Assembly (NCBI GenBank): GCA_030295235.1
Contig: AP026137.1
Location: 124,001 to 188,000 of the forward strand
Origin: Fistulifera solaris
Taxonomy: Eukaryota; Bacillariophyta; Bacillariophyceae; Naviculales; Stauroneidaceae
Reading direction: 5' to 3'
DNA length: 64,000 nucleotides
Shown here piece after piece: positions 1 to 64,000 of the stretch (positions are counted from its first letter, which is position 1; every line of letters starts with the position of its first letter). A program made the position numbers and the translations under genes. Below the pieces are notes generated by a model that saw nothing but the letters and a program-made list of their open reading frames with translations, did not search any database and was not told where the DNA came from.

Positions 1-462
1 ACGCTTGTGATTGAAAACGATTTTTTCGCTACAGACAAGTTCGACACCTGGTTAGAGCGAGTGCTCTCGCGCAACCGCAACATCACGGTACTGGACGCGA
101 GAGGGAAAAGAATTACCAATAACGCTAAAATCGTCGCACTCTATCAATTGAATCGGTTTTACAATGGATCAGCAGCACTCATGAAAGAGTCCGCATTGGT
201 GCGACCATTGTTGGTGACAACAGCACTGGCAGAGAGCGCGTCAAGCAATTTTCAACGCAGTGGGCTACTCCTATCGAACCACACGGATACCATGTGTGAA
301 TTGCTCCATGAACTGGATCGCGATACCACTGCTGCTACTGCGAGAGGTTTCGTACCGGAAGACGTAGTGCCGTCACATTCTCGTCAACGTGGGTCTCGTC
401 GAGTAAAACGAGCGAAGGGTCAGTCGTTGCGTGCCAAGAAGGCAGCTCGAACTTACGCTTGA
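1..462 (+). CDS. C-terminal part of an LRR-like array family protein (5' end outside window)
   Basis: This is the 3' end of a gene that begins before the window; the reading frame is open from base 1 to TGA at 460-462. It carries the C-terminal signature of the local family: LLSRNRNI-type motif (here VLSRNRNITVLD), then KxxALYQLNRFYNGSA, LVRPLLVTTALAESAS, then LLLSNHTDTMCELL. After that the protein ends in a Lys/Arg-rich tail (SRRVKRAKGQSLRAKKAAR) that could be a nuclear localisation signal, which is inference. I do not recognise the family in any named domain class. The only in-frame start-like codon near the left edge is a GTG, so no start should be called here. Confidence 0.7.
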   Translation, partial: TLVIENDFFATDKFDTWLERVLSRNRNITVLDARGKRITNNAKIVALYQLNRFYNGSAALMKESALVRPLLVTTALAESASSNFQRSGLLLSNHTDTMCELLHELDRDTTAATARGFVPEDVVPSHSRQRGSRRVKRAKGQSLRAKKAARTYA

Positions 463-1058
463 ACACATTTTCTTTCTCGAAACTCTTAGTATATCATGGA
501 AATTGGCTTTTAGTTGACCAGGAGCCCGCCTTGCAAGACTATACCAAGTAAATTAAAATTAGCACTGCTTTATGGATGGTGCACTTTATATCTTTAACTA
601 GCTTAGACGTTTGTGGGAACAATTTGCTGCAGCTGCTTGTAAGAGACTCTGATGAAAAGAGACTTTATAAAGACTCACAACTAAGAGGAGTCTTGTAGCA
701 ATAAGTTGGCCCTTGATTATTTTACTGTAAGCATTTACTGTCGAGGACTAGAGATTGCAGTCTCTGTACTCCACTGCTGCGACATGCTTGTAGTTATAGT
801 AGAAACTAAGGTTTCAGGTTTCAGACTAAAGGAATCGTACAGGTACCCGGTTGTAGTAAAAACTACGGAGTAAGGTTATAGTCTGAAACATCAAAAAAAA
901 AAATTACAGACGCATGAGCCGCACGTTTTTGCATCCATTTGATTATTCATTCATTCATAATATTGACCTTTCTCTGGTTCATTACTCCGTAGTCAATTAT
1001 TCTTGATCGAATAAGCCAGGGAGCACCTTAATTCAGCACTCAGCTCTCTTTGCTGACA
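463..1058. other. Intergenic, with inverted repeat
   Basis: No coding potential seen. It holds a 10-bp inverted repeat, GTTTCAGACT at 818-827 and its complement at 880-889, enclosing a small perfect hairpin GTAGT-AAAA-ACTAC at 853-866, followed by an A-tract near 893-902. The right end should carry the promoter of the gene starting at 1059; no clear TATA element was recognised. Confidence 0.5.
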
Positions 1059-2579
1059 ATGGAAACCGCAAGGAAAAGGAAACACGGCGTGTTCTTGGAA
1101 CTCATTCCTCCCGATCAATTGTCGGCGCAACAAAGGCACTTTTGCAACCCTCGGACCCACAACGGAAGCCTTTACCCTTGTATCGATTGTTGCGAGAACC
1201 GACGTATTTGCAGGACATTGATTGGTATCAGTATCGCGATTTTTGCATCTATCGCGAAAATGGAACGACCATTTCCTTGTGTCACGATCGAGACTTTTAC
1301 CCTCCCACACGGCGCAGTCTTTCGTTTTGGTTGCACGAAGATGGTTTGTATTTGAGTTGTATCATCGTCGGAACAACCGATGCCGCGGTGGCCGAGACGG
1401 CGACGTATTTTTGGTCGATTCCGTCGCGCGACACATTTCCGGGTCGTCTGCACCTTCGCCACAAATGTCCGTTTGAGTTTCGTGCCCTAGAACCCGAACA
1501 ATTGGCTCAAATACTGGATGCGAATCCTAGGCGGTGTCTCGATATTTCGGCGTACACGTTCACCGTACAACAATCCATGGTGCTAGCGACACGGCCGCAT
1601 CCGGTCCGATTGAGAGTGGTACATGGCGGGCTTGCGTTTGAAGATGACGGAACGGCTTTTGTCGATGCGTTAGAGCAACGACAAGCCTCGTACGGGGAAC
1701 TGGATATTGAGTGCAATACGGATGGGATGCCCTTTAGCCGAAACAATCTGCGACGTCTTCTGCAACTGGATATTTTGGATAGACTTATACTCAGTCCGCT
1801 GGCAGGGGGAGTTGGCTCTACTTCCGTTTTCCGCCAAGGTCAAGGCCCTCGATTACAGTCTGGATGCCTCATTTGTGAACGTAGAGGACCTCCGCACTCT
1901 GCAGATTGTGACAAAGGATCTCAACGTGAAAATATATCTCGACGACGATGACGAGTTTGCGTATGATTTTCCGCTTGCGTTTCTGGACCGATTGGCGGAG
2001 CTGGGACACTTGGAGAAACTGGAGTTTGTCCTCGACAACTGCTCGCACGCCGCCCGTTTGGATGAGCTAGAAGCTCTTGCCGAAGCTTTGGCACGTGTCA
2101 TTCGAAACAATCCGAACTTAACGTGTTTGAATTTGAGCGAACAGTATATGTATTTCGACTGGTCTCCGTGCCTGGGAGATGTTTTCGAGGCAATGGAAGA
2201 GCATGAAGGACTACGAAAAGTCATTCTCAAAGAATACCCGAAAGACGAAGACCCTGGGTATCGGTGGTTAGAGAAGTTACTCATGCGCAATCGTAACATC
2301 GTAGTACTCGATAGCTACCGTCGAAAATGCACGGATGGATCGAGAATCAATAAGCTTTACGCACTGAACGCTTTGTACAATGGATCGCCCAAACTGGTGA
2401 AAGAGTCTGCATCGTTGCGACCCCCGCTAGTGACGGAAGCGCTGATGGAGAATGCATCGGAAAACTTTGTACATACAGCGCTACTTCTGTCATATCACAC
2501 GGATATCCTAAACGAGTTGCTGAGTTGTGCAAGCTTGGATAACGTTGCCGGTGCATGGGAAATAAGGGACGCTTTATGA
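1059..2579 (+). pseudogene. LRR-like array family gene with two compensating frameshifts
   Basis: Full-length family member of about 505 codons starting at ATG 1059 (METARKRKHG). N-terminal motifs: LELIPPDQLSAQQR, then after a frame change PLYRLLREPTYLQDIDWYQY and AVAETATYFWS, then QILDANPRR, LATRPHPVRLRV, DDGTAFVDALEQR and NNLRRLLQLD. A second frame change precedes ELALLPFSAKV, after which the frame is open through IFEAMEEHEGLR-like, LLMRNRNIVVLD and LLLSYHTDILNELL to TGA 2579. The first shift lies at a T4 run (1140-1143) and the second at a G5 run (1805-1809). The two shifts cancel, so this is either a decayed copy or an intact gene with two sequencing errors. It has no basic tail. Confidence 0.75.
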
Positions 2580-2858
2580 TTTTCCTCGCGGTCGAAATGT
2601 CAAGGGATACACTGAACAGGATGCTTTATTCCTTCACCGCTAATTCCGTCAGTGATTGTTTGGTGTGAACTGGTAGCAGTTCCTTCGCATTTACGGCACT
2701 TGCCTTCAGAAAAGATACAATAATATAAGATATGACGAAATTACCATGCCTCCATTGCGATCTGCTTTCTTTGGTTCATCATTTGAACGTTTAAAAGCTA
2801 CCATCCGGTCAGAACCCGACGGGGAAAGGAACGTTGATGCTGCTTCCTCCGATTCGAT

Positions 2859-3052
2859 TCATACAGAAAATTGAGAATCTAAAGTCAGGTTCTGTATGCG
2901 CTCACACAAGGTATCCTTGCGGTTGGAGAGCATCATCGCAAAATGCTGAAAGTTTTCAAACGGAAAATTGAGTATCTAAATTTAGGTCCTGTATGCGCTC
3001 ACACAATGTATCTATGTGCTTGGAGAGCAGCATTGCACTGTGCTGAAATTTG
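2859..3052. repeat. 97-bp tandem duplication (two copies)
   Basis: Two head-to-tail copies, 2859-2955 and 2956-3052, about 80% identical by eye. Both share GAAAATTGAG, CTGTATGCGCTCACACAA and TTGGAGAGCA blocks. On the minus strand each encodes the family's C-terminal LLS..D.LCERIQ.L.LD end plus stop codon. Confidence 0.8.
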
Positions 3053-3216
3053 TTCAGCGCACCCTGTGCTAGAGCTGTCGTGACAGGCAGTGTTTGCAAC
3101 TTTGACGACTTTCCTTCATACGAGCTGCCCACCCGTGAAAATACTGATTCAACAAATACAACTTGTTGATCATGGTTCCAGTATCCATCGATCTCCTGCG
3201 CGTGGAAATTGAATAC
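2859..3216 (-). pseudogene. Orphan C-terminal relic of the LRR-like family, end duplicated
   Basis: Directly after the stop codon of the gene at 3217-4868, the minus strand continues with family C-terminal sequence in shifting frames. I read VFNFHAQEI, then GTMINKLYLLNQYF, then LPVTTALAQGALNKFQHSAM, then LLSKHIDTLCERIQDLNLD, ending at TGA (2956-2958). The last 97 bp is then repeated, giving MMLSNRKDTLCERIQNLTLD and a second TGA (2859-2861). These match the motifs TIDxLYxLNxxY, LVTTAL, LLSHHTDxLCE of intact copies. At least two frameshifts are present, so it is not functional alone. Confidence 0.75.
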
Positions 3217-4868
3217 TCACAGCGGATGTGTTACAAATTTCTTAGCAGCACGAGCTGGCTGAAATCGTTTCTTACGCTTCACATCGGGCCCCGAGATCTG
3301 CGAGCCGGTCAAATCCAACACAAATTGCGTGCCCATTTCCTTCCAATTCACATCAGCAAAAACCTCACAGAGTATTTCTTCGTGTTGTGACAGTAGCAAT
3401 GCCGTTCGCTGGTAGTTCTGCAGTGTATGTTCCACTAAGACTTTTCGAACTAGCGCGGGTCGCAGGGATGGACTCGCTTTCGCCAGACGAGCACATGCAC
3501 GATAGTATTGATTTAGCGCATACAGCTTGTCGATGCTGGATCCATTCGAATACTTTTGTCGCTCTTTGTCCATCACAATAATGTTTCGGTTCCGGGATAG
3601 CAACTGCTCGAGCCAAATATAGTTCGAATCCTCCCGTGGATAGTCTTCTAGCACCACCCGTTGAAGACCAGTGTGCTCCTCGATTGCCTCAAAATGCTCT
3701 GCAAATGGGGACCCCATTTGAAGCGAGCATGAACGCGGCCTATATGCAAGGTAGAGAGTTGTCGATTGGCTTGAACGGCCTGAATGAAAGCATTCGTAAC
3801 AGTGGCGACTTGATCGAAACGAAACTGTTCACCGTTGTTCTCGTTCCTAAAGTCAATAGCAAAATTGAACGCCGTAAAGTGGCCCAGAGCGGCCATTCGA
3901 TGAAACAGCGAGATAAGGATAGCGTCCCATTTTTCCGCGCCGTCCACAAACGTATATATGTAAATTGATTTAGTATGAATAGCAAGAGAGCCGAAATCCT
4001 CTGGTCGAACAATTTTTGCATCAAAGTAATAGGACAGAGTATCCACTTTGGCGCAAAATGGTAGAAGTGCCAGTTCGCCATCCAGAGGAGACTTAAGGTC
4101 TATTGCAAGATTACTAATCACCATATCAAGCTGAAGAAAGCGCCTGAAATTGGAGCGGGTAAAAGGCAACCCATTCTGGTCACATTCAATTTGAAGATAC
4201 TCAAACGAGGACACTCTACTTTCAAGCGCCTCGACAAAAGCTGTGCCGTTGTCATGAAACGCAAAACTACCTCTTCTTCCGGTTACAAACGTTAAACTCA
4301 AAGGATATGACCTGCTTGCTAAGATCCTGGATTGTTCGATGGACCAACTCCCGGACGAAACGACGTAATCTGTGGTCGGATGCGCATCCAAGATATCCGA
4401 AAGTTGCACAAGGGCCGTGACGTCAAAATCGGGTCGGCCCGCGATGGGAAGACAACAAATATGTAAACTCACTGTTTCTTTTTCGGAATACTGAAGAGAC
4501 AAGAACCAGGTGGCTGTCTCAGCAATTGCCGCATCTGTGTCTCCATAGATCGCGCATCTTAGCTGATATTGATGATCATCACGATCGATTGTGAAGCAAA
4601 GATTGCGTCTCAAATAGGCCATGAAAGGGAAAACGGCCGTATTCCACCTTCCATAGTAGCAGCTGATGCAAATAAGGGTCTTATTGTCGCGGCAGATCGC
4701 GACAGGGCCGTAACTTTTCCATGAAAAGTCGTCGAGACGCGTCGGTTCCCACGATAACTGGCAAAGGAGAAAGGAATCTGCAAAGGTGTTATTTGTTTGA
4801 AATGCCTTTCTGATAGCTGACTGCTCTTTCTCCGGAATGACTTGTAGTAAAGGTTGATGTTGATTCAT
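3217..4868 (-). pseudogene. LRR-like array family gene with one frameshift
   Basis: Family member starting at ATG 4868 (MNQHQPLLQVIPEKEQ). Motifs in order: EPTRLDDFSW, AIAETATWFLSL, LSDILDAHP, NGTAFVEALESR, SNFRRFLQLD, ELALLPFCAKV, then HARFKWGPHLQ. Just after WGPHL the frame shifts by one base; the remainder (HFEAIEEHTGLQRVVLE, LLSRNRNIIVMD, SIDKLYALNQYY, LRPALVRKVLVEH, ALLLSQHEEILCE) continues to TGA at 3217. The tail is basic (VKRKKRFQPARAAKK). A 19-bp near-palindrome sits at the shift (3702-3720). One lesion only, so it may be a recent pseudogene, an assembly error, or two expressed parts. Confidence 0.75.
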
Positions 4869-5413
4869 TTCTTATTGCGGAGTATTAGCGATCCTAATTG
4901 CATTACTGGTAATGATTCTTGTTTGTAAGCGAACAGATCAGCATTTGCATTTTGCTGTGCGTGTGTGGTTAGCCTTGCCGTATTAGGCGTTATTATACGT
5001 AGAATAATCTTGTAATGGATAAAACGCTCTTAAAAATCGTCGTACCGGTGACGAAAGCAAGTGAGATTCCTAGCAACGTCTTCGGCAGCTAAAGGAAACA
5101 GACGACGCACGACGAGAAGAATCTTAAAGCTTTGCAGATTAATTAACACTTCTTCCATGCAAATTCGATATTCCTGCAGGTTATTGTGGCTACTTTATGG
5201 TGACTGATAAACCATGCATTTCTCCGGCTGAGCTCTGTGAATGTGAACCAAAACTCGAAAGACAACCTAATCGAACCTACAAACTATCATCCAAGCTATG
5301 TCCTATTTTAGGCTAGGGAAAGAGCTGGTCCTTTGAAAAGAATATGGATGTAATAAATTTTTAATCGAAAGCTGCATGTCGGTACAGGAAATACAAAATA
5401 AGAAAGTACAGGA
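4869..5413. other. Intergenic
   Basis: Lies between the 5' end of the minus-strand gene ending at 4868 and the 3' end of the degenerate copy at 5414. AT-rich stretches only; I see no gene, RNA or repeat. Confidence 0.4.
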
Positions 5414-6815
5414 TCAAGGGTCAAGATCTAAATCGAAAACGGATTCAAACAATATATCCACGTAGTGCGATAAGAGAATCGCAGTTTGTTGAAAGTTATC
5501 CGAAGCGCTTTCGGTCAAAGCCGTTGTAACAAGCCGAGGCCGCAACGGTGTAGGATGCTTAAAAAGTCGTGCCGAATGATTCCGAAAATATAGATTGTCA
5601 ATGGTTGAGCCATTTGAGATCCTCCCGCCTGCGGTATTCCGTACCATGATGATAAGCTTGTTTCTCAACAAGCGTTCTAGACAGGCAAAAAAGAATTCTG
5701 CTTCCATAACATAGTGACGCAAGCAAAATAAGCATAGTTTGGCTTGTCCTTCCACAGCGCTAAAAAATGTTTTCCAAGACGGAATCAATTGCATCAGCCA
5801 ATCGTTTCCTATAAACCGTAAGATTAACAACTTCAGATTGTTGCTGATGGCATGACAGATTGCTTGAGCAATGCGTGCTGCGTCTTCCTTTCGAATCTGA
5901 GCCCGGTTTATCCGAAACGCTCGTAATGAAAGTGCCTCCAAGAACCCAGCTCCGCCAATCAATTCAATAACGACTCCAGTGTCGTAACTCAGTCATCCCC
6001 GCGACGAAGATTGATCTAGAAGGAAAGGCCTTTGGTCGAAATGTCGAAAGAGGCAAACTGTTCTGATTGAATCACGTCTGCCTGATAAATGCAATGCAGA
6101 ACACATACTTTTGCAGAAAGCGCGACCAGGGCGTGCTCCCCATGCAAACATTGTAATCGTGGGTCTTGACTTGTAACGTAAGGGAAAAGGTAATGTTTTC
6201 CCTTCAAGCCACCCGACCCAAAGCTTCCGGAATGTGTTCTCGAGACGTAGAAATCGATCCCAATTCGCCAAACGGCAAGGTTCGGCTGCGGAACTGCAGT
6301 CGATATGCACAGCCCACAGAAGGATGTGGGTCATCGGTGCAGTGCCTCCGCTAAGGCGGTGCCTCCGTCTTGGAACTGGAATTTTTGGAAAGGCGCAATG
6401 TGACAGGATAAGTTGAGCCGCTAGAACACGGAGTCCTGCGCAGGCCACGTTCCACCTTGAATGTCAAACGGCCGAAACGGATTGGCGTCCAGTACTTGCA
6501 CCGGCTGCTCGGTTCGAATGGCAGAAACGTCAACCTCGTAAAATACTTTGATTTGAAGCAAGCTCTGCTCGGATTTTTGTTGCGGAAGCGACCAAAAAGG
6601 TCGCAGTTTCGGCAATCGTGGTATCCGTATGCACAAAGATCGCGCAGAGCGGTGTCGTTTCACCAACACCGTCCACTTTGTTGCATAATATTCAGTTCAA
6701 AGTATTGACCCCAGTCTATGTCTTTCAAACAGGTACGCTCTTCACAGCAGCTGATACATTGGCATATACAGGTTCACGCCGACTCGCATACGAGACGTCT
6801 ACTTCGTGTAATGCA
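5414..6815 (-). pseudogene. Heavily degraded LRR-like array family copy
   Basis: Scattered family motifs in several minus-strand frames, in correct order from high to low coordinates: a DIDWGQYFEL match near 6720, an IAETATFF match near 6610, QVLDANPFRPFDIQGGTW near 6480, STYPVTLRLSK near 6400, DRFLRLENTFRKL near 6250, LVALSAKVCVLH near 6140, then an open C-terminal half (5414-5962) with LERLLRNKLIIMV, SNGSTIDNLYFRN, LRPRLVTTALTESAS and AILLSHYVDILFE. At least four frame changes are needed and the NPNLT-IFEAMEDHP segment is badly eroded. It abuts the 3' end of the intact copy at 6816-8315 with no intergenic space. Confidence 0.7.
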
Positions 6816-8315
6816 TTACAGAGGTTCGAGATTCACAGAGTTGATATGTTCGCAAACGAAATCGGTGTGATCGGACAACAATATGGAAATGTATTGAAAT
6901 TCGGGCAGAGCGCCGTTGATAAGCGCTGTTGCCGCTAACAGTGGTCGCAAAACAGTCTCCTCACTGACCAGCTTTGCCGATCCTTTAATGAATCGATTGA
7001 GTGCATAAAGCCTGTCAATGCTTCCGCCATTCAAGATGATCTCGCCGGAAAAATTCAAGACAATGATATCTCGCTTCCGGGAAAGGAGTTTCTCGAGAGG
7101 AGAAAAGTCGAAACCGCTCCACATCATTAATCCTATAGTAAATGTGCGCAGGTTCGGGTGATCTTCTAGCGCCTGAAAAATATTCTCCAAATGGAGATAC
7201 CATTGAAAATCTCTGTGATGATCGTCCAAAGTCAGCTGCGTCAAATTGGGGTTCCCTCTTATGACACGGCAGAACGCCTCGGCTAATTCTGCTACTTTGG
7301 CACGAGAAATATAACCGTGATAGGTAGATGAATTGCGACGGCTTTTCGCTACAAACCCGAAATTCTCAAAATGGCCCAGTTCCGCTATCCGTTCTAAGAA
7401 TACAATCGGACGCCGATTCCAATTTTCATCATGTTGGAGAACAGTGATCTGCATTTCAATTGTTAGATCTTTGGCCGCAATAGCAAGAGATTCGAATTCC
7501 TCTAACTGAATGTCGTCAGCGGCTAACTCATAGACCAACGCCTTGACCTTCATTGAGAATGGGAGAAGCACATTTTCCCCTTCGAGGCAACCGATGGTCA
7601 GCTTTTCGAAGGTTACGTCAAGTCGCAAGAATCGCGACCAGTTAGCGTGGTTGAAAGGTCTTCCCTTGTCTCCATAAACAATGTTGAGCCAGCCAAAGGA
7701 TGTTTGTCTCCGCTGGAGTGCATCTACGAAGGATGTTCCTTCGTCCTGGAAAGTGAATTCCCTAGAAAGTCGCAGCTTCAAAGGATAAGGTCGCGTAGCG
7801 AGAACTTCCGACTGCTCAGCATTCCATGTCCCTTTTAAAATCTCAATAGTTCGTCCTGGATTGGCATCCAATATCTGCGTCAGCCGCTTCACGTGAAATG
7901 TAGTTAAGTCAATGTTGTTGTGCCTGCTTCTAACGATCAACCGGCTTGTTTTAGCTCCTTGTTGCTTTAAAGACCAGAAGAAAGTAGCTGTCTCGGCGAC
8001 AGCATCGTGGGATTCTCCAAAAATGGCGCAGTGTAAAGGATGCTCATCGATTTCTCGACAGATTTTAAAGGAAACGTAATAATTCTTGTATTCAATACAC
8101 AGTAGTGGAGTAACACATATAATTGTATGATTGTTGCGCCAGATGCTCATATTTCTATATTGATCCCAATCTATGTCTTCCAGATTCATCGGTTCTCGCC
8201 GCAGCGCGTACAACGGTAGATAGTGCCCTTTGCTCTTCCGCACTCGGAGCTTCTTTTGTTTTTCCGATAGGTGTTCGTCCGGAATAAGCATCAACAAATT
8301 GTTGTTTTGTTCCAT
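6816..8315 (-). CDS. LRR-like array family protein, intact copy (499 aa)
   Basis: One of two uninterrupted copies. ATG at 8315 (MEQNNNLLMLIPDEHLSEKQ), TAA at 6816. Motifs: LPLYALRREPMNLEDIDW (about residues 35-52), AVAETATFFWSL, LTQILDANPGR, LATRPYPLKLRLS, DEGTSFVDALQRR, HANWSRFLRLD, LLPFSMKV, IRGNPNLTQLTLDD, IFQALEDHPNLR, LEKLLSRKRDIIVLN, GGSIDRLYALNRFI, LRPLLAATALI and ILLSDHTDFVCE. NPNLTxLxL and HPNLRxxxI resemble leucine-rich-repeat strands, so an LRR-like solenoid is plausible, which is inference. No signal peptide, membrane segment or basic tail. No function is known to me. Neighbours are degenerate copies on the same strand. Confidence 0.85.
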   Translation of the reverse strand: MEQNNNLLMLIPDEHLSEKQKKLRVRKSKGHYLPLYALRREPMNLEDIDWDQYRNMSIWRNNHTIICVTPLLCIEYKNYYVSFKICREIDEHPLHCAIFGESHDAVAETATFFWSLKQQGAKTSRLIVRSRHNNIDLTTFHVKRLTQILDANPGRTIEILKGTWNAEQSEVLATRPYPLKLRLSREFTFQDEGTSFVDALQRRQTSFGWLNIVYGDKGRPFNHANWSRFLRLDVTFEKLTIGCLEGENVLLPFSMKVKALVYELAADDIQLEEFESLAIAAKDLTIEMQITVLQHDENWNRRPIVFLERIAELGHFENFGFVAKSRRNSSTYHGYISRAKVAELAEAFCRVIRGNPNLTQLTLDDHHRDFQWYLHLENIFQALEDHPNLRTFTIGLMMWSGFDFSPLEKLLSRKRDIIVLNFSGEIILNGGSIDRLYALNRFIKGSAKLVSEETVLRPLLAATALINGALPEFQYISILLSDHTDFVCEHINSVNLEPL

Positions 8316-9497
8316 TTTGAAGAATAAGTAAAAGAGACACGGTAAATTGTTCTATATTTTGATAAAAGGATAAAAGCTTCGTTCGAGCTTATTATTCTCG
8401 TTTTTTGTCATCAATTGCTGCGTTACCAGGTATTATTATTACTCCGGAGGAATTCGCGTTGCGGCAAAACAGACGTAAATCGGTCGACGGACGGGAAAAC
8501 CAGGTAAAGTCTGGGTACCGACGCGCATGTGAGTGAGAAACGAGCTAAGGTGGTCATGAGTCAATTTGTAGATACCCTGAGGGAGTTTCATGTTGTTGTG
8601 ACATCATGATCTTTTTTCATTACATATAATGAATGATGCTCTACCGTACCGATACCGGTATTGGAGCCCAATATACAGTTTGAGTTGTCTAGTTAAGTCG
8701 TTCATTCGGTATTATTAACTGAATTGCTTTTGTTAAGGAAGCTGTTGATACTTTCTAGCAATCGGATTGCAGAAATGATTTCATGCAAAGTCCAGCCACT
8801 GGTACCTCTCGAAAAAGTGAGGGGCTTTCAAAACAATCACCGCCTTGCAATAGCTCGTGGCGTGACAGAAAGAAAATTGTTGGGAGCGTCGACACTTAGG
8901 TAACTGAAACTATGCCAGCACGACCAGCACTGCGATTGTCGAACCGCTTTGTCTTTGATTGAGGCAAAGAAAAAGCCATAAAAATACTTTCTGCGATACA
9001 GACTGAAGAAAACTGTTGTTCTCGTATGGCCTAGACTGAAGTACATGAACAATTAGCAAGCGTTGTCGTCGGTTGTCTGTTGTCTCAAATAATTCCAAAT
9101 ATTTGAAGAGAGAGAAGTGCTTAAAGCGCACTGGTACCGTACTGGTAGACCAGCTAGAGACCCTAGCGACACTACGTCGCTCTACACAGAGTCTATCGGA
9201 ATCAGGAAGAGGAACACGGAACCAATACTACTGCAACACTGCGCACGCGGAGCACGCCCAAAAACTGGATTTCAGAAAAAGGTGTAGCAGGTTGCAGTAC
9301 CGTGGCAGTACATGTTCAAGTTCACCGTTGTCGTTTGTGTACTTTCCGTGCAGCAGTGAGCAGCACAGGCCGAAACGCGTCGAGCACGCACGCTTCACAA
9401 AGATCTTTTGACACCAGCTTCTCCCACATTATTGTGACAAAATCGTTTCTCGGCACACATCACTCTCACAAACAACATCCGAAACAAGCGGTGCAAC
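8316..9497. other. Intergenic between divergent genes
   Basis: 1.2 kb between the start of the minus-strand LRR-like gene and the FBP1-like gene. It contains a TACCGGTA palindrome (ATACCGGTAT, 8652-8661) and GGTACC-rich patches near 9131. Open frames here lack recognisable motifs, so I call no gene. It should hold both promoters. Confidence 0.4.
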
Positions 9498-10946
9498 ATG
9501 TTCGTTTGGTCGCTCTTTCTTTCCCTTGCAGCTGTTCAAGCTCGCTCGTTTACCGATGATCGAGGCATTACGCATGAATTCACCGGCAAGCCGACCATCG
9601 TCACCTTCGCGCATACGGCTGTAACACTCTCTCATTTCGGTACGTTCTCCATCACGTGCAACTCCCTTTTCCATATCCTTTACTCTCATCATCATTACCT
9701 CACAGGACTGGGTCTTGACCAGCTCGTCGGTGTCTGGGGTGAGTTCGCTATTGACGGATCCGATTATGACTTCAACTCCGATAGTGAGTCCTCGTACCCG
9801 GCGGACCCCACACCCGAAGAAATGGAGTTTTTGGCTTCGGTGACACACATTTCTCCCAGCTGTAAGGTTGGATACTGTACCGAGTTCGACCTTGAAATCT
9901 TTGAATCGGTCAAACCCGATTATATCGTCATGCATGGCTATCGCGGTAAATTGTATGGTTTCAACACCACCATCGAAAAACAGGTTGTGAACATGCTGGG
10001 AAAGCCCATCATTTACATTGACGTCACGCAGGATGCCACTCAGCCCGGTGGCAATTGTGTTGGCGATGGTGGTGACAATTCCACATATTGTTTCGGCAAG
10101 AGCATGATTCAGGTCATTGAACAATACGAAGCTTTGGCTTTGGCGTTGGGTGCCCCGCGTCCCGCATCAATCGATCAAGACAAACGTGAGATGTGCAAGG
10201 CCGCCAAAGAGTTTCAAGAAGCGGCGAAAATTGCTCACTCCAAGGGTGTCCGTGCATTGGCTGCATATATTGTCGATGACCCAACTCAGCTGTCGTACGT
10301 GGCATTTCTGGCCGACGACATGGTGTTGCGCATGTACGAAGAACTGGGCATGCCAATACTTCATCCCGGAAGCTGTCAAGCCGCCAACTGCAGTCAAAAC
10401 TACTTTTGGGAGTGGGTTCCGACAAGCGAATTCTTTCCCGAGTGTCCTCCGGGTGGTCCTCTTACACCCGAATGTGCCGCGAACCCATTGTATCCGGTAG
10501 ATTTGTGGTTATATGACCACCGAACCACTATGATGTTCATCAGCGACGAGTTTAAAACCACGTTCCCCGACAGAGCCGTACTTCAAGGTCAGCATGTATA
10601 CTGGCCCTTTGGCGGTGGCATGATTTCGTACCGGCATGCCGCTGAAATTTTGAGCATCGTGGCGCCCCGCTTGGCCGCCGCCGAACGCATCCATCCGGCA
10701 ACCCCGTGTACCCCAGCCGATGTCTCGTCGGCGAATCATGCCATTGAAGGCTTGGGACCTAGTCAGTACGCGTGCTACGACGAGACATTCCATCGCATGG
10801 ACTACTTTCAATGTCCCGCTGATGACAATAAAGCATTGAAGGGAGGAGGAATTGCTGGAATTGTCATTGCGGGTGTGGTTGTGGCCGCCGTCACGTCTTT
10901 TTTCGTCGTCCAGAGATGCGCGTCTGGTAAGGAATCACCAAAGTAG
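9498..10946 (+). CDS. FBP1: FBP1-like siderophore-binding surface protein (460 aa, one intron)
   Basis: Exons 9498-9639 and 9706-10946; intron 9640-9705 (GTACGT...CACAG, 66 bp). The intron is a multiple of three without stops, so unspliced sequence also reads through. I chose splicing because the paralogue at 32066-33512 has an intron at the same phase-1 site after TLSHFG. The protein has a signal peptide (MFVWSLFLSLAAVQA), a periplasmic-binding-protein-like body (DQLVGVWGEF, KPDYIVMHGYRG, GKPIIYIDV, ASIDQDKREMC) and a C-terminal membrane helix (GIAGIVIAGVVVAAVTSFFVV) with a short basic end. Diatom FBP1 is a bacterial FhuD-related cell-surface protein needed for siderophore iron use; assignment is by architecture and recognised motifs. 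FBP1 genes are iron-regulated in other diatoms; I did not identify an iron box here. Confidence 0.8.
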   Translation: MFVWSLFLSLAAVQARSFTDDRGITHEFTGKPTIVTFAHTAVTLSHFGTFSITCNSLFHILYSHHHYLTGLGLDQLVGVWGEFAIDGSDYDFNSDSESSYPADPTPEEMEFLASVTHISPSCKVGYCTEFDLEIFESVKPDYIVMHGYRGKLYGFNTTIEKQVVNMLGKPIIYIDVTQDATQPGGNCVGDGGDNSTYCFGKSMIQVIEQYEALALALGAPRPASIDQDKREMCKAAKEFQEAAKIAHSKGVRALAAYIVDDPTQLSYVAFLADDMVLRMYEELGMPILHPGSCQAANCSQNYFWEWVPTSEFFPECPPGGPLTPECAANPLYPVDLWLYDHRTTMMFISDEFKTTFPDRAVLQGQHVYWPFGGGMISYRHAAEILSIVAPRLAAAERIHPATPCTPADVSSANHAIEGLGPSQYACYDETFHRMDYFQCPADDNKALKGGGIAGIVIAGVVVAAVTSFFVVQRCASGKESPK

Positions 10947-11144
10947 CATCAATTCGTCGATTCAATGTATGTAATGAAACAGTTGTTGTGTCGTAAAATT
11001 TGACGTTTGCACCACCACGATTCCTGTTTATATGTAACATCGATACATACCGGTGCGAAGCAATTTCGACCAACATAATCGCCCAACCAAAGGACGCGTC
11101 AAAATAACGTTCCTCAGCTTCCTTCGTTTTTGAAAACGATTCAT

Positions 11145-11911
11145 TCATGTACTCGCTATAGGGGTCACGAGCTGGAGTATCTTCGTACGGCAAAGTATCT
11201 CATCATGAAACACCGTTCGGAGGTGAGGTCCCCACCGGGAACGATAGTTGGTAACGCTGATATGCAAGTACGACAGCTTTGGATTCGCCCGAATGGCGCG
11301 AACAAACGCTGGTACGACTCTTGCGGTGTCATCGTACGGTTCTTGAACAACTTCTTCCCAATAATAGTCGGTGCAAAAGACCAAGCGCTCAAAATGACCC
11401 AAAGTCGGCTACTCGCTTTAAAAACGATATCAAAATGGCATCCCAAGTGTCATACTTATTCAACATGATGGCCAGATTGAGGTCCTTGGCGGAAATAGGG
11501 AGACTTTGGAAGTCCGGAGGCGGAATGGAATGTGTTTTCCGGACGTACTCTAAAGCATCGACTGGTGTGCAGAGAATGGAAGTACGGCACTTTCCGCATC
11601 CGTTTTCCCGAAAATAGCACCCATCCAAAGATGATGTCCGACGTACGCGATACTAAATTGACAGCGCTTTCGTAAGCATTTCACCGAAATGGATTCATCA
11701 ATCGCAATGAGTGTGTGATTGGTCACGCCATAGTAATTGATTGTCGTCTATGTTCCATCCAAAATCGTCGAGATGCGTCGGTTCTCGTCGTAGCTTGTAT
11801 ATATATATATATAGGACGATGACGACCGTCAATCAGTCGCTGCGCCCTTTTTCTGTATCTTCTCGGAAATGACTTCGTAGCAGTGTGAAAGAATGCGTGA
11901 CGGTCTCGCAT
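11145..11911 (-). pseudogene. LRR-like array family remnant with internal deletion
   Basis: The N-terminal part (about 11911-11720, shifted frames) shows LRREPTHLDDFGW-type sequence. This is followed almost at once, near 11600, by the middle of the family: LEYVR, then PPDFQSLPISAKDLNLAIML, DTWDAILISFLKRVADFGSF, then GHFERLVFCTDYYW, VRAIRANPKLSYLHIS and SRWGPHLRTVF. Roughly 200 codons between the ETATFFWSL and LPFSAKV motifs are missing and everything C-terminal to WGPHL is lost. A (TA)8 microsatellite at 11798-11813 lies inside the N-terminal part. Confidence 0.7.
11798..11813. repeat. (TA)8 microsatellite
   Basis: Perfect TA dinucleotide run inside the N-terminal remnant of the degraded family copy at 11145-11911, where it replaces the codons before the LRREP motif. 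Confidence 0.85.
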
Positions 11912-12351
11912 TCTATTTAATGAGCAATGGGTTCATTCAATTATTCATAAAAATATGAAGAAAATAAGCTCGTTTTCGCTCGACGCTCGAAGACGATCGC
12001 GACGCCACGGGAAAAATCAACCATGAATCACGAGTAATCACGAGTGATACATCATATAGCGACTTGCTTTCAATCATGAGCCACGGGCGAAACCCTCTTT
12101 ACGACTTACGACCCATTGGGCCTGCTATGCGCGAACCGGAGGTGAAATTCATCCGCGTCAACTGGTCAATGAGGATATATGAGGCAAGGCATCCAATATC
12201 CAATCGTTATCAAACACGACAATGCAAAAGAAGCGTAATAACATTGATATGAAGTATTTTTATGATTACCTAGTTCTTTTACTTTTTCGTGACACTTTCT
12301 TGAAACATGCTGCTTACCACGCAGCAACCTTTCCTCCTACTTCGTATTCCC
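11912..12351. other. Intergenic
   Basis: Between the 5' end of a degraded minus-strand copy and the 3' end of the secreted Cys protein gene. No motif, RNA or repeat recognised beyond AT-rich stretches. Confidence 0.4.
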
Positions 12352-12840
12352 TTAGATAAACTGGACATGGCAAGTAGACCCGGCAAGGGCGGTTTTGCAT
12401 CCTGCGGTCAAGAATCTGTTGCGGGTCGAAATCAACACAATGTTGTCTTGGCACATTTGTAACATTTCGGCACCGAGCTGGGTGGTGTCCAACTTGCGCG
12501 AATCATCGTTTTGACGAAGCTGGCGACGGAAGCCGCAGTTGAACATCGTGTTGCAGTAGGATCGGCTGTAATTTTGACGGCACCAATCGCAGGTCCCGTT
12601 CAACTTGCGTCGGGCGGGGTCGGTAGTACTGAACTCCCACTCAGCCGGGTCGAAGTTGTTCGAGATGAGAGCCATGTCGAGGTCAGGAATCATTTTGCTG
12701 TCAATGTAGGAAAATTCCGCCTCAGTGCAAGCATTTTCCCCCGCGTTCTCGTTGACGTAATAGACGGCGACTTCGGGGGCCGGAAGCTGCGCAGTGACAG
12801 AGGCGGCAGTGGCGAGCAAAGCGATGAGAGTGAACTTCAT
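12352..12840 (-). CDS. Small secreted eight-cysteine protein, unknown function (162 aa)
   Basis: ATG at 12840, stop at 12352. The protein has a clear signal peptide (MKFTLIALLATAASVTA, cleavage likely before QLPAPE) and then about 145 residues with eight cysteines: ENACTEAE, a CDWC pair, YCNTMFNC, and three near the C-terminus (MCQ, GCK, TCH). The even count suggests four disulfides, which is inference. There is no membrane anchor or repeat. The QLP-start after the signal resembles other secreted proteins in this window (for example the pair at 44.8-48.2 kb), but I see no wider similarity. I do not recognise the family. The 1-kb region upstream, to the MORN gene, is shared with that gene as a divergent promoter. 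Confidence 0.75.
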   Translation of the reverse strand: MKFTLIALLATAASVTAQLPAPEVAVYYVNENAGENACTEAEFSYIDSKMIPDLDMALISNNFDPAEWEFSTTDPARRKLNGTCDWCRQNYSRSYCNTMFNCGFRRQLRQNDDSRKLDTTQLGAEMLQMCQDNIVLISTRNRFLTAGCKTALAGSTCHVQFI

Positions 12841-13896
12841 GGTGGACTGATTGTTTTTCTTTCAACGTGCTCGAGACGAGATTTGATTTTATGAAGGAAC
12901 AATCTAAGCGGGGAAAGAAGAATTCGGCCGGAAAGATCGCATGTATGTCAACGGAGAAAGTTTACTTGCCCAGCACGCAGGAAAAGTCTGTAGAGTGTTC
13001 CATACTCAAATCAAGAATTCTAAGATTAAAGATTTCTTGAAAGGAACGAAGTTCTTTTAAGTGTTTCGGACGTCGTTGCCACGAGGATCCTTTGTTCTGT
13101 ACTAAATCATATGAGAACTCCAGTACCGGCTATTTAATCAACCGATAACCGAAAACCGATCAACCAGAGGTACAAAATTACAACATACAAAGACCGAAGT
13201 CGTATTTCGTACTTCGAGACTTCTGGCTTCTGGCTCCCGGTAATAAAGAGTCACAAGATTCAAAATCAACGAAGGACGAAGAGTAAGGATTAAAGACTAG
13301 CGAACTTTATTAACAAGACATAGGACTGTGTCTCTTAGGGACGCTGTGACTTGTGACCAGTTACCAGTTTAGGTCAAAAATCTTATAGACGCGTTTAGCG
13401 AACACCGAACACCGAACACGAACACCGTGCCATACTACATACAACGCACAACTTACAATCATAAATAATCCTAACCAGAAACTGCTTGCTGCTTGGTTAA
13501 CAATATCGCTCTTCTGTTTTTCGTTGTTTTGAGTTTTGAGATGTTCTCTAACGAATAAAAACAAAAACACGAGTAGAACAGAGTGTTAAGTAGTAGAGAA
13601 GCGAAATCGAGAAGGGATAGAAGATAGAAGAGGCTGATACTCAGTATGTTAGAAAACAGTACGTCGTCAGGGATCGAAAATCCCGATACCGGTATTTGAA
13701 TATTTGAGAACCCAAGGGATACATTAGAAACAAGCTAGAATGCCGTGATTAGGGCCTTGTTGCAGTCAACGTTTCATGTACTCCCGATGTAGAAAACGGC
13801 GTGGTTTGTTATCGTTTGACGAGCGAGCGCGAACTGTGGAGCGGACTAAGTTCGCCTTCGAAGTGATCACATCGCACAAATCGAAATGGATGAAGC
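12841..13896. other. Divergent intergenic region
   Basis: Shared upstream region of the secreted Cys protein (minus) and the MORN protein (plus). It holds short imperfect repeats: ACCGAT/ACCGAA units near 13138-13163, CGAACAC units at about 13398-13426, and a TACCGGTA palindrome (ATACCGGTAT, 13686-13695). No gene seen. Confidence 0.45.
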
Positions 13897-15042
13897 ATGA
13901 AGCAACATGAAGAACGACTTCAAACGCAGCAGGTCGATGTTAAAAAGCTAGTAGCTGTGAGAGAAGAACGCTTAGCTGCTGGTCAATGTCCAACATGTGG
14001 TCAGCAGCTTTATACATTTAAAGCAGGAAGCATCTGTTGTTGCATTGTCAGCGCAAACCTACGGAAGATTCCTTTGACGGTTCCGAACCTGGTTGAAAGA
14101 GGACAGTGCTGTCGTTGTGAACTTCATAATTCATCCAAATCCTTACAAACTCTGGAGGTATCCAGTTGTTGGAGCGAGAATGGAATAACAGGATCCCCCT
14201 TTGGTAGCTTGCTCGACCCAGTCGCAAACCATGACATGGTAAGAGAAGCGGGACATGATTTAAAACTTTCATTGAAGGAGAAACCGAGCACCGGCAGCCG
14301 TACCGGATCTCCCGCTTCCGTACCTGGTGACACGGGCTCAATGAAGACGGCGGTTTATGAAGGCGGCTACAACGGCAAAGGGGAAAAGCACGGCGAGGGT
14401 GTCATGACATGGAGCAATGGCGATGTCTTCAAAGGTACCTTCGTCAATGACAAGCGATGCGGCCATGGTACCATCGAGTTTAGCGGTGCCAATCAAGATG
14501 GTGGCGAGTACGTCGGAGAATGGCGCGACGACAAGATGCATGGCGATGGGACACGTCGGTATCCCAACGGAGACATGTACGTTGGAAACTTCGACGAAGG
14601 GAAGCGCGAGGGGGAAGGACGCTTTTACTTCAGCAACGGTGACATGTACTTTGGCGAATGGAAGAACAACCAGATGCACGGTTCGGGTCACTACTACTTC
14701 TCCTCCGGTACCCGCTTTGAAGGAATGTTTCTTTTTAACAAGAGAAACGGAAAGGGGAAAACACAGAGCGACTCTGGTAATCTTGATATCTTTCAATACA
14801 TCAACGACGAGCGCGTGGGTCAGGGAGTCCGATTTGATGCCAAGAGGACGCGAGCCTGGAGGCTCGTTCCTCGACCTGATGGTGCAATCCGGCAAATTGG
14901 TTCCGCACCTCTCGATCGGCATCGCATTACAATGTCCGAGGCTGTCAGTCTTGTTTATGAAATCGAAAATGCATCCAATTCGTACATTGAGGACCTTCTT
15001 GCCAGTCGAGGGGTGAATACACGTAATTTTACTAGTTCATAA
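13897..15042 (+). CDS. MORN-repeat protein with N-terminal Cys-rich region (381 aa)
   Basis: The N-terminal third has a cysteine-rich, possibly zinc-binding region: CPTCGQQLY, then CCC, then GQCCRC, a layout I associate with stramenopile MORN proteins. From about residue 148 there are consecutive MORN motifs of about 23 residues with the YxGxxxxGxxHGxGxxxxxxG pattern: YNGKGEKHGEGVMTWSNGD, FKGTFVNDKRCGHGTIEF, YVGEWRDDKMHGDGTRRYP, YVGNFDEGKREGEGRFYF, YFGEWKNNQMHGSGHYYF and FEGMFLFNKRNGKGK. MORN repeats commonly bind phospholipid or act as membrane or cytoskeletal scaffolds. ATG 13897 is the first ATG opening the long frame; two other ATGs just upstream (13886, 13890) start tiny overlapping ORFs. 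No signal peptide. Single exon. Confidence 0.85.
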   Translation: MKQHEERLQTQQVDVKKLVAVREERLAAGQCPTCGQQLYTFKAGSICCCIVSANLRKIPLTVPNLVERGQCCRCELHNSSKSLQTLEVSSCWSENGITGSPFGSLLDPVANHDMVREAGHDLKLSLKEKPSTGSRTGSPASVPGDTGSMKTAVYEGGYNGKGEKHGEGVMTWSNGDVFKGTFVNDKRCGHGTIEFSGANQDGGEYVGEWRDDKMHGDGTRRYPNGDMYVGNFDEGKREGEGRFYFSNGDMYFGEWKNNQMHGSGHYYFSSGTRFEGMFLFNKRNGKGKTQSDSGNLDIFQYINDERVGQGVRFDAKRTRAWRLVPRPDGAIRQIGSAPLDRHRITMSEAVSLVYEIENASNSYIEDLLASRGVNTRNFTSS

Positions 15043-15231
15043 TCGTATACCACCTGCTTTCTCGCTATAGCTCGGAGACCTTTCACCATAATCTGACATC
15101 CCAGACCTCCTGTTTTCTAAGTCTTATGGTAACCGGGGTTCTGCGTCTTTTCACGGGTTTTTTCTCCTTTCTTTTGTCGACTGTATAGCGACCCGATCGT
15201 ATGCTACTTTGTATCAAAAGAGGCGCGTCCC

Positions 15232-16914
15232 TTATCGAAACCGCCAAGCTCTTTGTGAAGTGAAGCACCAAGCTACAAGAAAGACTCGACCTGTATAGTC
15301 CGCCTTATTGTAAAATCTATTTAGCGCGTACAGCCCATCGATGTTCGATCTGTCTATACATTTTCTACCGGATTTGTCCAGCACCACAACATTCCGGTTG
15401 CGAGAAAGCAAGTGCTGTAGCCAAGAGCGATGAAAGTCGTACCGATGAACGATCTCTCCTTCCTCTTCAACCAAGTAATCCTCAAACGAATCGTCCACAG
15501 GAGTAAAGGATTGCAAAACCAACGTATGAAGAAACTGGTGTGCTTCTATTGCTTCGAAAACTCCTTGCACATAGGGTCCCCAACATAAACAGCATTGGGT
15601 TTCGCTCAAGTCTAAACACTTTAGTTAAGAATCGCACGGATCAATGCATCTGCGATCGGAGCCACATCATCCAAATCAAATAGTTCGTCTTCATCAACGC
15701 ACTCAATGCGCAAACACAGTCTTCAATATGTCCTAAAGTAGCCACTCAATTCAAAAACGCAGTGAGAAGTGTGATTCGCTCGTCGTCTATTCCCATTACG
15801 TGCACAGTGAGGTCTCTTGCCGGAATTTGTAAAGAAGAGAAATCTTCTGGCTCAATGCACCACGAGCAAAATTGGTACTTCAAGACGTGTACCTTGGCGG
15901 AGAAAGGAAAATAGAGTGCACCCGCTCTTTGGTGAACTGATCTCCAACTTTTCAATTACGTTCTCGAGGTTTAAAAGACGTCTCAAATTAGTGCTGCTCA
16001 AACACATCCTCGTAGCACCACAAAAAAACATCGACAAAAGCTTCTCCGTCGTCAAGAAATATAGAATACTAAGACAACTGCATAGATGCTTTCATCCAAC
16101 CTCGTTACGAGCCACTTTTTGGGTATCGTGTGACGGCGAATCCGTCCATTTACGCTTTAAACCAGCAAAGGGAAGCATGACACAATCTTTCGGCAATTCG
16201 GAAAAGCTCAGCTTGTCGAAGACTCTCAACTGAAACAGTCGCTGGAGTTGTTTGTCATCAAATGGCAACATGCGACTGTCGGCAAATTGAACACTCAACG
16301 ACACCGAGGACGAAATGCGCTTTTTCAAGGCATTCACCAACTTGGCTCCATTACTGCGCATGCCAAACTGTCCACCCAATTTCAACTGTAAGTAGTGATA
16401 CAGTCCCGACACGAGTGCCGTACACTGCTGGAAACGCCAATATCCTGTATTCATTTCCAAGGCGCGCTGCGGATTCGAGTTGACAATTTGTCGGAGTTGC
16501 CAAGTTTCGAAGAACGCAAAATCAAAGCGATTTATGACCCCGCAGTTCCAAAATACTCGGTTCTTCCGCGGAATGTTTCAAGGACCAGAACCAGATGGCC
16601 GTTTGAGCAATTTGTGCAATGCGTTCTCCATAAATGATGCCCTTCAAGTGCAATTTTCCGACCTTTAACAGAAACAACAGTCCGCGTGACGGCGTGCGTG
16701 TAAACATACAAAACTCGCCAAAGCTCAAAATTGTAAAGTTCCGTCCGCCAAAAGGTCGCATATTGGTATTTCTTCCAGTCAATGTCTTCCAACCGCGTCG
16801 ATTTACGCACAAATTGATACAGAGGAACGGGTTCTCCGTCCGGATTCGTTGCTGTCGCGATGACAACTGGGGAATGAGTTGTACGAGCGACTGATTCTCA
16901 ATTAGATCTCCCAT
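15232..16914 (-). pseudogene. Chimeric or internally duplicated LRR-like family pseudogene
   Basis: Starts MGDLIENQSLVQLIPQLSS (ATG 16914) and includes WFWSLKHSAEE. It then carries SNGAKLVNALKKR, LQRLFQLRVFDKL and CVMLPFAGLK (16092-16460), ending in a stop. It next repeats the same module type: a DDGEAFVDV motif near 16030-16062, TNLRRLLNLENVIEKL, and FPFSAKVHVLKYQF with EPEDFSSLQIPARDL (15746-16055). A C-terminal piece (15232-15609: CWGPYVQGVFEAIEAHQFLH, LLSRNRNVVVLDKSGRK, NIDGLYALNRFYN) ends early, before the LRPxLVT motif. At least four frame breaks. The doubled middle module points to recombination between two copies. Confidence 0.7.
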
Positions 16915-17181
16915 AATGTTCGTTTTTGTAGTAACTCGAAGGAAATAGGGAATGGGTGAGAGAGTTGTTTGAAAGAAGTAATTGTGATAGAGGTCTCAAA
17001 GATCAACGAAACAATGACAAAAGAATGACAAAAGACAAAACACGATAAATTCTCAAGCCTGCGGTAGGCAGCTACAAGAGATCTCGTACGATCTTGAGAC
17101 CTCGTCATCGTTTACTGTACGCAGTAGCTCGACCCTCTGCATTGGAGATGCCGGCGGCGGCGGACCGGACGAGCGAGACGA

Positions 17182-17640
17182 TCACTGCCTCGTCTTCCCT
17201 TCGCATCGGTACCGCAATCTAGGTACGCAGGGCTGAAACACTACTAGTAGCGACATCACTGTTTGAAATTGTAATGTTACCTTTAACATACACGACTTTA
17301 CATGCAACGAAACAGAATAACCCGATTTATTTCTCACTGTGGGCGACTTTCTTGTCCCTATGGGACGATGGAGGAGGAACTTTGTCGCTTTCCGTTTCAA
17401 GCTAGTTGTGTCCTCGGATTGGTTAGCTGCTTCGTTTATGACTACTTCGGCAACATCCTCCATTAATTTCACATCATTGATAAACTCACACAGTGTATCT
17501 GCGTGGTCTCACAAAGCGAGCAGCGCGGTATTAGTGAAAATTTTTCGCGACGCTCTTTTAGTCGGCTGCTTCGTCGTTTGGAATGGGAACTCGCCCCCAA
17601 AGTTCCATTCGAACCGATAAGACCTTGTCATTCCAATTTC
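17182..17640 (-). pseudogene. Orphan C-terminal relic of the LRR-like family with basic tail
   Basis: Immediately downstream, on the same strand, of the intact copy at 17666-19177. I read a match to the family C-terminus, ASRKIFTNTALLAL, an in-frame TGA, DHADTLCEFINDVKLMEDV, followed by a tail with Lys/Arg clusters (SLKRKATKFLLHRPIGTRKS) to TGA at 17182. The upstream part is out of frame. The basic tail is of the type on the copies at 1-462 and 3217-4868, and absent from the intact gene next to it, so this scrap came from a different member. Confidence 0.65.
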
Positions 17641-17665
17641 CGACTTCCGCTGCGAATAAAACTAA

Positions 17666-19177
17666 TCAGAGTAGTTCAGTCACGAGTTCGCACAAGAGAT
17701 CAGTGTGATGCGATAGCAATACGCCGGTGGCCCGAAACCTTCCCGAGGTACTTTGAACCAATGCCGTGATCACCAAGTGAAATCGTGAATCTGGCACTAA
17801 TGTGTCGGTGATTAACTGGAGTGATCCTACGTAGCAGGCATTCAGCCGGTACAGCTCGTCAATGGTTGTACCGTTGGTGATTCTTTTACCTTGAAAGTTA
17901 AAAATCTTGATGTAACGATTGCGCGAGAGTAAACGCTCCAATGCTGCGTAGCCCAGTGCACCCGAATATTTGAACCCATCGTCTTCGGATTCATCCTTGC
18001 AGCCTTCAATTAGCACTTCATGGAGACTGGGATGATCTTCCATGGCTTCAAAAATTTGGGGCAAGTGTGGTTCATCATCCACGCACCAGAGAATGTCGCT
18101 GACATCCAAATGTTGCAAATTCGGATTGCCCTTAATGAGACAGATCAAGGCTTGTGCCAACGAAGCGGTGTCAAATTCATTCCGCTCGGGTTCTTCGCTC
18201 GATCGCCAGTCCATGTACTTGAGAGAAAGACTGAGTCTTTCCATATGACCCAACTCGGCCACCCGGTGAAAGAACGCTACGACCAACTCGTCCCAGTTGT
18301 CGACCCAATCGAGGAATAATGTCAAATCCAGTGTTTTAGCTCTAATGTTTATCTCCTTGAAATCCTCGGGTTCTACATCCTGTGCATCCATCTTGTATTC
18401 CAGGTAGTCCGTTTTGGCGGAAAATGCCAGTAAAACTAATTCTTCATCTTCCAACCGGTCCATTCGAAGCCAGTCGAACTTATTATTCTCCAGCTCGAAA
18501 AGACGTTTCAAATTCTCCTTACTAAACGGCGTATCCTTGTTATCGAAATCGATGCACAAGGAACGAAAGGGCGACGATCGTCCTTGCAGCGCATCGACAA
18601 AGGCACTCCCATTATCGGCCCACGCAAACACGTTACTGAGTCGCAAACTTAAGGGTCGTGTGGCGAGGACCGCCGCTTGCACATCGGACCACGTACCCGT
18701 TTGTAGATCCACATGTCGTTCTGGATTGCTCTCCAAGATCTGCAGCAACTGTTCGATCTCAAATACGGTGACAGGGAATTTCCGCCGGCCATGTATCCGC
18801 AATACACAAAGTTCGGTTTCCACAGGATGTTTCAAAGACCAAAAGAATGTCGCAGTTGCGGCGATGGCGGCATCATTCTCGCCATAAATACCGCAACTCA
18901 GTTGCAACTCTTCGTCATATGCATTGTCATAGAGCGAAAACAGCACACCGTGCGGCTCATACTCTTCATAAAAACAATGCCCGATACAAATGACCGTACC
19001 ATTGTCCCGCCAAATTGTACAATTGCGATGATTGTCCCAACCGAAGTCGTACAACTGCGTCGGTTCGCCGGAAAGTAGGCGATAAAGCGGCGAAAACGTG
19101 CCAAACATGCGCGGGCGGAGTCGCTTTTGCTCTGTCGAGAGTTCTTTTTCCGGAATGAGTTGTAGCAATGATTCCAT
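17666..19177 (-). CDS. LRR-like array family protein, intact copy (503 aa)
   Basis: The second uninterrupted member. ATG at 19177 (MESLLQLIPEKELSTEQKRL), TGA at 17666. Motifs: FSPLYRLLSGEPTQLYDFGW, WRDNGTVICIG, AIAATATFFWSL, LLQILESNPER, LATRPLSLRLS, DNGSAFVDALQGR, ENLKRLFELE, LLAFSAKTDYLEY, VEPEDFKEINIRAK, NWDELVVAFFHRVAELGHM, IKGNPNLQHLDVSDILWCV, HLPQIFEAMEDHPSLHEVLI, LLSRNRYIKIFNFQGKRITN, TIDELYRLN and VLLSHHTDLLCEL. It is acidic overall and lacks a signal peptide, membrane helix and basic tail. It is closest by eye to the divergently oriented copies at 19.5-22.2 kb (shared LWCVDDEPHLP). Function unknown. Confidence 0.85.
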   Translation of the reverse strand: MESLLQLIPEKELSTEQKRLRPRMFGTFSPLYRLLSGEPTQLYDFGWDNHRNCTIWRDNGTVICIGHCFYEEYEPHGVLFSLYDNAYDEELQLSCGIYGENDAAIAATATFFWSLKHPVETELCVLRIHGRRKFPVTVFEIEQLLQILESNPERHVDLQTGTWSDVQAAVLATRPLSLRLSNVFAWADNGSAFVDALQGRSSPFRSLCIDFDNKDTPFSKENLKRLFELENNKFDWLRMDRLEDEELVLLAFSAKTDYLEYKMDAQDVEPEDFKEINIRAKTLDLTLFLDWVDNWDELVVAFFHRVAELGHMERLSLSLKYMDWRSSEEPERNEFDTASLAQALICLIKGNPNLQHLDVSDILWCVDDEPHLPQIFEAMEDHPSLHEVLIEGCKDESEDDGFKYSGALGYAALERLLSRNRYIKIFNFQGKRITNGTTIDELYRLNACYVGSLQLITDTLVPDSRFHLVITALVQSTSGRFRATGVLLSHHTDLLCELVTELL

Positions 19178-19479
19178 TTGTTGTCTTTTCTTCTTTTAAT
19201 GTCTGGTTCGTAAGAATGTATTAGAATACAATATAGGCAAAGAGGTCGATGAAAATGAAAGCGATGAAGAAAGAGGGCAAACACGAAATAATATGTAGTA
19301 TTTGAGAACAACTAAAGTCGCAGAATAACAAAAATTTTCCTGCTCGTACTGTAGGGTCTTCTTGTACCGTACCGTTCAGTACCGAATCGAGGTTGCAACG
19401 TGCAGTGTCCGTTAAAATATCGTACCGGTACCTTTATACTCCAGGTTAGTATACCGGTAAGATATGAAGCAATTTTCGC
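19178..19479. other. Divergent intergenic region with two TACCGGTA palindromes
   Basis: Short region between the intact minus copy and the 5'-truncated plus copy. It contains GTACCGGTAC (19422-19431) and TACCGGTA (19452-19459). The second lies about 20 bp before recognisable family sequence begins. Confidence 0.6.
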
Positions 19480-20378
19480 GACGCGATCAACACATTGGGA
19501 GAAAACGGTGTGATGTTGCTGCCATTTTCCGCTAAAGTGAACTGCTTGGAGTATTATGAACTGGTGGCACGCAAAATAAAACCCGAAGATTTCGATTCGA
19601 TCGAGATTGGGGCCAGAACTCTCTATTTAACGCTCTATCTAGATTGGGTAGAAGACGGTAAGTGGTACGGGTATGTGATATCCTTGTTCAATCGGGTAGT
19701 ACAGTTGGGTTACTTCGAGAGACTCAGTCTTTTCTTGCGATACTCGGACTGGATGTCAAGACTTTATTCTGACTCGGACGCGGAAATCTCGTCGATTGCC
19801 GATGCATTGATCCGTCTCATTCAGGGCAATCCGAATCTGACGCATTTAAATGTGGATGATACTCTGTGGTGTGTGGATGACGAACCGCATTTGTCGCGCA
19901 TTTTTAAGGCCATGGAAGACCACCCGAGTCTTCGCATCGTAATTATTGAAGGCTGGAAAAGGAGTCAAAAGATGACGGAGTAAAATACTCGAGTCATCTG
20001 GACTATGATGCCCTTTGGCTGTTGCTCTCTCGCAACCGAAAGATTGCGGTGCTGGACTATAGTGGCAAACGGATTTCGGACGGTGCTCGCATTGACAGGT
20101 TGTACGAACTGTATTGCTTTGGCGACCATTCGTTCAACTTGGTGAAAGAGTGTAGCTCGTTGAGACCGGAGTTGGTAACGTCGGCCTTATTCGGAAGCGC
20201 ATCGGGAAAATTTCCGCATACGGCAGTGTTATTGGCTCATCATCTGGATGTACTATGCGAGCTGGCGGCGGGCATTGATTTGGATAGTATTATTACAGCG
20301 TCTCACGCGGATCGCCCGAAACGCAGAGCGAGGAGGGGTCGTCCGCTGGTCGCGAAACGAGTGGCGCGACGAAGATAA
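19480..20378 (+). pseudogene. 5'-truncated, frameshifted LRR-like family copy
   Basis: Homology starts abruptly before the LPFSAKV motif (GENGVMLLPFSAKVNCLEYY), so the N-terminal ~250 codons are missing and no ATG opens this frame. It continues with KPEDFDSIEI, LIQGNPNLTHLNVDDTLWCV and IFKAMEDHPSLRIVIIEG, then a one-base shift near 19960 leads to TGA-free sequence in the next frame: LLLSRNRKIAVLDYSGKRIS, RIDRLYELYCF, LRPELVTSALF and AVLLAHHLDVLCEL. It ends at TAA 20378 after a strongly basic tail (PKRRARRGRPLVAKRVARRR). Confidence 0.75.
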
Positions 20379-20658
20379 TGAGACAACACTGCTCATTCTT
20401 TTATGTCTCTATAATATGGTCAATTTATTGCAGTTGAGAACTTTGGCATTTTTTACAAAGTATAGTGTGCATGAATGCATGACCCCGTTTCTCGTCTCGG
20501 TACCGGTACGAGATGAAGATTTTCGGAATATTTGCAAAACACACGCGATGACGCTCGCAGCAGCGTGCGCAATGGAAAAAAAAATAGCAGTGAAAAGGCC
20601 TTTGATAAAAACGATCATAATAAAAACTATTATTACTACATCAAAGGACAACAAACGG
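20379..20658. promoter_or_regulatory. Short intergenic region with TACCGGTA palindrome
   Basis: Lies between two tandem family copies and should contain the promoter of the second. A GTACCGGTAC palindrome (20500-20509) is flanked by CTCG on the left and GAGA on the right, making a near-palindrome of about 18 bp. Regulatory role is inference. Confidence 0.3.
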
Positions 20659-22177
20659 ATGAAACCTGTATTCAAACAAATTCCCGAAAAGAAATTGACG
20701 GCCCAGCAAGAGAGGCTAATGGCCCCCCTCATAGGACTCCCCCCTGTTTCGCTGCCGACAAGAACCCACTGATTTGAAAGAGCTCTTCGATAACAATATT
20801 CCTTTGTCGATTTGGCGTGACAATGGAACTGTGATATTTATCAATGCTTGGTATTCGAAGCGTTCCGTGTTACGGTGCTTGTCGTTTGATTATCGTGACG
20901 ATAAGGACGACGACGAGGGGGACCCTGTTTGCCTGTGCGGCCACATTGTTGGAGATACCGACGAAGCCATTGCCGAGACAGCGACCTTTTTCTGGTCTCT
21001 ACAGCATCCTGCTACAATCCTGTGACTATATATGACGACCAACTTTGACATGGCATCTTTCCGACCCGAACAACTGGCGCGGATCCTCGACAATCAACGG
21101 AACCTTGACCTGCAAAAGGGTAGTTGGAGTATAGAACAAGCTGTCGTTCTCGCTACGAGACCCTATCCCTTGCATTTAAGACTGGGTATGGATATGGAGT
21201 TTTCCAGTGACGGCGGGGCGGCCTTGGTGGAGGCTCTGCAAGCACGAACCTCGACCTTTGGCTACTTGCATATTGAAACAGATGCCTACGGCAGACCACC
21301 TTTGAGTCAACAGAATATAAAGCGACTGCTGCAACTCGATGGCAAGATTGAGAGACTCCGGATTAGTTCTTTGAAAGAAAAAGAAATTCTGCTGCTTCCA
21401 TTATCCGCCAAAGTCGACTGTTTGGAATATGAGCTGGAAGTTAAAAAAATTCAGGAGGATGCGTTTGATACTCTCGACATTTCCGCAAAAGAGATTTTGC
21501 TAACTTTTTTCCTGGATTGGTTTTTAGAAGACGGTAGCTGGTACGGTTATGTGATATCGTTCTTTGACCGGTTGGCTCAATTAGGTCATGTCGAGAGCTT
21601 GACTCTCTCACTGGATTGTTTGGACCCAACGACAGGGTGTTTCCTGGACTCGAACCAGGAAATCTCGTTAATAGCCGATGCTGTGATTCGTTTTATCCAG
21701 GGAAACCATCGTTTAATGCATTTTTGTTTCAGCGACATACTGTGGTGTGTGAATGACGAACCGCACTTGCCTCGAATCTTCGAAGCCATGGAAGACCACC
21801 CGAATCTTCGCACAGTCATGATTGAAGGCTGCAAAGATAAATCAGAAGACGATGGGGCAAAATACTCGAATCATTTGGACTATGATGCCCTTCGGCAATT
21901 GTTGTCACGCAACCGAATTATTGAAGTTCTTTACTCTAACGGCGAACGAATTTCAGACGGTGCTAGCATTGACAAGTTGTACGAATTGAATCGTTACTAC
22001 AATCATTCGTCAAGCTTGGTGACTGAAAATACCAAAACGCGGTCGCAGTTAGTGTCGATAGCGTTGATCGAAAGGGCGTCTGGGACGTTTCCGCACACGG
22101 CGGTGTTAGTGGCACATCACCTGGACTCAATTTGCGAGCTCATACGGGCTGTCCATCTCGACCATATCAATTATTAG
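20659..22177 (+). pseudogene. LRR-like family copy with one frameshift and one in-frame stop
   Basis: ATG 20659 (MKPVFKQIPEKKLTAQQERL). After two C6 runs (20723-20728 and 20739-20744) the frame shifts into EPTDLKELFDNN, IWRDNGTVIFIN and AIAETATFFWSLQHP. An in-frame TGA (21023-21025) follows, and the same frame then runs open to TAG at 22177: LARILDNQR, LATRPYPLHLRLG, ALVEALQARTSTFGYL, QNIKRLLQLDG, LLPLSAKVDCLEY, GNHRLMHFCFSDILWCV, IFEAMEDHPNLRTVMIEG, LLSRNRIIEVLYSNGERIS, SIDKLYELNRYYN and AVLVAHHLDSICEL. Translation could restart at ATG 21032 to give 381 residues, but family members elsewhere carry about 500. No basic tail. Confidence 0.75.
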
Positions 22178-23174
22178 CTTGACGAGGATCGCTTGAATCG
22201 TAAAATGAGAAGAAGTCAGCCCTCATGCGTCGCGAAGCTAAGAGACGAGAAGCTCATCGTGTTATCTACATGTGTATATCTATGCGAATTCGAAGGCTAA
22301 TTACCATACGAATTGGGTCTCTATCTTTAACACAATGGACACGAGAGCAAGGGAAGAGCCGGAATAGGATGTTTTTGATTCAACAGCTTTGGTCCAAGGG
22401 AGACATTGAGTGATGCGTATGTAACGTTTCTTATTAGCCCAATATCTTTGAAGCCATGGACGGTCGCCCAAATCTATCCGTACTTTTCTATTGACGCATT
22501 AAACTACGACCTTATTAGGGCTGTGTAGAGTACAGATCACAAACTTCTTTTTTAGGCTCCAGAACACGCGGAATCACGTTATGTCACCGTATCCAAGTTT
22601 TACCTGTTCAAAGGAATGCTGAAAAGGGAGCCAGAGATGAAGCTCGAGCTGAGCCCACGCCATCACCCTTCCGTTTATGCTGATACAGAATGATATCCAT
22701 TTTCAAGGATGAAGAAGCGTCGATGGCCAACGCACCCGATACATTACCATTTGCTGGGTAAGTGCAAGTCACGATTCCGTGTGTTTGTTAGGATGATTCG
22801 TTGGTGAGTAGCTTTTCTCTAAACAAAGAATGTACGATACCGGGGCGATCTTTTCAAGCGCCGGAAGGAAGAGTCGGCAGAAGCACAATGATTCTATGGC
22901 TACAAAAGACTCCTATTCATGGAGTACACGTAAACTATTTATTATTTCTTGCAAGGCAAAGTAGTGAGTCATTCATGAATTGGTGCGCAACGTTCTCTTG
23001 TCACACATTTGCGTACTCATCCAATACATGCATCTATGAAATCGAAACCCTAGTCTCGGAACCGCATCGTGTGACCTTGAACCGAATCGTACGAGGGTGA
23101 TCCTCGTCAGTCTCCCCGGTAGCAGCGAAAGATGTCACTCGCCATTTCATATACATCCCTCCTTCGGTATTCGT
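22178..23174. other. Intergenic, end of the LRR-like array
   Basis: Apart from the short family scrap at 22438-22491 I see no gene. A frame at 22801-23100 lacks any recognisable motif or signal and is not called. Confidence 0.4.
22438..22491 (+). pseudogene. 18-codon scrap of the LRR-like family
   Basis: Encodes PNIFEAMDGRPNLSVLFY, a clear match to the family motif LPxIFEAMEDHPNLRxV seen at 17666-19177 and 20659-22177. Nothing recognisable on either side, so it is an isolated remnant, again downstream of a family copy on the same strand. Confidence 0.6.
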
Positions 23175-23423
23175 TCATGACGACGACTCGACAGAAGACG
23201 AGGATGCATCGGATGGAGTTCTTCGTCGCTCACGACGTGACACCGACTTTTCTTCTTCTTCTTCTTCTTCAAACAGGAACATGCAAGGTGTCGGATAATA
23301 GTCAATATCCAGTCGTCGTTTCGTCTCGGATCGTGAAACGGCATGACACGACGAACGTTCCTTTAAGTCCAACACGACAAAGGATCGCGCGCAGGATCGG
23401 TGCGAAGCGTCTTTGGTAGGCAT
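23175..23423 (-). CDS. Small hypothetical protein with Glu7 tract (82 aa)
   Basis: ATG at 23423, TAG/TGA-type stop at 23175. The product is hydrophilic: an N-terminal half with RSFVVLDLKERSSC, then LDIDYYPTPCMFLF, a run of seven Glu (from a GAA-type microsatellite on the minus strand near 23250-23270), RRERRRTP and a Ser-rich end. Coding status rests only on the preserved frame across the microsatellite and a TATATA stretch about 200 bp upstream. No family recognised. Confidence 0.35.
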   Translation of the reverse strand: MPTKDASHRSCARSFVVLDLKERSSCHAVSRSETKRRLDIDYYPTPCMFLFEEEEEEEKSVSRRERRRTPSDASSSSVESSS

Positions 23424-24143
23424 TGTGTAGTGAAAGATTTGTTGGGTCAGTGAAAGAATGAATGTAGGAAAAAGCAATCGATATTTTCTTTGACAAAGAA
23501 TGAATGGAATAATGTGAATGAGAACAAGCGAAACAGAAGAAAACCGTTTCTCGTGGTTTTTGTCGGAAGATGAAAAAAAGATCCGATGGCAAAATAATGT
23601 TCGTGATTCTGTGTGGCTTCCACTTTGTGCTATATAGTAGAGAAGATTGGGCCAATCGGAATGCGCCAAAGACTTTCGAACCATCTGTCTGTCTTCGTGA
23701 CAGTCGGAAGTCGGAATTCGAAATCCCACTACTGCCTGTAGATACTGTAAAACTTCCAGAACTTTTGGTACGAGAGGAGAGTCCTCCACGATCGAGTCAG
23801 TCACGTGCGAATGAAATCGATGGGATTGAAATCGACGATAGGCTTCTGGGAGAGATTCTTTTCACTATTTTCATTGTTTTTAGCGATGCCTCTAGAAGAG
23901 AGTCTCTAGAGTATTGAGTCAAGGGAATCTCCATAAAGGGCTGATTCAGAGTGCTTTTATACTCAGAAACGAAAGAACGCTGAACTGTTGCCATCCGGTA
24001 TAGGTCCAAACTCATTGATCGGATGACCTAAAAACAAAGACAGGTTGACATATCATCGATTATCAGTCCTTCAGAAGAGACGCTAAACAAAGGCTTAATT
24101 TTAACGAAAGGATAGCTGTTATAGCTGCTTTGAGGAGTCATTT
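23424..24143. other. Intergenic
   Basis: Upstream of the small minus-strand ORF and downstream of the gene ending at 24144. A 72-codon ATG frame on the minus strand (23797-24015) has no recognisable features and is not called. Confidence 0.35.
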
Positions 24144-24650
24144 TTATCGATTCCAGCACTGATACGCCGCGCTGTCCAAGAGTGCATTTGCCACTTGCAG
24201 TAACTGCACATGACTCATTCCGGTCACTTCCCGCAATCGCTGTCGTCGCGTCATTTGATCCAATCGTCGTACTTGTTTCTTCTCAACAGAATTGGACAAA
24301 GGCGTGTATTCTGTAGCCGCGTAGGCCCAACCACATTGTAAGGCCAATCCGTCATAACAGAGAGGATGATCTCCAAGAATCGTTTCGTGCGTCCGGACTT
24401 GTACTTGTTCCGCAAAGCGGATACTGCGGCGGCAGCGTTTGCGTGCGTGTTGTTGTTGTTGTACGGAAGATGATGCCGGTTGTGGTCGAAAAAAGGATTC
24501 CGGCAACATGGTCATTCGGGTTGAAATGGGATGAGCCGTCGATAAGTCTTCATAATATCCGCCGTCGTGTTCTCCTTGATACGGCATATCGCCCCAACCA
24601 AACGTAAAGAGGTTATTGCATTCAGGTTGTCGGATGAGTAAAGTTTGCAT
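24144..24650 (-). CDS. Conserved diatom-type hypothetical protein (168 aa)
   Basis: Best start is the ATG at 24650 (MQTLLIRQPECNN); the frame is open further upstream only from non-ATG codons. A central block, RRSIRFAEQVQVRTHETILG then DHPLCYDGLALQCGW, is followed by a basic C-terminal helix-like segment (KKQVRRLDQMTRRQRLREVT, GMSHVQLLQV). I recall VRTHxxxLGDHPxCxxGLxxxxGW as a recurrent block in small stramenopile proteins of unknown function; that is memory, not a search. No signal peptide. The window gives no functional clue. Confidence 0.7.
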   Translation of the reverse strand: MQTLLIRQPECNNLFTFGWGDMPYQGEHDGGYYEDLSTAHPISTRMTMLPESFFRPQPASSSVQQQQHARKRCRRSIRFAEQVQVRTHETILGDHPLCYDGLALQCGWAYAATEYTPLSNSVEKKQVRRLDQMTRRQRLREVTGMSHVQLLQVANALLDSAAYQCWNR

Positions 24651-25284
24651 AGTCACGAGTAGTGCGCCGTGTGAATCGTCAGTAATATAATTATTAATGA
24701 ATATAGCAATAAATGCAAGCAAGTGTCTTTTTTGTTTCGTCAAAGCGGAAAGAGAGGAGACTCAAGCGAAGTCCAAGAAGGCAGACCTTTGCTATGAACG
24801 AAAAGGATAACAAATGAGGAGGAAGAGGAAGTCAACACAAAGTACTCGAACGCCTTGAACAATGAAGATCAAACGCTTTTCGTTTTGAGGGAAAACGCCG
24901 ATCGTTTTGCAATTGCAAAATCATCGGGGGGACGCGAAACTAGTTTTCTGCCACGCTTTTTCGAAAGTGAGAACGGAAAATAGGACAACTCTATGTTCAA
25001 AGTGTACACGAGTTGTATTTGCGTTCCTCCGAAATTCCGATGTCGATGACCCAGTGTCATTGCATTCAGTCGTGCGTCGACGGACTCCCGAATATTCGAA
25101 TCATCAAGTCACGATCCATTCAATCCCGAGTCGATTTCGTTTACCGCCTTACCGCAGTTACTGAAAAAAAAATATTGTCATCGCACATTGCCAACACCCC
25201 AATTCACGGAAACGACCCATCCATTGTGTTCGTTTTTGTATTGTTCATTCTCTAACTAATCAATAAATAAACAACAAAAACAAT
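24651..25284. other. Divergent promoter region of RPL26 and the 168-aa protein
   Basis: No coding potential recognised. It should include the promoter and 5' UTR of the ribosomal protein gene at 25285. Confidence 0.45.
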
Positions 25285-25704
25285 ATGAAATACTCTGCCA
25301 CAGTCACTTCGTCACGCCGCAAGAACCGTAAGGCCCACTTTGGGGCACATTCCGAAGCCCGCCGCGTCTTGATGAGCGCCAACTTGTCGAAGGAATTGCA
25401 AGCGCGTCACGGGGCCCGTAGCATGCCGCTCCGCAAGGACGATGAAGTCATGATTGTTCGTGGTATGTACAAGGGACGAGATGGAAAAATTACCGCGTGC
25501 TTTCGAAAGAAAATGGTCGTGCACATTGAACGCATTCATCGGGACAAGACGAATGGTCAGCAAGTGCCCGTTGGTATTCAAGCGTCCAATGTTGTCATTA
25601 CGAAATTGAAAATGGATAAGGATCGTAAGGCCAAGTTGGAAGCCAAGGCGAATGGCAAGAAGGCGAGTAAGGGAGGTGATGCTACCATGAGTAATGTTGA
25701 TTAA
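25285..25704 (+). CDS. RPL26: 60S ribosomal protein L26 (uL24), 139 aa
   Basis: Cytosolic ribosomal protein uL24/L26, one of the first to bind pre-60S rRNA, near the polypeptide exit. The N-terminus ([20 protein letters not shown]) with SSRRKxRKAHF and SxLSKELxxRH is diagnostic of eukaryotic L26. A KOW motif follows ([20 protein letters not shown]), then [20 protein letters not shown] and a Lys-rich C-terminal tail. Length is close to the usual ~145. Single exon in the coding region. It is convergent with the RRM gene, whose stop is only 193 bp away. Confidence 0.97.
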
Positions 25705-25896
25705 GAATTTTAATGCAACAATAATTTTAAGTAAAGTACTGTTACTACAGCTCCATTCAAGACGAAAATGGACTTTAAGTACTCCGCATTCATCAATTGT
25801 GTGCGTTAAGCAATATAATTCGAAATTTACAGACGTGTTGGATGATACACGAAGCAAATTCGATTCGAGTGTCTTTTGTTTACAGCATCTTGTCCT

Positions 25897-26835
25897 TTAT
25901 CCGAATCCTTTGTGCGGTAATTTTCTTTTCTTCTTGCCTTTGGCCGCTTCTCGACGTTGTTGACGATTCATTCGACCCGCTTCTTCATCTCCTTTACTAT
26001 CTAAATCATCATCTTCATACTCGATAAAGTCACCATCGTTATCATCATCATCATCATTATCCCCCAAAGAATCGTCCTCCACTTCCGTATTCACCAACAA
26101 ATCAGGATCCAATCGCGCCAAGAGAGCATATTCTTCCGGTTCCAAGATTTCCAACGCTGTCTCTGTCGCTTCTTGTTCGAGACTACGACGTTCTAATTGG
26201 CGTTGTTTCTTTTGTTCTTGTAGTAGAATCAAGTTCGGATCGGGTTTCTTGCGGCCCTGTGAGACGGTGAGAAGACGTCCTTGATAATTGCAGTGATGCA
26301 ATTGCTCAATGGCCAAAGTCGCCAAATGGGCCGCCGCAAACGTCACAAACGCATAACCTTTCGATTGTCCCGTCTTCCATTCGCGTATAATATCGACATT
26401 CTGGTGTAGTAACAACGATGCCGGCGTCGCCATCTGATCGCACAACCACGTCTGGAGTTCTTCGCTCGTGGTGTTGTAGGGTAAATTACCGATAAACACG
26501 AGGCAAGGATTGACAAAGCGTTTGGTACCGACCCGTCCGGCCGTTTGTACACGTTGTTGATGCAAATCCAGAATGCGTGATCCAGTTTGATGATGTCTCG
26601 GTTTGTTGTTGTTGTTTTCTGCTACCGTTGCTGATGGTGTCTTCTTCTTGTCATCATTTGTAGCTTTTCGAAACGCCGGTTGGGAAAATTTGGCCATTTT
26701 CAAGCGTGTCGTATTCTCGATGAATACTCTCCTCGACGATATTGACGATATTGACGACGACGACGACGACCATCCTTGCACGAATGGTCGACAAGAGTTT
26801 ATTAGAAGCACAAAAAGAAGAGCGAATATTGGCAT
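25897..26835 (-). CDS. RRM-domain RNA-binding protein (312 aa)
   Basis: ATG 26835. The N-terminus is hydrophobic (MPIFALLFVLLINSCRPFVQ) followed by a Ser-rich stretch, which could be a signal or organelle-targeting sequence; alternatively translation starts at the internal Met (MAKFSQPAFRK). One RRM spans about residues 110-190: RNP2 is LVFIGNLPYN and RNP1 is KGYAFVTFA. The C-terminal half is charged: a coiled-coil-like QEQKKQRQLERRSLEQE segment, an acidic run (DNDDDDDNDGD) encoded by a GAT/ATC microsatellite, and a basic end (KGKKKRKLPHKG). The acidic plus basic tail resembles nucleolar or ribosome-biogenesis RRM proteins, which is inference. Confidence 0.85.
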   Translation of the reverse strand: MPIFALLFVLLINSCRPFVQGWSSSSSSISSISSRRVFIENTTRLKMAKFSQPAFRKATNDDKKKTPSATVAENNNNKPRHHQTGSRILDLHQQRVQTAGRVGTKRFVNPCLVFIGNLPYNTTSEELQTWLCDQMATPASLLLHQNVDIIREWKTGQSKGYAFVTFAAAHLATLAIEQLHHCNYQGRLLTVSQGRKKPDPNLILLQEQKKQRQLERRSLEQEATETALEILEPEEYALLARLDPDLLVNTEVEDDSLGDNDDDDDNDGDFIEYEDDDLDSKGDEEAGRMNRQQRREAAKGKKKRKLPHKGFG

Positions 26836-27753
26836 CCTCTTATGCGACGATGTATGCTAAGGACAAACTGTGGGATAAAGGAATGTTACAGCAAAGACGA
26901 TGCAGGCTACGTTCGCAACATTGTCATCATCATGGTTGTTTATTCTTTCCTTCTTTCGTCGTTTTTTGTTCCGCGAAGCGTTCGATGGTGTCGATTGTAC
27001 CAGGTAGTTCCGACAACAGACAGACGGATTTTGTCCGCCGACCGACCGCTTTTGAGAGCCAGTGCGCCACATTTAGTACCGGTTGACCTTGGCATATTGT
27101 GCGTATTATAACGATGATGCGACTATTAGAAACGACGATGATGATGAGTGATGAGATGCGAACAAATAATCAAGGGACCGATAGCGCTCAAGTAGACAAA
27201 TAATCGGCTGTTGTTCATTCTCAAAAGAAAGCTAAAAAGACACCGTGCCGTGCCTCGGCTTGCAGCAATTTACCGGAAAAAACGGACAGCGAATATTTCA
27301 GGCAAGAGACAGAAAAACTGAATTATCATCAATGGTCTCCAATGTGCAGCTTTCTTAATCGGTACGTATAGAAGACCTTAGCTTTGATTCGCAATGCCAT
27401 GAATGGCTTTTTCTATCCTTCCTTCTTCCCTCTTCCTTATGATGAGTCACTGATGCATCTATTATACGGACCTAAATTACCTTTCGTACAGTAACGATGC
27501 GATTGCCGATGGCAAGGAACTTCTCGGTGGTTCTTTACAACAATAAGATACCAGTATTCATTCCTTCAGCGGACACTTTGTATGGGAGACGACGAGAGAC
27601 GAGACACGTTACACGTTTCAAAGATTCCCTCAAACTCAAACGCTTCGATGTTTATTTCATTACAAATATTGATGACACAACAACGAACGCACGAGGTAAT
27701 ATCAACAATTCTCACAAACACATCATAAAAGGCTTTGCGATACCATTCTCAAC
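26836..27753. other. Divergent intergenic region
   Basis: Between the RRM gene and the first BspA-like gene. A short frame at 27497-27753 has no recognisable motif. GATGAT-type short repeats near 27130. No gene called. Confidence 0.4.
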
Positions 27754-29634
27754 ATGAGAGAACGCAATGTCAACAAGCAGCATGAAAATGACGAGAGCGA
27801 GAACTTGTCGCAAGAAGCCACAGTTGCAGCGAAACGAACACTATCGATGAAGCATCTTCTCTTATTGTTCTTCGTGGGGATCGTTGCGTGGTTTCATCTT
27901 ATCCTTGAGATGCAACTGGTGTCGTTACCCCCTTGTTTGCAACATCCATGCGGCTTTCTTCAGGTTAAGGTGAAACGTGGCAGCAAAGTGAATTGCGAAG
28001 AGAAATGTGTCTATCGTTGGAAACTCCACACAATCAGCGAAGGATGGAGTTGCGGAAAATGTCGGCAATGTTTCAATACCAAAATGGAACTCAAGGAAGC
28101 CGTGAATTATACCATGTATGATTCTGTTTCCGCCAAAGCAGCGTACGCTGACAGTTACGGCTGGCCGATGGGAAGGTGGTGTTTTACGACCAACGTCAAA
28201 GATATGAGCTCGCTGTTTGCCGATACTGCCACTTCTTACACGTTTCACAATGTGGATTTGTCCGACTGGGATACTTCACACGTGACGGACATGTCGCGCA
28301 TGTTTTCCGACCGATTTTTTATGGACTTTCGGATCGATGCGTGGAATGTATCGAACGTACGAAATATGCGCGAGATGTTGGCTCGAGTTTGGGTGTTCGA
28401 CACAAATCTTTCCAGCTGGGACACGTTGAGAGTGACAGATATGACGGGAATGTTCGCAAGTCCTTTCACTGCAATAAGAGGCTTCAATAACGACATCAGT
28501 TCTTGGAATGTTTCAAACGTACGTGATATGCGGCATATGTTCTACCACGCCGAAGAGTTCAACCTGGACCTCTCTTTTTGGGACACCTCATCTGTAACGA
28601 ACATGTCTTCGATGTTCTTTGGGGCATCTCGTTTTCAAGGAGAAGGTATCGGCAATTGGAATGTCACCAACGTACGAAATATGTATGCCATGTTTGGTGG
28701 TGCCGTGCAGTTCAACACAAACTTGTCGAAATGGGACACTTCTAGCGTGTCGGATATGTCCTGCATGTTCAATGAGGCCCATGGTTTTAAAGGTGACATT
28801 AGCACATGGAATGTTTCCAATGTCAGAGACCTATCTGCCATGTTTCGGCACGCTGGCAACTTCACTTCGGACTTGTCCGACTGGGACACTTCCAGTGCTA
28901 CCGATATTTCAAACATGTTTCGGGGAGCTACCAATTTCCAAAGCGACATCAGCTTGTGGGATGTATCGAATCTTTGGAGAATGACGAGCGCGTTTGACAA
29001 AGCGGCATCGTTCAATTCCGATTTGTCAAAGTGGGACGTATCGAGGATAGGGGACATGTCGAAAGTGTTTCGTGGGGCGCGAAGCTTCAATCAGAACATC
29101 AACTCCTGGAACGTTGCCGGTGTTGGGAGCATGGAGTCCATGTTTCGTGATGCTACCAGTTTTAATTCGGATCTTTCGAGCTGGGAAACATCTAACGTTG
29201 TTTTTATGGCTGGTATGTTTTTAGGGGCCAGCCAGTTTAACGGCAACATTGGTCCGTGGAAGGTCTTTCGCGCAGCAGATATGACCAACATGTTTCGTGA
29301 CGCTTCCGCTTTTAATTCCGACATTACAGGCTGGGACACATCCAATGTACGAGAAATGCAATCCATGTTTTCGGAAGCGACGAGTTTCAATCAGGACATT
29401 AGTTCTTGGAATGTGGCCAAGGTACAGACAATGACGAACATGTTTGTGGGCGCGAGCAGCTTCAATCAAAGTCTTTGCCAATGGGGAAAGGACTTGTCTC
29501 ACCGACGATATATTGGAGTGCCTGGTTTCGTGGAAAACACCGCTTGTCCGAATCAGACGTCCCCCGATTTGTATCGAGATCCACCCGGGCCATTCTGCTA
29601 CAACTGCGCAGATCATTTTTCGACTCGAATGTGA
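27754..29634 (+). CDS. BspA-like (DUF285) repeat surface protein, copy 1 (626 aa)
   Basis: Start options are ATG 27754 (type II-like, hydrophilic 31-residue leader) or ATG 27847 (Met32), which begins directly with the hydrophobic signal (MKHLLLLFFVGIVAWFHLIL) as in the paralogues. A Cys-rich N-terminal module follows (HPCGF, CEEKC, WSCGKCRQCF), then GWPMGRWCFT and 16 repeats of about 25 residues. Odd repeats read DLSxWDTSxVTDMSxMF and even repeats DISxWNVSNVRDMxxMF. A truncated 17th unit (FNQSLCQWG) and a Cys end (TACPNQTSP...PGPFCYNC) close it. DUF285/BspA repeats form leucine-rich-repeat-like solenoids used in adhesion and surface binding in bacteria and protists. Even repeats carry N-glycosylation sequons (NVS). 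Role here is inferred as secreted or surface. Confidence 0.85.
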   Translation: MRERNVNKQHENDESENLSQEATVAAKRTLSMKHLLLLFFVGIVAWFHLILEMQLVSLPPCLQHPCGFLQVKVKRGSKVNCEEKCVYRWKLHTISEGWSCGKCRQCFNTKMELKEAVNYTMYDSVSAKAAYADSYGWPMGRWCFTTNVKDMSSLFADTATSYTFHNVDLSDWDTSHVTDMSRMFSDRFFMDFRIDAWNVSNVRNMREMLARVWVFDTNLSSWDTLRVTDMTGMFASPFTAIRGFNNDISSWNVSNVRDMRHMFYHAEEFNLDLSFWDTSSVTNMSSMFFGASRFQGEGIGNWNVTNVRNMYAMFGGAVQFNTNLSKWDTSSVSDMSCMFNEAHGFKGDISTWNVSNVRDLSAMFRHAGNFTSDLSDWDTSSATDISNMFRGATNFQSDISLWDVSNLWRMTSAFDKAASFNSDLSKWDVSRIGDMSKVFRGARSFNQNINSWNVAGVGSMESMFRDATSFNSDLSSWETSNVVFMAGMFLGASQFNGNIGPWKVFRAADMTNMFRDASAFNSDITGWDTSNVREMQSMFSEATSFNQDISSWNVAKVQTMTNMFVGASSFNQSLCQWGKDLSHRRYIGVPGFVENTACPNQTSPDLYRDPPGPFCYNCADHFSTRM

Positions 29635-29684
29635 TGTAACTGGAGTTGCTCCGAAGTGGCTTGTTGTTAGTTTAGAAATCCTGT

Positions 29685-29710
29685 GGACGCCAGCCATAAA
29701 GATGGCGTCC
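29685..29710. repeat. Perfect inverted repeat just 3' of a BspA-like gene
   Basis: GGACGCCA (29685-29692) and TGGCGTCC (29703-29710) with a 10-nt loop. An alternative inner stem GCCAT/ATGGC is also possible. It lies 51 nt after the stop codon and could fold in the 3' UTR. Confidence 0.6.
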
Positions 29711-29749
29711 TGATGAGCAAGTGCCATTTCGTTGTTTGGTGCGTCGACA

Positions 29750-31010
29750 AATTTTGCGTCGGACAAATGGCAAGTTTTCACAAGGATGAACTGAAATTTG
29801 CCGTGAATCACACAATGAAGGACGCCATTTCCGCCAAAGCAACGTAGGCCGACACGTACGGCTGGCCGATGGAAAAGTGGTGTTTTACGGTCACCGACCT
29901 GAGTCAACTGTTCGAACCAACTCCTTTTTCGTACGAACGTGTGATCTTGCCTTACAATATTGATTCCTGGAATGTATCCAACGTGAAAATATGAGTCGAA
30001 TGTTTGCGGGCATATCCTATTTGAGTTCGGAGCTGTTTCACTGGGACACGTCGAATGTGATGGACATGTCGGGCATGTTCTGTAATGTCAAACGTTTCGA
30101 TGGTGATCTCGGTTCGTGGAATGTTTCCAACGTCCGTGATATGCATTCCATGTTCCTTTGGACCGGCAGTTTCAATGTCGATCTCTCAACCTGGGATACT
30201 TCGAGAGTGACAGACATGTCGATGCTGTTGGGTGGATTTCATTTTTGAGTATCGACGTCGGTCGATGGAATGTTTCCCATGTTCAAAACATGTATGGAAT
30301 GTTGGCGGGTGCGTCGCAGCTCAATCCCGACTTATCCAACTGGGATACCTCTCGTGTGACGAACATGTCGACTATGTTTGCTTCGGCGACGGCGTTCGAT
30401 GGTGATATCCGCGCTTGGACCGTTTCCAACGTAACAAACATGAAAGATATGTTTTGGGGGGCCGATAACTTCCATTCCGATTTGTTAGACTGGGATACAT
30501 CCAGAGTTACGGACATGGGAAACATGTTTCTTGCGGCACTTCGCTTCAATAAAGATCTATACAGTTGGGATACATCTAGGGTCACGAGCATGGCAACCAT
30601 GTTTGGCCGCGCGATTAGATTCAATGGCGATATAAGCCTTTGGAACGTATCGAATGTTCGAGATATGGATCGCATGTTTTCCAATACGGGTCGTTTTAGT
30701 TCGGATCTCTCCAAATGGGACACGTCCAGCGTGACTAGAATGTCCTTTATGTTCGAATCAGCATCCAAGTTCAATCAGGACATTAGTTCTTGGAATATAT
30801 CAAAATTTACAAACAATCAGTTGTATGTTTAACGGAGCGAGGAGTTATAATCGGAGTCTTTGTAAATGGGGACGTCAAATGGTTGAAAGGAGTGTTGTTG
30901 TGACGGATGTCTTTACGTCTACGTCCTGTCCAAATCAATCGACGCCCAACTTGCTTCGCGATCCAGCGGGTCCTTTTGCTACAATTGCGGTTCACCGTAA
31001 TAATCGCCCA
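29750..31010 (+). pseudogene. Decayed BspA-like (DUF285) copy
   Basis: Begins inside the N-terminal module: 29777-29880 parallels 28080-28185 of copy 1 (ELKFAVNHTMKDAISAKAT, then an in-frame TAG, then DTYGWPMEKWCFT). No signal-peptide exon remains. Repeats follow in 29991-30247, break by frameshift, resume near 30243 (VGRWNVSHVQNMYGMLAGAS) and run to about 30832. They break again near SKFTNN and end with SLCKWG and TSCPNQSTPNLLRDPAGPF. A last shift at a T4 run (30974-30977) precedes the final CYNC. At least one nonsense and three frameshift lesions. Confidence 0.8.
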
Positions 31011-31019
31011 AGAGGATCC

Positions 31020-32065
31020 AGTGAGCTGAAAATACGTCGTACCGACCGACCGAATTGATTTGCCTTCTCGACAAGTAGCTTCGTTCGGAAGCGTATACGT
31101 TCGGGGTCACAAGCACAGCCATCGATCACAATATTGGGCCCCGAAATCCCGCTCGAGTCTTGTCGCATCATTCGCACGACTTTCTTTTCCTTCTCAAATT
31201 GCAACTCGTGCGTCCGGAGAATCGGTCACCAATCAATGTTGCGCCTGGAGCCACCGTAACCATCTGCCGTATAAAAAGGATGCCCTCTTCATCTTTGAAC
31301 TAGGGGCGCGTCAGTGAATGAAGCACCGACTGCTGCACTTCCTCTACTGTCGCTCGTGTGTCAGCAAGAAGTTCATGAAAAAGTCATTGCAAACACTGAA
31401 GTCAAGAGCTGTGTACTGTATCGAAGCAGCCACGAAGCCACATCATCATTTTGTATTTGCCGACGGCATGAGGGATAATCATCAACTATCAACTTCTCTT
31501 TTCTAGTCGTCCCATCATCGTCACATTTTCTTCACTCGTAGTAACCAATCAAACAGCCACACAACCATGCACCATGCACGCGACTTTTCTTCGGTCTAGC
31601 TTCATGAGAAACGCAGTGAAAACGCAAAATAATAATGTCGGCGGCAATCTGATCGGTGATCGACATCTTGTCCGACAGCGAGTGCAGAGCATCTACTTTG
31701 TACTTTGTACATCGACACGAAAGAACAGACACAATGTACAAGACTCTACATTATTTACTATAGCCTTCGTTTGTTTACTTGAATTTGAATGTATTTGGAA
31801 TTTGGAATGATACAGTTGTGTGTTGTGTTTGAGAGCTCATGGTCAGCACGAGACAAAATGCGTCGAGCACGCTCTTGAAGAATTTCCGCGAAACGTGCTC
31901 GTGTCCCACTTTTGCTTGATAGTGAAAAGCGGAGAACCGCCTCTGCCATCACTTTTCGTTTTCCCTTTTCACCGATCCAGGAAAAAGGAAAGATTGCAGC
32001 ATCTTTGACATATCGACATTATTATTTCGACCATTCATTCATTCATCCATAACATCCACCACAAA
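31020..32065. other. Intergenic
   Basis: Between the decayed BspA-like copy and the second FBP1-like gene. Small open frames have no recognisable motifs. CATTCATTCATC repeats occur just upstream of the start at 32066. Confidence 0.4.
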
Positions 32066-33512
32066 ATGCTTGTCGTCGTCAGTGTGCTATCCTTGCTGCT
32101 CAGCTCAGCGGTCGCTCGTACCTTTGTCGATGATCGAGGTGTGACACATGAAATCAATGGCAAGCCGACGTTTGTTACCTTTGCACACACGGCCGTGACC
32201 TTGTCTCATTTCGGTACGTTGATGTGTTGATGGCGTCGTATTTTTGTTCGCCAACGAACTCACACTCGTTCACAAAACACAAACAGGTCTTACCAAGGAC
32301 CAACTTGTCGGTGTCTATGGTGAATATGCCAATCAAGGATCCGATTTCAATTTCGAGGTCATGAGCGAAGAGTCGACCTACCCGGCTGATCCGACGCCCG
32401 AAGAAATGGAGTTCATTACGTCGGTGCCCCATCTTTCTCCCAGTTGTCAAGTCGGATACTGTCAGGAGTTCGATGTCGAAGCGTTTGAAACAATCAAGCC
32501 TGACTATCTTGTTATGCACGGATACCGAGGTGAATTGTGGGGCTTCAACTCGACCATTGAGAAGCAAGTCGTCAACATTATCGGTAAACCCATCATTTAC
32601 ATCGATGTCGCTCAACAAGGATCTAACTGCATCGGTGAAGACAATGCTAATCAGTGCAACGGCAAGTCTATGATCGAAGTCATTGAACAGTACGATGCTT
32701 TGGCCATGGCCTTGGGCATTCCCCGTCCCGCATCGGTCGCACAAGACAAGCGTGACATGTGCCAGGCCGCTCAAGCCTTCCAAGAAGCCGCCGAGGCTGC
32801 GCAATCGAAGGGTGTTCGTGCGTTGGCCGGTTACATCGACGCGACTCCCAACGCTACATCCTATTTGGCCTATCCCTCCGATGACATGGTATTGCGCATG
32901 TTCGAAGAACTCGGTATGCCCATCTTGCATCCGGGTAGTTGCACCGCTGAAACCTGTGATACGACGCAATACTTTTGGGAGTGGATTCCGACCGCAGAAT
33001 TGTTCCCCAACTGCGCGGACGGACAAGCCTTCTCGGAATGCGCTGACACTCCCTTGTACCCCGTCGATTTGTGGTTGTACGATCACCGCACGACCTTGAC
33101 CTTCACCAGTCCCGACTTCAAGACGTCCTTCCCCGACTTGGCCGTCGTTCAAGGCCAGGTCGCCTACTGGCCCATTGGTGGTGGTATTATCTCGTACAAG
33201 CACGCCGCCGAGATTTTGAACATTGTGGCGCCAATTCTCGCGTCCGCCGAACGCATTCATCCGGGTACTGCCTGCACGCCCGCCGATGTGTCTTCCGTCG
33301 AGCACGCGCAAGATGGTTTGGAACCGAGTCAATATGCTTGTTACGATGAGTCCGTACACCGTCTCGAATATTTCCAGTGCCCCGCCTCTGATGACAAGGC
33401 CTTGTCGGGAGGTGCCATTTCGGGTATTGTTATTGCCGGTGTGGTTGTACTAGGAGCGGTAGCCATGTTTGTGATGCGTCGAAATAGATACGGAAAGGAA
33501 GCGTCCTCGTAA
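32066..33512 (+). CDS. FBP1: FBP1-like siderophore-binding surface protein, paralogue (457 aa, one intron)
   Basis: Exons 32066-32213 and 32287-33512; intron 32214-32286 (GTACGT...AAACAG, 73 bp, phase 1). This intron carries stops in frame, which confirms splicing. The signal peptide MLVVVSVLSLLLSSAVA is followed by RTFVDDRGVTHEINGKPTFV and then the same body as the copy at 9498-10946 (DQLVGVYGEY, YPADPTPEEMEF, KPDYLVMHGYRGELWGF, KPIIYIDV, YPVDLWLYDHRTTLTF). It ends in a membrane helix (ISGIVIAGVVVLGAVAMFVM) with basic cytoplasmic residues (RRNRYGK). The expected role is surface capture of Fe-siderophore. The two copies are 21 kb apart in the same orientation and clearly related throughout, so they are a dispersed tandem duplicate. 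Confidence 0.85.
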
Positions 33513-34537
33513 ATTGGAAAAGGCATCGATTTACTCGAGGTGATTCCGTTTGAGGTTCATGTTCCATGTTGATTGTGAAGAAAGTGATCAGTTACATTTT
33601 AACTTTAAGCAGTTTTCAATGTCATATTCGACTTGTCGTATGTGCTTGAATTCACGTTTCGCTCGCACCAAAAAATGATTCACTGACGCAATCGCTGGCA
33701 CACTCCCTTGGTTCGAGCCGAAAAGGACCATCTCTTTCTCAACAAAAGCGCAAAGAGAGCTCTTTTGCACGAAAGAGACCCTGAATCGTCATTGTTGTTT
33801 TGTACGAAATACTACGTATTATTTGTCGTCTCTTCGTGTCCTCTCATTGCCTTGCTCTTTGTCACTTGTCCTCTTTCATCGTAAAATAAATATTTATTTC
33901 CTTCATTCGCTTCCAATGAAAAATAATGAAACACACGATCATCGATCATTTACGTGTTACGGGTGGACGGACAGAAATCCAGTCCCGTCATGTCTCGGAT
34001 CACGATAAAACTTTGTTGGAATGAATTTCTAAAAGAATTATTGTTGCATTCTCCGAAAGTTTCATAATTGTATGTAGAAATAACTTTGCTAGTCGTAGCT
34101 ATGATTGCGGATGTGGTTGTCGCTAGTTAATGGAAAATATTGCGTCGTTGCTAAGTCAACTAGGAGCTAAAACCCCAATATTTTTCACGGTCCGACAGAT
34201 GGAGCTCTCATTCGCTTATAGTACTGCTATCGCAGTGGGTATGATGACAAAGAGGCAAAGAGGCGATCGATCGCGATTTTATTGACAACGAAACAAAGCA
34301 TGCAAACCACAAGTTCGCATCGGGGATGATGGCTTCCTTCTTCACTGGAACATGAACGCAGAAGCCACAATGAAGAAGAGATCACATTTCGGGCAACACA
34401 CAAGCAATAATGGAAGCACGAATGAAGAACACGAACTTGTTTGTTCAAAAGGTGTGCCCCGAAGCATCCTTCATAAAAAATGAACCATCAACTTGTCTAT
34501 CGCAACTGATCAATACAACCGTCTACAACAATCCGCC
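33513..34537. other. Intergenic
   Basis: No gene recognised. The right end is the presumed promoter and 5' UTR of the BspA-like gene at 34538. A 9-codon upstream ORF (ATG 34480, TGA 34507-34509) lies within it. Confidence 0.4.
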
Positions 34538-35980
34538 ATGAATCGTTTCTTTCTGCTCGCGCTCTTTGCATCTCTTCTCTACCCCAAAGCTGAAGCACGA
34601 CGGCTGGGGGCACAATCGTGCTTTAATTTCAATGTTCGTTGTGGCTTCCTCCGAATGCACGCTCATCACATTAAAGAAGACAAGACGTGCGAAACGAAGT
34701 GCGTCAGTTGGGCCAAGTTCATTGCGCTCAGTGCCCAGGGCTGGAAGTGTGGCAAATGCCCGCAGTGCTTTACGTCCAGGAACGACCTGCAGAAAGCCGT
34801 GGACTTGATTGTCGCTCAAGAGCCTTGGGCCGAAGCCCTTCTAGGAAGCAAGTACGGATGGCCCATCGGTAAATGGTGTTTCACCGAAAACGTCACGGAT
34901 ATGAGCGGCCTGTTTGAAAACTCGACCATCTTCAATCAAAGCTTGTCGGAATGGGACACTTCGCGTGTCACCGACATGTCCCGCATGTTTTACGATGCCT
35001 ACGTCTTTCGCAGTGATCTCAGTGCCTGGAATGTGTCCAACGTCCAAAATACCGCATCCATGTTTGACGGGGCTTCCGAATTCGATTCGGATCTTTCACA
35101 ATGGGACGTCTCACAAGTCACCAATATGCAAGGCATGTTTCGCAAGGCGTTCGCGTTCACCAGTAGTGTGAGTGATTGGGATGTATCGAAAGTTCGCAAC
35201 ATGGCATCGACCTTTGCAAATGCCTTTAGCTTTAACTCGGATGTATCGAATTGGAATACGTCCAGTGTCACCGATATGTCGAATATGTTTGACTTTGCCA
35301 GGAGTTTCGATGGCGATTTGAGCCGTTGGGACGTTTCCAAAGTGCGAGACATGTCCGCAATGTTGGCCGGCGTGGCCGGCTCCAACATGGACCTTTCGAA
35401 ATGGGACACGTCCAGCGTCACTGATATGTATTGGATGTTTTATTGGGCACCAAATTTTAACGGCAATATCAGTACTTGGGATGTTTCGAACGTACGGAAT
35501 ATGGCAGCCATGTTTACCTTTGATGCGAATTTCAACTCGGATATTTCCAAGTGGGATGTTTCAAGTGTCACTGACATGTCTTGGATGTTTGATCACGCAA
35601 CGGGTTTCAATAGCGATATCAGTTCGTGGAATCCTGCTAGTGTAAAGGATGTGCACGGCATGTTTCAATACGCCGAAAGTTTCAACTCTGACATATCGGG
35701 ATGGGACACGTCCAGCACCACGGACATGATGCAAATGTTTTATCACGCCTTGGCGTTCAATCGCGACATTAGTGCGTGGGATGTGTCGAAGGTTACCTCT
35801 TCGGGGTCCATGTTTTTGGAAGCCGCTAGTTTCAACCAGAATCTTTGTCCGTGGGGAAGCCAGTGGCAAGACAAACCGGATATGCCGATATATTGGTTCG
35901 GGGCATCTATTTTCGAGGGAACAGCTTGTCCGAATCAAACTTTGACGGCGAATGTTAGACTTGATGTCGACGGACAATGA
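34538..35980 (+). CDS. BspA-like (DUF285) repeat surface protein, copy 2 (480 aa)
   Basis: ATG 34538 chosen because it opens directly on a signal peptide (MNRFFLLALFASLLYPKAEA), as in copies 3 and 4; the frame extends upstream only through non-ATG codons. The mature N-terminus has the conserved Cys module (AQSCFNFNVRCGF, CETKC, GWKCGKCPQCF), then YGWPIGKWCFTENVTDMS. There are 12 repeats of 25 residues alternating WDTSxVTDMxxMF and WDVSxVRNMxxMF types, a partial FNQNLCPWG unit and a short end with TACPNQT. It lacks the PGPxCxxC terminus of the other copies and stops at TGA 35980, about 20 bp before the LINE poly(T) insertion, so the original 3' end may have been lost. Confidence 0.88.
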   Translation: MNRFFLLALFASLLYPKAEARRLGAQSCFNFNVRCGFLRMHAHHIKEDKTCETKCVSWAKFIALSAQGWKCGKCPQCFTSRNDLQKAVDLIVAQEPWAEALLGSKYGWPIGKWCFTENVTDMSGLFENSTIFNQSLSEWDTSRVTDMSRMFYDAYVFRSDLSAWNVSNVQNTASMFDGASEFDSDLSQWDVSQVTNMQGMFRKAFAFTSSVSDWDVSKVRNMASTFANAFSFNSDVSNWNTSSVTDMSNMFDFARSFDGDLSRWDVSKVRDMSAMLAGVAGSNMDLSKWDTSSVTDMYWMFYWAPNFNGNISTWDVSNVRNMAAMFTFDANFNSDISKWDVSSVTDMSWMFDHATGFNSDISSWNPASVKDVHGMFQYAESFNSDISGWDTSSTTDMMQMFYHALAFNRDISAWDVSKVTSSGSMFLEAASFNQNLCPWGSQWQDKPDMPIYWFGASIFEGTACPNQTLTANVRLDVDGQ

Positions 35981-36000
35981 ATCAACCTCAAGAGACTACC

Positions 36001-36001
<1 letters not shown>

Positions 36002-36056
<55 letters not shown>
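36002..36056 (-). repeat. 55-nt poly(T): LINE poly(A) tail on the minus strand
   Basis: Uninterrupted run of 55 T. Read on the minus strand it is a poly(A) tail at the 3' end of the LINE remnant that follows it. Confidence 0.9.
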
Positions 36057-36057
<1 letters not shown>

Positions 36058-37104
36058 AAACTTGTCCTTTATAGTATTACTTTCTCTACTATGCTTGTCT
36101 AACACGAGGATCAGTTGTACGACGTATCTGGTACGCTCAGAAGGGAAACGGTAGATCGCGAAGGAGCACCATTGAGGATAAGGTTAGTAGATAGACAGAC
36201 CAGCACCATCTAACCAAAGCGGATGAGAGCTAAGGGGCAAACCACTACGCGGGCTGCGCAACAGCATAGAAACGGAACGGACTAAGGAAATGCTCAATCG
36301 AGAGCGGACATAGCCACATACAACAGAATACTGTTTGTCCCATTTTAGTGCTAATTTCCCAGCAAGCTTTTTGATCGCAAGATTAGCCTGCTTTCCAATC
36401 AATCCATCTGCCGAAAAGACCAACGGGGTGAAATCAATACGTTGGGCTTCACATTTGGGGCCATGTTTGTCGAATTTCTCTTTTTCGCGTCTTGCTAAAA
36501 GAATTTTAGGGTCAGTGGTAACATAGGAATCAGCCTCAGTGTCAACGATAGATACATCAAACATGGTGAGACGACGTCTTTTCCAAAATTCATACACGGA
36601 GATATCACCTCTAGTTTCATCAATATCATGCATTGTCTCAACTGTGCGTCCGCTGACCAGGGTAGATGGGAGGTTCGTCAGCGAATGTTTCGTCGGGCAT
36701 AGCCTGCTGACAAATAAATAGAAATTCCTTCTTCATGTCATCATGTCGGGATAGAGACTAGTCCACCATGTGGACAATCTTGTGAATGCGCAAACGAGAA
36801 TTTGTCACCGCATCCATCACAGGTTTCGTTTAGTCCAAGTAAGGGCAGGCCTAAGCGGATTCGGGATGCTGTCACGAAATTCGTCACATGACAAGGTGGT
36901 ACCGTTGATGCGCATCGGATGCACAGTCAACCAATTCCCGGTCTCCTTTGCCCTTTCGAGACGTCCTGACTTCTACAGGGCGTTCTGTTTTACAGATGCG
37001 CTGCAGGGTCTTCAAATCTCTGTCTATACGGGCGTCCTTAGCAGCGGTACGGGTTGCTTTGGCATGCTTATGATAAGCCGCCACATCAAGTTCAATTCTG
37101 CATT
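36057..37104 (-). mobile_element. 5'-truncated non-LTR (LINE-type) retrotransposon
   Basis: On the minus strand, from about 37085 downwards, I read LKTLQRICKTERPVEV, then a frame with NWLTVHPMRINGTTLSCDEF and a CCHC zinc finger (CDGCGDKFSFAHSQDC, followed by PHGGLV). A shifted frame with RHDDMKKEF and DEPPIYPGQ follows, and finally 36184-36633 with RGDISVYEFWKRR, MFDVSIVDTEADSY, DFTPLVFSADGLIGKQ and VCGYVRSRLSISLVRS. NGT.LS..EFRD, CDGCG...HA..C..GGL and FDVRIVDT...PLVFSVDG blocks are typical of the C-terminal part of LINE reverse-transcriptase polyproteins in algae and animals. The reverse-transcriptase core is missing. It is followed by a 55-nt poly(A), and several frame breaks make it inactive. 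Imperfect flanks AGACTACCG (35993-36001) and AGACTATCCG (37105-37114) may be a target-site duplication. Confidence 0.8.
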
Positions 37105-37114
37105 AGACTATCCG

Positions 37115-37815
37115 TAAGGGGCTTAGTCACCATTACCGAAATTTCATAGTTAACCGGAGCTGTCACACTAGGGTCGTGAAATGGCGATTCCAGCTAATCT
37201 AAGAATTGTTACTCTTTCTTCCTTCTATCAAAACCGAAAATAAGTTCTATTAAAAGGCACCTGTTAATCGACATAGTTCTCTATTGAAGTATGTTTGAAT
37301 GTGAAGCGCTTTTATTCGGGTTCGCGTTCCAAAAAGTGACGGAATGCAATGTCAGCGTTTTGCGAACCGCGACACGAAGGAAATAAGTGAGGGCCGTCTG
37401 TCTGTACTTTCTGTGCGATCGTCGACACGTGACACGAGAGAATCGAGTTCATTGACATCAATAAAGCAATCGATTTCTCACTCATTTTCTACAACAAACG
37501 AGAATCGAATACATGACATCTGCATCTGGCATCTGCTCCTAATTCATGAATCGTGCTCTCACTACAAATAGGAGAAGCACATGCTTCTGGGATTCGCCAG
37601 TACTGCCCTTCGACTGAGGGCAGTAGGAGCAGCTGACTCATGTTCGCTTTTTCAAGGAATTGTCCCTCGATCACGACTTGTTGCAAGCTCACAGAATCGA
37701 TCATTGAGAAAGACCACCAGTCATCGTTTGTGTGCATAAAATATTGAAATACACAGACCAAATCGAAAACCAAAAACACAATCTACCTCGCCAATAGCCA
37801 TCGAGTCGTAGCCCC
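37115..37815. promoter_or_regulatory. Upstream region of BspA-like copy 3
   Basis: Contains two blocks shared with the region upstream of copy 4: GGTTCGCGTTCCAAAAAGTG (within 37318-37345, compare 39856-39884) and CGTCTGTCTGTACTTTC (within 37387-37418, compare 39921-39954). Conserved distance to the ATG (about 400-500 bp) suggests co-duplicated promoter sequence. Confidence 0.5.
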
Positions 37816-39570
37816 ATGAACCGTCTCCTTTTCTTCACGCTCTTTGCATCTCTTCTTTATCCCGATGCGGAAGCAAGACTTCTGGGTGCACAATCATGCT
37901 TCAATTTGAACGTACGATGCGGCTTTATGAGGATGCACGCTCATCATGTCAAGGCCGACAAGACCTGCGAAACGAAGTGCGTCAATTGGGCGAAGTTTAT
38001 CTCACTGAGCTCTCAAGGCTGGAAGTGCGGCAAGTGCCCCCAGTGCTTCAATTCGAAAGAAGAACTCAAAAAGTCTGTCGATCTTGTCGTGGCACGGAAG
38101 CCCTATGTCGAAGCTCTTCTAGGAAGCAAATACGGATGGCCCATCGGCCAGTGGTGCTTCACCGAGAACGTCACCGATATGAGTAGTATCTTCGAGGGCG
38201 CCACCGAATTCACGGCGGATCTCTCCGAATGGGATACGTCTCATGTGACGAACATGCATTCCATGTTTGCGCAGGCGAATAATTTTATCAGTGATCTCAG
38301 CTTATGGAATGTCAGCAATGTTCAAGATATGGGATCGATGTTCTACGCTGCGAACAGGTTCTATTCCGATTTGTCCGCATGGGACACTTCAAGTGTGACG
38401 AACATGAATGGTATGTTCAACGAAGCGCACGATTTTACGAGTGACATTGGCAGCTGGGATGTTTCGAAAGTTCAGGACATGAGAGAGATGTTTTTGATTG
38501 CCCTTAGCTTCGACAGTGATCTCTCTGGCTGGGATACCTCGAGCGTGACCGACATGTCGAAAATGTTTATGTATGCGTCCGCGTTCAGGGGTAATATCAG
38601 TCCTTGGGATGTCTCTCGTGTCGAGAATATGGACTGGATGCTGGCTTACACAGAGCGTCTTGACTCCGATCTCTCTGGTTGGGATACATCCAGTGTAACA
38701 AGCATGTATTCCATGTTCCAGGGTGCATCAAGATTTGATGGTACACTCAGTGATTGGAGTGTGGCGAAGGTATCGAATATGGGAGGCATGTTTGCCTATT
38801 CGGGGGCAGTGGAATGGGATCTATCGGGATGGGACACGTCTAGTGTGACGGACATGTCCGAGATGTTTTATCAAGCATCCAACTTCAATAGCGATCTTAG
38901 CGCTTGGAATGTTTCCAGCGTGCAAAATATGGGAAGGATGTTCCAAGAGGCACTGCTTTTTACTTCAGATCTTTCGAAATGGAACACATCCGCAGTGACG
39001 GACATGCGGGAAATTTTTCACGTGGCAAGCAGTTTCAACAGCGACATCAATGAATGGGATGTATCGAACATACAGGACATGGCATACTTGTTCGCTGATG
39101 CTAATGCATTCCATTCGGAGCTTTCGAAATGGGACACATCGGCTGTGACGGATATGTCGTGGATGTTTTACGAAGCACGCAGCTTTCACGGCGACGTTGG
39201 TTCGTGGGATGTATCGCAAGTGCAAGATATGACATCCATGTTTTACGACGCTCTTTTGTTTCAGTCGGATCTTTCGGGCTGGGACACGTCCAGTGTGACA
39301 AAAATGAATTGGATGTTCGGCTACGCATCCAGTTTTAATAGTGATATTAGTTCTTGGGATGTCTCGGCTCTGGAGGACATGCAGGCAATGTTTTACAATG
39401 CTTCCGTATTCGACAAGAATCTTTGTGAATGGGGTATTCATCTGCAGGGTAGATCGGTTGTGACGAGCGATTGGGATGTACCCATTGTTTTCAGTAATAC
39501 TGCATGTCCCAATTCCACTTCTCCCGATCTCAGTCGAAATCCGCCAGGCCCACTGTGTCATAATTGCTAG
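37816..39570 (+). CDS. BspA-like (DUF285) repeat surface protein, copy 3 (584 aa)
   Basis: ATG 37816 opens on a signal peptide (MNRLLFFTLFASLLYPDAEA). The Cys module (AQSCFNLNVRCGFM, CETKC, GWKCGKCPQCF) and YGWPIGQWCFTENVTDMS are followed by 16 repeats of 25 residues. These alternate DLSxWDTSSVTDMxxMF with DIxxWDVSxVQDMxxMF, and the array closes with FDKNLCEWG and the Cys terminus (TACPNSTSPDL, PPGPLCHNC). It is very close to copy 4 in the N-terminal third, where stretches of DNA look identical, and shares upstream blocks with it, so the two are a recent tandem duplication. The expected product is secreted and carries many N-X-S/T sequons. Binding partner unknown. Confidence 0.9.
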   Translation: MNRLLFFTLFASLLYPDAEARLLGAQSCFNLNVRCGFMRMHAHHVKADKTCETKCVNWAKFISLSSQGWKCGKCPQCFNSKEELKKSVDLVVARKPYVEALLGSKYGWPIGQWCFTENVTDMSSIFEGATEFTADLSEWDTSHVTNMHSMFAQANNFISDLSLWNVSNVQDMGSMFYAANRFYSDLSAWDTSSVTNMNGMFNEAHDFTSDIGSWDVSKVQDMREMFLIALSFDSDLSGWDTSSVTDMSKMFMYASAFRGNISPWDVSRVENMDWMLAYTERLDSDLSGWDTSSVTSMYSMFQGASRFDGTLSDWSVAKVSNMGGMFAYSGAVEWDLSGWDTSSVTDMSEMFYQASNFNSDLSAWNVSSVQNMGRMFQEALLFTSDLSKWNTSAVTDMREIFHVASSFNSDINEWDVSNIQDMAYLFADANAFHSELSKWDTSAVTDMSWMFYEARSFHGDVGSWDVSQVQDMTSMFYDALLFQSDLSGWDTSSVTKMNWMFGYASSFNSDISSWDVSALEDMQAMFYNASVFDKNLCEWGIHLQGRSVVTSDWDVPIVFSNTACPNSTSPDLSRNPPGPLCHNC

Positions 39571-40390
39571 TAGAAGACTATTATCTAAAGGCGGGCAGAA
39601 ACAAAGAGAGAATCATCAAAAGGGTATACTACGTATCTGTAATCGCAGTTTTATTTTAAAAGAGACATTAGCATAGTTATTTCGTAGACTTGTGAAATAT
39701 CTGGGACACGTCCAGATTTAGATTGCTTAGAGTATTTAAACTGTTTTGTTGATGCTAGCATCGTTCTAATTTGCTGCAACTGCTACATCCAGGAAAACGA
39801 AAGCCGCACTTGTAGCTATTCTCGGGATTCAATTTGCATGTGAATAGGTTTGAGTCGGGTTCGCGTTGCAAAAAGTGACTGAATTCGTGTCAACAAAATA
39901 TTCGACGGATCGCCAGAAAATGAGTGTCGTCTGTCTGTACTTTCAGTACGAGCGTCTACTCATGCACTCGACGACGAAAACGTTTTGCGTCAAGTGCAAC
40001 TTCCATCGCATTATTTGTTTCGCACAAAATAATGAGAACATTGCTTGACGTCTTTCACGAATCATCGTGTTCGCTGCATTCTCCAGCGTTTCGTTTATAA
40101 TACTTTCTTGCGAGAAGGAGGCATGCATGTGCACAAAGGATTCTGCGAAGATAGAATGCTCCTCGGTGCTGAGAAGTACGAGCGACAGCCTCCTCATGTT
40201 CGCATCTGTCATTCGGTCTTTGTGCACGACATGTTGTCACATTCTTCGGCTTTTGAAGTCGCGCGCTCATAAAATAATATTGACAACAATTTACACCGTT
40301 CAAAATACTGCATAAGCAAACGAAAACAAAAAAAACAACCGCGTCCAGGTTTATCGAGTCGAACAAAGCAATTGCCGCTTCGAAACCCCA
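39571..40390. promoter_or_regulatory. Upstream region of BspA-like copy 4
   Basis: Carries the second copies of the shared upstream blocks (39856-39884 and 39921-39954). Also holds a 15-nt orphan piece of repeat DNA, CTGGGACACGTCCAG (39701-39715), identical to the WDTSS-encoding sequence of the genes. No separate gene seen. Confidence 0.5.
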
Positions 40391-42292
40391 ATGAATCGTC
40401 TCCTTTTCTTCGCGCTCTTTGCATCTCTTCTTTATCCCGATGCGGAAGCAAGACTTCTGGGTGCACAATCGTGCATCAATCGTAACGTTCGTTGTGGCTT
40501 CATGAGGATGCACGCTCATCATGTCAAGGCCGACAAGACCTGCGAAACGAAGTGCGTCAATTGGGCTAGGTTCATCTCTTTGAGCTCTCAAGGCTGGAAG
40601 TGCGGCAAGTGCCCACAATGCTTCAACTCCAGGGAAGAACTGCAAAAGGCTGTAGACCTAGTCGTGGCGCGGAAGCCCTTTGCCGAAGCACTTTTAGGAA
40701 GCAAGTACGGATGGCCCATCGGCAAATGGTGCTTCACCGAGAATGTCACAGATTTCAGTGGCTTGTTTCTACGGGCTACCGAATTCACGGCGGATCTCTC
40801 CGAATGGGATACGTCTCATGTGACGAATATGCACTCCATGTTTGAGGAAGCCGTCAGCTTTCAAAGCGATATTGACGCTTGGGATGTCTCAAGCGTCCAA
40901 GATATGGGATCCATGTTTGCTAGTGCCACGCTATTTCACTCTGACTTGTCAAAATGGGACACGTCGGCTGTCACAGATATGTCACTCATGTTCTACGAGG
41001 CCGAAAGTTTTGACAGCAACATCAGCGCTTGGGATGTCTCGAATGTCCAGACCATGCGCTTGATGTTCAGGAGTACGCGCATAACGGATCAAGACCTCTC
41101 GAATTGGGACACATCGAGTGTCACGGACATGTATGGCATGTTCATGTTGGCATCCGAATATGGTGGGAACCTCAGTGCTTGGGATGTCTCCAAGGTTCAG
41201 AATATGGGGTCAATGTTCGACAGTGCCATAACGTTCAATTCCGATTTATCAGGCTGGGATACATCAAGCGTAACGGATATGTCTTGGATGTTCTACGAAG
41301 CGCTGAACTTTAATAGCGATTTGAGCGCGTGGGATGTATCAAAGGTTCAAGATATGACATCCATGTTTACCGACACCATTGCTTTTACGTCAGATCTGTC
41401 TAAATGGGATACGTCAAGTGTGACTGATATGCGCTCCATGTTCATCGCAGCATATAACTTCAATAGTGATATCGGCGCGTGGGACGTATCGAACGTCCAA
41501 AATATGCAATCGATGTTTGATTCGGCAACTAGTTTCAAATCGGATCTCTCTGCATGGAATACATCCAGTGTGACAGATATGTCTTGGATGTTTCACAATG
41601 ATTTCGAATTCAAGAGCGATCTTAGCGCTTGGGATGTTTCTCGAGTACAAGACATGACCTCGATGTTCTACAACGCCGCAGTGTACAACTCGGATTTGTC
41701 AAACTGGGACACCTCGAGTGTAACGAGTATGCGTTCGATGTTCTTTGAGGGCTTCGCGTTCAATCAGGACATTAGCGCATGGGATGTATCCAATGTCCAA
41801 GACATGCAATCCATGTTCGATGATGCCCGAGAGTTCCAATCGAACCTTGCCAATTGGGACACTTCCAGTGTAACAGACATGTCCTTTATGTTCCACAAGG
41901 CCTACAACTTCAACAGCGATATCAGCAACTGGGATGTTGCCAACGTTCGTGACATGAAAAATATGTTCAATGCTGCCTTCATGTTTGACTCTGATCTTTT
42001 TAGTTGGGACACTTCCAGTGTCACCGACATGCATTATATGTTTGCCTACGCCTCTGCCTTCAATCATGATATCAGCGCTTGGAACATCTCACAGGTGACC
42101 GACTTGGGCGGCATGTTTTACGCGGATGACGCGTTGAATCAGAATCTATGTCCGTGGGGAGCTTACTTGGCGGGCACAACAATTATATCCAACGACTCGG
42201 ACATGTTCGGAGCGACGTCTTGTCCCAACGAAGCGTCTCCCGACTTGTTCGCTACTCCTCCCGGTCCATTCTGTTACGATTGCGTCGTGTAA
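40391..42292 (+). CDS. BspA-like (DUF285) repeat surface protein, copy 4 (633 aa)
   Basis: ATG 40391, signal peptide MNRLLFFALFASLLYPDAEA, then the Cys module (AQSCINRNVRCGFM, CETKC, GWKCGKCPQCF) and YGWPIGKWCFTENVTDFS. It has 18 repeats of 25 residues in strict alternation: odd DLSxWDTSSVTDMxxMF, even DISAWDVSNVQDMxxMF. The last partial unit (LNQNLCPWG) and the Cys terminus (TSCPNEASPDL, PPGPFCYDC) close the protein. It is the longest of the four intact copies. As in the others, the repeats should form a single right-handed LRR-like solenoid on the cell surface or in the wall. No membrane anchor is seen after the repeats, so attachment, if any, must be through the Cys modules. Confidence 0.9.
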   Translation: MNRLLFFALFASLLYPDAEARLLGAQSCINRNVRCGFMRMHAHHVKADKTCETKCVNWARFISLSSQGWKCGKCPQCFNSREELQKAVDLVVARKPFAEALLGSKYGWPIGKWCFTENVTDFSGLFLRATEFTADLSEWDTSHVTNMHSMFEEAVSFQSDIDAWDVSSVQDMGSMFASATLFHSDLSKWDTSAVTDMSLMFYEAESFDSNISAWDVSNVQTMRLMFRSTRITDQDLSNWDTSSVTDMYGMFMLASEYGGNLSAWDVSKVQNMGSMFDSAITFNSDLSGWDTSSVTDMSWMFYEALNFNSDLSAWDVSKVQDMTSMFTDTIAFTSDLSKWDTSSVTDMRSMFIAAYNFNSDIGAWDVSNVQNMQSMFDSATSFKSDLSAWNTSSVTDMSWMFHNDFEFKSDLSAWDVSRVQDMTSMFYNAAVYNSDLSNWDTSSVTSMRSMFFEGFAFNQDISAWDVSNVQDMQSMFDDAREFQSNLANWDTSSVTDMSFMFHKAYNFNSDISNWDVANVRDMKNMFNAAFMFDSDLFSWDTSSVTDMHYMFAYASAFNHDISAWNISQVTDLGGMFYADDALNQNLCPWGAYLAGTTIISNDSDMFGATSCPNEASPDLFATPPGPFCYDCVV

Positions 42293-42568
42293 TCCGAAAT
42301 CAAAGGTGAGGGCAAACAAGACGACTTCTATGAGAATGTGTAATTCAGTTTAATGTCCATACGAACAAGAACGCGACGGCATCATAGATCGATAATGATT
42401 TACATGACAATATATAGTAAGCGTTGATATTTTTGACTCATTTTCGCCATAGCATTGTTAGGCATGAGCCAATTGGTAGAGACATTTCTTCTTTGAGCTG
42501 GTTATGTATGGTAATACGATGAATAGGAAATCCTTGTGCCCCTTGTTATTCAGCGTCGTTCTGGCTCA

Positions 42569-43231
42569 TTATGACTCGACTGCTTCTTCTTCGGGATCCC
42601 ACACAAACCGACTTTCGTCGACATCAAGTCGACACGACGGACCATCGTCCGTTCCCATGAATTCATGACGATGTTCCGAGACGAAATGATACAATGAGTC
42701 GCGCAATATTGCCGGTAACAGGACTCTGAATAGAGAGGCGGTCCATCGGACCAGGATCGGCAATTCATCCAACAAAGCAGCGACACGCAAAACGGCTTCC
42801 GATTCGACGTACGCGACACCGTTGGGATAACATAAGACCATAGACGAATAGTCGTCTGGTTGTCGACCCGATCTGATAAGCAAGGCTTTTCCGGTTTCAC
42901 TCTGCAAACTGCAAAAGCGCAGACTTTTGTCGGACGAATGATCCAAACAAAAATGCACACCGGCATTACAGAAATGACAGACTCCGTCATATAACAAAAT
43001 AGGAGAGGATGTATTCTGAAAGGCGGCTTGTAAAGGTAGTGACGACGATACAGCTGTTTCTGCGGTTGAGGATGAGGACGAAACTGATGATGATTTTGAA
43101 AATTCCCCGCTCATAAACGCCGCCATCCTTCGGGTGTCATGTAATTGCGGTGATGTTGTTGTCGTCTTCGAGAGCCAGGCATCGCAGCAAGCGAATAGCA
43201 TCACAAGCGCATAAATTAGCCGGCTCTTCAT
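42569..43231 (-). CDS. DCC-family thiol-disulfide oxidoreductase (DUF393), 220 aa
   Basis: ATG 43231. An N-terminal signal-like segment (MKSRLIYALVMLFACCDAWL) with an aromatic residue after Ala is compatible with a diatom bipartite plastid presequence, which is inference. After a Ser-rich linker the DCC domain starts with the diagnostic DxxCxxC motif, LLYDGVCHFCNAGVHFCLDH, at about residue 80. It continues LRFCSLQSETGKALL and SMVLCYPNGVAYVESEAVLR, ending with LRDSLYHFVSEHRHEFMG. DCC proteins have a thioredoxin-like fold and putative redox activity. Full length relative to the family. The gene 360 bp upstream on the same strand also looks thioredoxin-like. Confidence 0.88.
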   Translation of the reverse strand: MKSRLIYALVMLFACCDAWLSKTTTTSPQLHDTRRMAAFMSGEFSKSSSVSSSSSTAETAVSSSLPLQAAFQNTSSPILLYDGVCHFCNAGVHFCLDHSSDKSLRFCSLQSETGKALLIRSGRQPDDYSSMVLCYPNGVAYVESEAVLRVAALLDELPILVRWTASLFRVLLPAILRDSLYHFVSEHRHEFMGTDDGPSCRLDVDESRFVWDPEEEAVES

Positions 43232-43591
43232 ATTTCTTGCTTCCTTTTGTATCTTCGTATTTGATTATCCCGAGTAAAAAGTAGCAAGAACACTTATTTT
43301 CTTATCGTAATGCTATAACAACATCACAAGAGCAGCAGCAAATAATAAGAAAATGCCTCGCCGCTTCTTGAACTTCTGCAAGGTCGCTTTGGGCCAAATT
43401 CTTCCGGAACCAGTCAAACATTCCCACCATCCAAGGATGTGACGTAACGAAGTCTCCTTGTACAGTTTATGCGTTAGTGGCTCTCACAATGCGGTTCTCT
43501 ACGTGGCAAGAGGGGCCAAAATGCGAACCCATCATGACGTCATAAATCGTCATCTACATTTCACTAAGGTCTAAAGTCTCGACTATCTATT
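43232..43591. other. Intergenic
   Basis: 360 bp between two minus-strand genes; presumed promoter of the DCC gene. Nothing else recognised. Confidence 0.4.
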
Positions 43592-44371
43592 TTACTGTAC
43601 AATGCACGACGGTGCGAGAAATGCCGCCGCCGTCTGTTGTCGCCACGACAAGGCGGATTGGCCAGAACTCCACGCCGTCACGACGGGATCGGGATCACTA
43701 GAGGGATGCCATTCGAGCGCCATTTCTTCCGCCGCGGACGATACTTTGCGGCCCGTGGCGGATGCACAAACGGCCAAGGCGGGACAGGACGTCCAGGACA
43801 GGACTTGGGTCAAGAAGGGACTGCACGCACTCAAGTACGTCCAGGCGAGACCAGAATGCTCCAAGTAATCGAGTAAACTCTCGTCGAGATCGTCCGTCAT
43901 GATAACTAAAATGCCGCGTACTGTCGTGTTATATCTCTGTACCAATCGACGCACGAACAAGGGAATGAAATGACGGCTTGAAGGTTGTCGAGGATCCACC
44001 AAGAATACGGCAACGGAAGTGCATGTGGAAATCCAGCGATTCGTTTCCGCTGTCTCGGTATAAACAATTCCGGCTTCCAAATTGTGGCGTGTGACACGTC
44101 GGAAACGAGTTGCCGCTAGAGAAGGAAATGGATCCTTCTCCCACGCATCGGCTCGATAGGGAAAGTATTGCAGCGTATCCGGAAGAAACGCCAGTACTCC
44201 TTTGCGGCAAACAGTATTCTTGTCAATTAAAATCGGAGAGGGCTCTCGCACGGGGTCTTGTTTGGAAATTTCGGCGACATTTTCATCGTCATGAAAGGAA
44301 AGGTCGACCGCTTCAATCTCGTTTTTCCGCTCAAGTTCTTGAGATGCGTCCATCATAGCATCTAGATTCAT
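43592..44371 (-). CDS. Thioredoxin-fold-like protein without CxxC (259 aa)
   Basis: ATG 44371 (MNLDAMMDASQELERKNE), acidic N-terminus. The central part reads GVLAFLPDTLQYFPYRAD, then SVAVFLVDPRQPSS and FIPLFVRRLVQRYN, VRGILVIMTDD, LAWTYLSACSPFLTQVLS, then SCPALAVCASATGRKVSSAA and ALEWHP. The order beta strand, helix, ILVIMTDD strand and the SCPALAV turn (cis-Pro-like) is that of nucleoredoxin/tryparedoxin-type thioredoxin folds. There is no CxxC at the usual place, so it would be redox-inactive or use another site. Assignment is by pattern only. No signal peptide. Confidence 0.6.
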   Translation of the reverse strand: MNLDAMMDASQELERKNEIEAVDLSFHDDENVAEISKQDPVREPSPILIDKNTVCRKGVLAFLPDTLQYFPYRADAWEKDPFPSLAATRFRRVTRHNLEAGIVYTETAETNRWISTCTSVAVFLVDPRQPSSRHFIPLFVRRLVQRYNTTVRGILVIMTDDLDESLLDYLEHSGLAWTYLSACSPFLTQVLSWTSCPALAVCASATGRKVSSAAEEMALEWHPSSDPDPVVTAWSSGQSALSWRQQTAAAFLAPSCIVQ

Positions 44372-44761
44372 CGCTTTTTCGGAAATTTAAGCGCAATCAA
44401 TGACATTGCCAAGGAGTATCTCCTTTACGAGAGAACAATTTTTCGGGGAACGAATGATGGTGTGCTTTTGTGCGGTCTCATTTGTCAGCGCGATGATCAC
44501 CGAGCAAAAAAAGAACGCGATGGAAGCACGGGTATGGGTATACCTGCTGCGGTACTTCATCGAGTAACGGTCTGATTGATGTGAACCTGAAAGCCGCGTG
44601 AACCGCGCTGTAGGCTTTATAGTGTATTCATTCGAAACACATGGCCCGGGCCACTTGCGACATATAGTGGTTTATTGTTCACTAGTTTACGAGGCAAAAT
44701 GGAAATTTGGTAAATTACCAATTAGGCTTTGCTCTTTATCTGCAAAGAGCCTTTATAAATC
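44372..44761. other. Intergenic with hairpins next to the inverted repeat
   Basis: Contains GCTCTTT-ATCTGC-AAAGAGC (44731-44750), a perfect 7-bp stem, and TTGGTAA-A-TTACCAA just before it. Both lie within 60 bp of the outer end of the left inverted-repeat arm, 3' of the minus-strand gene, and may act in its 3' UTR. No gene. Confidence 0.5.
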
Positions 44762-45860
44762 CTCAAAACAGGCAACTCAACTGTCGCTTCTTTAAAGCAC
44801 CGCGGCACCAATGACACTGACTCCACCAACCACCAGCGATAAAATCTCAACCTTGAAACTGCCACTATCACCGCCTTCATCGGCCAACATCATGGCTTCC
44901 ATCGAAAAGTCGGTCGTCACAGGCTCCGTGGCAAGCTCGCGGTCTTCAGCACCGCGCAAACGACGAACGGCTCCGACGTAGTCAACAAGGGCCTTACCCG
45001 TCATGGTGAGAGTTTGCGATGTGGCTCCAAAGGCGGATCGCGGAAGAATGTGGTAGAAATTGATGGTTTTCGGAGTAGCTCCCAACTCAAAGCTGGTCAA
45101 GGCCGAATCAACTGGCACGGTGGCGGTGATGAGGTTAGTGGCCGCTCCCGCGCCGATCTTCATGGTGACGGTTTCGAATTCGACAAAGTTGTAATCCTGA
45201 TCATCGACGGCGAGACTGAACCAGATGGGCTCACCGGGTGGTAGAGGGTTGGTGCCTTCCCATGTTCCCGTGACCGTTGTACCGGAGAGCTCGGTCGTTG
45301 AGCCGCCAACATCGACTGCGTTATTCTCGATATCCGAACTGACGGTGAAGGTCGAAAGGATGGGTGTCACGCGGAAATCAAAGTGCTTGCGTTCCAACAC
45401 GACGGCCTCTTCGGCCGCGTTGATCATCATAATGTCGGCTTGAATGCACACGCCGAACTTGCCCTCCACGGCGTGAACCGATGTACCCCACGGAGCAACA
45501 GCGATTTCCATGTCGACGGTATTAAGAGCCGTCAAATGACCGTCTTGGTCGTAGGATGTCTTCACCGTCACGACTCCGTCTCCGGCGGCAAGACAACCGG
45601 GGGCGAGGATGGTGAACTCGTAGTACTTCGTACCGGCTGCCGGGTCGGGTCCCGGGTTATTCGAAATGTCAACGTCGGTACCGGCAGTGTTGGCGATCTG
45701 GATATGATTCAAACTGGTGGTTTCATCGGTGTTGCCCTCACCGATGTTGAACTCGGTGAGTACATCATTGACATTTCCGATCTACAAAGCAAGCAAGGAG
45801 AACGATCGATTGGGTTAGTGTGGGTTGGGTTCGGTGAACGGACTTAACGAGCGACAAAAA
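44762..45860. repeat. Left arm of 1,099-bp inverted repeat
   Basis: Arm runs from CTCAAAACAGG at 44762 to GCGACAAAAA at 45860 and is matched in reverse complement by 47161-48259, same length, with no difference I could find. It covers exon 2, the 3' part of the intron and about 30 bp of 3' UTR. Spacer 45861-47160 is 1,300 bp and not inverted-identical except for part of exon 1. Confidence 0.85.
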
Positions 45861-46026
45861 AGAAAAAACAATTTGTTTCTGCGTCGTCGAGCGAGTAAAG
45901 TTTAACGGTTCGCAGAAATGCACAAAGAATATGGATTCTGGAACGTACCGTGAGGGTGGGAGGAAGTTGTGCATAGGCCTGGTTGGTGAAACCGAGAAAT
46001 GCCAGAGTGGGGAAGAAGAATTTCAT
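44792..46026 (-). CDS. Secreted protein of unknown family, left copy (355 aa, one intron)
   Basis: Exon 1 45949-46026 (signal peptide MKFFFPTLAFLGFTNQAYA, then QLPPTLT), intron 45782-45948 (167 bp, GTACGT...TTGTAG), exon 2 44792-45781. The mature protein is acidic and beta-rich in appearance (IGNVNDVLTEFNIGEGN, GPDPAAGTKYYEFTILAPGC, FDFRVTPILSTFTVSSDIEN, GEPIWFSLAVDDQDYNFVEF). A LRGAEDRELATEP stretch precedes a C-terminal hydrophobic segment (SLVVGGVSVIGAAVL) that could be a GPI signal or membrane tail; GPI is plausible given its position at the extreme C-terminus. I do not recognise the family. From TNQAYA onward it is identical in sequence to the right copy; only the first part of the signal peptide and the 5' half of the intron differ. 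Confidence 0.85.
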
Positions 46027-47014
46027 TTTATTTGTTAGTTTGGAGTTGCGAAAAGTCGCTTGGTTTGTCTTGCCTGTGTTTTGTCAAAGTCACATTTTGT
46101 GAGATCGAAAATTGTTTGATTGGCAAGCGACAAAGCAACGAGATGCCGTTGAATTGGAAAAAAGTCACAAGTCACAATTCTTTCGCGAACGAACAGCATA
46201 TTCTATCAATGACAATGTGACAATTCGTATTTGTTATTTGGTGACTGCGATGGTGACTGGTGACTGGTGACTGGTGACTGGTTGCTTGATTGGACATTGC
46301 ACGGGGCAAGTGGCCAATTGGCAAATTAAATTATTTTACTTCCACCACTTGTATTACCATTTGAAAGATCAAGTCAACAGTCAACATGCAGAAGCTTAAG
46401 TGGTAAGTAGTTAAGTATTCTTGTGGGGAAAAGAAAAAGTGATCCGTGATCGTGATCCGTGATCATGATTTGAATTCCTCGATGGCAACGGCAAGTAGCT
46501 CGTGGCTGAGTCTAAAGTCTAAAGGATAGAAGCTAATCCTTGGCTTAATGACACAAGTCACAATTACAGATGACATGAGACACATTACTGAGGCGACCGA
46601 TGACCGCAAACGAAAGAATTCTTCGAGGGACTTGTAATAAGTCTTTGTGTAGCTAAATTCTAAATTGTAATTGTAAAGAAGTCCTGGCTTTTATGTAAAT
46701 GACCCTACTTCCTACTTACTCTATAAAGAATATAAAATACAAATCCCCTTCGTACCCGAGCTAAAGGTAAAAAAGCCAAAAGCATACTACTTTTGAGTTG
46801 TGAGTTGTGAGTCTCTATGTCTCTAGCCTCTAGCTGCTGCCTTCTTTTTATTACAATAAAAAAATGAAAAACATCATCCAGTACGACGTACCCCAAAGCA
46901 GAAACTTGGGAGCTACCCTCTTTATGTCGATTGTGGGACAATCATTTCTTCGCCTCATAAATTTGAAATTCCTTCAAACGAAAAGCTGTTCAAAAGCATC
47001 ACAACACTCTCAAG
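46027..47014. promoter_or_regulatory. Divergent promoter region between the inverted copies
   Basis: 988 bp separating the two ATGs. Contains four tandem GGTGACT heptamers (46252-46279) with another at 46240-46246, and GATCCGTGATC/GTGATCC repeats near 46441-46465. The two promoter halves are not inverted copies of one another, so the paired genes may be expressed differently. Confidence 0.6.
46252..46282. repeat. GGTGACT heptamer tandem repeat (about 4.4 copies)
   Basis: Perfect 7-bp units at 46252, 46259, 46266 and 46273 plus GGT, upstream of the left copy (minus) and about 740 bp from the right copy. Confidence 0.85.
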
Positions 47015-48229
47015 ATGAAATTTCTTCTCTCCGCTCTGGCCCTTCTCGGTTTCACCAACCAGGCCTATGCACAACTTCCTCCCACCCTCACGGTATGTTT
47101 TACAAACAAAACTGTTCTTTTTTTGTTTGCGATTCGATTCACTACATCCGGTCGACCAAATTTTTGTCGCTCGTTAAGTCCGTTCACCGAACCCAACCCA
47201 CACTAACCCAATCGATCGTTCTCCTTGCTTGCTTTGTAGATCGGAAATGTCAATGATGTACTCACCGAGTTCAACATCGGTGAGGGCAACACCGATGAAA
47301 CCACCAGTTTGAATCATATCCAGATCGCCAACACTGCCGGTACCGACGTTGACATTTCGAATAACCCGGGACCCGACCCGGCAGCCGGTACGAAGTACTA
47401 CGAGTTCACCATCCTCGCCCCCGGTTGTCTTGCCGCCGGAGACGGAGTCGTGACGGTGAAGACATCCTACGACCAAGACGGTCATTTGACGGCTCTTAAT
47501 ACCGTCGACATGGAAATCGCTGTTGCTCCGTGGGGTACATCGGTTCACGCCGTGGAGGGCAAGTTCGGCGTGTGCATTCAAGCCGACATTATGATGATCA
47601 ACGCGGCCGAAGAGGCCGTCGTGTTGGAACGCAAGCACTTTGATTTCCGCGTGACACCCATCCTTTCGACCTTCACCGTCAGTTCGGATATCGAGAATAA
47701 CGCAGTCGATGTTGGCGGCTCAACGACCGAGCTCTCCGGTACAACGGTCACGGGAACATGGGAAGGCACCAACCCTCTACCACCCGGTGAGCCCATCTGG
47801 TTCAGTCTCGCCGTCGATGATCAGGATTACAACTTTGTCGAATTCGAAACCGTCACCATGAAGATCGGCGCGGGAGCGGCCACTAACCTCATCACCGCCA
47901 CCGTGCCAGTTGATTCGGCCTTGACCAGCTTTGAGTTGGGAGCTACTCCGAAAACCATCAATTTCTACCACATTCTTCCGCGATCCGCCTTTGGAGCCAC
48001 ATCGCAAACTCTCACCATGACGGGTAAGGCCCTTGTTGACTACGTCGGAGCCGTTCGTCGTTTGCGCGGTGCTGAAGACCGCGAGCTTGCCACGGAGCCT
48101 GTGACGACCGACTTTTCGATGGAAGCCATGATGTTGGCCGATGAAGGCGGTGATAGTGGCAGTTTCAAGGTTGAGATTTTATCGCTGGTGGTTGGTGGAG
48201 TCAGTGTCATTGGTGCCGCGGTGCTTTAA
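47015..48229 (+). CDS. Secreted protein of unknown family, right copy (355 aa, one intron)
   Basis: Exon 1 47015-47092 (MKFLLSALALLGFTNQAYAQ signal region), intron 47093-47239 (147 bp, GTATGT...TTGTAG, phase 0), exon 2 47240-48229. The mature sequence is the same as in the left copy, including the C-terminal hydrophobic segment after DSGSFKVEIL. The last ~50 nt of exon 1 is also identical between copies, then the 5' part of the intron diverges, then identity resumes at 47161. This patchwork suggests gene conversion rather than simple duplication. The final TAA and first 30 bp of 3' UTR are inside the identical arm; sequence diverges at 48260. Confidence 0.85.
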
Positions 48230-48259
48230 AGAAGCGACAGTTGAGTTGCCTGTTTTGAG
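47161..48259. repeat. Right arm of 1,099-bp inverted repeat
   Basis: Reverse complement of 44762-45860. Antisense reading frames within the two arms translate to the same sequences, which supports identity at the nucleotide and not only the protein level. Confidence 0.85.
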
Positions 48260-48922
48260 AATTTAGAAATGATTCGAGAAGCCTTTACAAAGAAAAAAAA
48301 AAGAACATACCAGGGTAGTGTCATTTTTGAAAGCAACAAAAATAAACCCATTTGATCTCTTTCAAACAATGTATATGATGTTTCTCTATTCCTTATCAAA
48401 AATTTTGACCCACAATAGACCCATGAACACAAGAAAGCCACCCGTGAAGAAAAACAGCCAAGATCGACACTGAGCGGGGAAGTCGATGGACTCGTGGTTT
48501 CGGCATCATTTCGTAGAATATTTGTCGCTTACTTATAACAGTACCAGGTAAGGCCAGTTTAACAGGCCCTGATGATCATTTCGTGTTTTCCGGCTCTATG
48601 TCTAATGTATGAATCATCGAAATGTTTTTTAAAGAACTAATGATCCTGTTGCGTTGATAACGACAAGCCATTCCTTTTGTTTTTGTTATTTCGAACACAC
48701 TGCTGGGCTGTTTTTCCGCGCAAGCTATACAAAATATCACCTTCAATCGTAACGGTACTGAAACACGACATACGATCGCCGATTTTTTTTTCGCTCATTC
48801 ATTTCATTACTACGTATAAAACGCACGGCAGCGTGATAATCTCTCAAACGATCGAACGAAACCAATCATCAGCCATCATTTTCTTTGCCATATATAATCA
48901 GTAAGAAGATGGGACGACACAA
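48260..48922. other. Intergenic
   Basis: Between the right inverted-repeat gene and the SHPRH-like gene (both plus strand). No gene seen; a TATATAA-like element near 48892-48898 lies close to the start of the latter. An out-of-frame ATG at 48909 precedes the chosen start at 48923. Confidence 0.4.
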
Positions 48923-51900
48923 ATGGGTTCCTCAAAGGAAGAAAGAAGTAACAGACGAATGGAGCGGTCGCAGGCCTTGCCCCAACATTCGTTGGAGTGG
49001 ATTTTGGCGGAAGAGGTGCTCTTACCCGATCGTGCCGAAATTGTCGAAGAACTCGCCCAACTCGTCGATACGGACGAGGAAATGGAGCCAACACCACGAA
49101 AACGTTTACCAAACAAGAAGAAAAAGAGGACATTGAGTCGGAATACGAAAAGTGTGCATTTTGCATCACCCTTATCGGTGTTCATTCCACACGATGAATT
49201 GGAAATTGTATCGACAGATAGCCACAACGATGAGCCTCTGTTGCTTCAGTACAATGTGTTAGTACCTACGGAGATGACGGAACATGAGCAGTACGCTTAC
49301 TTAACAGAATCGACGCGAGACATTGGCGTGATCTTTCCTTACGACTCCAAGAGCCGTAGAGTATCCGTCACCACTCCTCAAGGAGTCCGAGTGGCTCTTT
49401 CTCTTTTAGACCTCGAGTCCACAAAGACCTTACAAGAAGCGTTCCTGCGAGCTGTTTCACAGGATCGTACCTTGCAAATCCATTTGGTGCAACGAGTGGA
49501 TCAGTCGTGGCGTATGCAATTGTACTTGACGGAAGCGGCCTTTTGTTTGTGTCATCCGTCGTCGGTACCCGTTTTTACCAATGCTACGGCTTGGCGCTCG
49601 AAAAAGTTACAGCCGGCTATGGATTTGGGATTCATTCTCGAGACATTGTTTGCGATTCATCCCGTTTCCGAAAACCGGTTGCTGCCTTCGGCGAAGCAAG
49701 TTTATTCCGTCACGGACAATGTTCAACTGATGGCCGCCATGCAACAACAAGCTCAACCGCCGTCGTTGTCTATTCCGGGTTTAGTGCCTACGTTACGGCC
49801 GTATCAGGAACACGCCGTACGTTGGATGTTACAACGAGAAAGCGGTATGGGAGTAGCCAAAGACGAATGGAAATTGGCGTGGCACGTCTTGCATGCCGCC
49901 AATACTATAGCGCTGACCGACTGGGAAGGAGCGAACGATGTGTTACTGTACAATCCTTTTCTGGGTTGGTTGGCCAAGTCTGTAAACGAAGCACGCAGCA
50001 TGTGCGTGTCACCGTTCTCCGATACGCGTGGTGGAATATTGGCGGAGAGCATGGGGCTGGGGAAGACAGTGGAGGTACTGGCGTGCATTTTAGCGAATCC
50101 ACGTCCCGTGGAAGAATATTCGCGAACACTAAACCAGACGCCTTCGGCGAAACGGAAACTTTTATTTGATGACGATGCATCTGGAGAAGACGATCTATCG
50201 GTTATAAAAACAGAAACAGACGAAGCGAGCAATGTTTTTAGTGAATCGAATAAAAAACAAAAAGTTGGAGTTGTGAAAGATTTAGCAGATTTCGCGGAAG
50301 CGGAAGAGTCGGATGCGGAGTCAATGAACCACGAAGGGGATTTTGTCAGGAGTTCCGCACATAACGCTTCAGAAGAGCACATTGAAGAGGTTAAAGTGAA
50401 TTTTCAAGTCGTGACTCCAGATGTATCAAGAAAGCCTGTTACCACAGAAGAACGATGGCTGGACGATGACACTGTTGGTTCTTGCATATGTTCCAATTTG
50501 ATTTGTTTTTCGACTGCTCACAATGGTCTTTCAAAGTCGGAACCAATTGTCATTTGTGGATCGTGTGAAGAGCCAATGCATTGGCTTTGTGCCTCTTTTG
50601 GCACTGTTCACGAGATGAAATCGCAAACAAAGGCAGTTTATCTTCGACAACGATACACAAACCTGACGATTGAGTGCGGTTTGTGTGAAGATCAACTGTG
50701 CCCATGCTGTGTATTTTCAAAGAAAAGAACATTAAAGAGTGCGGCGACATTAATCGTAACCCCAGCAGCAATTTTGAATCAGTGGACACGTGAGATCAAA
50801 AGGCACGCTGTAAGAGCGGATGCAACGAATATGAATGTTCTCATTTACGAAGGGATCAATAGAATAACGAAGATGCAGGGTACAAGAAAGTCAGATGAAT
50901 GTATTAAACTTCTTCATCCGAAAGTGCTCGCGGCAGCAGATGTTGTGCTCATGACTTTCGATGCGTTGATGGGCGATTTGGGTCACTCTGACGACAATAA
51001 GTTCATAGCCTCTGGTAAAGAGGAGTCTTTGTTTTCGAGCCAGTGTAATTTACGGCGAAGGAAACGTTACCGTGTAGTTCCGTCACCTTTGCAGTCGATC
51101 GAGTGGTGGAGGGTTTGTCTAGACGAAGCGCAAAGAGTTGAGACTCCTACAGCAGCATCCGCGCGAATGGCTTTGAAGCTAGATGCTGTGCATAGATGGT
51201 GTGTTTCTGGTACCCCAATCGGGCGCGGGAAGCTTGAAGATCTTTTCGGTTTGCTGTTGTTTTTGAGGGTTGAACCATTTTGTCATTCAGCGTGGTTCAA
51301 AAAGTGTTTTGGTCCCTCATCGCCGCAATCGAACATAGGTTGCAGAATTGCAACTCTACTGCGCCATGTGTTTTGGCGTTCCACAAAAGCCTTGGAATGT
51401 GTTCGAGAACAGATGGGTGTTCCCGAACAAGTTGAAACGAAAACAACTTTGAACTTCTCGTCGATAGAGAAACACTTTTACGACCGCCAACTCGAAGAAA
51501 CTTTAGCGACGGTGGAAGATGTTACTGAACGAACAAAGGCTGGCAAAAGAGAAAGGCGGTCCAAATTCAGCTATTAGCTGAGCGTCTTCACAAACTACGT
51601 GCAGCATGTTGTCATCCTCAGGTTGGTTCGAGTGGACTTGCCCACGGTACAAAACTTAGGTGGGCTACCTCGTCACATCAAGAGAGTGAGAAAGGCCTTG
51701 CATCACGCGTTATGACGATGAGTCAGATCTTACATCGCTTTATCGATGACGCCAGACAAAAATGTGAAGAATCACAACGACTTGTCATTCTCCATACAAA
51801 CGGTATGGGTGCAATAGCAAGACTGAAAGTTGAGGCCAAAGACCGAGGGATCGAAGTAAAGAGAGTGACGCCGAACTCCTTCGTGATAGCTGCAGGCTTT

Positions 51901-54469
51901 ATCAGGAGTCCCTTGACTTGGGAGAAGCTAATGCGGTTCCTACTTTAACAACAGGGGAGGCTCTACTATCTGGTTCGATTGGTTTTCGCGAACCACAGCG
52001 TGTAGTAAAAAGTGGTAGCTTCGTTGCTGATTGGGAATGCAGTAGCCATCCCGGTGAAGTTTGGACGAGAATTGATTTCGAAGGTGCCCGGAAGATGATC
52101 GAAATGAAGGCTCGCGCCATAGTCTGCGTTCCGCAAGCAGTAAGCAATGAGAGAAATCAGCATTTTACTTTTAGGTGTTTGCATGTTCGAGAGATTATGT
52201 TGCAGGTGTCGAGTGCAGCGGTCGGTGGTGAGTTTGTCGACGTTGCATCAACTATATTACCGTTCTCCGAGGCACCAGCGACAACGCACTGGCAAGCTAT
52301 CGGTGGTTTTCGTACAAACAAGTCGAAAAGTTGGAGAGTGGCAGTCAAAAGCTTTTACAACGATGATTTTGAATCTTTCACTCCAGTTGATAGTAACACG
52401 TTTGGAATTTATGTTGGTCTTGAAATTCAGCTTTATGAAGCAGATATCGCCAACGACCCTCTACAACGACTCCATTGTTTGCACAATGCCTCGCTCTCTC
52501 TTCAGTTGCTTCTGGATGCCAACGACGATCAAGATTCGGTCGACGCAATTAAAGAGAAGATAAAGGAAATGAAAGTACAGGAGGAAAAAATTGAGTCGCT
52601 GTATTTAGACGTGCTCAGATCAATTCACACGGAATGCCATCGCAAGCTCAGGGAAGAAAACAAGGAAAGAGAAAAGCTGGAAATTGAACTCCGCATGATG
52701 CACAGTTCGTCACGGAACAAGTCTATCAATGATTGCTGGGATGACAATTGGTGGGATGATTTCTTGGTTTTGCTACGTCTACATGGTAGTGAAAATGAAC
52801 AGAAAGCTTTTTGCGAAAGAATCGTCCAGAATATGGATGGATATCTTCGAAACACAGTGGATACCACAAATAGTGACGGAATCATAGCATTTCCTGAGTT
52901 TAGCGATGTCAATGGCCTTCGGGTTGCGTTAAATAGTCGCATTGAGCGGATCCGAGATGGCATTGGAGGCAAAAACAATCGAACCAGTCGAAGAGCCCAA
53001 GAGGCGTTGCTGGAAGACAGCTCGCAAAATGTTTTGACCAACAAAGTGCTGCGGTTTCGATACCCTGCGGGAGGACACAATCAATGCATGCAGTCGATTC
53101 TCAACTTGACGGCTTCTCCCGATGAGGAGGAACGTTTCGAGAATAGTCACTGCCGCGTTTGTAAGGCGGATTGGTTGCAAACGGGCCCCAAGTGTCAACA
53201 CTGCAAGATTGGAGAGAACCTAGAAGAACTGGCCCCCGATCGAGTGACATTGTTATTAATGACATCGCTCCATGCAATGCTCAAGGGTCCGTTCGGAGTG
53301 TCCTTTCTCAAAAAAAGCCAACGTGGCGGATACGGGAATCAGTGAGCGCGCGCGCTTGTTTGGGGAAGTCGTGGAAGCCGAGCGACGGGAAAGAGCTGCC
53401 GCGTGGCGGATGTGGAGAACGCATTTGGATTTGTTGAACGATTTGGATGAATTGGGGCAATGCAAAAGCTCCATGCGGTTACTGTACGATGGCGAGGACG
53501 TGACGACATTGAGTGAGGAGCAGTGGAACGCCGTGGTGGTTCCGGTCGATGTCCACACGCGCTATCACGACCACGCCGCAAAAGCAGCCATGTTCATGGG
53601 CGATTTGCGGCGAGCCAAAGATACGTTGCGATTTTTGCAGAATCAAGCCGTCGAAGAAGCCACGCAACGCGACAATTCGAATGATGACGATGAGCAGAGT
53701 GATCGGTGTGTCTTGTGTCTTTCCGGCTTTGGCAGTGAACGCGCCGTACTCCGCTGCGGACACTCGTATCATTTATCCCCCCTGTCTCGAGGATTTAAAG
53801 GCCCGTTCTCGACTCATTGCGTGTCCCATGCGGTGCCGCATTCGTACCGATCCCAGTGAAGTCATGATTGCCACCTCGAAACGCACCGATGACGGCAGTC
53901 GTTGCCGCAGGGCCGTGAAAGGGAGCTGGGGTACCAAAGTGACGCAATTGGTGGCGGATGTTTTGGACATTCGCGACAAGGGCGAGAAAGGTGTCATATT
54001 CAGTCAATGGGAAGACATGTTGGATATTGTCCAAGAAGCATTGTCGGACAATGGAGTGTTGTTGGCCCGAGCCACCAGCCTGCGACACATTGGCTCACGT
54101 TCCGAACTGTTCTTGCGCGATCGTGCTTGTACCGTCTTGTTATTGAATGTCAAAAATGGTGCCGAAGGATTGACCCTGTTAGAGGCAACTCACGTGTTCA
54201 TGGTGGAGCCCTTGTTGAATTGCGGTTTGGACAGTCAAGCCATCAATCGTGTCCACCGGATCGGACAACACAAAAAGACGTATGTGCATCGCTATTTGAT
54301 GGCCGATACGATTGAAATGAAAATTGATCAATTGCGCGTCGAACATTTGGACGAAGAAGAACAATTGGAAGATTCGATTCATGAAAGCAAGGCAACAATG
54401 ATTCGTGCGGGGGGTATTGATGGAGGGTTCCGGTCCGAACAGGAGTTGCTCAGTGTCCTGCAGCCCTAA
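48923..54469 (+). CDS. SHPRH: SHPRH-type SNF2 ATPase with PHD and RING fingers (frame interrupted)
   Basis: About 1,850 codons. ATG 48923 (MGSSKEERSNRRMER). SNF2 motifs: TLRPYQEHAVRWML, GGILAESMGLGKTVE (Walker A near 50054-50068), a PHD-type finger (CICSNLICF to CGLCEDQLCPCC, about 50487-50723), TLIVTPAAILNQW, WRVCLDEAQRVE (motif II DEAQ, as in SHPRH) and RWCVSGTPIGRGKLEDLFGL. Then LRAACCHPQVG, a long helical insert, a RING finger (DRCVLCLSGF...CGHSYH, about 53706-53850), GVIFSQWEDMLDIV and SQAINRVHRIGQ. SHPRH/Rad5-type enzymes are nuclear ATPases and E3 ligases in DNA-damage tolerance. The frame breaks near 51550, near 51870, at A7 (53310-53316) and at C6 (53777-53782), the last splitting the RING. 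Conservation on both sides argues for sequencing indels or one missed intron more than decay. Confidence 0.82.
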
Positions 54470-54650
54470 ATAATAGAGTAAATTACACAACCACATAGTC
54501 GAGGATATTTAACTCTGTAATAAGACGTTAGCGTAGAGTACATTCTATGGAAATGGGGAGCGGCTCGCTTTTTGTTGTTGAGGAAGTGCGTACCAGGTAC
54601 GAAATGGAATTAGCTTGTTCGTTTGTGTCACTTCCGCTACTGCGCTCATT

Positions 54651-55502
54651 TTAGGGCTTGTTTTCCTTCTGGTTGGGCAACAGGTCGGTGAGAGTCTCCA
54701 AGGACCAATCACTAGGAAAGAATTTGCCCGGCACCAGTTTTTGATACGCCTTATAAGCAGGAAACGCTTGTTGCAACTGTTCTTCTTCGTAGTTGGATTT
54801 TTCCTCCAAGACTTTCCATAAAGCGACTGTGAGGAGAAGACGCCACGCGGATCCCGTCATGAGACTGTATCCCGCGCATGCGGCGAGGACGCCCGCGTAC
54901 ATGGGATGACGGACTTGACCATAAATCCCGTCCGTTTTGAGTTCCGCATTGTCACTGGGGACGGGCCACGGCGATAAGGCACCTCCAATGTCTTGAACGG
55001 CCAAGACCATGACCGCCAGGCCCGTCAACAACAATCCCGGTCCCAAGACAATGGACAAAAGATCGCCCAAGAAAGGGACCGTTCCGACGACAATAAACGC
55101 CATGAGACTGAATTGGGCAACAACATAACCTTCTCCGCGAGTTCCAAATTCACCGCTCATTAAATTCTCCTTGAGAGCATTGGAACTTTCCATGATCTTG
55201 TTGGTATCGAACGACGGCAAGTTGTTTCGCAACTCTGCCAACTTGTCGCGCATTTGAGTGACCGTGGGATTGTCTTCGAAGGAAGTCTTTTCTGAAAAGA
55301 CACTGGCAGCTTGCAAATCTTCACGAGCTTGTTCGGCGTCATTGAAGAATTTACCGACATCGAAGGATTTGGGCAATTCCAAGCCTTTCTTCTTGTTTTC
55401 CTTGGAAGAGTAACAGACGACGGCAGGAATCTTCGACGAGGAGTGCAGCGGTTGAAACGCCGCAGCGACGGGAATGAGGAGAGCCAGAATTGTTACTTTC
55501 AT
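54651..55502 (-). CDS. Plastid-type isoprenylcysteine methyltransferase-like protein (283 aa)
   Basis: ATG 55502. The N-terminus MKVTILALLIPVAAAFQPLH is a signal peptide ending in AAAF, matching the diatom bipartite plastid-targeting rule (ASAF-like motif with Phe at +1). A stromal-type region with helices follows (FNDAEQAREDLQAASVF), then four to five hydrophobic segments. The catalytic-type C-terminal block is DGIYGQVRHPMYAGVLAACA, then LEEKSNYEEEQLQQAFPAY and AYQKLVPGKFFP, typical of the ICMT/PEMT-like membrane methyltransferase superfamily (RHPxY and EE motifs). The substrate in plastids is unknown; true prenylcysteine is unlikely there. It is convergent with the SHPRH gene (181-bp gap) and divergent from the PLC-like gene. 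Confidence 0.85.
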   Translation of the reverse strand: MKVTILALLIPVAAAFQPLHSSSKIPAVVCYSSKENKKKGLELPKSFDVGKFFNDAEQAREDLQAASVFSEKTSFEDNPTVTQMRDKLAELRNNLPSFDTNKIMESSNALKENLMSGEFGTRGEGYVVAQFSLMAFIVVGTVPFLGDLLSIVLGPGLLLTGLAVMVLAVQDIGGALSPWPVPSDNAELKTDGIYGQVRHPMYAGVLAACAGYSLMTGSAWRLLLTVALWKVLEEKSNYEEEQLQQAFPAYKAYQKLVPGKFFPSDWSLETLTDLLPNQKENKP

Positions 55503-56223
55503 GTTGTTTGAGTAAGTTGCTTTCGAACAAAAGACGAAGAGTAACTTTGAAGAATGCTTGCTTTAGGCAATCGAAGAGAAGGAAGAGAATGAACACAAAG
55601 AAGAGAGATCCAAAACAAATGCTGCAACCATAGATCGCGTTGGGTGTCAAAGTCTACTCTTTTCTGGATGCTGTTTGAAACAGAACAACGGTCGGAAAGA
55701 TACCCGCCAGCCGCCAGTGTTGGATACCACGTGAACAAGTGTTGTATTTAATGACTAAATAAATAATGATGTCGTACTGACTCATATTTGTCTAAGTACT
55801 GTTTTGAACGGAAAACAATGCCAGCGTACGTGATGTTGCACGAACGACTGCGCGGAGTCACCAAGTAACCCGGAGGTCTATTAGTGACTGAAACTTAGTT
55901 CGTGCGAATACGTTGGAACGATTGGCTTGCTCTGTTGTGGGCGGAACAGTAGTTAGTGAGAACTGGAAACACGTTCTAGAGAGTACTATTAGTGCCTAAA
56001 GAGAGCCGCAACGACTCCGACCATTGGATCACGCGAGAAAAAACGGCTCCATCGATCGACACACTTTTTCCTTCCACATGCAACACACCATCATCCTTGT
56101 CGTTCCTTCCGATTCCTTCCTTCTTTGCTTCCTTTGTTTTATAATCATTTATTATTAAATAACGTACTCTTGTATCATTCCTCTAGCATCCTTATCGATC
56201 GTCGTCGAAGCACAATCTCAAAG
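55503..56223. promoter_or_regulatory. Divergent promoter region
   Basis: 721 bp between the methyltransferase-like gene (minus) and the PLC-like gene (plus). No gene or clear element recognised. Confidence 0.35.
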
Positions 56224-58748
56224 ATGCCTTCCACGCCACTTAACAATCCGCAACAGAAACAACAAAAACGCAAGGGACGGATTCTCGCCCTGTTGCTCTT
56301 TTTGATGGTCGTTGGTTGTGCGATTGCCTTTCCCGTCCTCTTTGTTTTGAACAAGGAAGAAGAAAGCGTTGTGGCGGAAGAAGGCGTGGATGTCATTGTC
56401 ACGTTGGAACCTACCACTGCCGTCATGACCACCGCACAAACCCAATCGTATGAATCGGCCGTCTTGAAATTCTATGCCTTGAATCTTGCGGCCGTCCGAT
56501 TGAAGGATGTTTCCATGACTTCACAACTGTTGGTGGATGTAAGAAATGAGTCGGGACGACGACAATTACAACAACAACAGCAAGATCGGGCATTGCGCAC
56601 AACAGTACGGATCGTTCCCACACAAGCCAATGTCACGTCCCTGCAACTTGCGAATCTCATGGATACCAAAGGAGACGAATTGTTGTCGTTATTGCAAAAA
56701 GAAACTACCGACAATTATTTTGATGCTCTCACGGTGGTCTATGCGACGGCGGTGACGACCGCTTCCACTCCTACCACGGCACCCTTGTCACAAGACACAA
56801 CGTGCAATGGGTTGTCAAATTTGTGTGATATTTCCGTATCGGACATCTTGTTTGCGACGATGCACAATGCGCATGCGGATCGTTCCGTATCACCCTTATT
56901 TCCCAACCAGAATCAAAATTGGCAAGCCGGTTTGGAGGCGGGGATTCGCGGACTCAATATGGATTTGGGATTTTGTTCCACTCAGAATGGCACCGTCTTG
57001 GCGTTTATGCACACGACGTGTGTCATTGGATTTTCCGAAGCATACTCTTTGTTGAAAGAATTGCATCAATGGCTGACGGATCATCCCAATGAAGTGATTT
57101 TGATGCCCCTCCAAATCGAAAATTCCGGTGCACAACCCGTTCGAATCGTCGAAGATGTCGCGCCCTTGTTCGAACGTATTGTTGACACGAACGGCAAATC
57201 CATGGCGGAGCGGTTGTATGCCTATGAAGGAGAAACGTGGCCGACGTTGCGAGAAATGATTGATGTCGATCAACGGATTTTGTTGTTTTTTTACAATACG
57301 GATGAAACATGCGAGTCAATCCAATGTCCGCGAGGATTTCATGATTGGTTTGCGTATGCGGCCGAAACGGAATTTGTGTTTGATTCCGTCGATGCCATTC
57401 AACAAGATGCGGCTCGGGCGTGTGGAATTACACGAGGAGGAAGTGGGACCCGAGATTTTTATGGCGTCAATGTGTTTTTGGAAATTCCCAATCCCGACGC
57501 GTCGGCTATTTTGCATCAAGCCGATTTCTTGTCGTCTCATCTAGAAGAGTGTTCGCAACAAAGTGGTCTATCTCCCAATCTCGTCATTGTGGATTTCTGG
57601 GATGAAGGTGATTTGATGCAAGTGGTCAATGACCGGAATGCTCAATTACGACCATCGTCTGCCGCCGGAGTCAACTCGACGTCGAATGTGGATGCGAGTC
57701 CAGTGGCTGCTCCGAGCCTCTCACCATCCGTTTTGTTGTTGACGGATGCCCCTGTACCGCCGCCACGGGTCGAGTCGCTGTCACCGAGCATTGCCGTTCG
57801 CGACGAAGTGGCGGCACCGACACGGGTCCCCGTCGCGTCGCCGATCGCGGCGTCACCTCCGATCAACAATTCGACACGCACTTGCAATGGATTGTCGAAT
57901 TTGTGTGATATGTCCGTCAATGCAACCCTCTTTGCGACCATGCACAATGCTCACGCGGATCGTGAATCGAAATTCTTCATCCCAAATCATGATTTGAATT
58001 TATTGGCGGGTCTGCAAGCCGGTATCCGGGGCTTGTCGATTGATATCGGTTTGTGTCAAGTAGACGGTGTCTTGAAATTGTCTTTGGTGCACGGGGTATG
58101 CTTCGTTGGGACATCGGATCCGTTTGTGGTGTTTGCTGGCATCAATAACTTTTTGCAACAAAATCCCAATGAAGTCATTATCATTCCCACGCAGATTGCG
58201 GATGATTTGGGAGGCACGGTGCAATTGACGGAGATTTACTCGATTATGGAACAAGTCGTCAATGATGCGGGCATTTCCATGGCGGATCGACTGTATGCTC
58301 ATCCTGGGCCAACGACGCCGTGGCCAACTTTAGGTGAGCTGATCGACTTGGACAAACGAATCCTCTTCTTCATTTACAATGGACAACAAACGTGCGAGAG
58401 TGGTTGTCCTGTTGGCTTTCATGATTGGTTTGCTTATGCCATGGAGACGAGGTTCGAATTCGATGATGCGGCGGCTATTCTCAGTAATCCGGAGGATGCT
58501 TGTGTAGTAACACGTGGTGGAACCTCTAGCACGCGGAGCTTTTTTGGTGTCAATGTTTTTACGCGTGTCGCCAACAGTGAGGCGTCAACAGAGTTGAATG
58601 ATGCTGCCTTTCTCCGGCAGCATATTGAGAACATGTTCCACCGTGAACGGTGGGAAAGACCCAAATCTTCTACTAGTCGATTTTTTGGAATGTAGGCGGC
58701 GTCATCCAAGTTGCGCAAGAATACAACGCTCAACTTGGAGCTGCTTAA
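56224..58748 (+). CDS. Membrane-anchored protein with two PLC-like phosphodiesterase domains
   Basis: ATG 56224 (MPSTPLNNPQQKQQKRKGR); one N-terminal membrane helix at about residues 20-45 makes it type II or signal-anchored. The first PI-PLC X-like domain starts at about residue 195: LFATMHNAHADR (His214), AGIRGLNMDLGF, FMHTTCVIG, EVILMPLQIE, FHDWFAYA and NLVIVDFWDEGD. A Pro/Ser/Val linker (about 490-550) is followed by a second domain with the same signature exactly 360 codons later (His574), AGIRGLSIDIGL and LVHGVCFVG. Near the end the frame slips twice, the second time in a T6 run (58681-58686). Corrected, the second domain ends VDFW and GGVIQVAQEYNAQLG with TAA at 58746-58748, parallel to domain 1. 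Uncorrected, it stops at 58695. Such PLC-like folds act on phosphoinositides or GPI; substrate here unknown. Confidence 0.82.
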
Positions 58749-58970
58749 AGTGTAGAAACGGAGAGAGGACAGCGTTGGTAAACAACGTAGTCAATGTAGA
58801 AGAAATTCTTTTGCCAATAAAGCGACTCAATAGAGCTCAAATAGAATTTGCATATAAAGATACCATGTCTATAAAACGCGATGACGCTGTTACAATTCCA
58901 TATTTGTGTGACAGGGAATTTTTCCTGTAACAAAATAAAGACTCACTCTACAAGAACACCAAGGGAGCGC

Positions 58971-60527
58971 TTATATGCGTGCAGATCCCCCTTTTCCTCC
59001 AGCTTTTCCGCCCTTTCCGCTGGATTTACTTGAATGATGGGCATGCCCTTTTCCACCTGAGCCCCCCTTTCCGCCGGAACCTCCTTTACCACTGGAGCCA
59101 CCTTTTCCGCCGGAACCTCCTTTACCACTGGAGCCACCTTTTCCGCCGGAACCTCCTTTACCGCTGGAGCCTCCTTTACCACTGGAGCCTCCTTTTCCGC
59201 TCGAACCGCCCTTTCCTTTTCCACCGGAACCTCCTTTACCACTGGAGCCTCCTTTTCCGCTTGAACCGCCCTTTCCTTTTCCACTGGAGCCTTCTTTTCC
59301 TTTTCCAGACTTGCTCTTCGAGATCTTGGACATTTTCCCGCTGTATTGTCTGCTCTTCTTCTTGGTCTGACTGGTGCTTCCACGGCCTTCCAAGGCGCCA
59401 CTATCGTAACTCTCGTGGCTGTCATCCTCCGTGTCATCCTCCGTGTCGACGGAGTTGTTGGTACTTTCACGTTTTCCGGAAACAGGAGGAACGGGTGAAG
59501 CAGGCATGGCAGCAACGGGTGACCTTGTCGGTGAGACCACGGGGCTCGCAACGGGTGGTGCGACGGGACTTGCAACCGGTAGGGACATGGGGCTCGCAAC
59601 GGGCGGATCTACGGGCACAATGTCAGGAACAGGAGGAGCTACCGGACTTCTTGTCGGAACAGGCACCGGAGCTGTTGGTACAGGCACCGGAGCTGTGGGA
59701 GCAGGAACCGGCGCTACAGGGGGTAGCAACTGGGGCATCCGTTCGTGGAACTACAGGGGCTTCCGTCGGGGTGGCGACAGGTGCGACCGGGCTACCTGTT
59801 GGAGCGCTGGTTCTCAAAACGGTTGGAGCCATTGTTTCATTGACTCCGATAGGGCTAGCAGTAGGGAAATCGGTCGGAGGGGCAATCGGACACACAGCAA
59901 GAGGAGGGTCCCCTAGATCAGTCTGTCAGAGAGAGATGAAGTAGTGAGGTTTTCTGTCTGAGGTAACAATCAGCTTGCGGGACAAGTGGTAAGACTTACA
60001 AAGATGGTCCAGCCAATCGTTTGACCTTCCGTCAAAAGAGGAAAGATACCACAGTCATTATCGTAAAGAATACCCCAAGTGTTGATGATCGGTTGACCCT
60101 CGGCGTTGTTACCAACGATGGATACTTGGAATCCTCGTGGCAGTGTGACAGGGTTGATGAATTCAGGGGTCGAACGAACAATCGATGTGTATGTGACGAC
60201 GTCTCCATCGAAGTAAGGCCCCTCGTTGTAGATGACGATGCCGACGACGTCTTGAAACTGATCCAACTCCAAGATTTGAATCTCGGAAACTGTCACCGGC
60301 ACAAGATCGGTCACGTTCACGGTGTCGGGGAGACGAGTGGCGATCAAACAATCCTGATCAAAGATGCCTTCTCCTCCTACCGTTGTATCGTTACACACAA
60401 GTCCGAAGTCGAGAGTGAGCTCATAGGTTGAAGGCTGGCATGCGCAGAGATCTGTTCCGACTGCCTGACCCATGCTCGGTCGAGCCCATAAAGCGGCTGC
60501 CACAAGTAGCTGTAATTTTGATTTCAT
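58971..60527 (-). CDS. Secreted Cys-domain protein with Lys-Gly-Ser polycation tail (about 492 aa)
   Basis: Exon 1 60000-60527, intron 59923-59999 (GTAAGT...TGACAG, 77 bp, phase 0 after GWTIF), exon 2 58971-59922. Signal peptide MKSKLQLLVAAALWARPSMG, then a ~155-residue domain with five Cys (TDLCACQPSTYELTLDF, LVC, QDC, NDC) and PIINTWGILYDNDC. After the intron come a Pro/Val/Thr linker (APTGSPVAPVATPTEAPVV), an acidic segment (TEDDTEDDSHESYD) and a tail of about 25 SGKGG/SGGKGG units. A one-base excess in a C5 run (59719-59723) breaks the frame; without it exon 2 is an exact multiple of three. Lys/Ser-rich secreted polycations in diatoms include silaffins; a role in silica or wall assembly is inference. 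Confidence 0.8.
59030..59300. repeat. Coding minisatellite (SGKGG units)
   Basis: Degenerate tandem repeats with 15- to 36-bp periodicity, built from CCTTTTCCGCC/GGAACCTCC/TTTACCACTGGAG blocks, encoding Ser-Gly-Lys-Gly-Gly on the minus strand. Length polymorphism is likely. Confidence 0.85.
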
Positions 60528-61316
60528 CGTGAATATTCCCCTTTCAAGTTAAAAGATCAAGCAATTTATGGTGCTGAGAGGTGAATGCTGAAATAGATTT
60601 GTGTTGTGTTCTCTCTTGTGTGATGAAGAGAAATACGACGAAGTTGTTGGGGACTTTCAAACAAGATGTTTTCAAAAAGTGGCGAGAAAATAATGCGGTC
60701 GACAAGAATCAATCCGATAACAATACAGTAAATAGTACAGTACGGAGGTTCTATCTTCGTAAAAGTGAACGTGATGCATAATCAGGACGCGCTACGACGT
60801 GACAGCTTTAAGAAAATTTCTTCACGATAGAAAAACAGTACCTAAATCTTAGACTTGTAAAGTAAAATCTTTGGCGTGAGCCACCAAAAGAATTCAAATC
60901 TTATCAAGTACACTATGATGGACTGTGGAGTGACAAAATTTTGGCAAGCATTATGTCCGTCAAGAAGAATGCTAACCTTAGTAGGCCATGGCATTAGCTA
61001 CAAAATTCTAGAGCGATGAAGTCCATCATGAATCTAAACCATTTAGATTCATGAGTCCAGTGTCAAAGCATCCACAAAGCTAAAAGTTGCTCGTAAAGAA
61101 TACCCGTTAGTTGCTATGCATTACTAGCTCCAGAAAATTGTGATCAAACACACAGAATTTTAACAATCACTAAATGCCATGAGACTATAAATCATTGTGT
61201 AATCTTCCCGTCTGTGATGTGTCGCTCGTCCTGAAACTGTCAGGCGATGGGAAATCGCCAAGAGATATACAGGATTACCAAAAGGCTGTAGTAATCCATC
61301 TGGTCGCCACAGTAAC
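60528..61316. other. Intergenic with a 13-bp perfect hairpin
   Basis: Between two minus-strand paralogues: 3' region of the gene ending at 61317 and promoter of the gene starting at 60527. TCATGAATCTAAA (61026-61038) and its complement (61042-61054) form a 13-bp stem with a 3-nt loop. No other element seen. Confidence 0.6.
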
Positions 61317-62903
61317 TTATGGACGAGGCTCCGGACATCCACTGGGGTATGCATAAGGGGCGTGAGGACCGACATGTAAATGTCTGTGAGTGGACCCTTT
61401 GCGATCAGAACCACGCCCCTTTCCGTTTGCGGCTTTGCTATCATGTTTCGAATCCTTCTTGGATGCCTTGTTCGCTCTTTTCTCTGAGAATGGGAGACGG
61501 TTTCCTGGCCTTCTCCTTCTTCGATTCCTTTTACGAGATGGCGATGCACTGTCATCGCGCTTTCTTCGTCGTCTTCTTCTCCGTCTTTCAGGGACATCGG
61601 AGGAGTCACTATTCCTCTTGCGTTTCATGGGAGCATCCGAGGTGTGTTCTGGCTTGCTTTGTCGGCGTGACATGGAACGATTGGGCGCTCGCTTCCCTCC
61701 AACTGGAGACGCCACGTCGGCATGGTTCGATTGCCGCTTTCCGCTAATTTCACAAGAGGGAGCAGCCGTCTTCTCAACACTGGGGCTCTTCGTTGAAACC
61801 GGGACAGGCACGGCAGTCACAAAGGGAGTCAGGGATGGAAGATCGGAAACAAGAGTAGGTGCACTTGTGGGGACGGATGCCGTCACCGGAGCAGACGTTG
61901 TTCCGCCAACGGGACTTTGCGTGGCGTCAACAGGCGCAGCGTTGGGCATCAAAACCGGAGCCGGCGTCCTCTCTGCCACGGGACTGACGGTAGTAGTAGC
62001 AGGAGCAGGTGTTATCGCTGCCATAGGACTCGCAGTCGTCGTAACCGGCGCGGGTGTTCTCTCTGCTACCGGGCTGCCGGTAGTCGTAGCAGGAGCTGGT
62101 GTTGCCGCTGGACTGACAGTCGTATTGGCCGGCACCATAGTGGCAATCGGAACTGGAGCCAAAGTTACCACGGGGCTCAAAGAAGGCATCGCTGGCGCCA
62201 CAACGGGAGCCTCCGTTCTCGTTACCGTTGGAACGATGGTAGTGACTTCGCTGGGCATCGAACTGACCAGCGGGCACAAGAGAGGCTCTACCGGTGGATC
62301 CCGTAGTTCGGTCTGAAAAGATAGAAAATGAGGAATGACTAGCAGTAATGCTTGAATGCGAGTCAAATGCACTTACAAATACCGTCCAGCCGATTCGTTG
62401 ACCGGCAGTGATTACGGGATGCACCGCACAATCGTTGGTGAATTCAATGGCCCACGTATTAATGATGGGTTCTCCCGCCGCATTTTGCCCCGTCGCAAAG
62501 ACCGACAAGGCACTGGGCAGACTCACGGCGTCAATAGCATCACTTAGCAAAAGGAAGTATAATTCAAAACATCCCCATCGACATAACCCTCCGCAAAGAG
62601 ATTTTGTCGCACAATGTTTCCTGCCTGATCCGTTTCAAAAAATTGTATTTCATTGATCATGGTGGGTACAAAGTCAGTCAGATTCGCGTCGGTCGACTTA
62701 TCGACCAAACAAGTCGTATCTTCGATCCCCGGTAGACCCGCCGCGATGGTCGCATCACTGCAAGTTAAATTGAATTGGAGACGAACGGAATACACGGCGG
62801 GCTGACAAGCACAAAGATCGACCCCAATCTGTTGGCCTGTAATGCTTGCAAGCAGCCAAGCGGCGCTGACAAGGATTCTTGTCAAGAATTCTCTTTGAAT
62901 CAT
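61317..62903 (-). CDS. Secreted Cys-domain protein with Arg-rich tail (about 507 aa)
   Basis: Exon 1 62377-62903, intron 62313-62376 (GTAAGT...TTTCAG, 64 bp, phase 0 after GWTVF), exon 2 61317-62312. ATG 62903, signal region LVSAAWLLASITGQQ, then the same five-Cys domain as at 60527 (VDLCACQPAVYSVRLQFNLT, TTC, NDC; EPIINTWAIEFTNDC). Exon 1 is 527 nt against 528 in the paralogue and breaks in frame at a T4 run (plus-strand A4, 62549-62552), so one base is probably missing. Exon 2 starts TELRDPP (TDLGDPP in the paralogue), has a long PVAERTPAP/TTTVSP linker, then a strongly basic tail (ERRRRRRRRKRDDSASPSRK, RNRRRRRPGNR, KKDSKHDSK) and a His/Pro end. A silica- or wall-associated polycation is an inference. 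Confidence 0.78.
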
Positions 62904-63631
62904 GCTGCAGTTCGCTTTGCGGAAGTTGAATTGCGTTCCTTTGTGGGTAAATTACAAAGCGAGAATATAGCAAGAAAACGAATACAACTGGCTGGAAATA
63001 AGGCAGTCAAACACCCCGTTACAGAAACGTCTCCCTCTATTGTGCTGCTGTATCCAAAGTGTCTCTCTTCTCTTCAAAAGAGAGGTCGTAAGGACTTTAT
63101 TAGGAGGAATGAGGGTGGACTTTTGCACCCATTCATTCGAATGGAGGGTGCACGAAAATTACATACGGACTTATTTCGGTGCGCGTTGGTGGAGTTTACT
63201 CTTGGTTCACGGTCCACCGCGACGCTGTTTCCGTTGACGTAGGTGAAATTTTGGTGAGTTCGAACGGTACTTAAGGATGTGACATGCTCGAGTCTTTAAA
63301 TACAGAACACGAAATAACGCTCCTCTTCTAAGTATTCCAATATTTAGAGGAGCCGAATTCGATAGTGACCACCATAATACCCATTGCGTCACGAGTTTTC
63401 GTGATTGTGTTGCAACCAATAAGGATTTGATTATTTGCGAGATGTTGCGATGATGATGACTATAAACTACAAGTATTCTTCGTTTATCTCTCGTAATGGT
63501 TTACTTAAGTCATTCATAGCTTTCACATACTAGCGGGAACGCAAAACTTGCCTTGTCATGAGCAGCTGACGTTTTTGACCTAACAACAAAGAAAAGCCGA
63601 AAATTTAACGAACATTCCGACTCTTTACAGG
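62904..63631. promoter_or_regulatory. Divergent promoter region
   Basis: 728 bp between the Arg-tail protein gene (minus) and the PGAP1-like gene (plus). An inverted repeat GCTCCTCT (63319-63326) / AGAGGAGC (63346-63353) lies in it. No gene called. Confidence 0.4.
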
Positions 63632-64000
63632 ATGAGTGGGTCATGGACGCATCGCGTCGCCATGATATACAGTGTTTGCTGTATTGTGTTGGGACGGTTC
63701 TTGGCGTACAAGTATCTGTATCATCACAAAGAATGTGATATGACATGGTCACAACGTCGTTTTCTCGAGTTGCCTCTCTCGACGAATGAAACTCCCTATC
63801 GTTTGTTCAAATTCACCGACGCCCGTGATCTTCGATACCGCCCATTCTTTGCACACAACAACGGTAAAGTCACCAACCTTGAGGACAATTCGTGGTGTAA
63901 CAGTCACAACCATTCGGTTCCTGTCTTATTTGTTCCGGGCCACGCGGGAGATTACCAACAAGCCCGGAGTTTGGGAGCTCATGCCGTACACATGACGGGA
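63632..64000 (+). CDS. PGAP1: PGAP1/Bst1-like GPI inositol-deacylase, N-terminal part (runs off window)
   Basis: ATG 63632 (MSGSWTHRVAMIYSVCCIVL); 123 codons are present and the frame is still open at the window edge. An N-terminal hydrophobic segment (about residues 9-25) would be the first membrane helix. It is followed by CDMTW (PGAP1 proteins have a CxMTY/W motif here), TPYRLFKFTD, and VPVLFVPGHAGDYQQARSLG, the conserved alpha/beta-hydrolase entry block of PGAP1 (VLFIPGNAGSYKQVRS type). The catalytic GHSMG serine lies beyond the window. The family removes the acyl chain from GPI inositol in the ER, needed for export of GPI-anchored proteins. No stop or intron is visible in this part. Confidence 0.82.
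   Translation, partial: MSGSWTHRVAMIYSVCCIVLGRFLAYKYLYHHKECDMTWSQRRFLELPLSTNETPYRLFKFTDARDLRYRPFFAHNNGKVTNLEDNSWCNSHNHSVPVLFVPGHAGDYQQARSLGAHAVHMTG

Follow-up and report, generated by a model that had tools for sequence, protein, structure and literature searches.

Here, we report a family of four paralogous genes in Fistulifera solaris, an oil-rich diatom with a frustule, whose products join a conserved acidic head to basic tails that differ from one gene to the next. Two of these genes, A and B, lie in the window analysed, a stretch of 64,000 nucleotides (positions 124001-188000 of contig C17, AP026137.1), and the two others, C and D, lie elsewhere in the F. solaris genome that we searched (51.7 Mb, 61 contigs). 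The observed pattern is real, conserved and broader than two genes. An earlier note on the window had described A and B as twins; they are indeed related, but they do not stand as a pair alone, being two of four paralogues. Its proposal of a fixed head followed by differing basic tails holds for all four genes found in this genome.

Two guide-RNA target sites published for F. solaris (PMC13276009) each have two exact matches in this genome, on the contig pairs C38/C39 and C7/C8, which assigns the window to that species. F. solaris is allodiploid (PMC13276009), so that two homoeologues are expected per gene, and the four paralogues are indeed each present as two homoeologues, giving eight gene copies. 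Genes A and B are carried by the homoeologous contigs C17 and C18, genes C and D by C35 and C34, and we name each copy by its gene letter and contig number (A17, A18, B17, B18, C35, C34, D35 and D34). Queries made from the heads of A, C and D all match the same ten places; the eight copies account for all ten, since two copies are each hit as two separate pieces. These searches extended to an E-value of 0.01 for A and of 10 for C and D, thresholds at which distant members could escape.

Both window genes are encoded on the minus strand, gene A at 58971-60527 and gene B at 61317-62903, arranged head to tail with about 0.8 kb between them. They share the same build: a signal-peptide-like start comes first, then a domain 165-169 residues long, and after it a Pro/Thr-rich linker that leads into the basic tail. 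Exon 1 of gene A (60000..60527) encodes the signal-peptide-like start (60468-60527) and the acidic domain with cysteines 1-5, and closes on GWTIF at the splice donor (TTT followed by GTAAGT). A predicted phase 0 intron of 77 bases (59923..59999) leads to exon 2 (58971..59922), which begins with TDLGDPPLAVCPI, containing the sixth cysteine, and proceeds through a Pro-rich PVAxP linker into the tail; the latter runs from about 59480 down to the stop codon (58971-58973) and comprises an acidic patch, a KSK cluster and SGKGG repeats. Gene B follows the same plan, with exon 1 at 62377..62903 (signal-peptide-like start at 62835-62903, acidic domain with cysteines 1-5, final residues GWTVF), a predicted phase 0 intron of 64 bases (62313..62376) and exon 2 at 61317..62312, in which TELRDPPVEPLLCPL, with the sixth cysteine, precedes a Pro/Thr linker. 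Its tail, from about 61745 down to the stop codon (61317-61319), opens with SGKR and contains an Arg8 and an Arg5 block, KASKKDSKHDSK and an end with His, Pro and Tyr. The two tail types reported previously (SGKGG repeats with KSK and an acidic patch; Arg8 and Arg5 blocks) are thus both present as described, as are the DPP motif and the proline-containing linker after the intron. The signal peptide claimed for the two proteins can be retained in a weaker form: the N-termini are hydrophobic by eye, in C and D as in A and B, and are best called signal-peptide-like.

The domain shared by A and B was rightly considered homologous, since it is 45% identical between them (with the C18 copy of B aligned); compared with A, the heads of C and D are 52% and 35% identical, respectively. 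In an alignment of five heads, which covers all four paralogues and includes both homoeologues of C, 31 columns are invariant. The domain had been counted as having five cysteines; there are in fact six, all invariant, of which the first five are encoded before the intron and the sixth (in LAVCPI or PLLCPL) just 3' of it in the five aligned heads. The intron itself, proposed earlier to lie at the same codon in A and B, occupies an identical place in 8/8 copies, in phase 0 and directly after GWTxF, with splice sites read from the sequence. Judged by the 35-52% head identity, the 31 invariant columns and the low homoeologue dN/dS of the exon 1 pieces (0.01 to 0.19, signal peptide included), the relatedness of the family exceeds chance. 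Behind this common head, tail C is rich in Lys, Ser and Gly with an Asp-rich patch. The tail of paralogue D starts with a Lys cluster, continues through a further part and an RRL motif, and has close to its C-terminus a single, strongly hydrophobic, transmembrane-like helix; the hydrophobic 19-mer of D has a mean hydropathy of 2.06, whereas no 19-mer encoded by exon 2 of A18, B18 or C35 exceeds 1.08. In a genome search with E-values up to 1, the C-terminal part of D matches its own two copies alone.

One frame break, missed in the earlier note, interrupts each of the window copies, at about 59719..59723 in exon 2 of A17 (a run of C) and at about 62549..62552 in exon 1 of B17 (a run of T), while A18 and B18 are open throughout. 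Such a difference between homoeologues is what one would expect if the C17 copies were decaying pseudogenes, a reading that we nonetheless regard as very improbable. Indeed, the frame is broken in 5/8 family copies (A17, B17, C34, D35 and D34, with A18, B18 and C35 open) and yet dN/dS is low. In addition, we aligned eight homoeologous stretches, consisting of six family exons, part of a phospholipase-like neighbour and the gene adjoining gene C, which we take to be CTP synthase-like. They contain 14 gaps not divisible by three, a count that takes in some non-coding bases at the stretch ends; these gaps also occur in the neighbouring gene and in the CTP synthase-like gene, and 10/14 fall at runs of at least four equal bases. 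Given open frames in A18 and B18 and similar small breaks in further genes, a consensus error of the assembly would be the likeliest origin of the breaks.

Searches for relatives outside this genome yielded none that was confirmed. None of the five heads hit a Pfam family and the head hit no PDB sequence, in both cases with E-values up to 1. One pattern-based scan of viral contigs produced 35 pattern matches and one of GTDB genome contigs 272, none of which was confirmed by tblastn. No description of the family was found in the open-licence literature when searching for head peptides, SGKGG-type strings or diatom proteins both Lys-rich and Cys-rich, nor in the accessible portion of PMC11151724. 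An AlphaFold model built from three window sequences has a mean pLDDT of 45, predicts no secondary structure other than strands and a helical turn of three residues, and is too weak for fold comparison.

The charges of the family products are divided between head and tail. The heads of A17, B18, C35 and D35 have a pI of 4.1 and a net charge of -15 to -20, and contain altogether 4 lysines in 671 residues. The tails of A17, A18, B17, B18 and C35 and the Lys part of D34 carry a net charge of +21 to +32. Eight neighbouring ORFs, read from stop to stop with some untranslated sequence and including two homoeologues of one gene, hold 135 lysines in 3714 residues (3.6%). Compared with them, the lysine scarcity of the heads has a binomial estimate of 3e-7, to be read with caution because homologous heads do not count as independent samples. 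The product of the phospholipase-like neighbour is likewise acidic and lysine-poor (1.8%), so that lysine scarcity may be partly general to exported proteins here; this observation is also a point against the modification of tail lysines considered below. Within the tails, the acidic patches are clustered beyond composition in A17, A18 and C35 (0/5000 shuffles). We also considered pentalysine clusters, which in silaffins are targeting stretches of 12-14 residues (PMC9650480), and rejected them as evidence of silica targeting: pentalysine-like windows appear in shuffled tails too (92% for A, 19-21% for B, 89% for C and 100% for the Lys part of D) and are therefore expected from composition. More generally, the shuffle tests detected no silica-specific motif beyond composition in the tails.

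The SGKGG-type pattern has 22 matches in the whole genome, 19 of them in the two gene A copies (10 in exon 2 of A17) and three in other Lys/Gly/Ser-rich genes. A genome-wide count of Arg blocks was uninformative, with 77 matches versus 225 for the reversed pattern. Between homoeologues, dN/dS ranges from 0.16 to 0.38 in the linkers and is 0.09 in tail A, 0.29 in tail B and 0.23-0.28 in tail C; the value of 0.37 for D refers to its C-terminal part only, the Lys cluster being left out because D35 is broken there. Since these values lie below 0.4, the tails are, on this measure, maintained by selection.

One may ask whether the head alone is the working part, for ligand binding or surface recognition, the tails being loosely constrained low-complexity expansions. 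In agreement with this, dN/dS is on the whole lower in exon 1 than in linkers and tails (0.09-0.38), the length of the SGKGG array differs between the A homoeologues, and the longest exact string common to the tails of A18, B18 and C35 and the Lys part of D34 is at most seven residues. However, a strongly basic stretch is found in all four genes, the tails measured in both homoeologues keep the sign and size of their charge (+21 and +27 for A, +31 and +32 for B), and the dN/dS of the tails is well below 1, which makes this explanation improbable in our view.

As for the origin of the tails, the earlier note had seen in them a swapping of modules after a fixed exon. This is not what the gene structure suggests: linker and tail are encoded by one exon, and this exon 2 opens with conserved head sequence that includes the sixth cysteine. 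Moreover, in both homoeologues of A, B and C the tail opens with SGKR, whose frequency within the first 40 residues of shuffled tails (one copy each) is 0.007 to 0.013. For A, the tail start that we set by an objective rule lies 12 residues past this SGKR; a second SGKR occurs further along tail C, and in D the motif appears once, towards the end of the Lys region. In view of the joint exon 2 and the common SGKR start in A, B and C, we rejected exon shuffling, and divergence in place would fit better than swapping.

What could such proteins do? We propose that they are secreted, charge-split wall-matrix proteins with a folded head and silaffin-like, silica-active tails, a proposal to which we give about an even chance; a silica role for the family is plausible. 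Published results on the cingulin CinW2, on poly-Lys and poly-Arg, on AC3362 and on SAPs and silicanin make this the best reading. In its favour also stand the frustule of F. solaris, the four paralogues alike in head, intron place and linker but unlike in tail, the charge split, the dN/dS well below 1 and the near restriction of the SGKGG-type pattern to gene A. The earlier note had suggested delivery to one compartment, such as the silica deposition vesicle or the wall; on this point the literature points in both directions. In CinW2, two of four Lys-enriched regions were sufficient to bring GFP to the frustule, and the other two, taken singly, were mostly intracellular; in CinW2 1-187, neither a Lys-to-Arg exchange nor deletion of two regions caused mislocalisation, according to the available part of PMC9650480. 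A basic stretch alone is thus no proof of wall targeting, since the location of CinW2 1-187 was unchanged and two of the four regions remained intracellular. Poly-Lys and poly-Arg both precipitate silica (PMC4557024).

The main rival would place the proteins in the extracellular matrix or mucilage, where the tails would act away from the silica as cross-linkers of polysaccharides bearing carboxyl or sulphate groups, whether in adhesion, in a capsule or in the mucilage of colonies; the silica deposition vesicle would then not be involved. A signal-peptide-like start, a Pro/Thr linker and basic tails would suit any anionic matrix, and no silica-specific motif beyond composition was detected in the tails. 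On the other hand, AC3362, a protein with KG repeats, is located in the wall and outside adhesive trails (PMC4220933), and Lys-enriched regions occur in frustule proteins (PMC9650480), although our literature comparison is itself biased to silica. We consider a mucilage function possible but on the unlikely side.

If the wall-matrix proposal is correct, the proteins would pass through the ER. The head would fold, perhaps with three disulphides, and would be the element responsible for specific docking or assembly, either in the silica deposition vesicle or in the organic matrix of the wall. The tail would bind silica, phosphate or anionic polysaccharide and promote silica deposition. Its lysines might be modified as in silaffins, in which case a head nearly free of lysine would confine the modification to the tail. 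Because head and tail are oppositely charged, the proteins would tend to self-assemble; D, if anchored in a membrane, could link the soluble members to that of the vesicle, and the differing tails might tune local chemistry. A more speculative extension, which we think rather unlikely, is a matrix code: every head would dock with one and the same partner within the silica deposition vesicle, gathering four chemically different polycations at one site, and their ratio would set the silica pattern. The four are lysines spaced by Gly, blocks of Arg, Lys with an acidic patch, and a Lys cluster tied to the membrane. If true, the family would be a hybrid class, standing midway from silaffins, which are disordered, to the folded proteins of the silicalemma. 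The polycations of silica described in PMC9650480 and PMC5525289 are mostly disordered and only partly steered by short Lys-rich stretches. With a fixed conserved head and a changing polycation, an exchange of heads and tails would separate place from chemistry; one member, D, is apparently membrane-anchored, and editing of both homoeologues has been published for F. solaris (PMC13276009).

Among known diatom wall proteins, the silaffins and cingulins of Thalassiosira and Cylindrotheca share with the family, whose secretion is predicted, an extracellular destination, stretches rich in Lys, Ser and Gly, and some KxxK spacing. The composition used for such proteins, at least 18% Ser and at least 10% Lys in a window of 100-200 residues, is reached by A17, A18, C35 and D34 (with 4, 4, 4 and 13 KxxK, respectively), and neither B17 nor B18 has such a window in its tail (2 and 3 KxxK). 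The alternation of KxxK with Trp/Tyr regions seen in cingulins is not found in tail A17, which has 0 Trp and 2 Tyr in 169 residues. The available part of PMC5525289 describes silaffins, cingulins and silacidins as disordered proteins that contain a single cysteine or none, whereas the family has an acidic six-Cys head ahead of the tail; tail B also departs from silaffins and cingulins in being Arg-rich. The Cys-bearing head, unlike those three groups, and the Arg-rich tail B, outside the Ser/Lys composition, are points against a wall-matrix function.

The acidic Cys-rich hexapeptide of frustulins is absent both from head A and from the exon 2 products of A18, B18, C35 and D34. The frustulins of F. 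solaris are secreted wall proteins, as the family products are proposed to be, and some have Pro-rich linkers (PMC4712521); the F. solaris frustule protein G7408 might be a family member. AC3362 of Amphora coffeaeformis is comparable as a secreted diatom protein with KG repeats belonging to a biosilica-associated matrix; unlike the family it is rich in Lys and Tyr, and the word cysteine is absent from the main text of PMC4220933.

Finally, paralogue D invites comparison with SAPs and silicanin, both located in the membrane of the silica vesicle (PMC5647440, PMC5525289). The GGQKFAL motif, which precedes the transmembrane helix of silicanin, is absent from exon 2 of A18, B18, C35 and D34, and the family has a six-Cys head in place of its 18-Cys NQ-rich domain; D alone resembles Silicanin-1 in that a putative luminal domain with cysteines precedes a predicted membrane helix. 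SAPs carry a conserved cytoplasmic segment of 28 residues (PMC5647440). D differs from SAP1-3 by its six-Cys head and its Lys cluster, after which the RXL motif is placed; its RRL and SSSSSS run only approach the SAP description (PMC5647440), the run being short and the RXL placed differently. The features of D that recall SAP1-3 are a signal-peptide-like start, a Ser run in the putative luminal part, an RXL motif, one hydrophobic helix and a short C-terminal end.

On the plus strand of the window, next to paralogues A and B, lies a gene (55993-58695) that encodes two domain copies in tandem. The repeated domain, which begins TCNGLSNLCD...FATMHNAHADR, resembles the X-type domain of phospholipase C, and a Pfam scan of the gene product returned nothing above the cut-off. 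Close to the 3′ end of this phospholipase-like gene, the reading frames of the window copy and of the copy on homoeologous contig C18 disagree, and the C18 copy has its frame broken at another place. Minor frame breaks recur in coding regions of the assembly (stretches L012, L013, L014 and L015), many of them at base runs. The gene in L012 and L013, which we take to be CTP synthase-like, is a single open frame on contig C34 and split on C35.

A PGAP1-like alpha/beta hydrolase gene is also present on the plus strand (63584-64000); its C18 copy (L011, 6991-8169), the only one scanned, matches Pfam PF07819 (E 1.7e-38).

Further Lys/Gly/Ser-rich genes with SGKG repeats lie at C22:765246 (L072), C25:445250 (L073) and C26:390248 (L074), and the six-Cys head was not found at these three loci. 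In the C22 gene the repeats are interspersed with acidic patches. The C25 and C26 genes, which look like a homoeologue pair, each possess a His/Pro/Glu part. All three are candidates for silaffin-like proteins.
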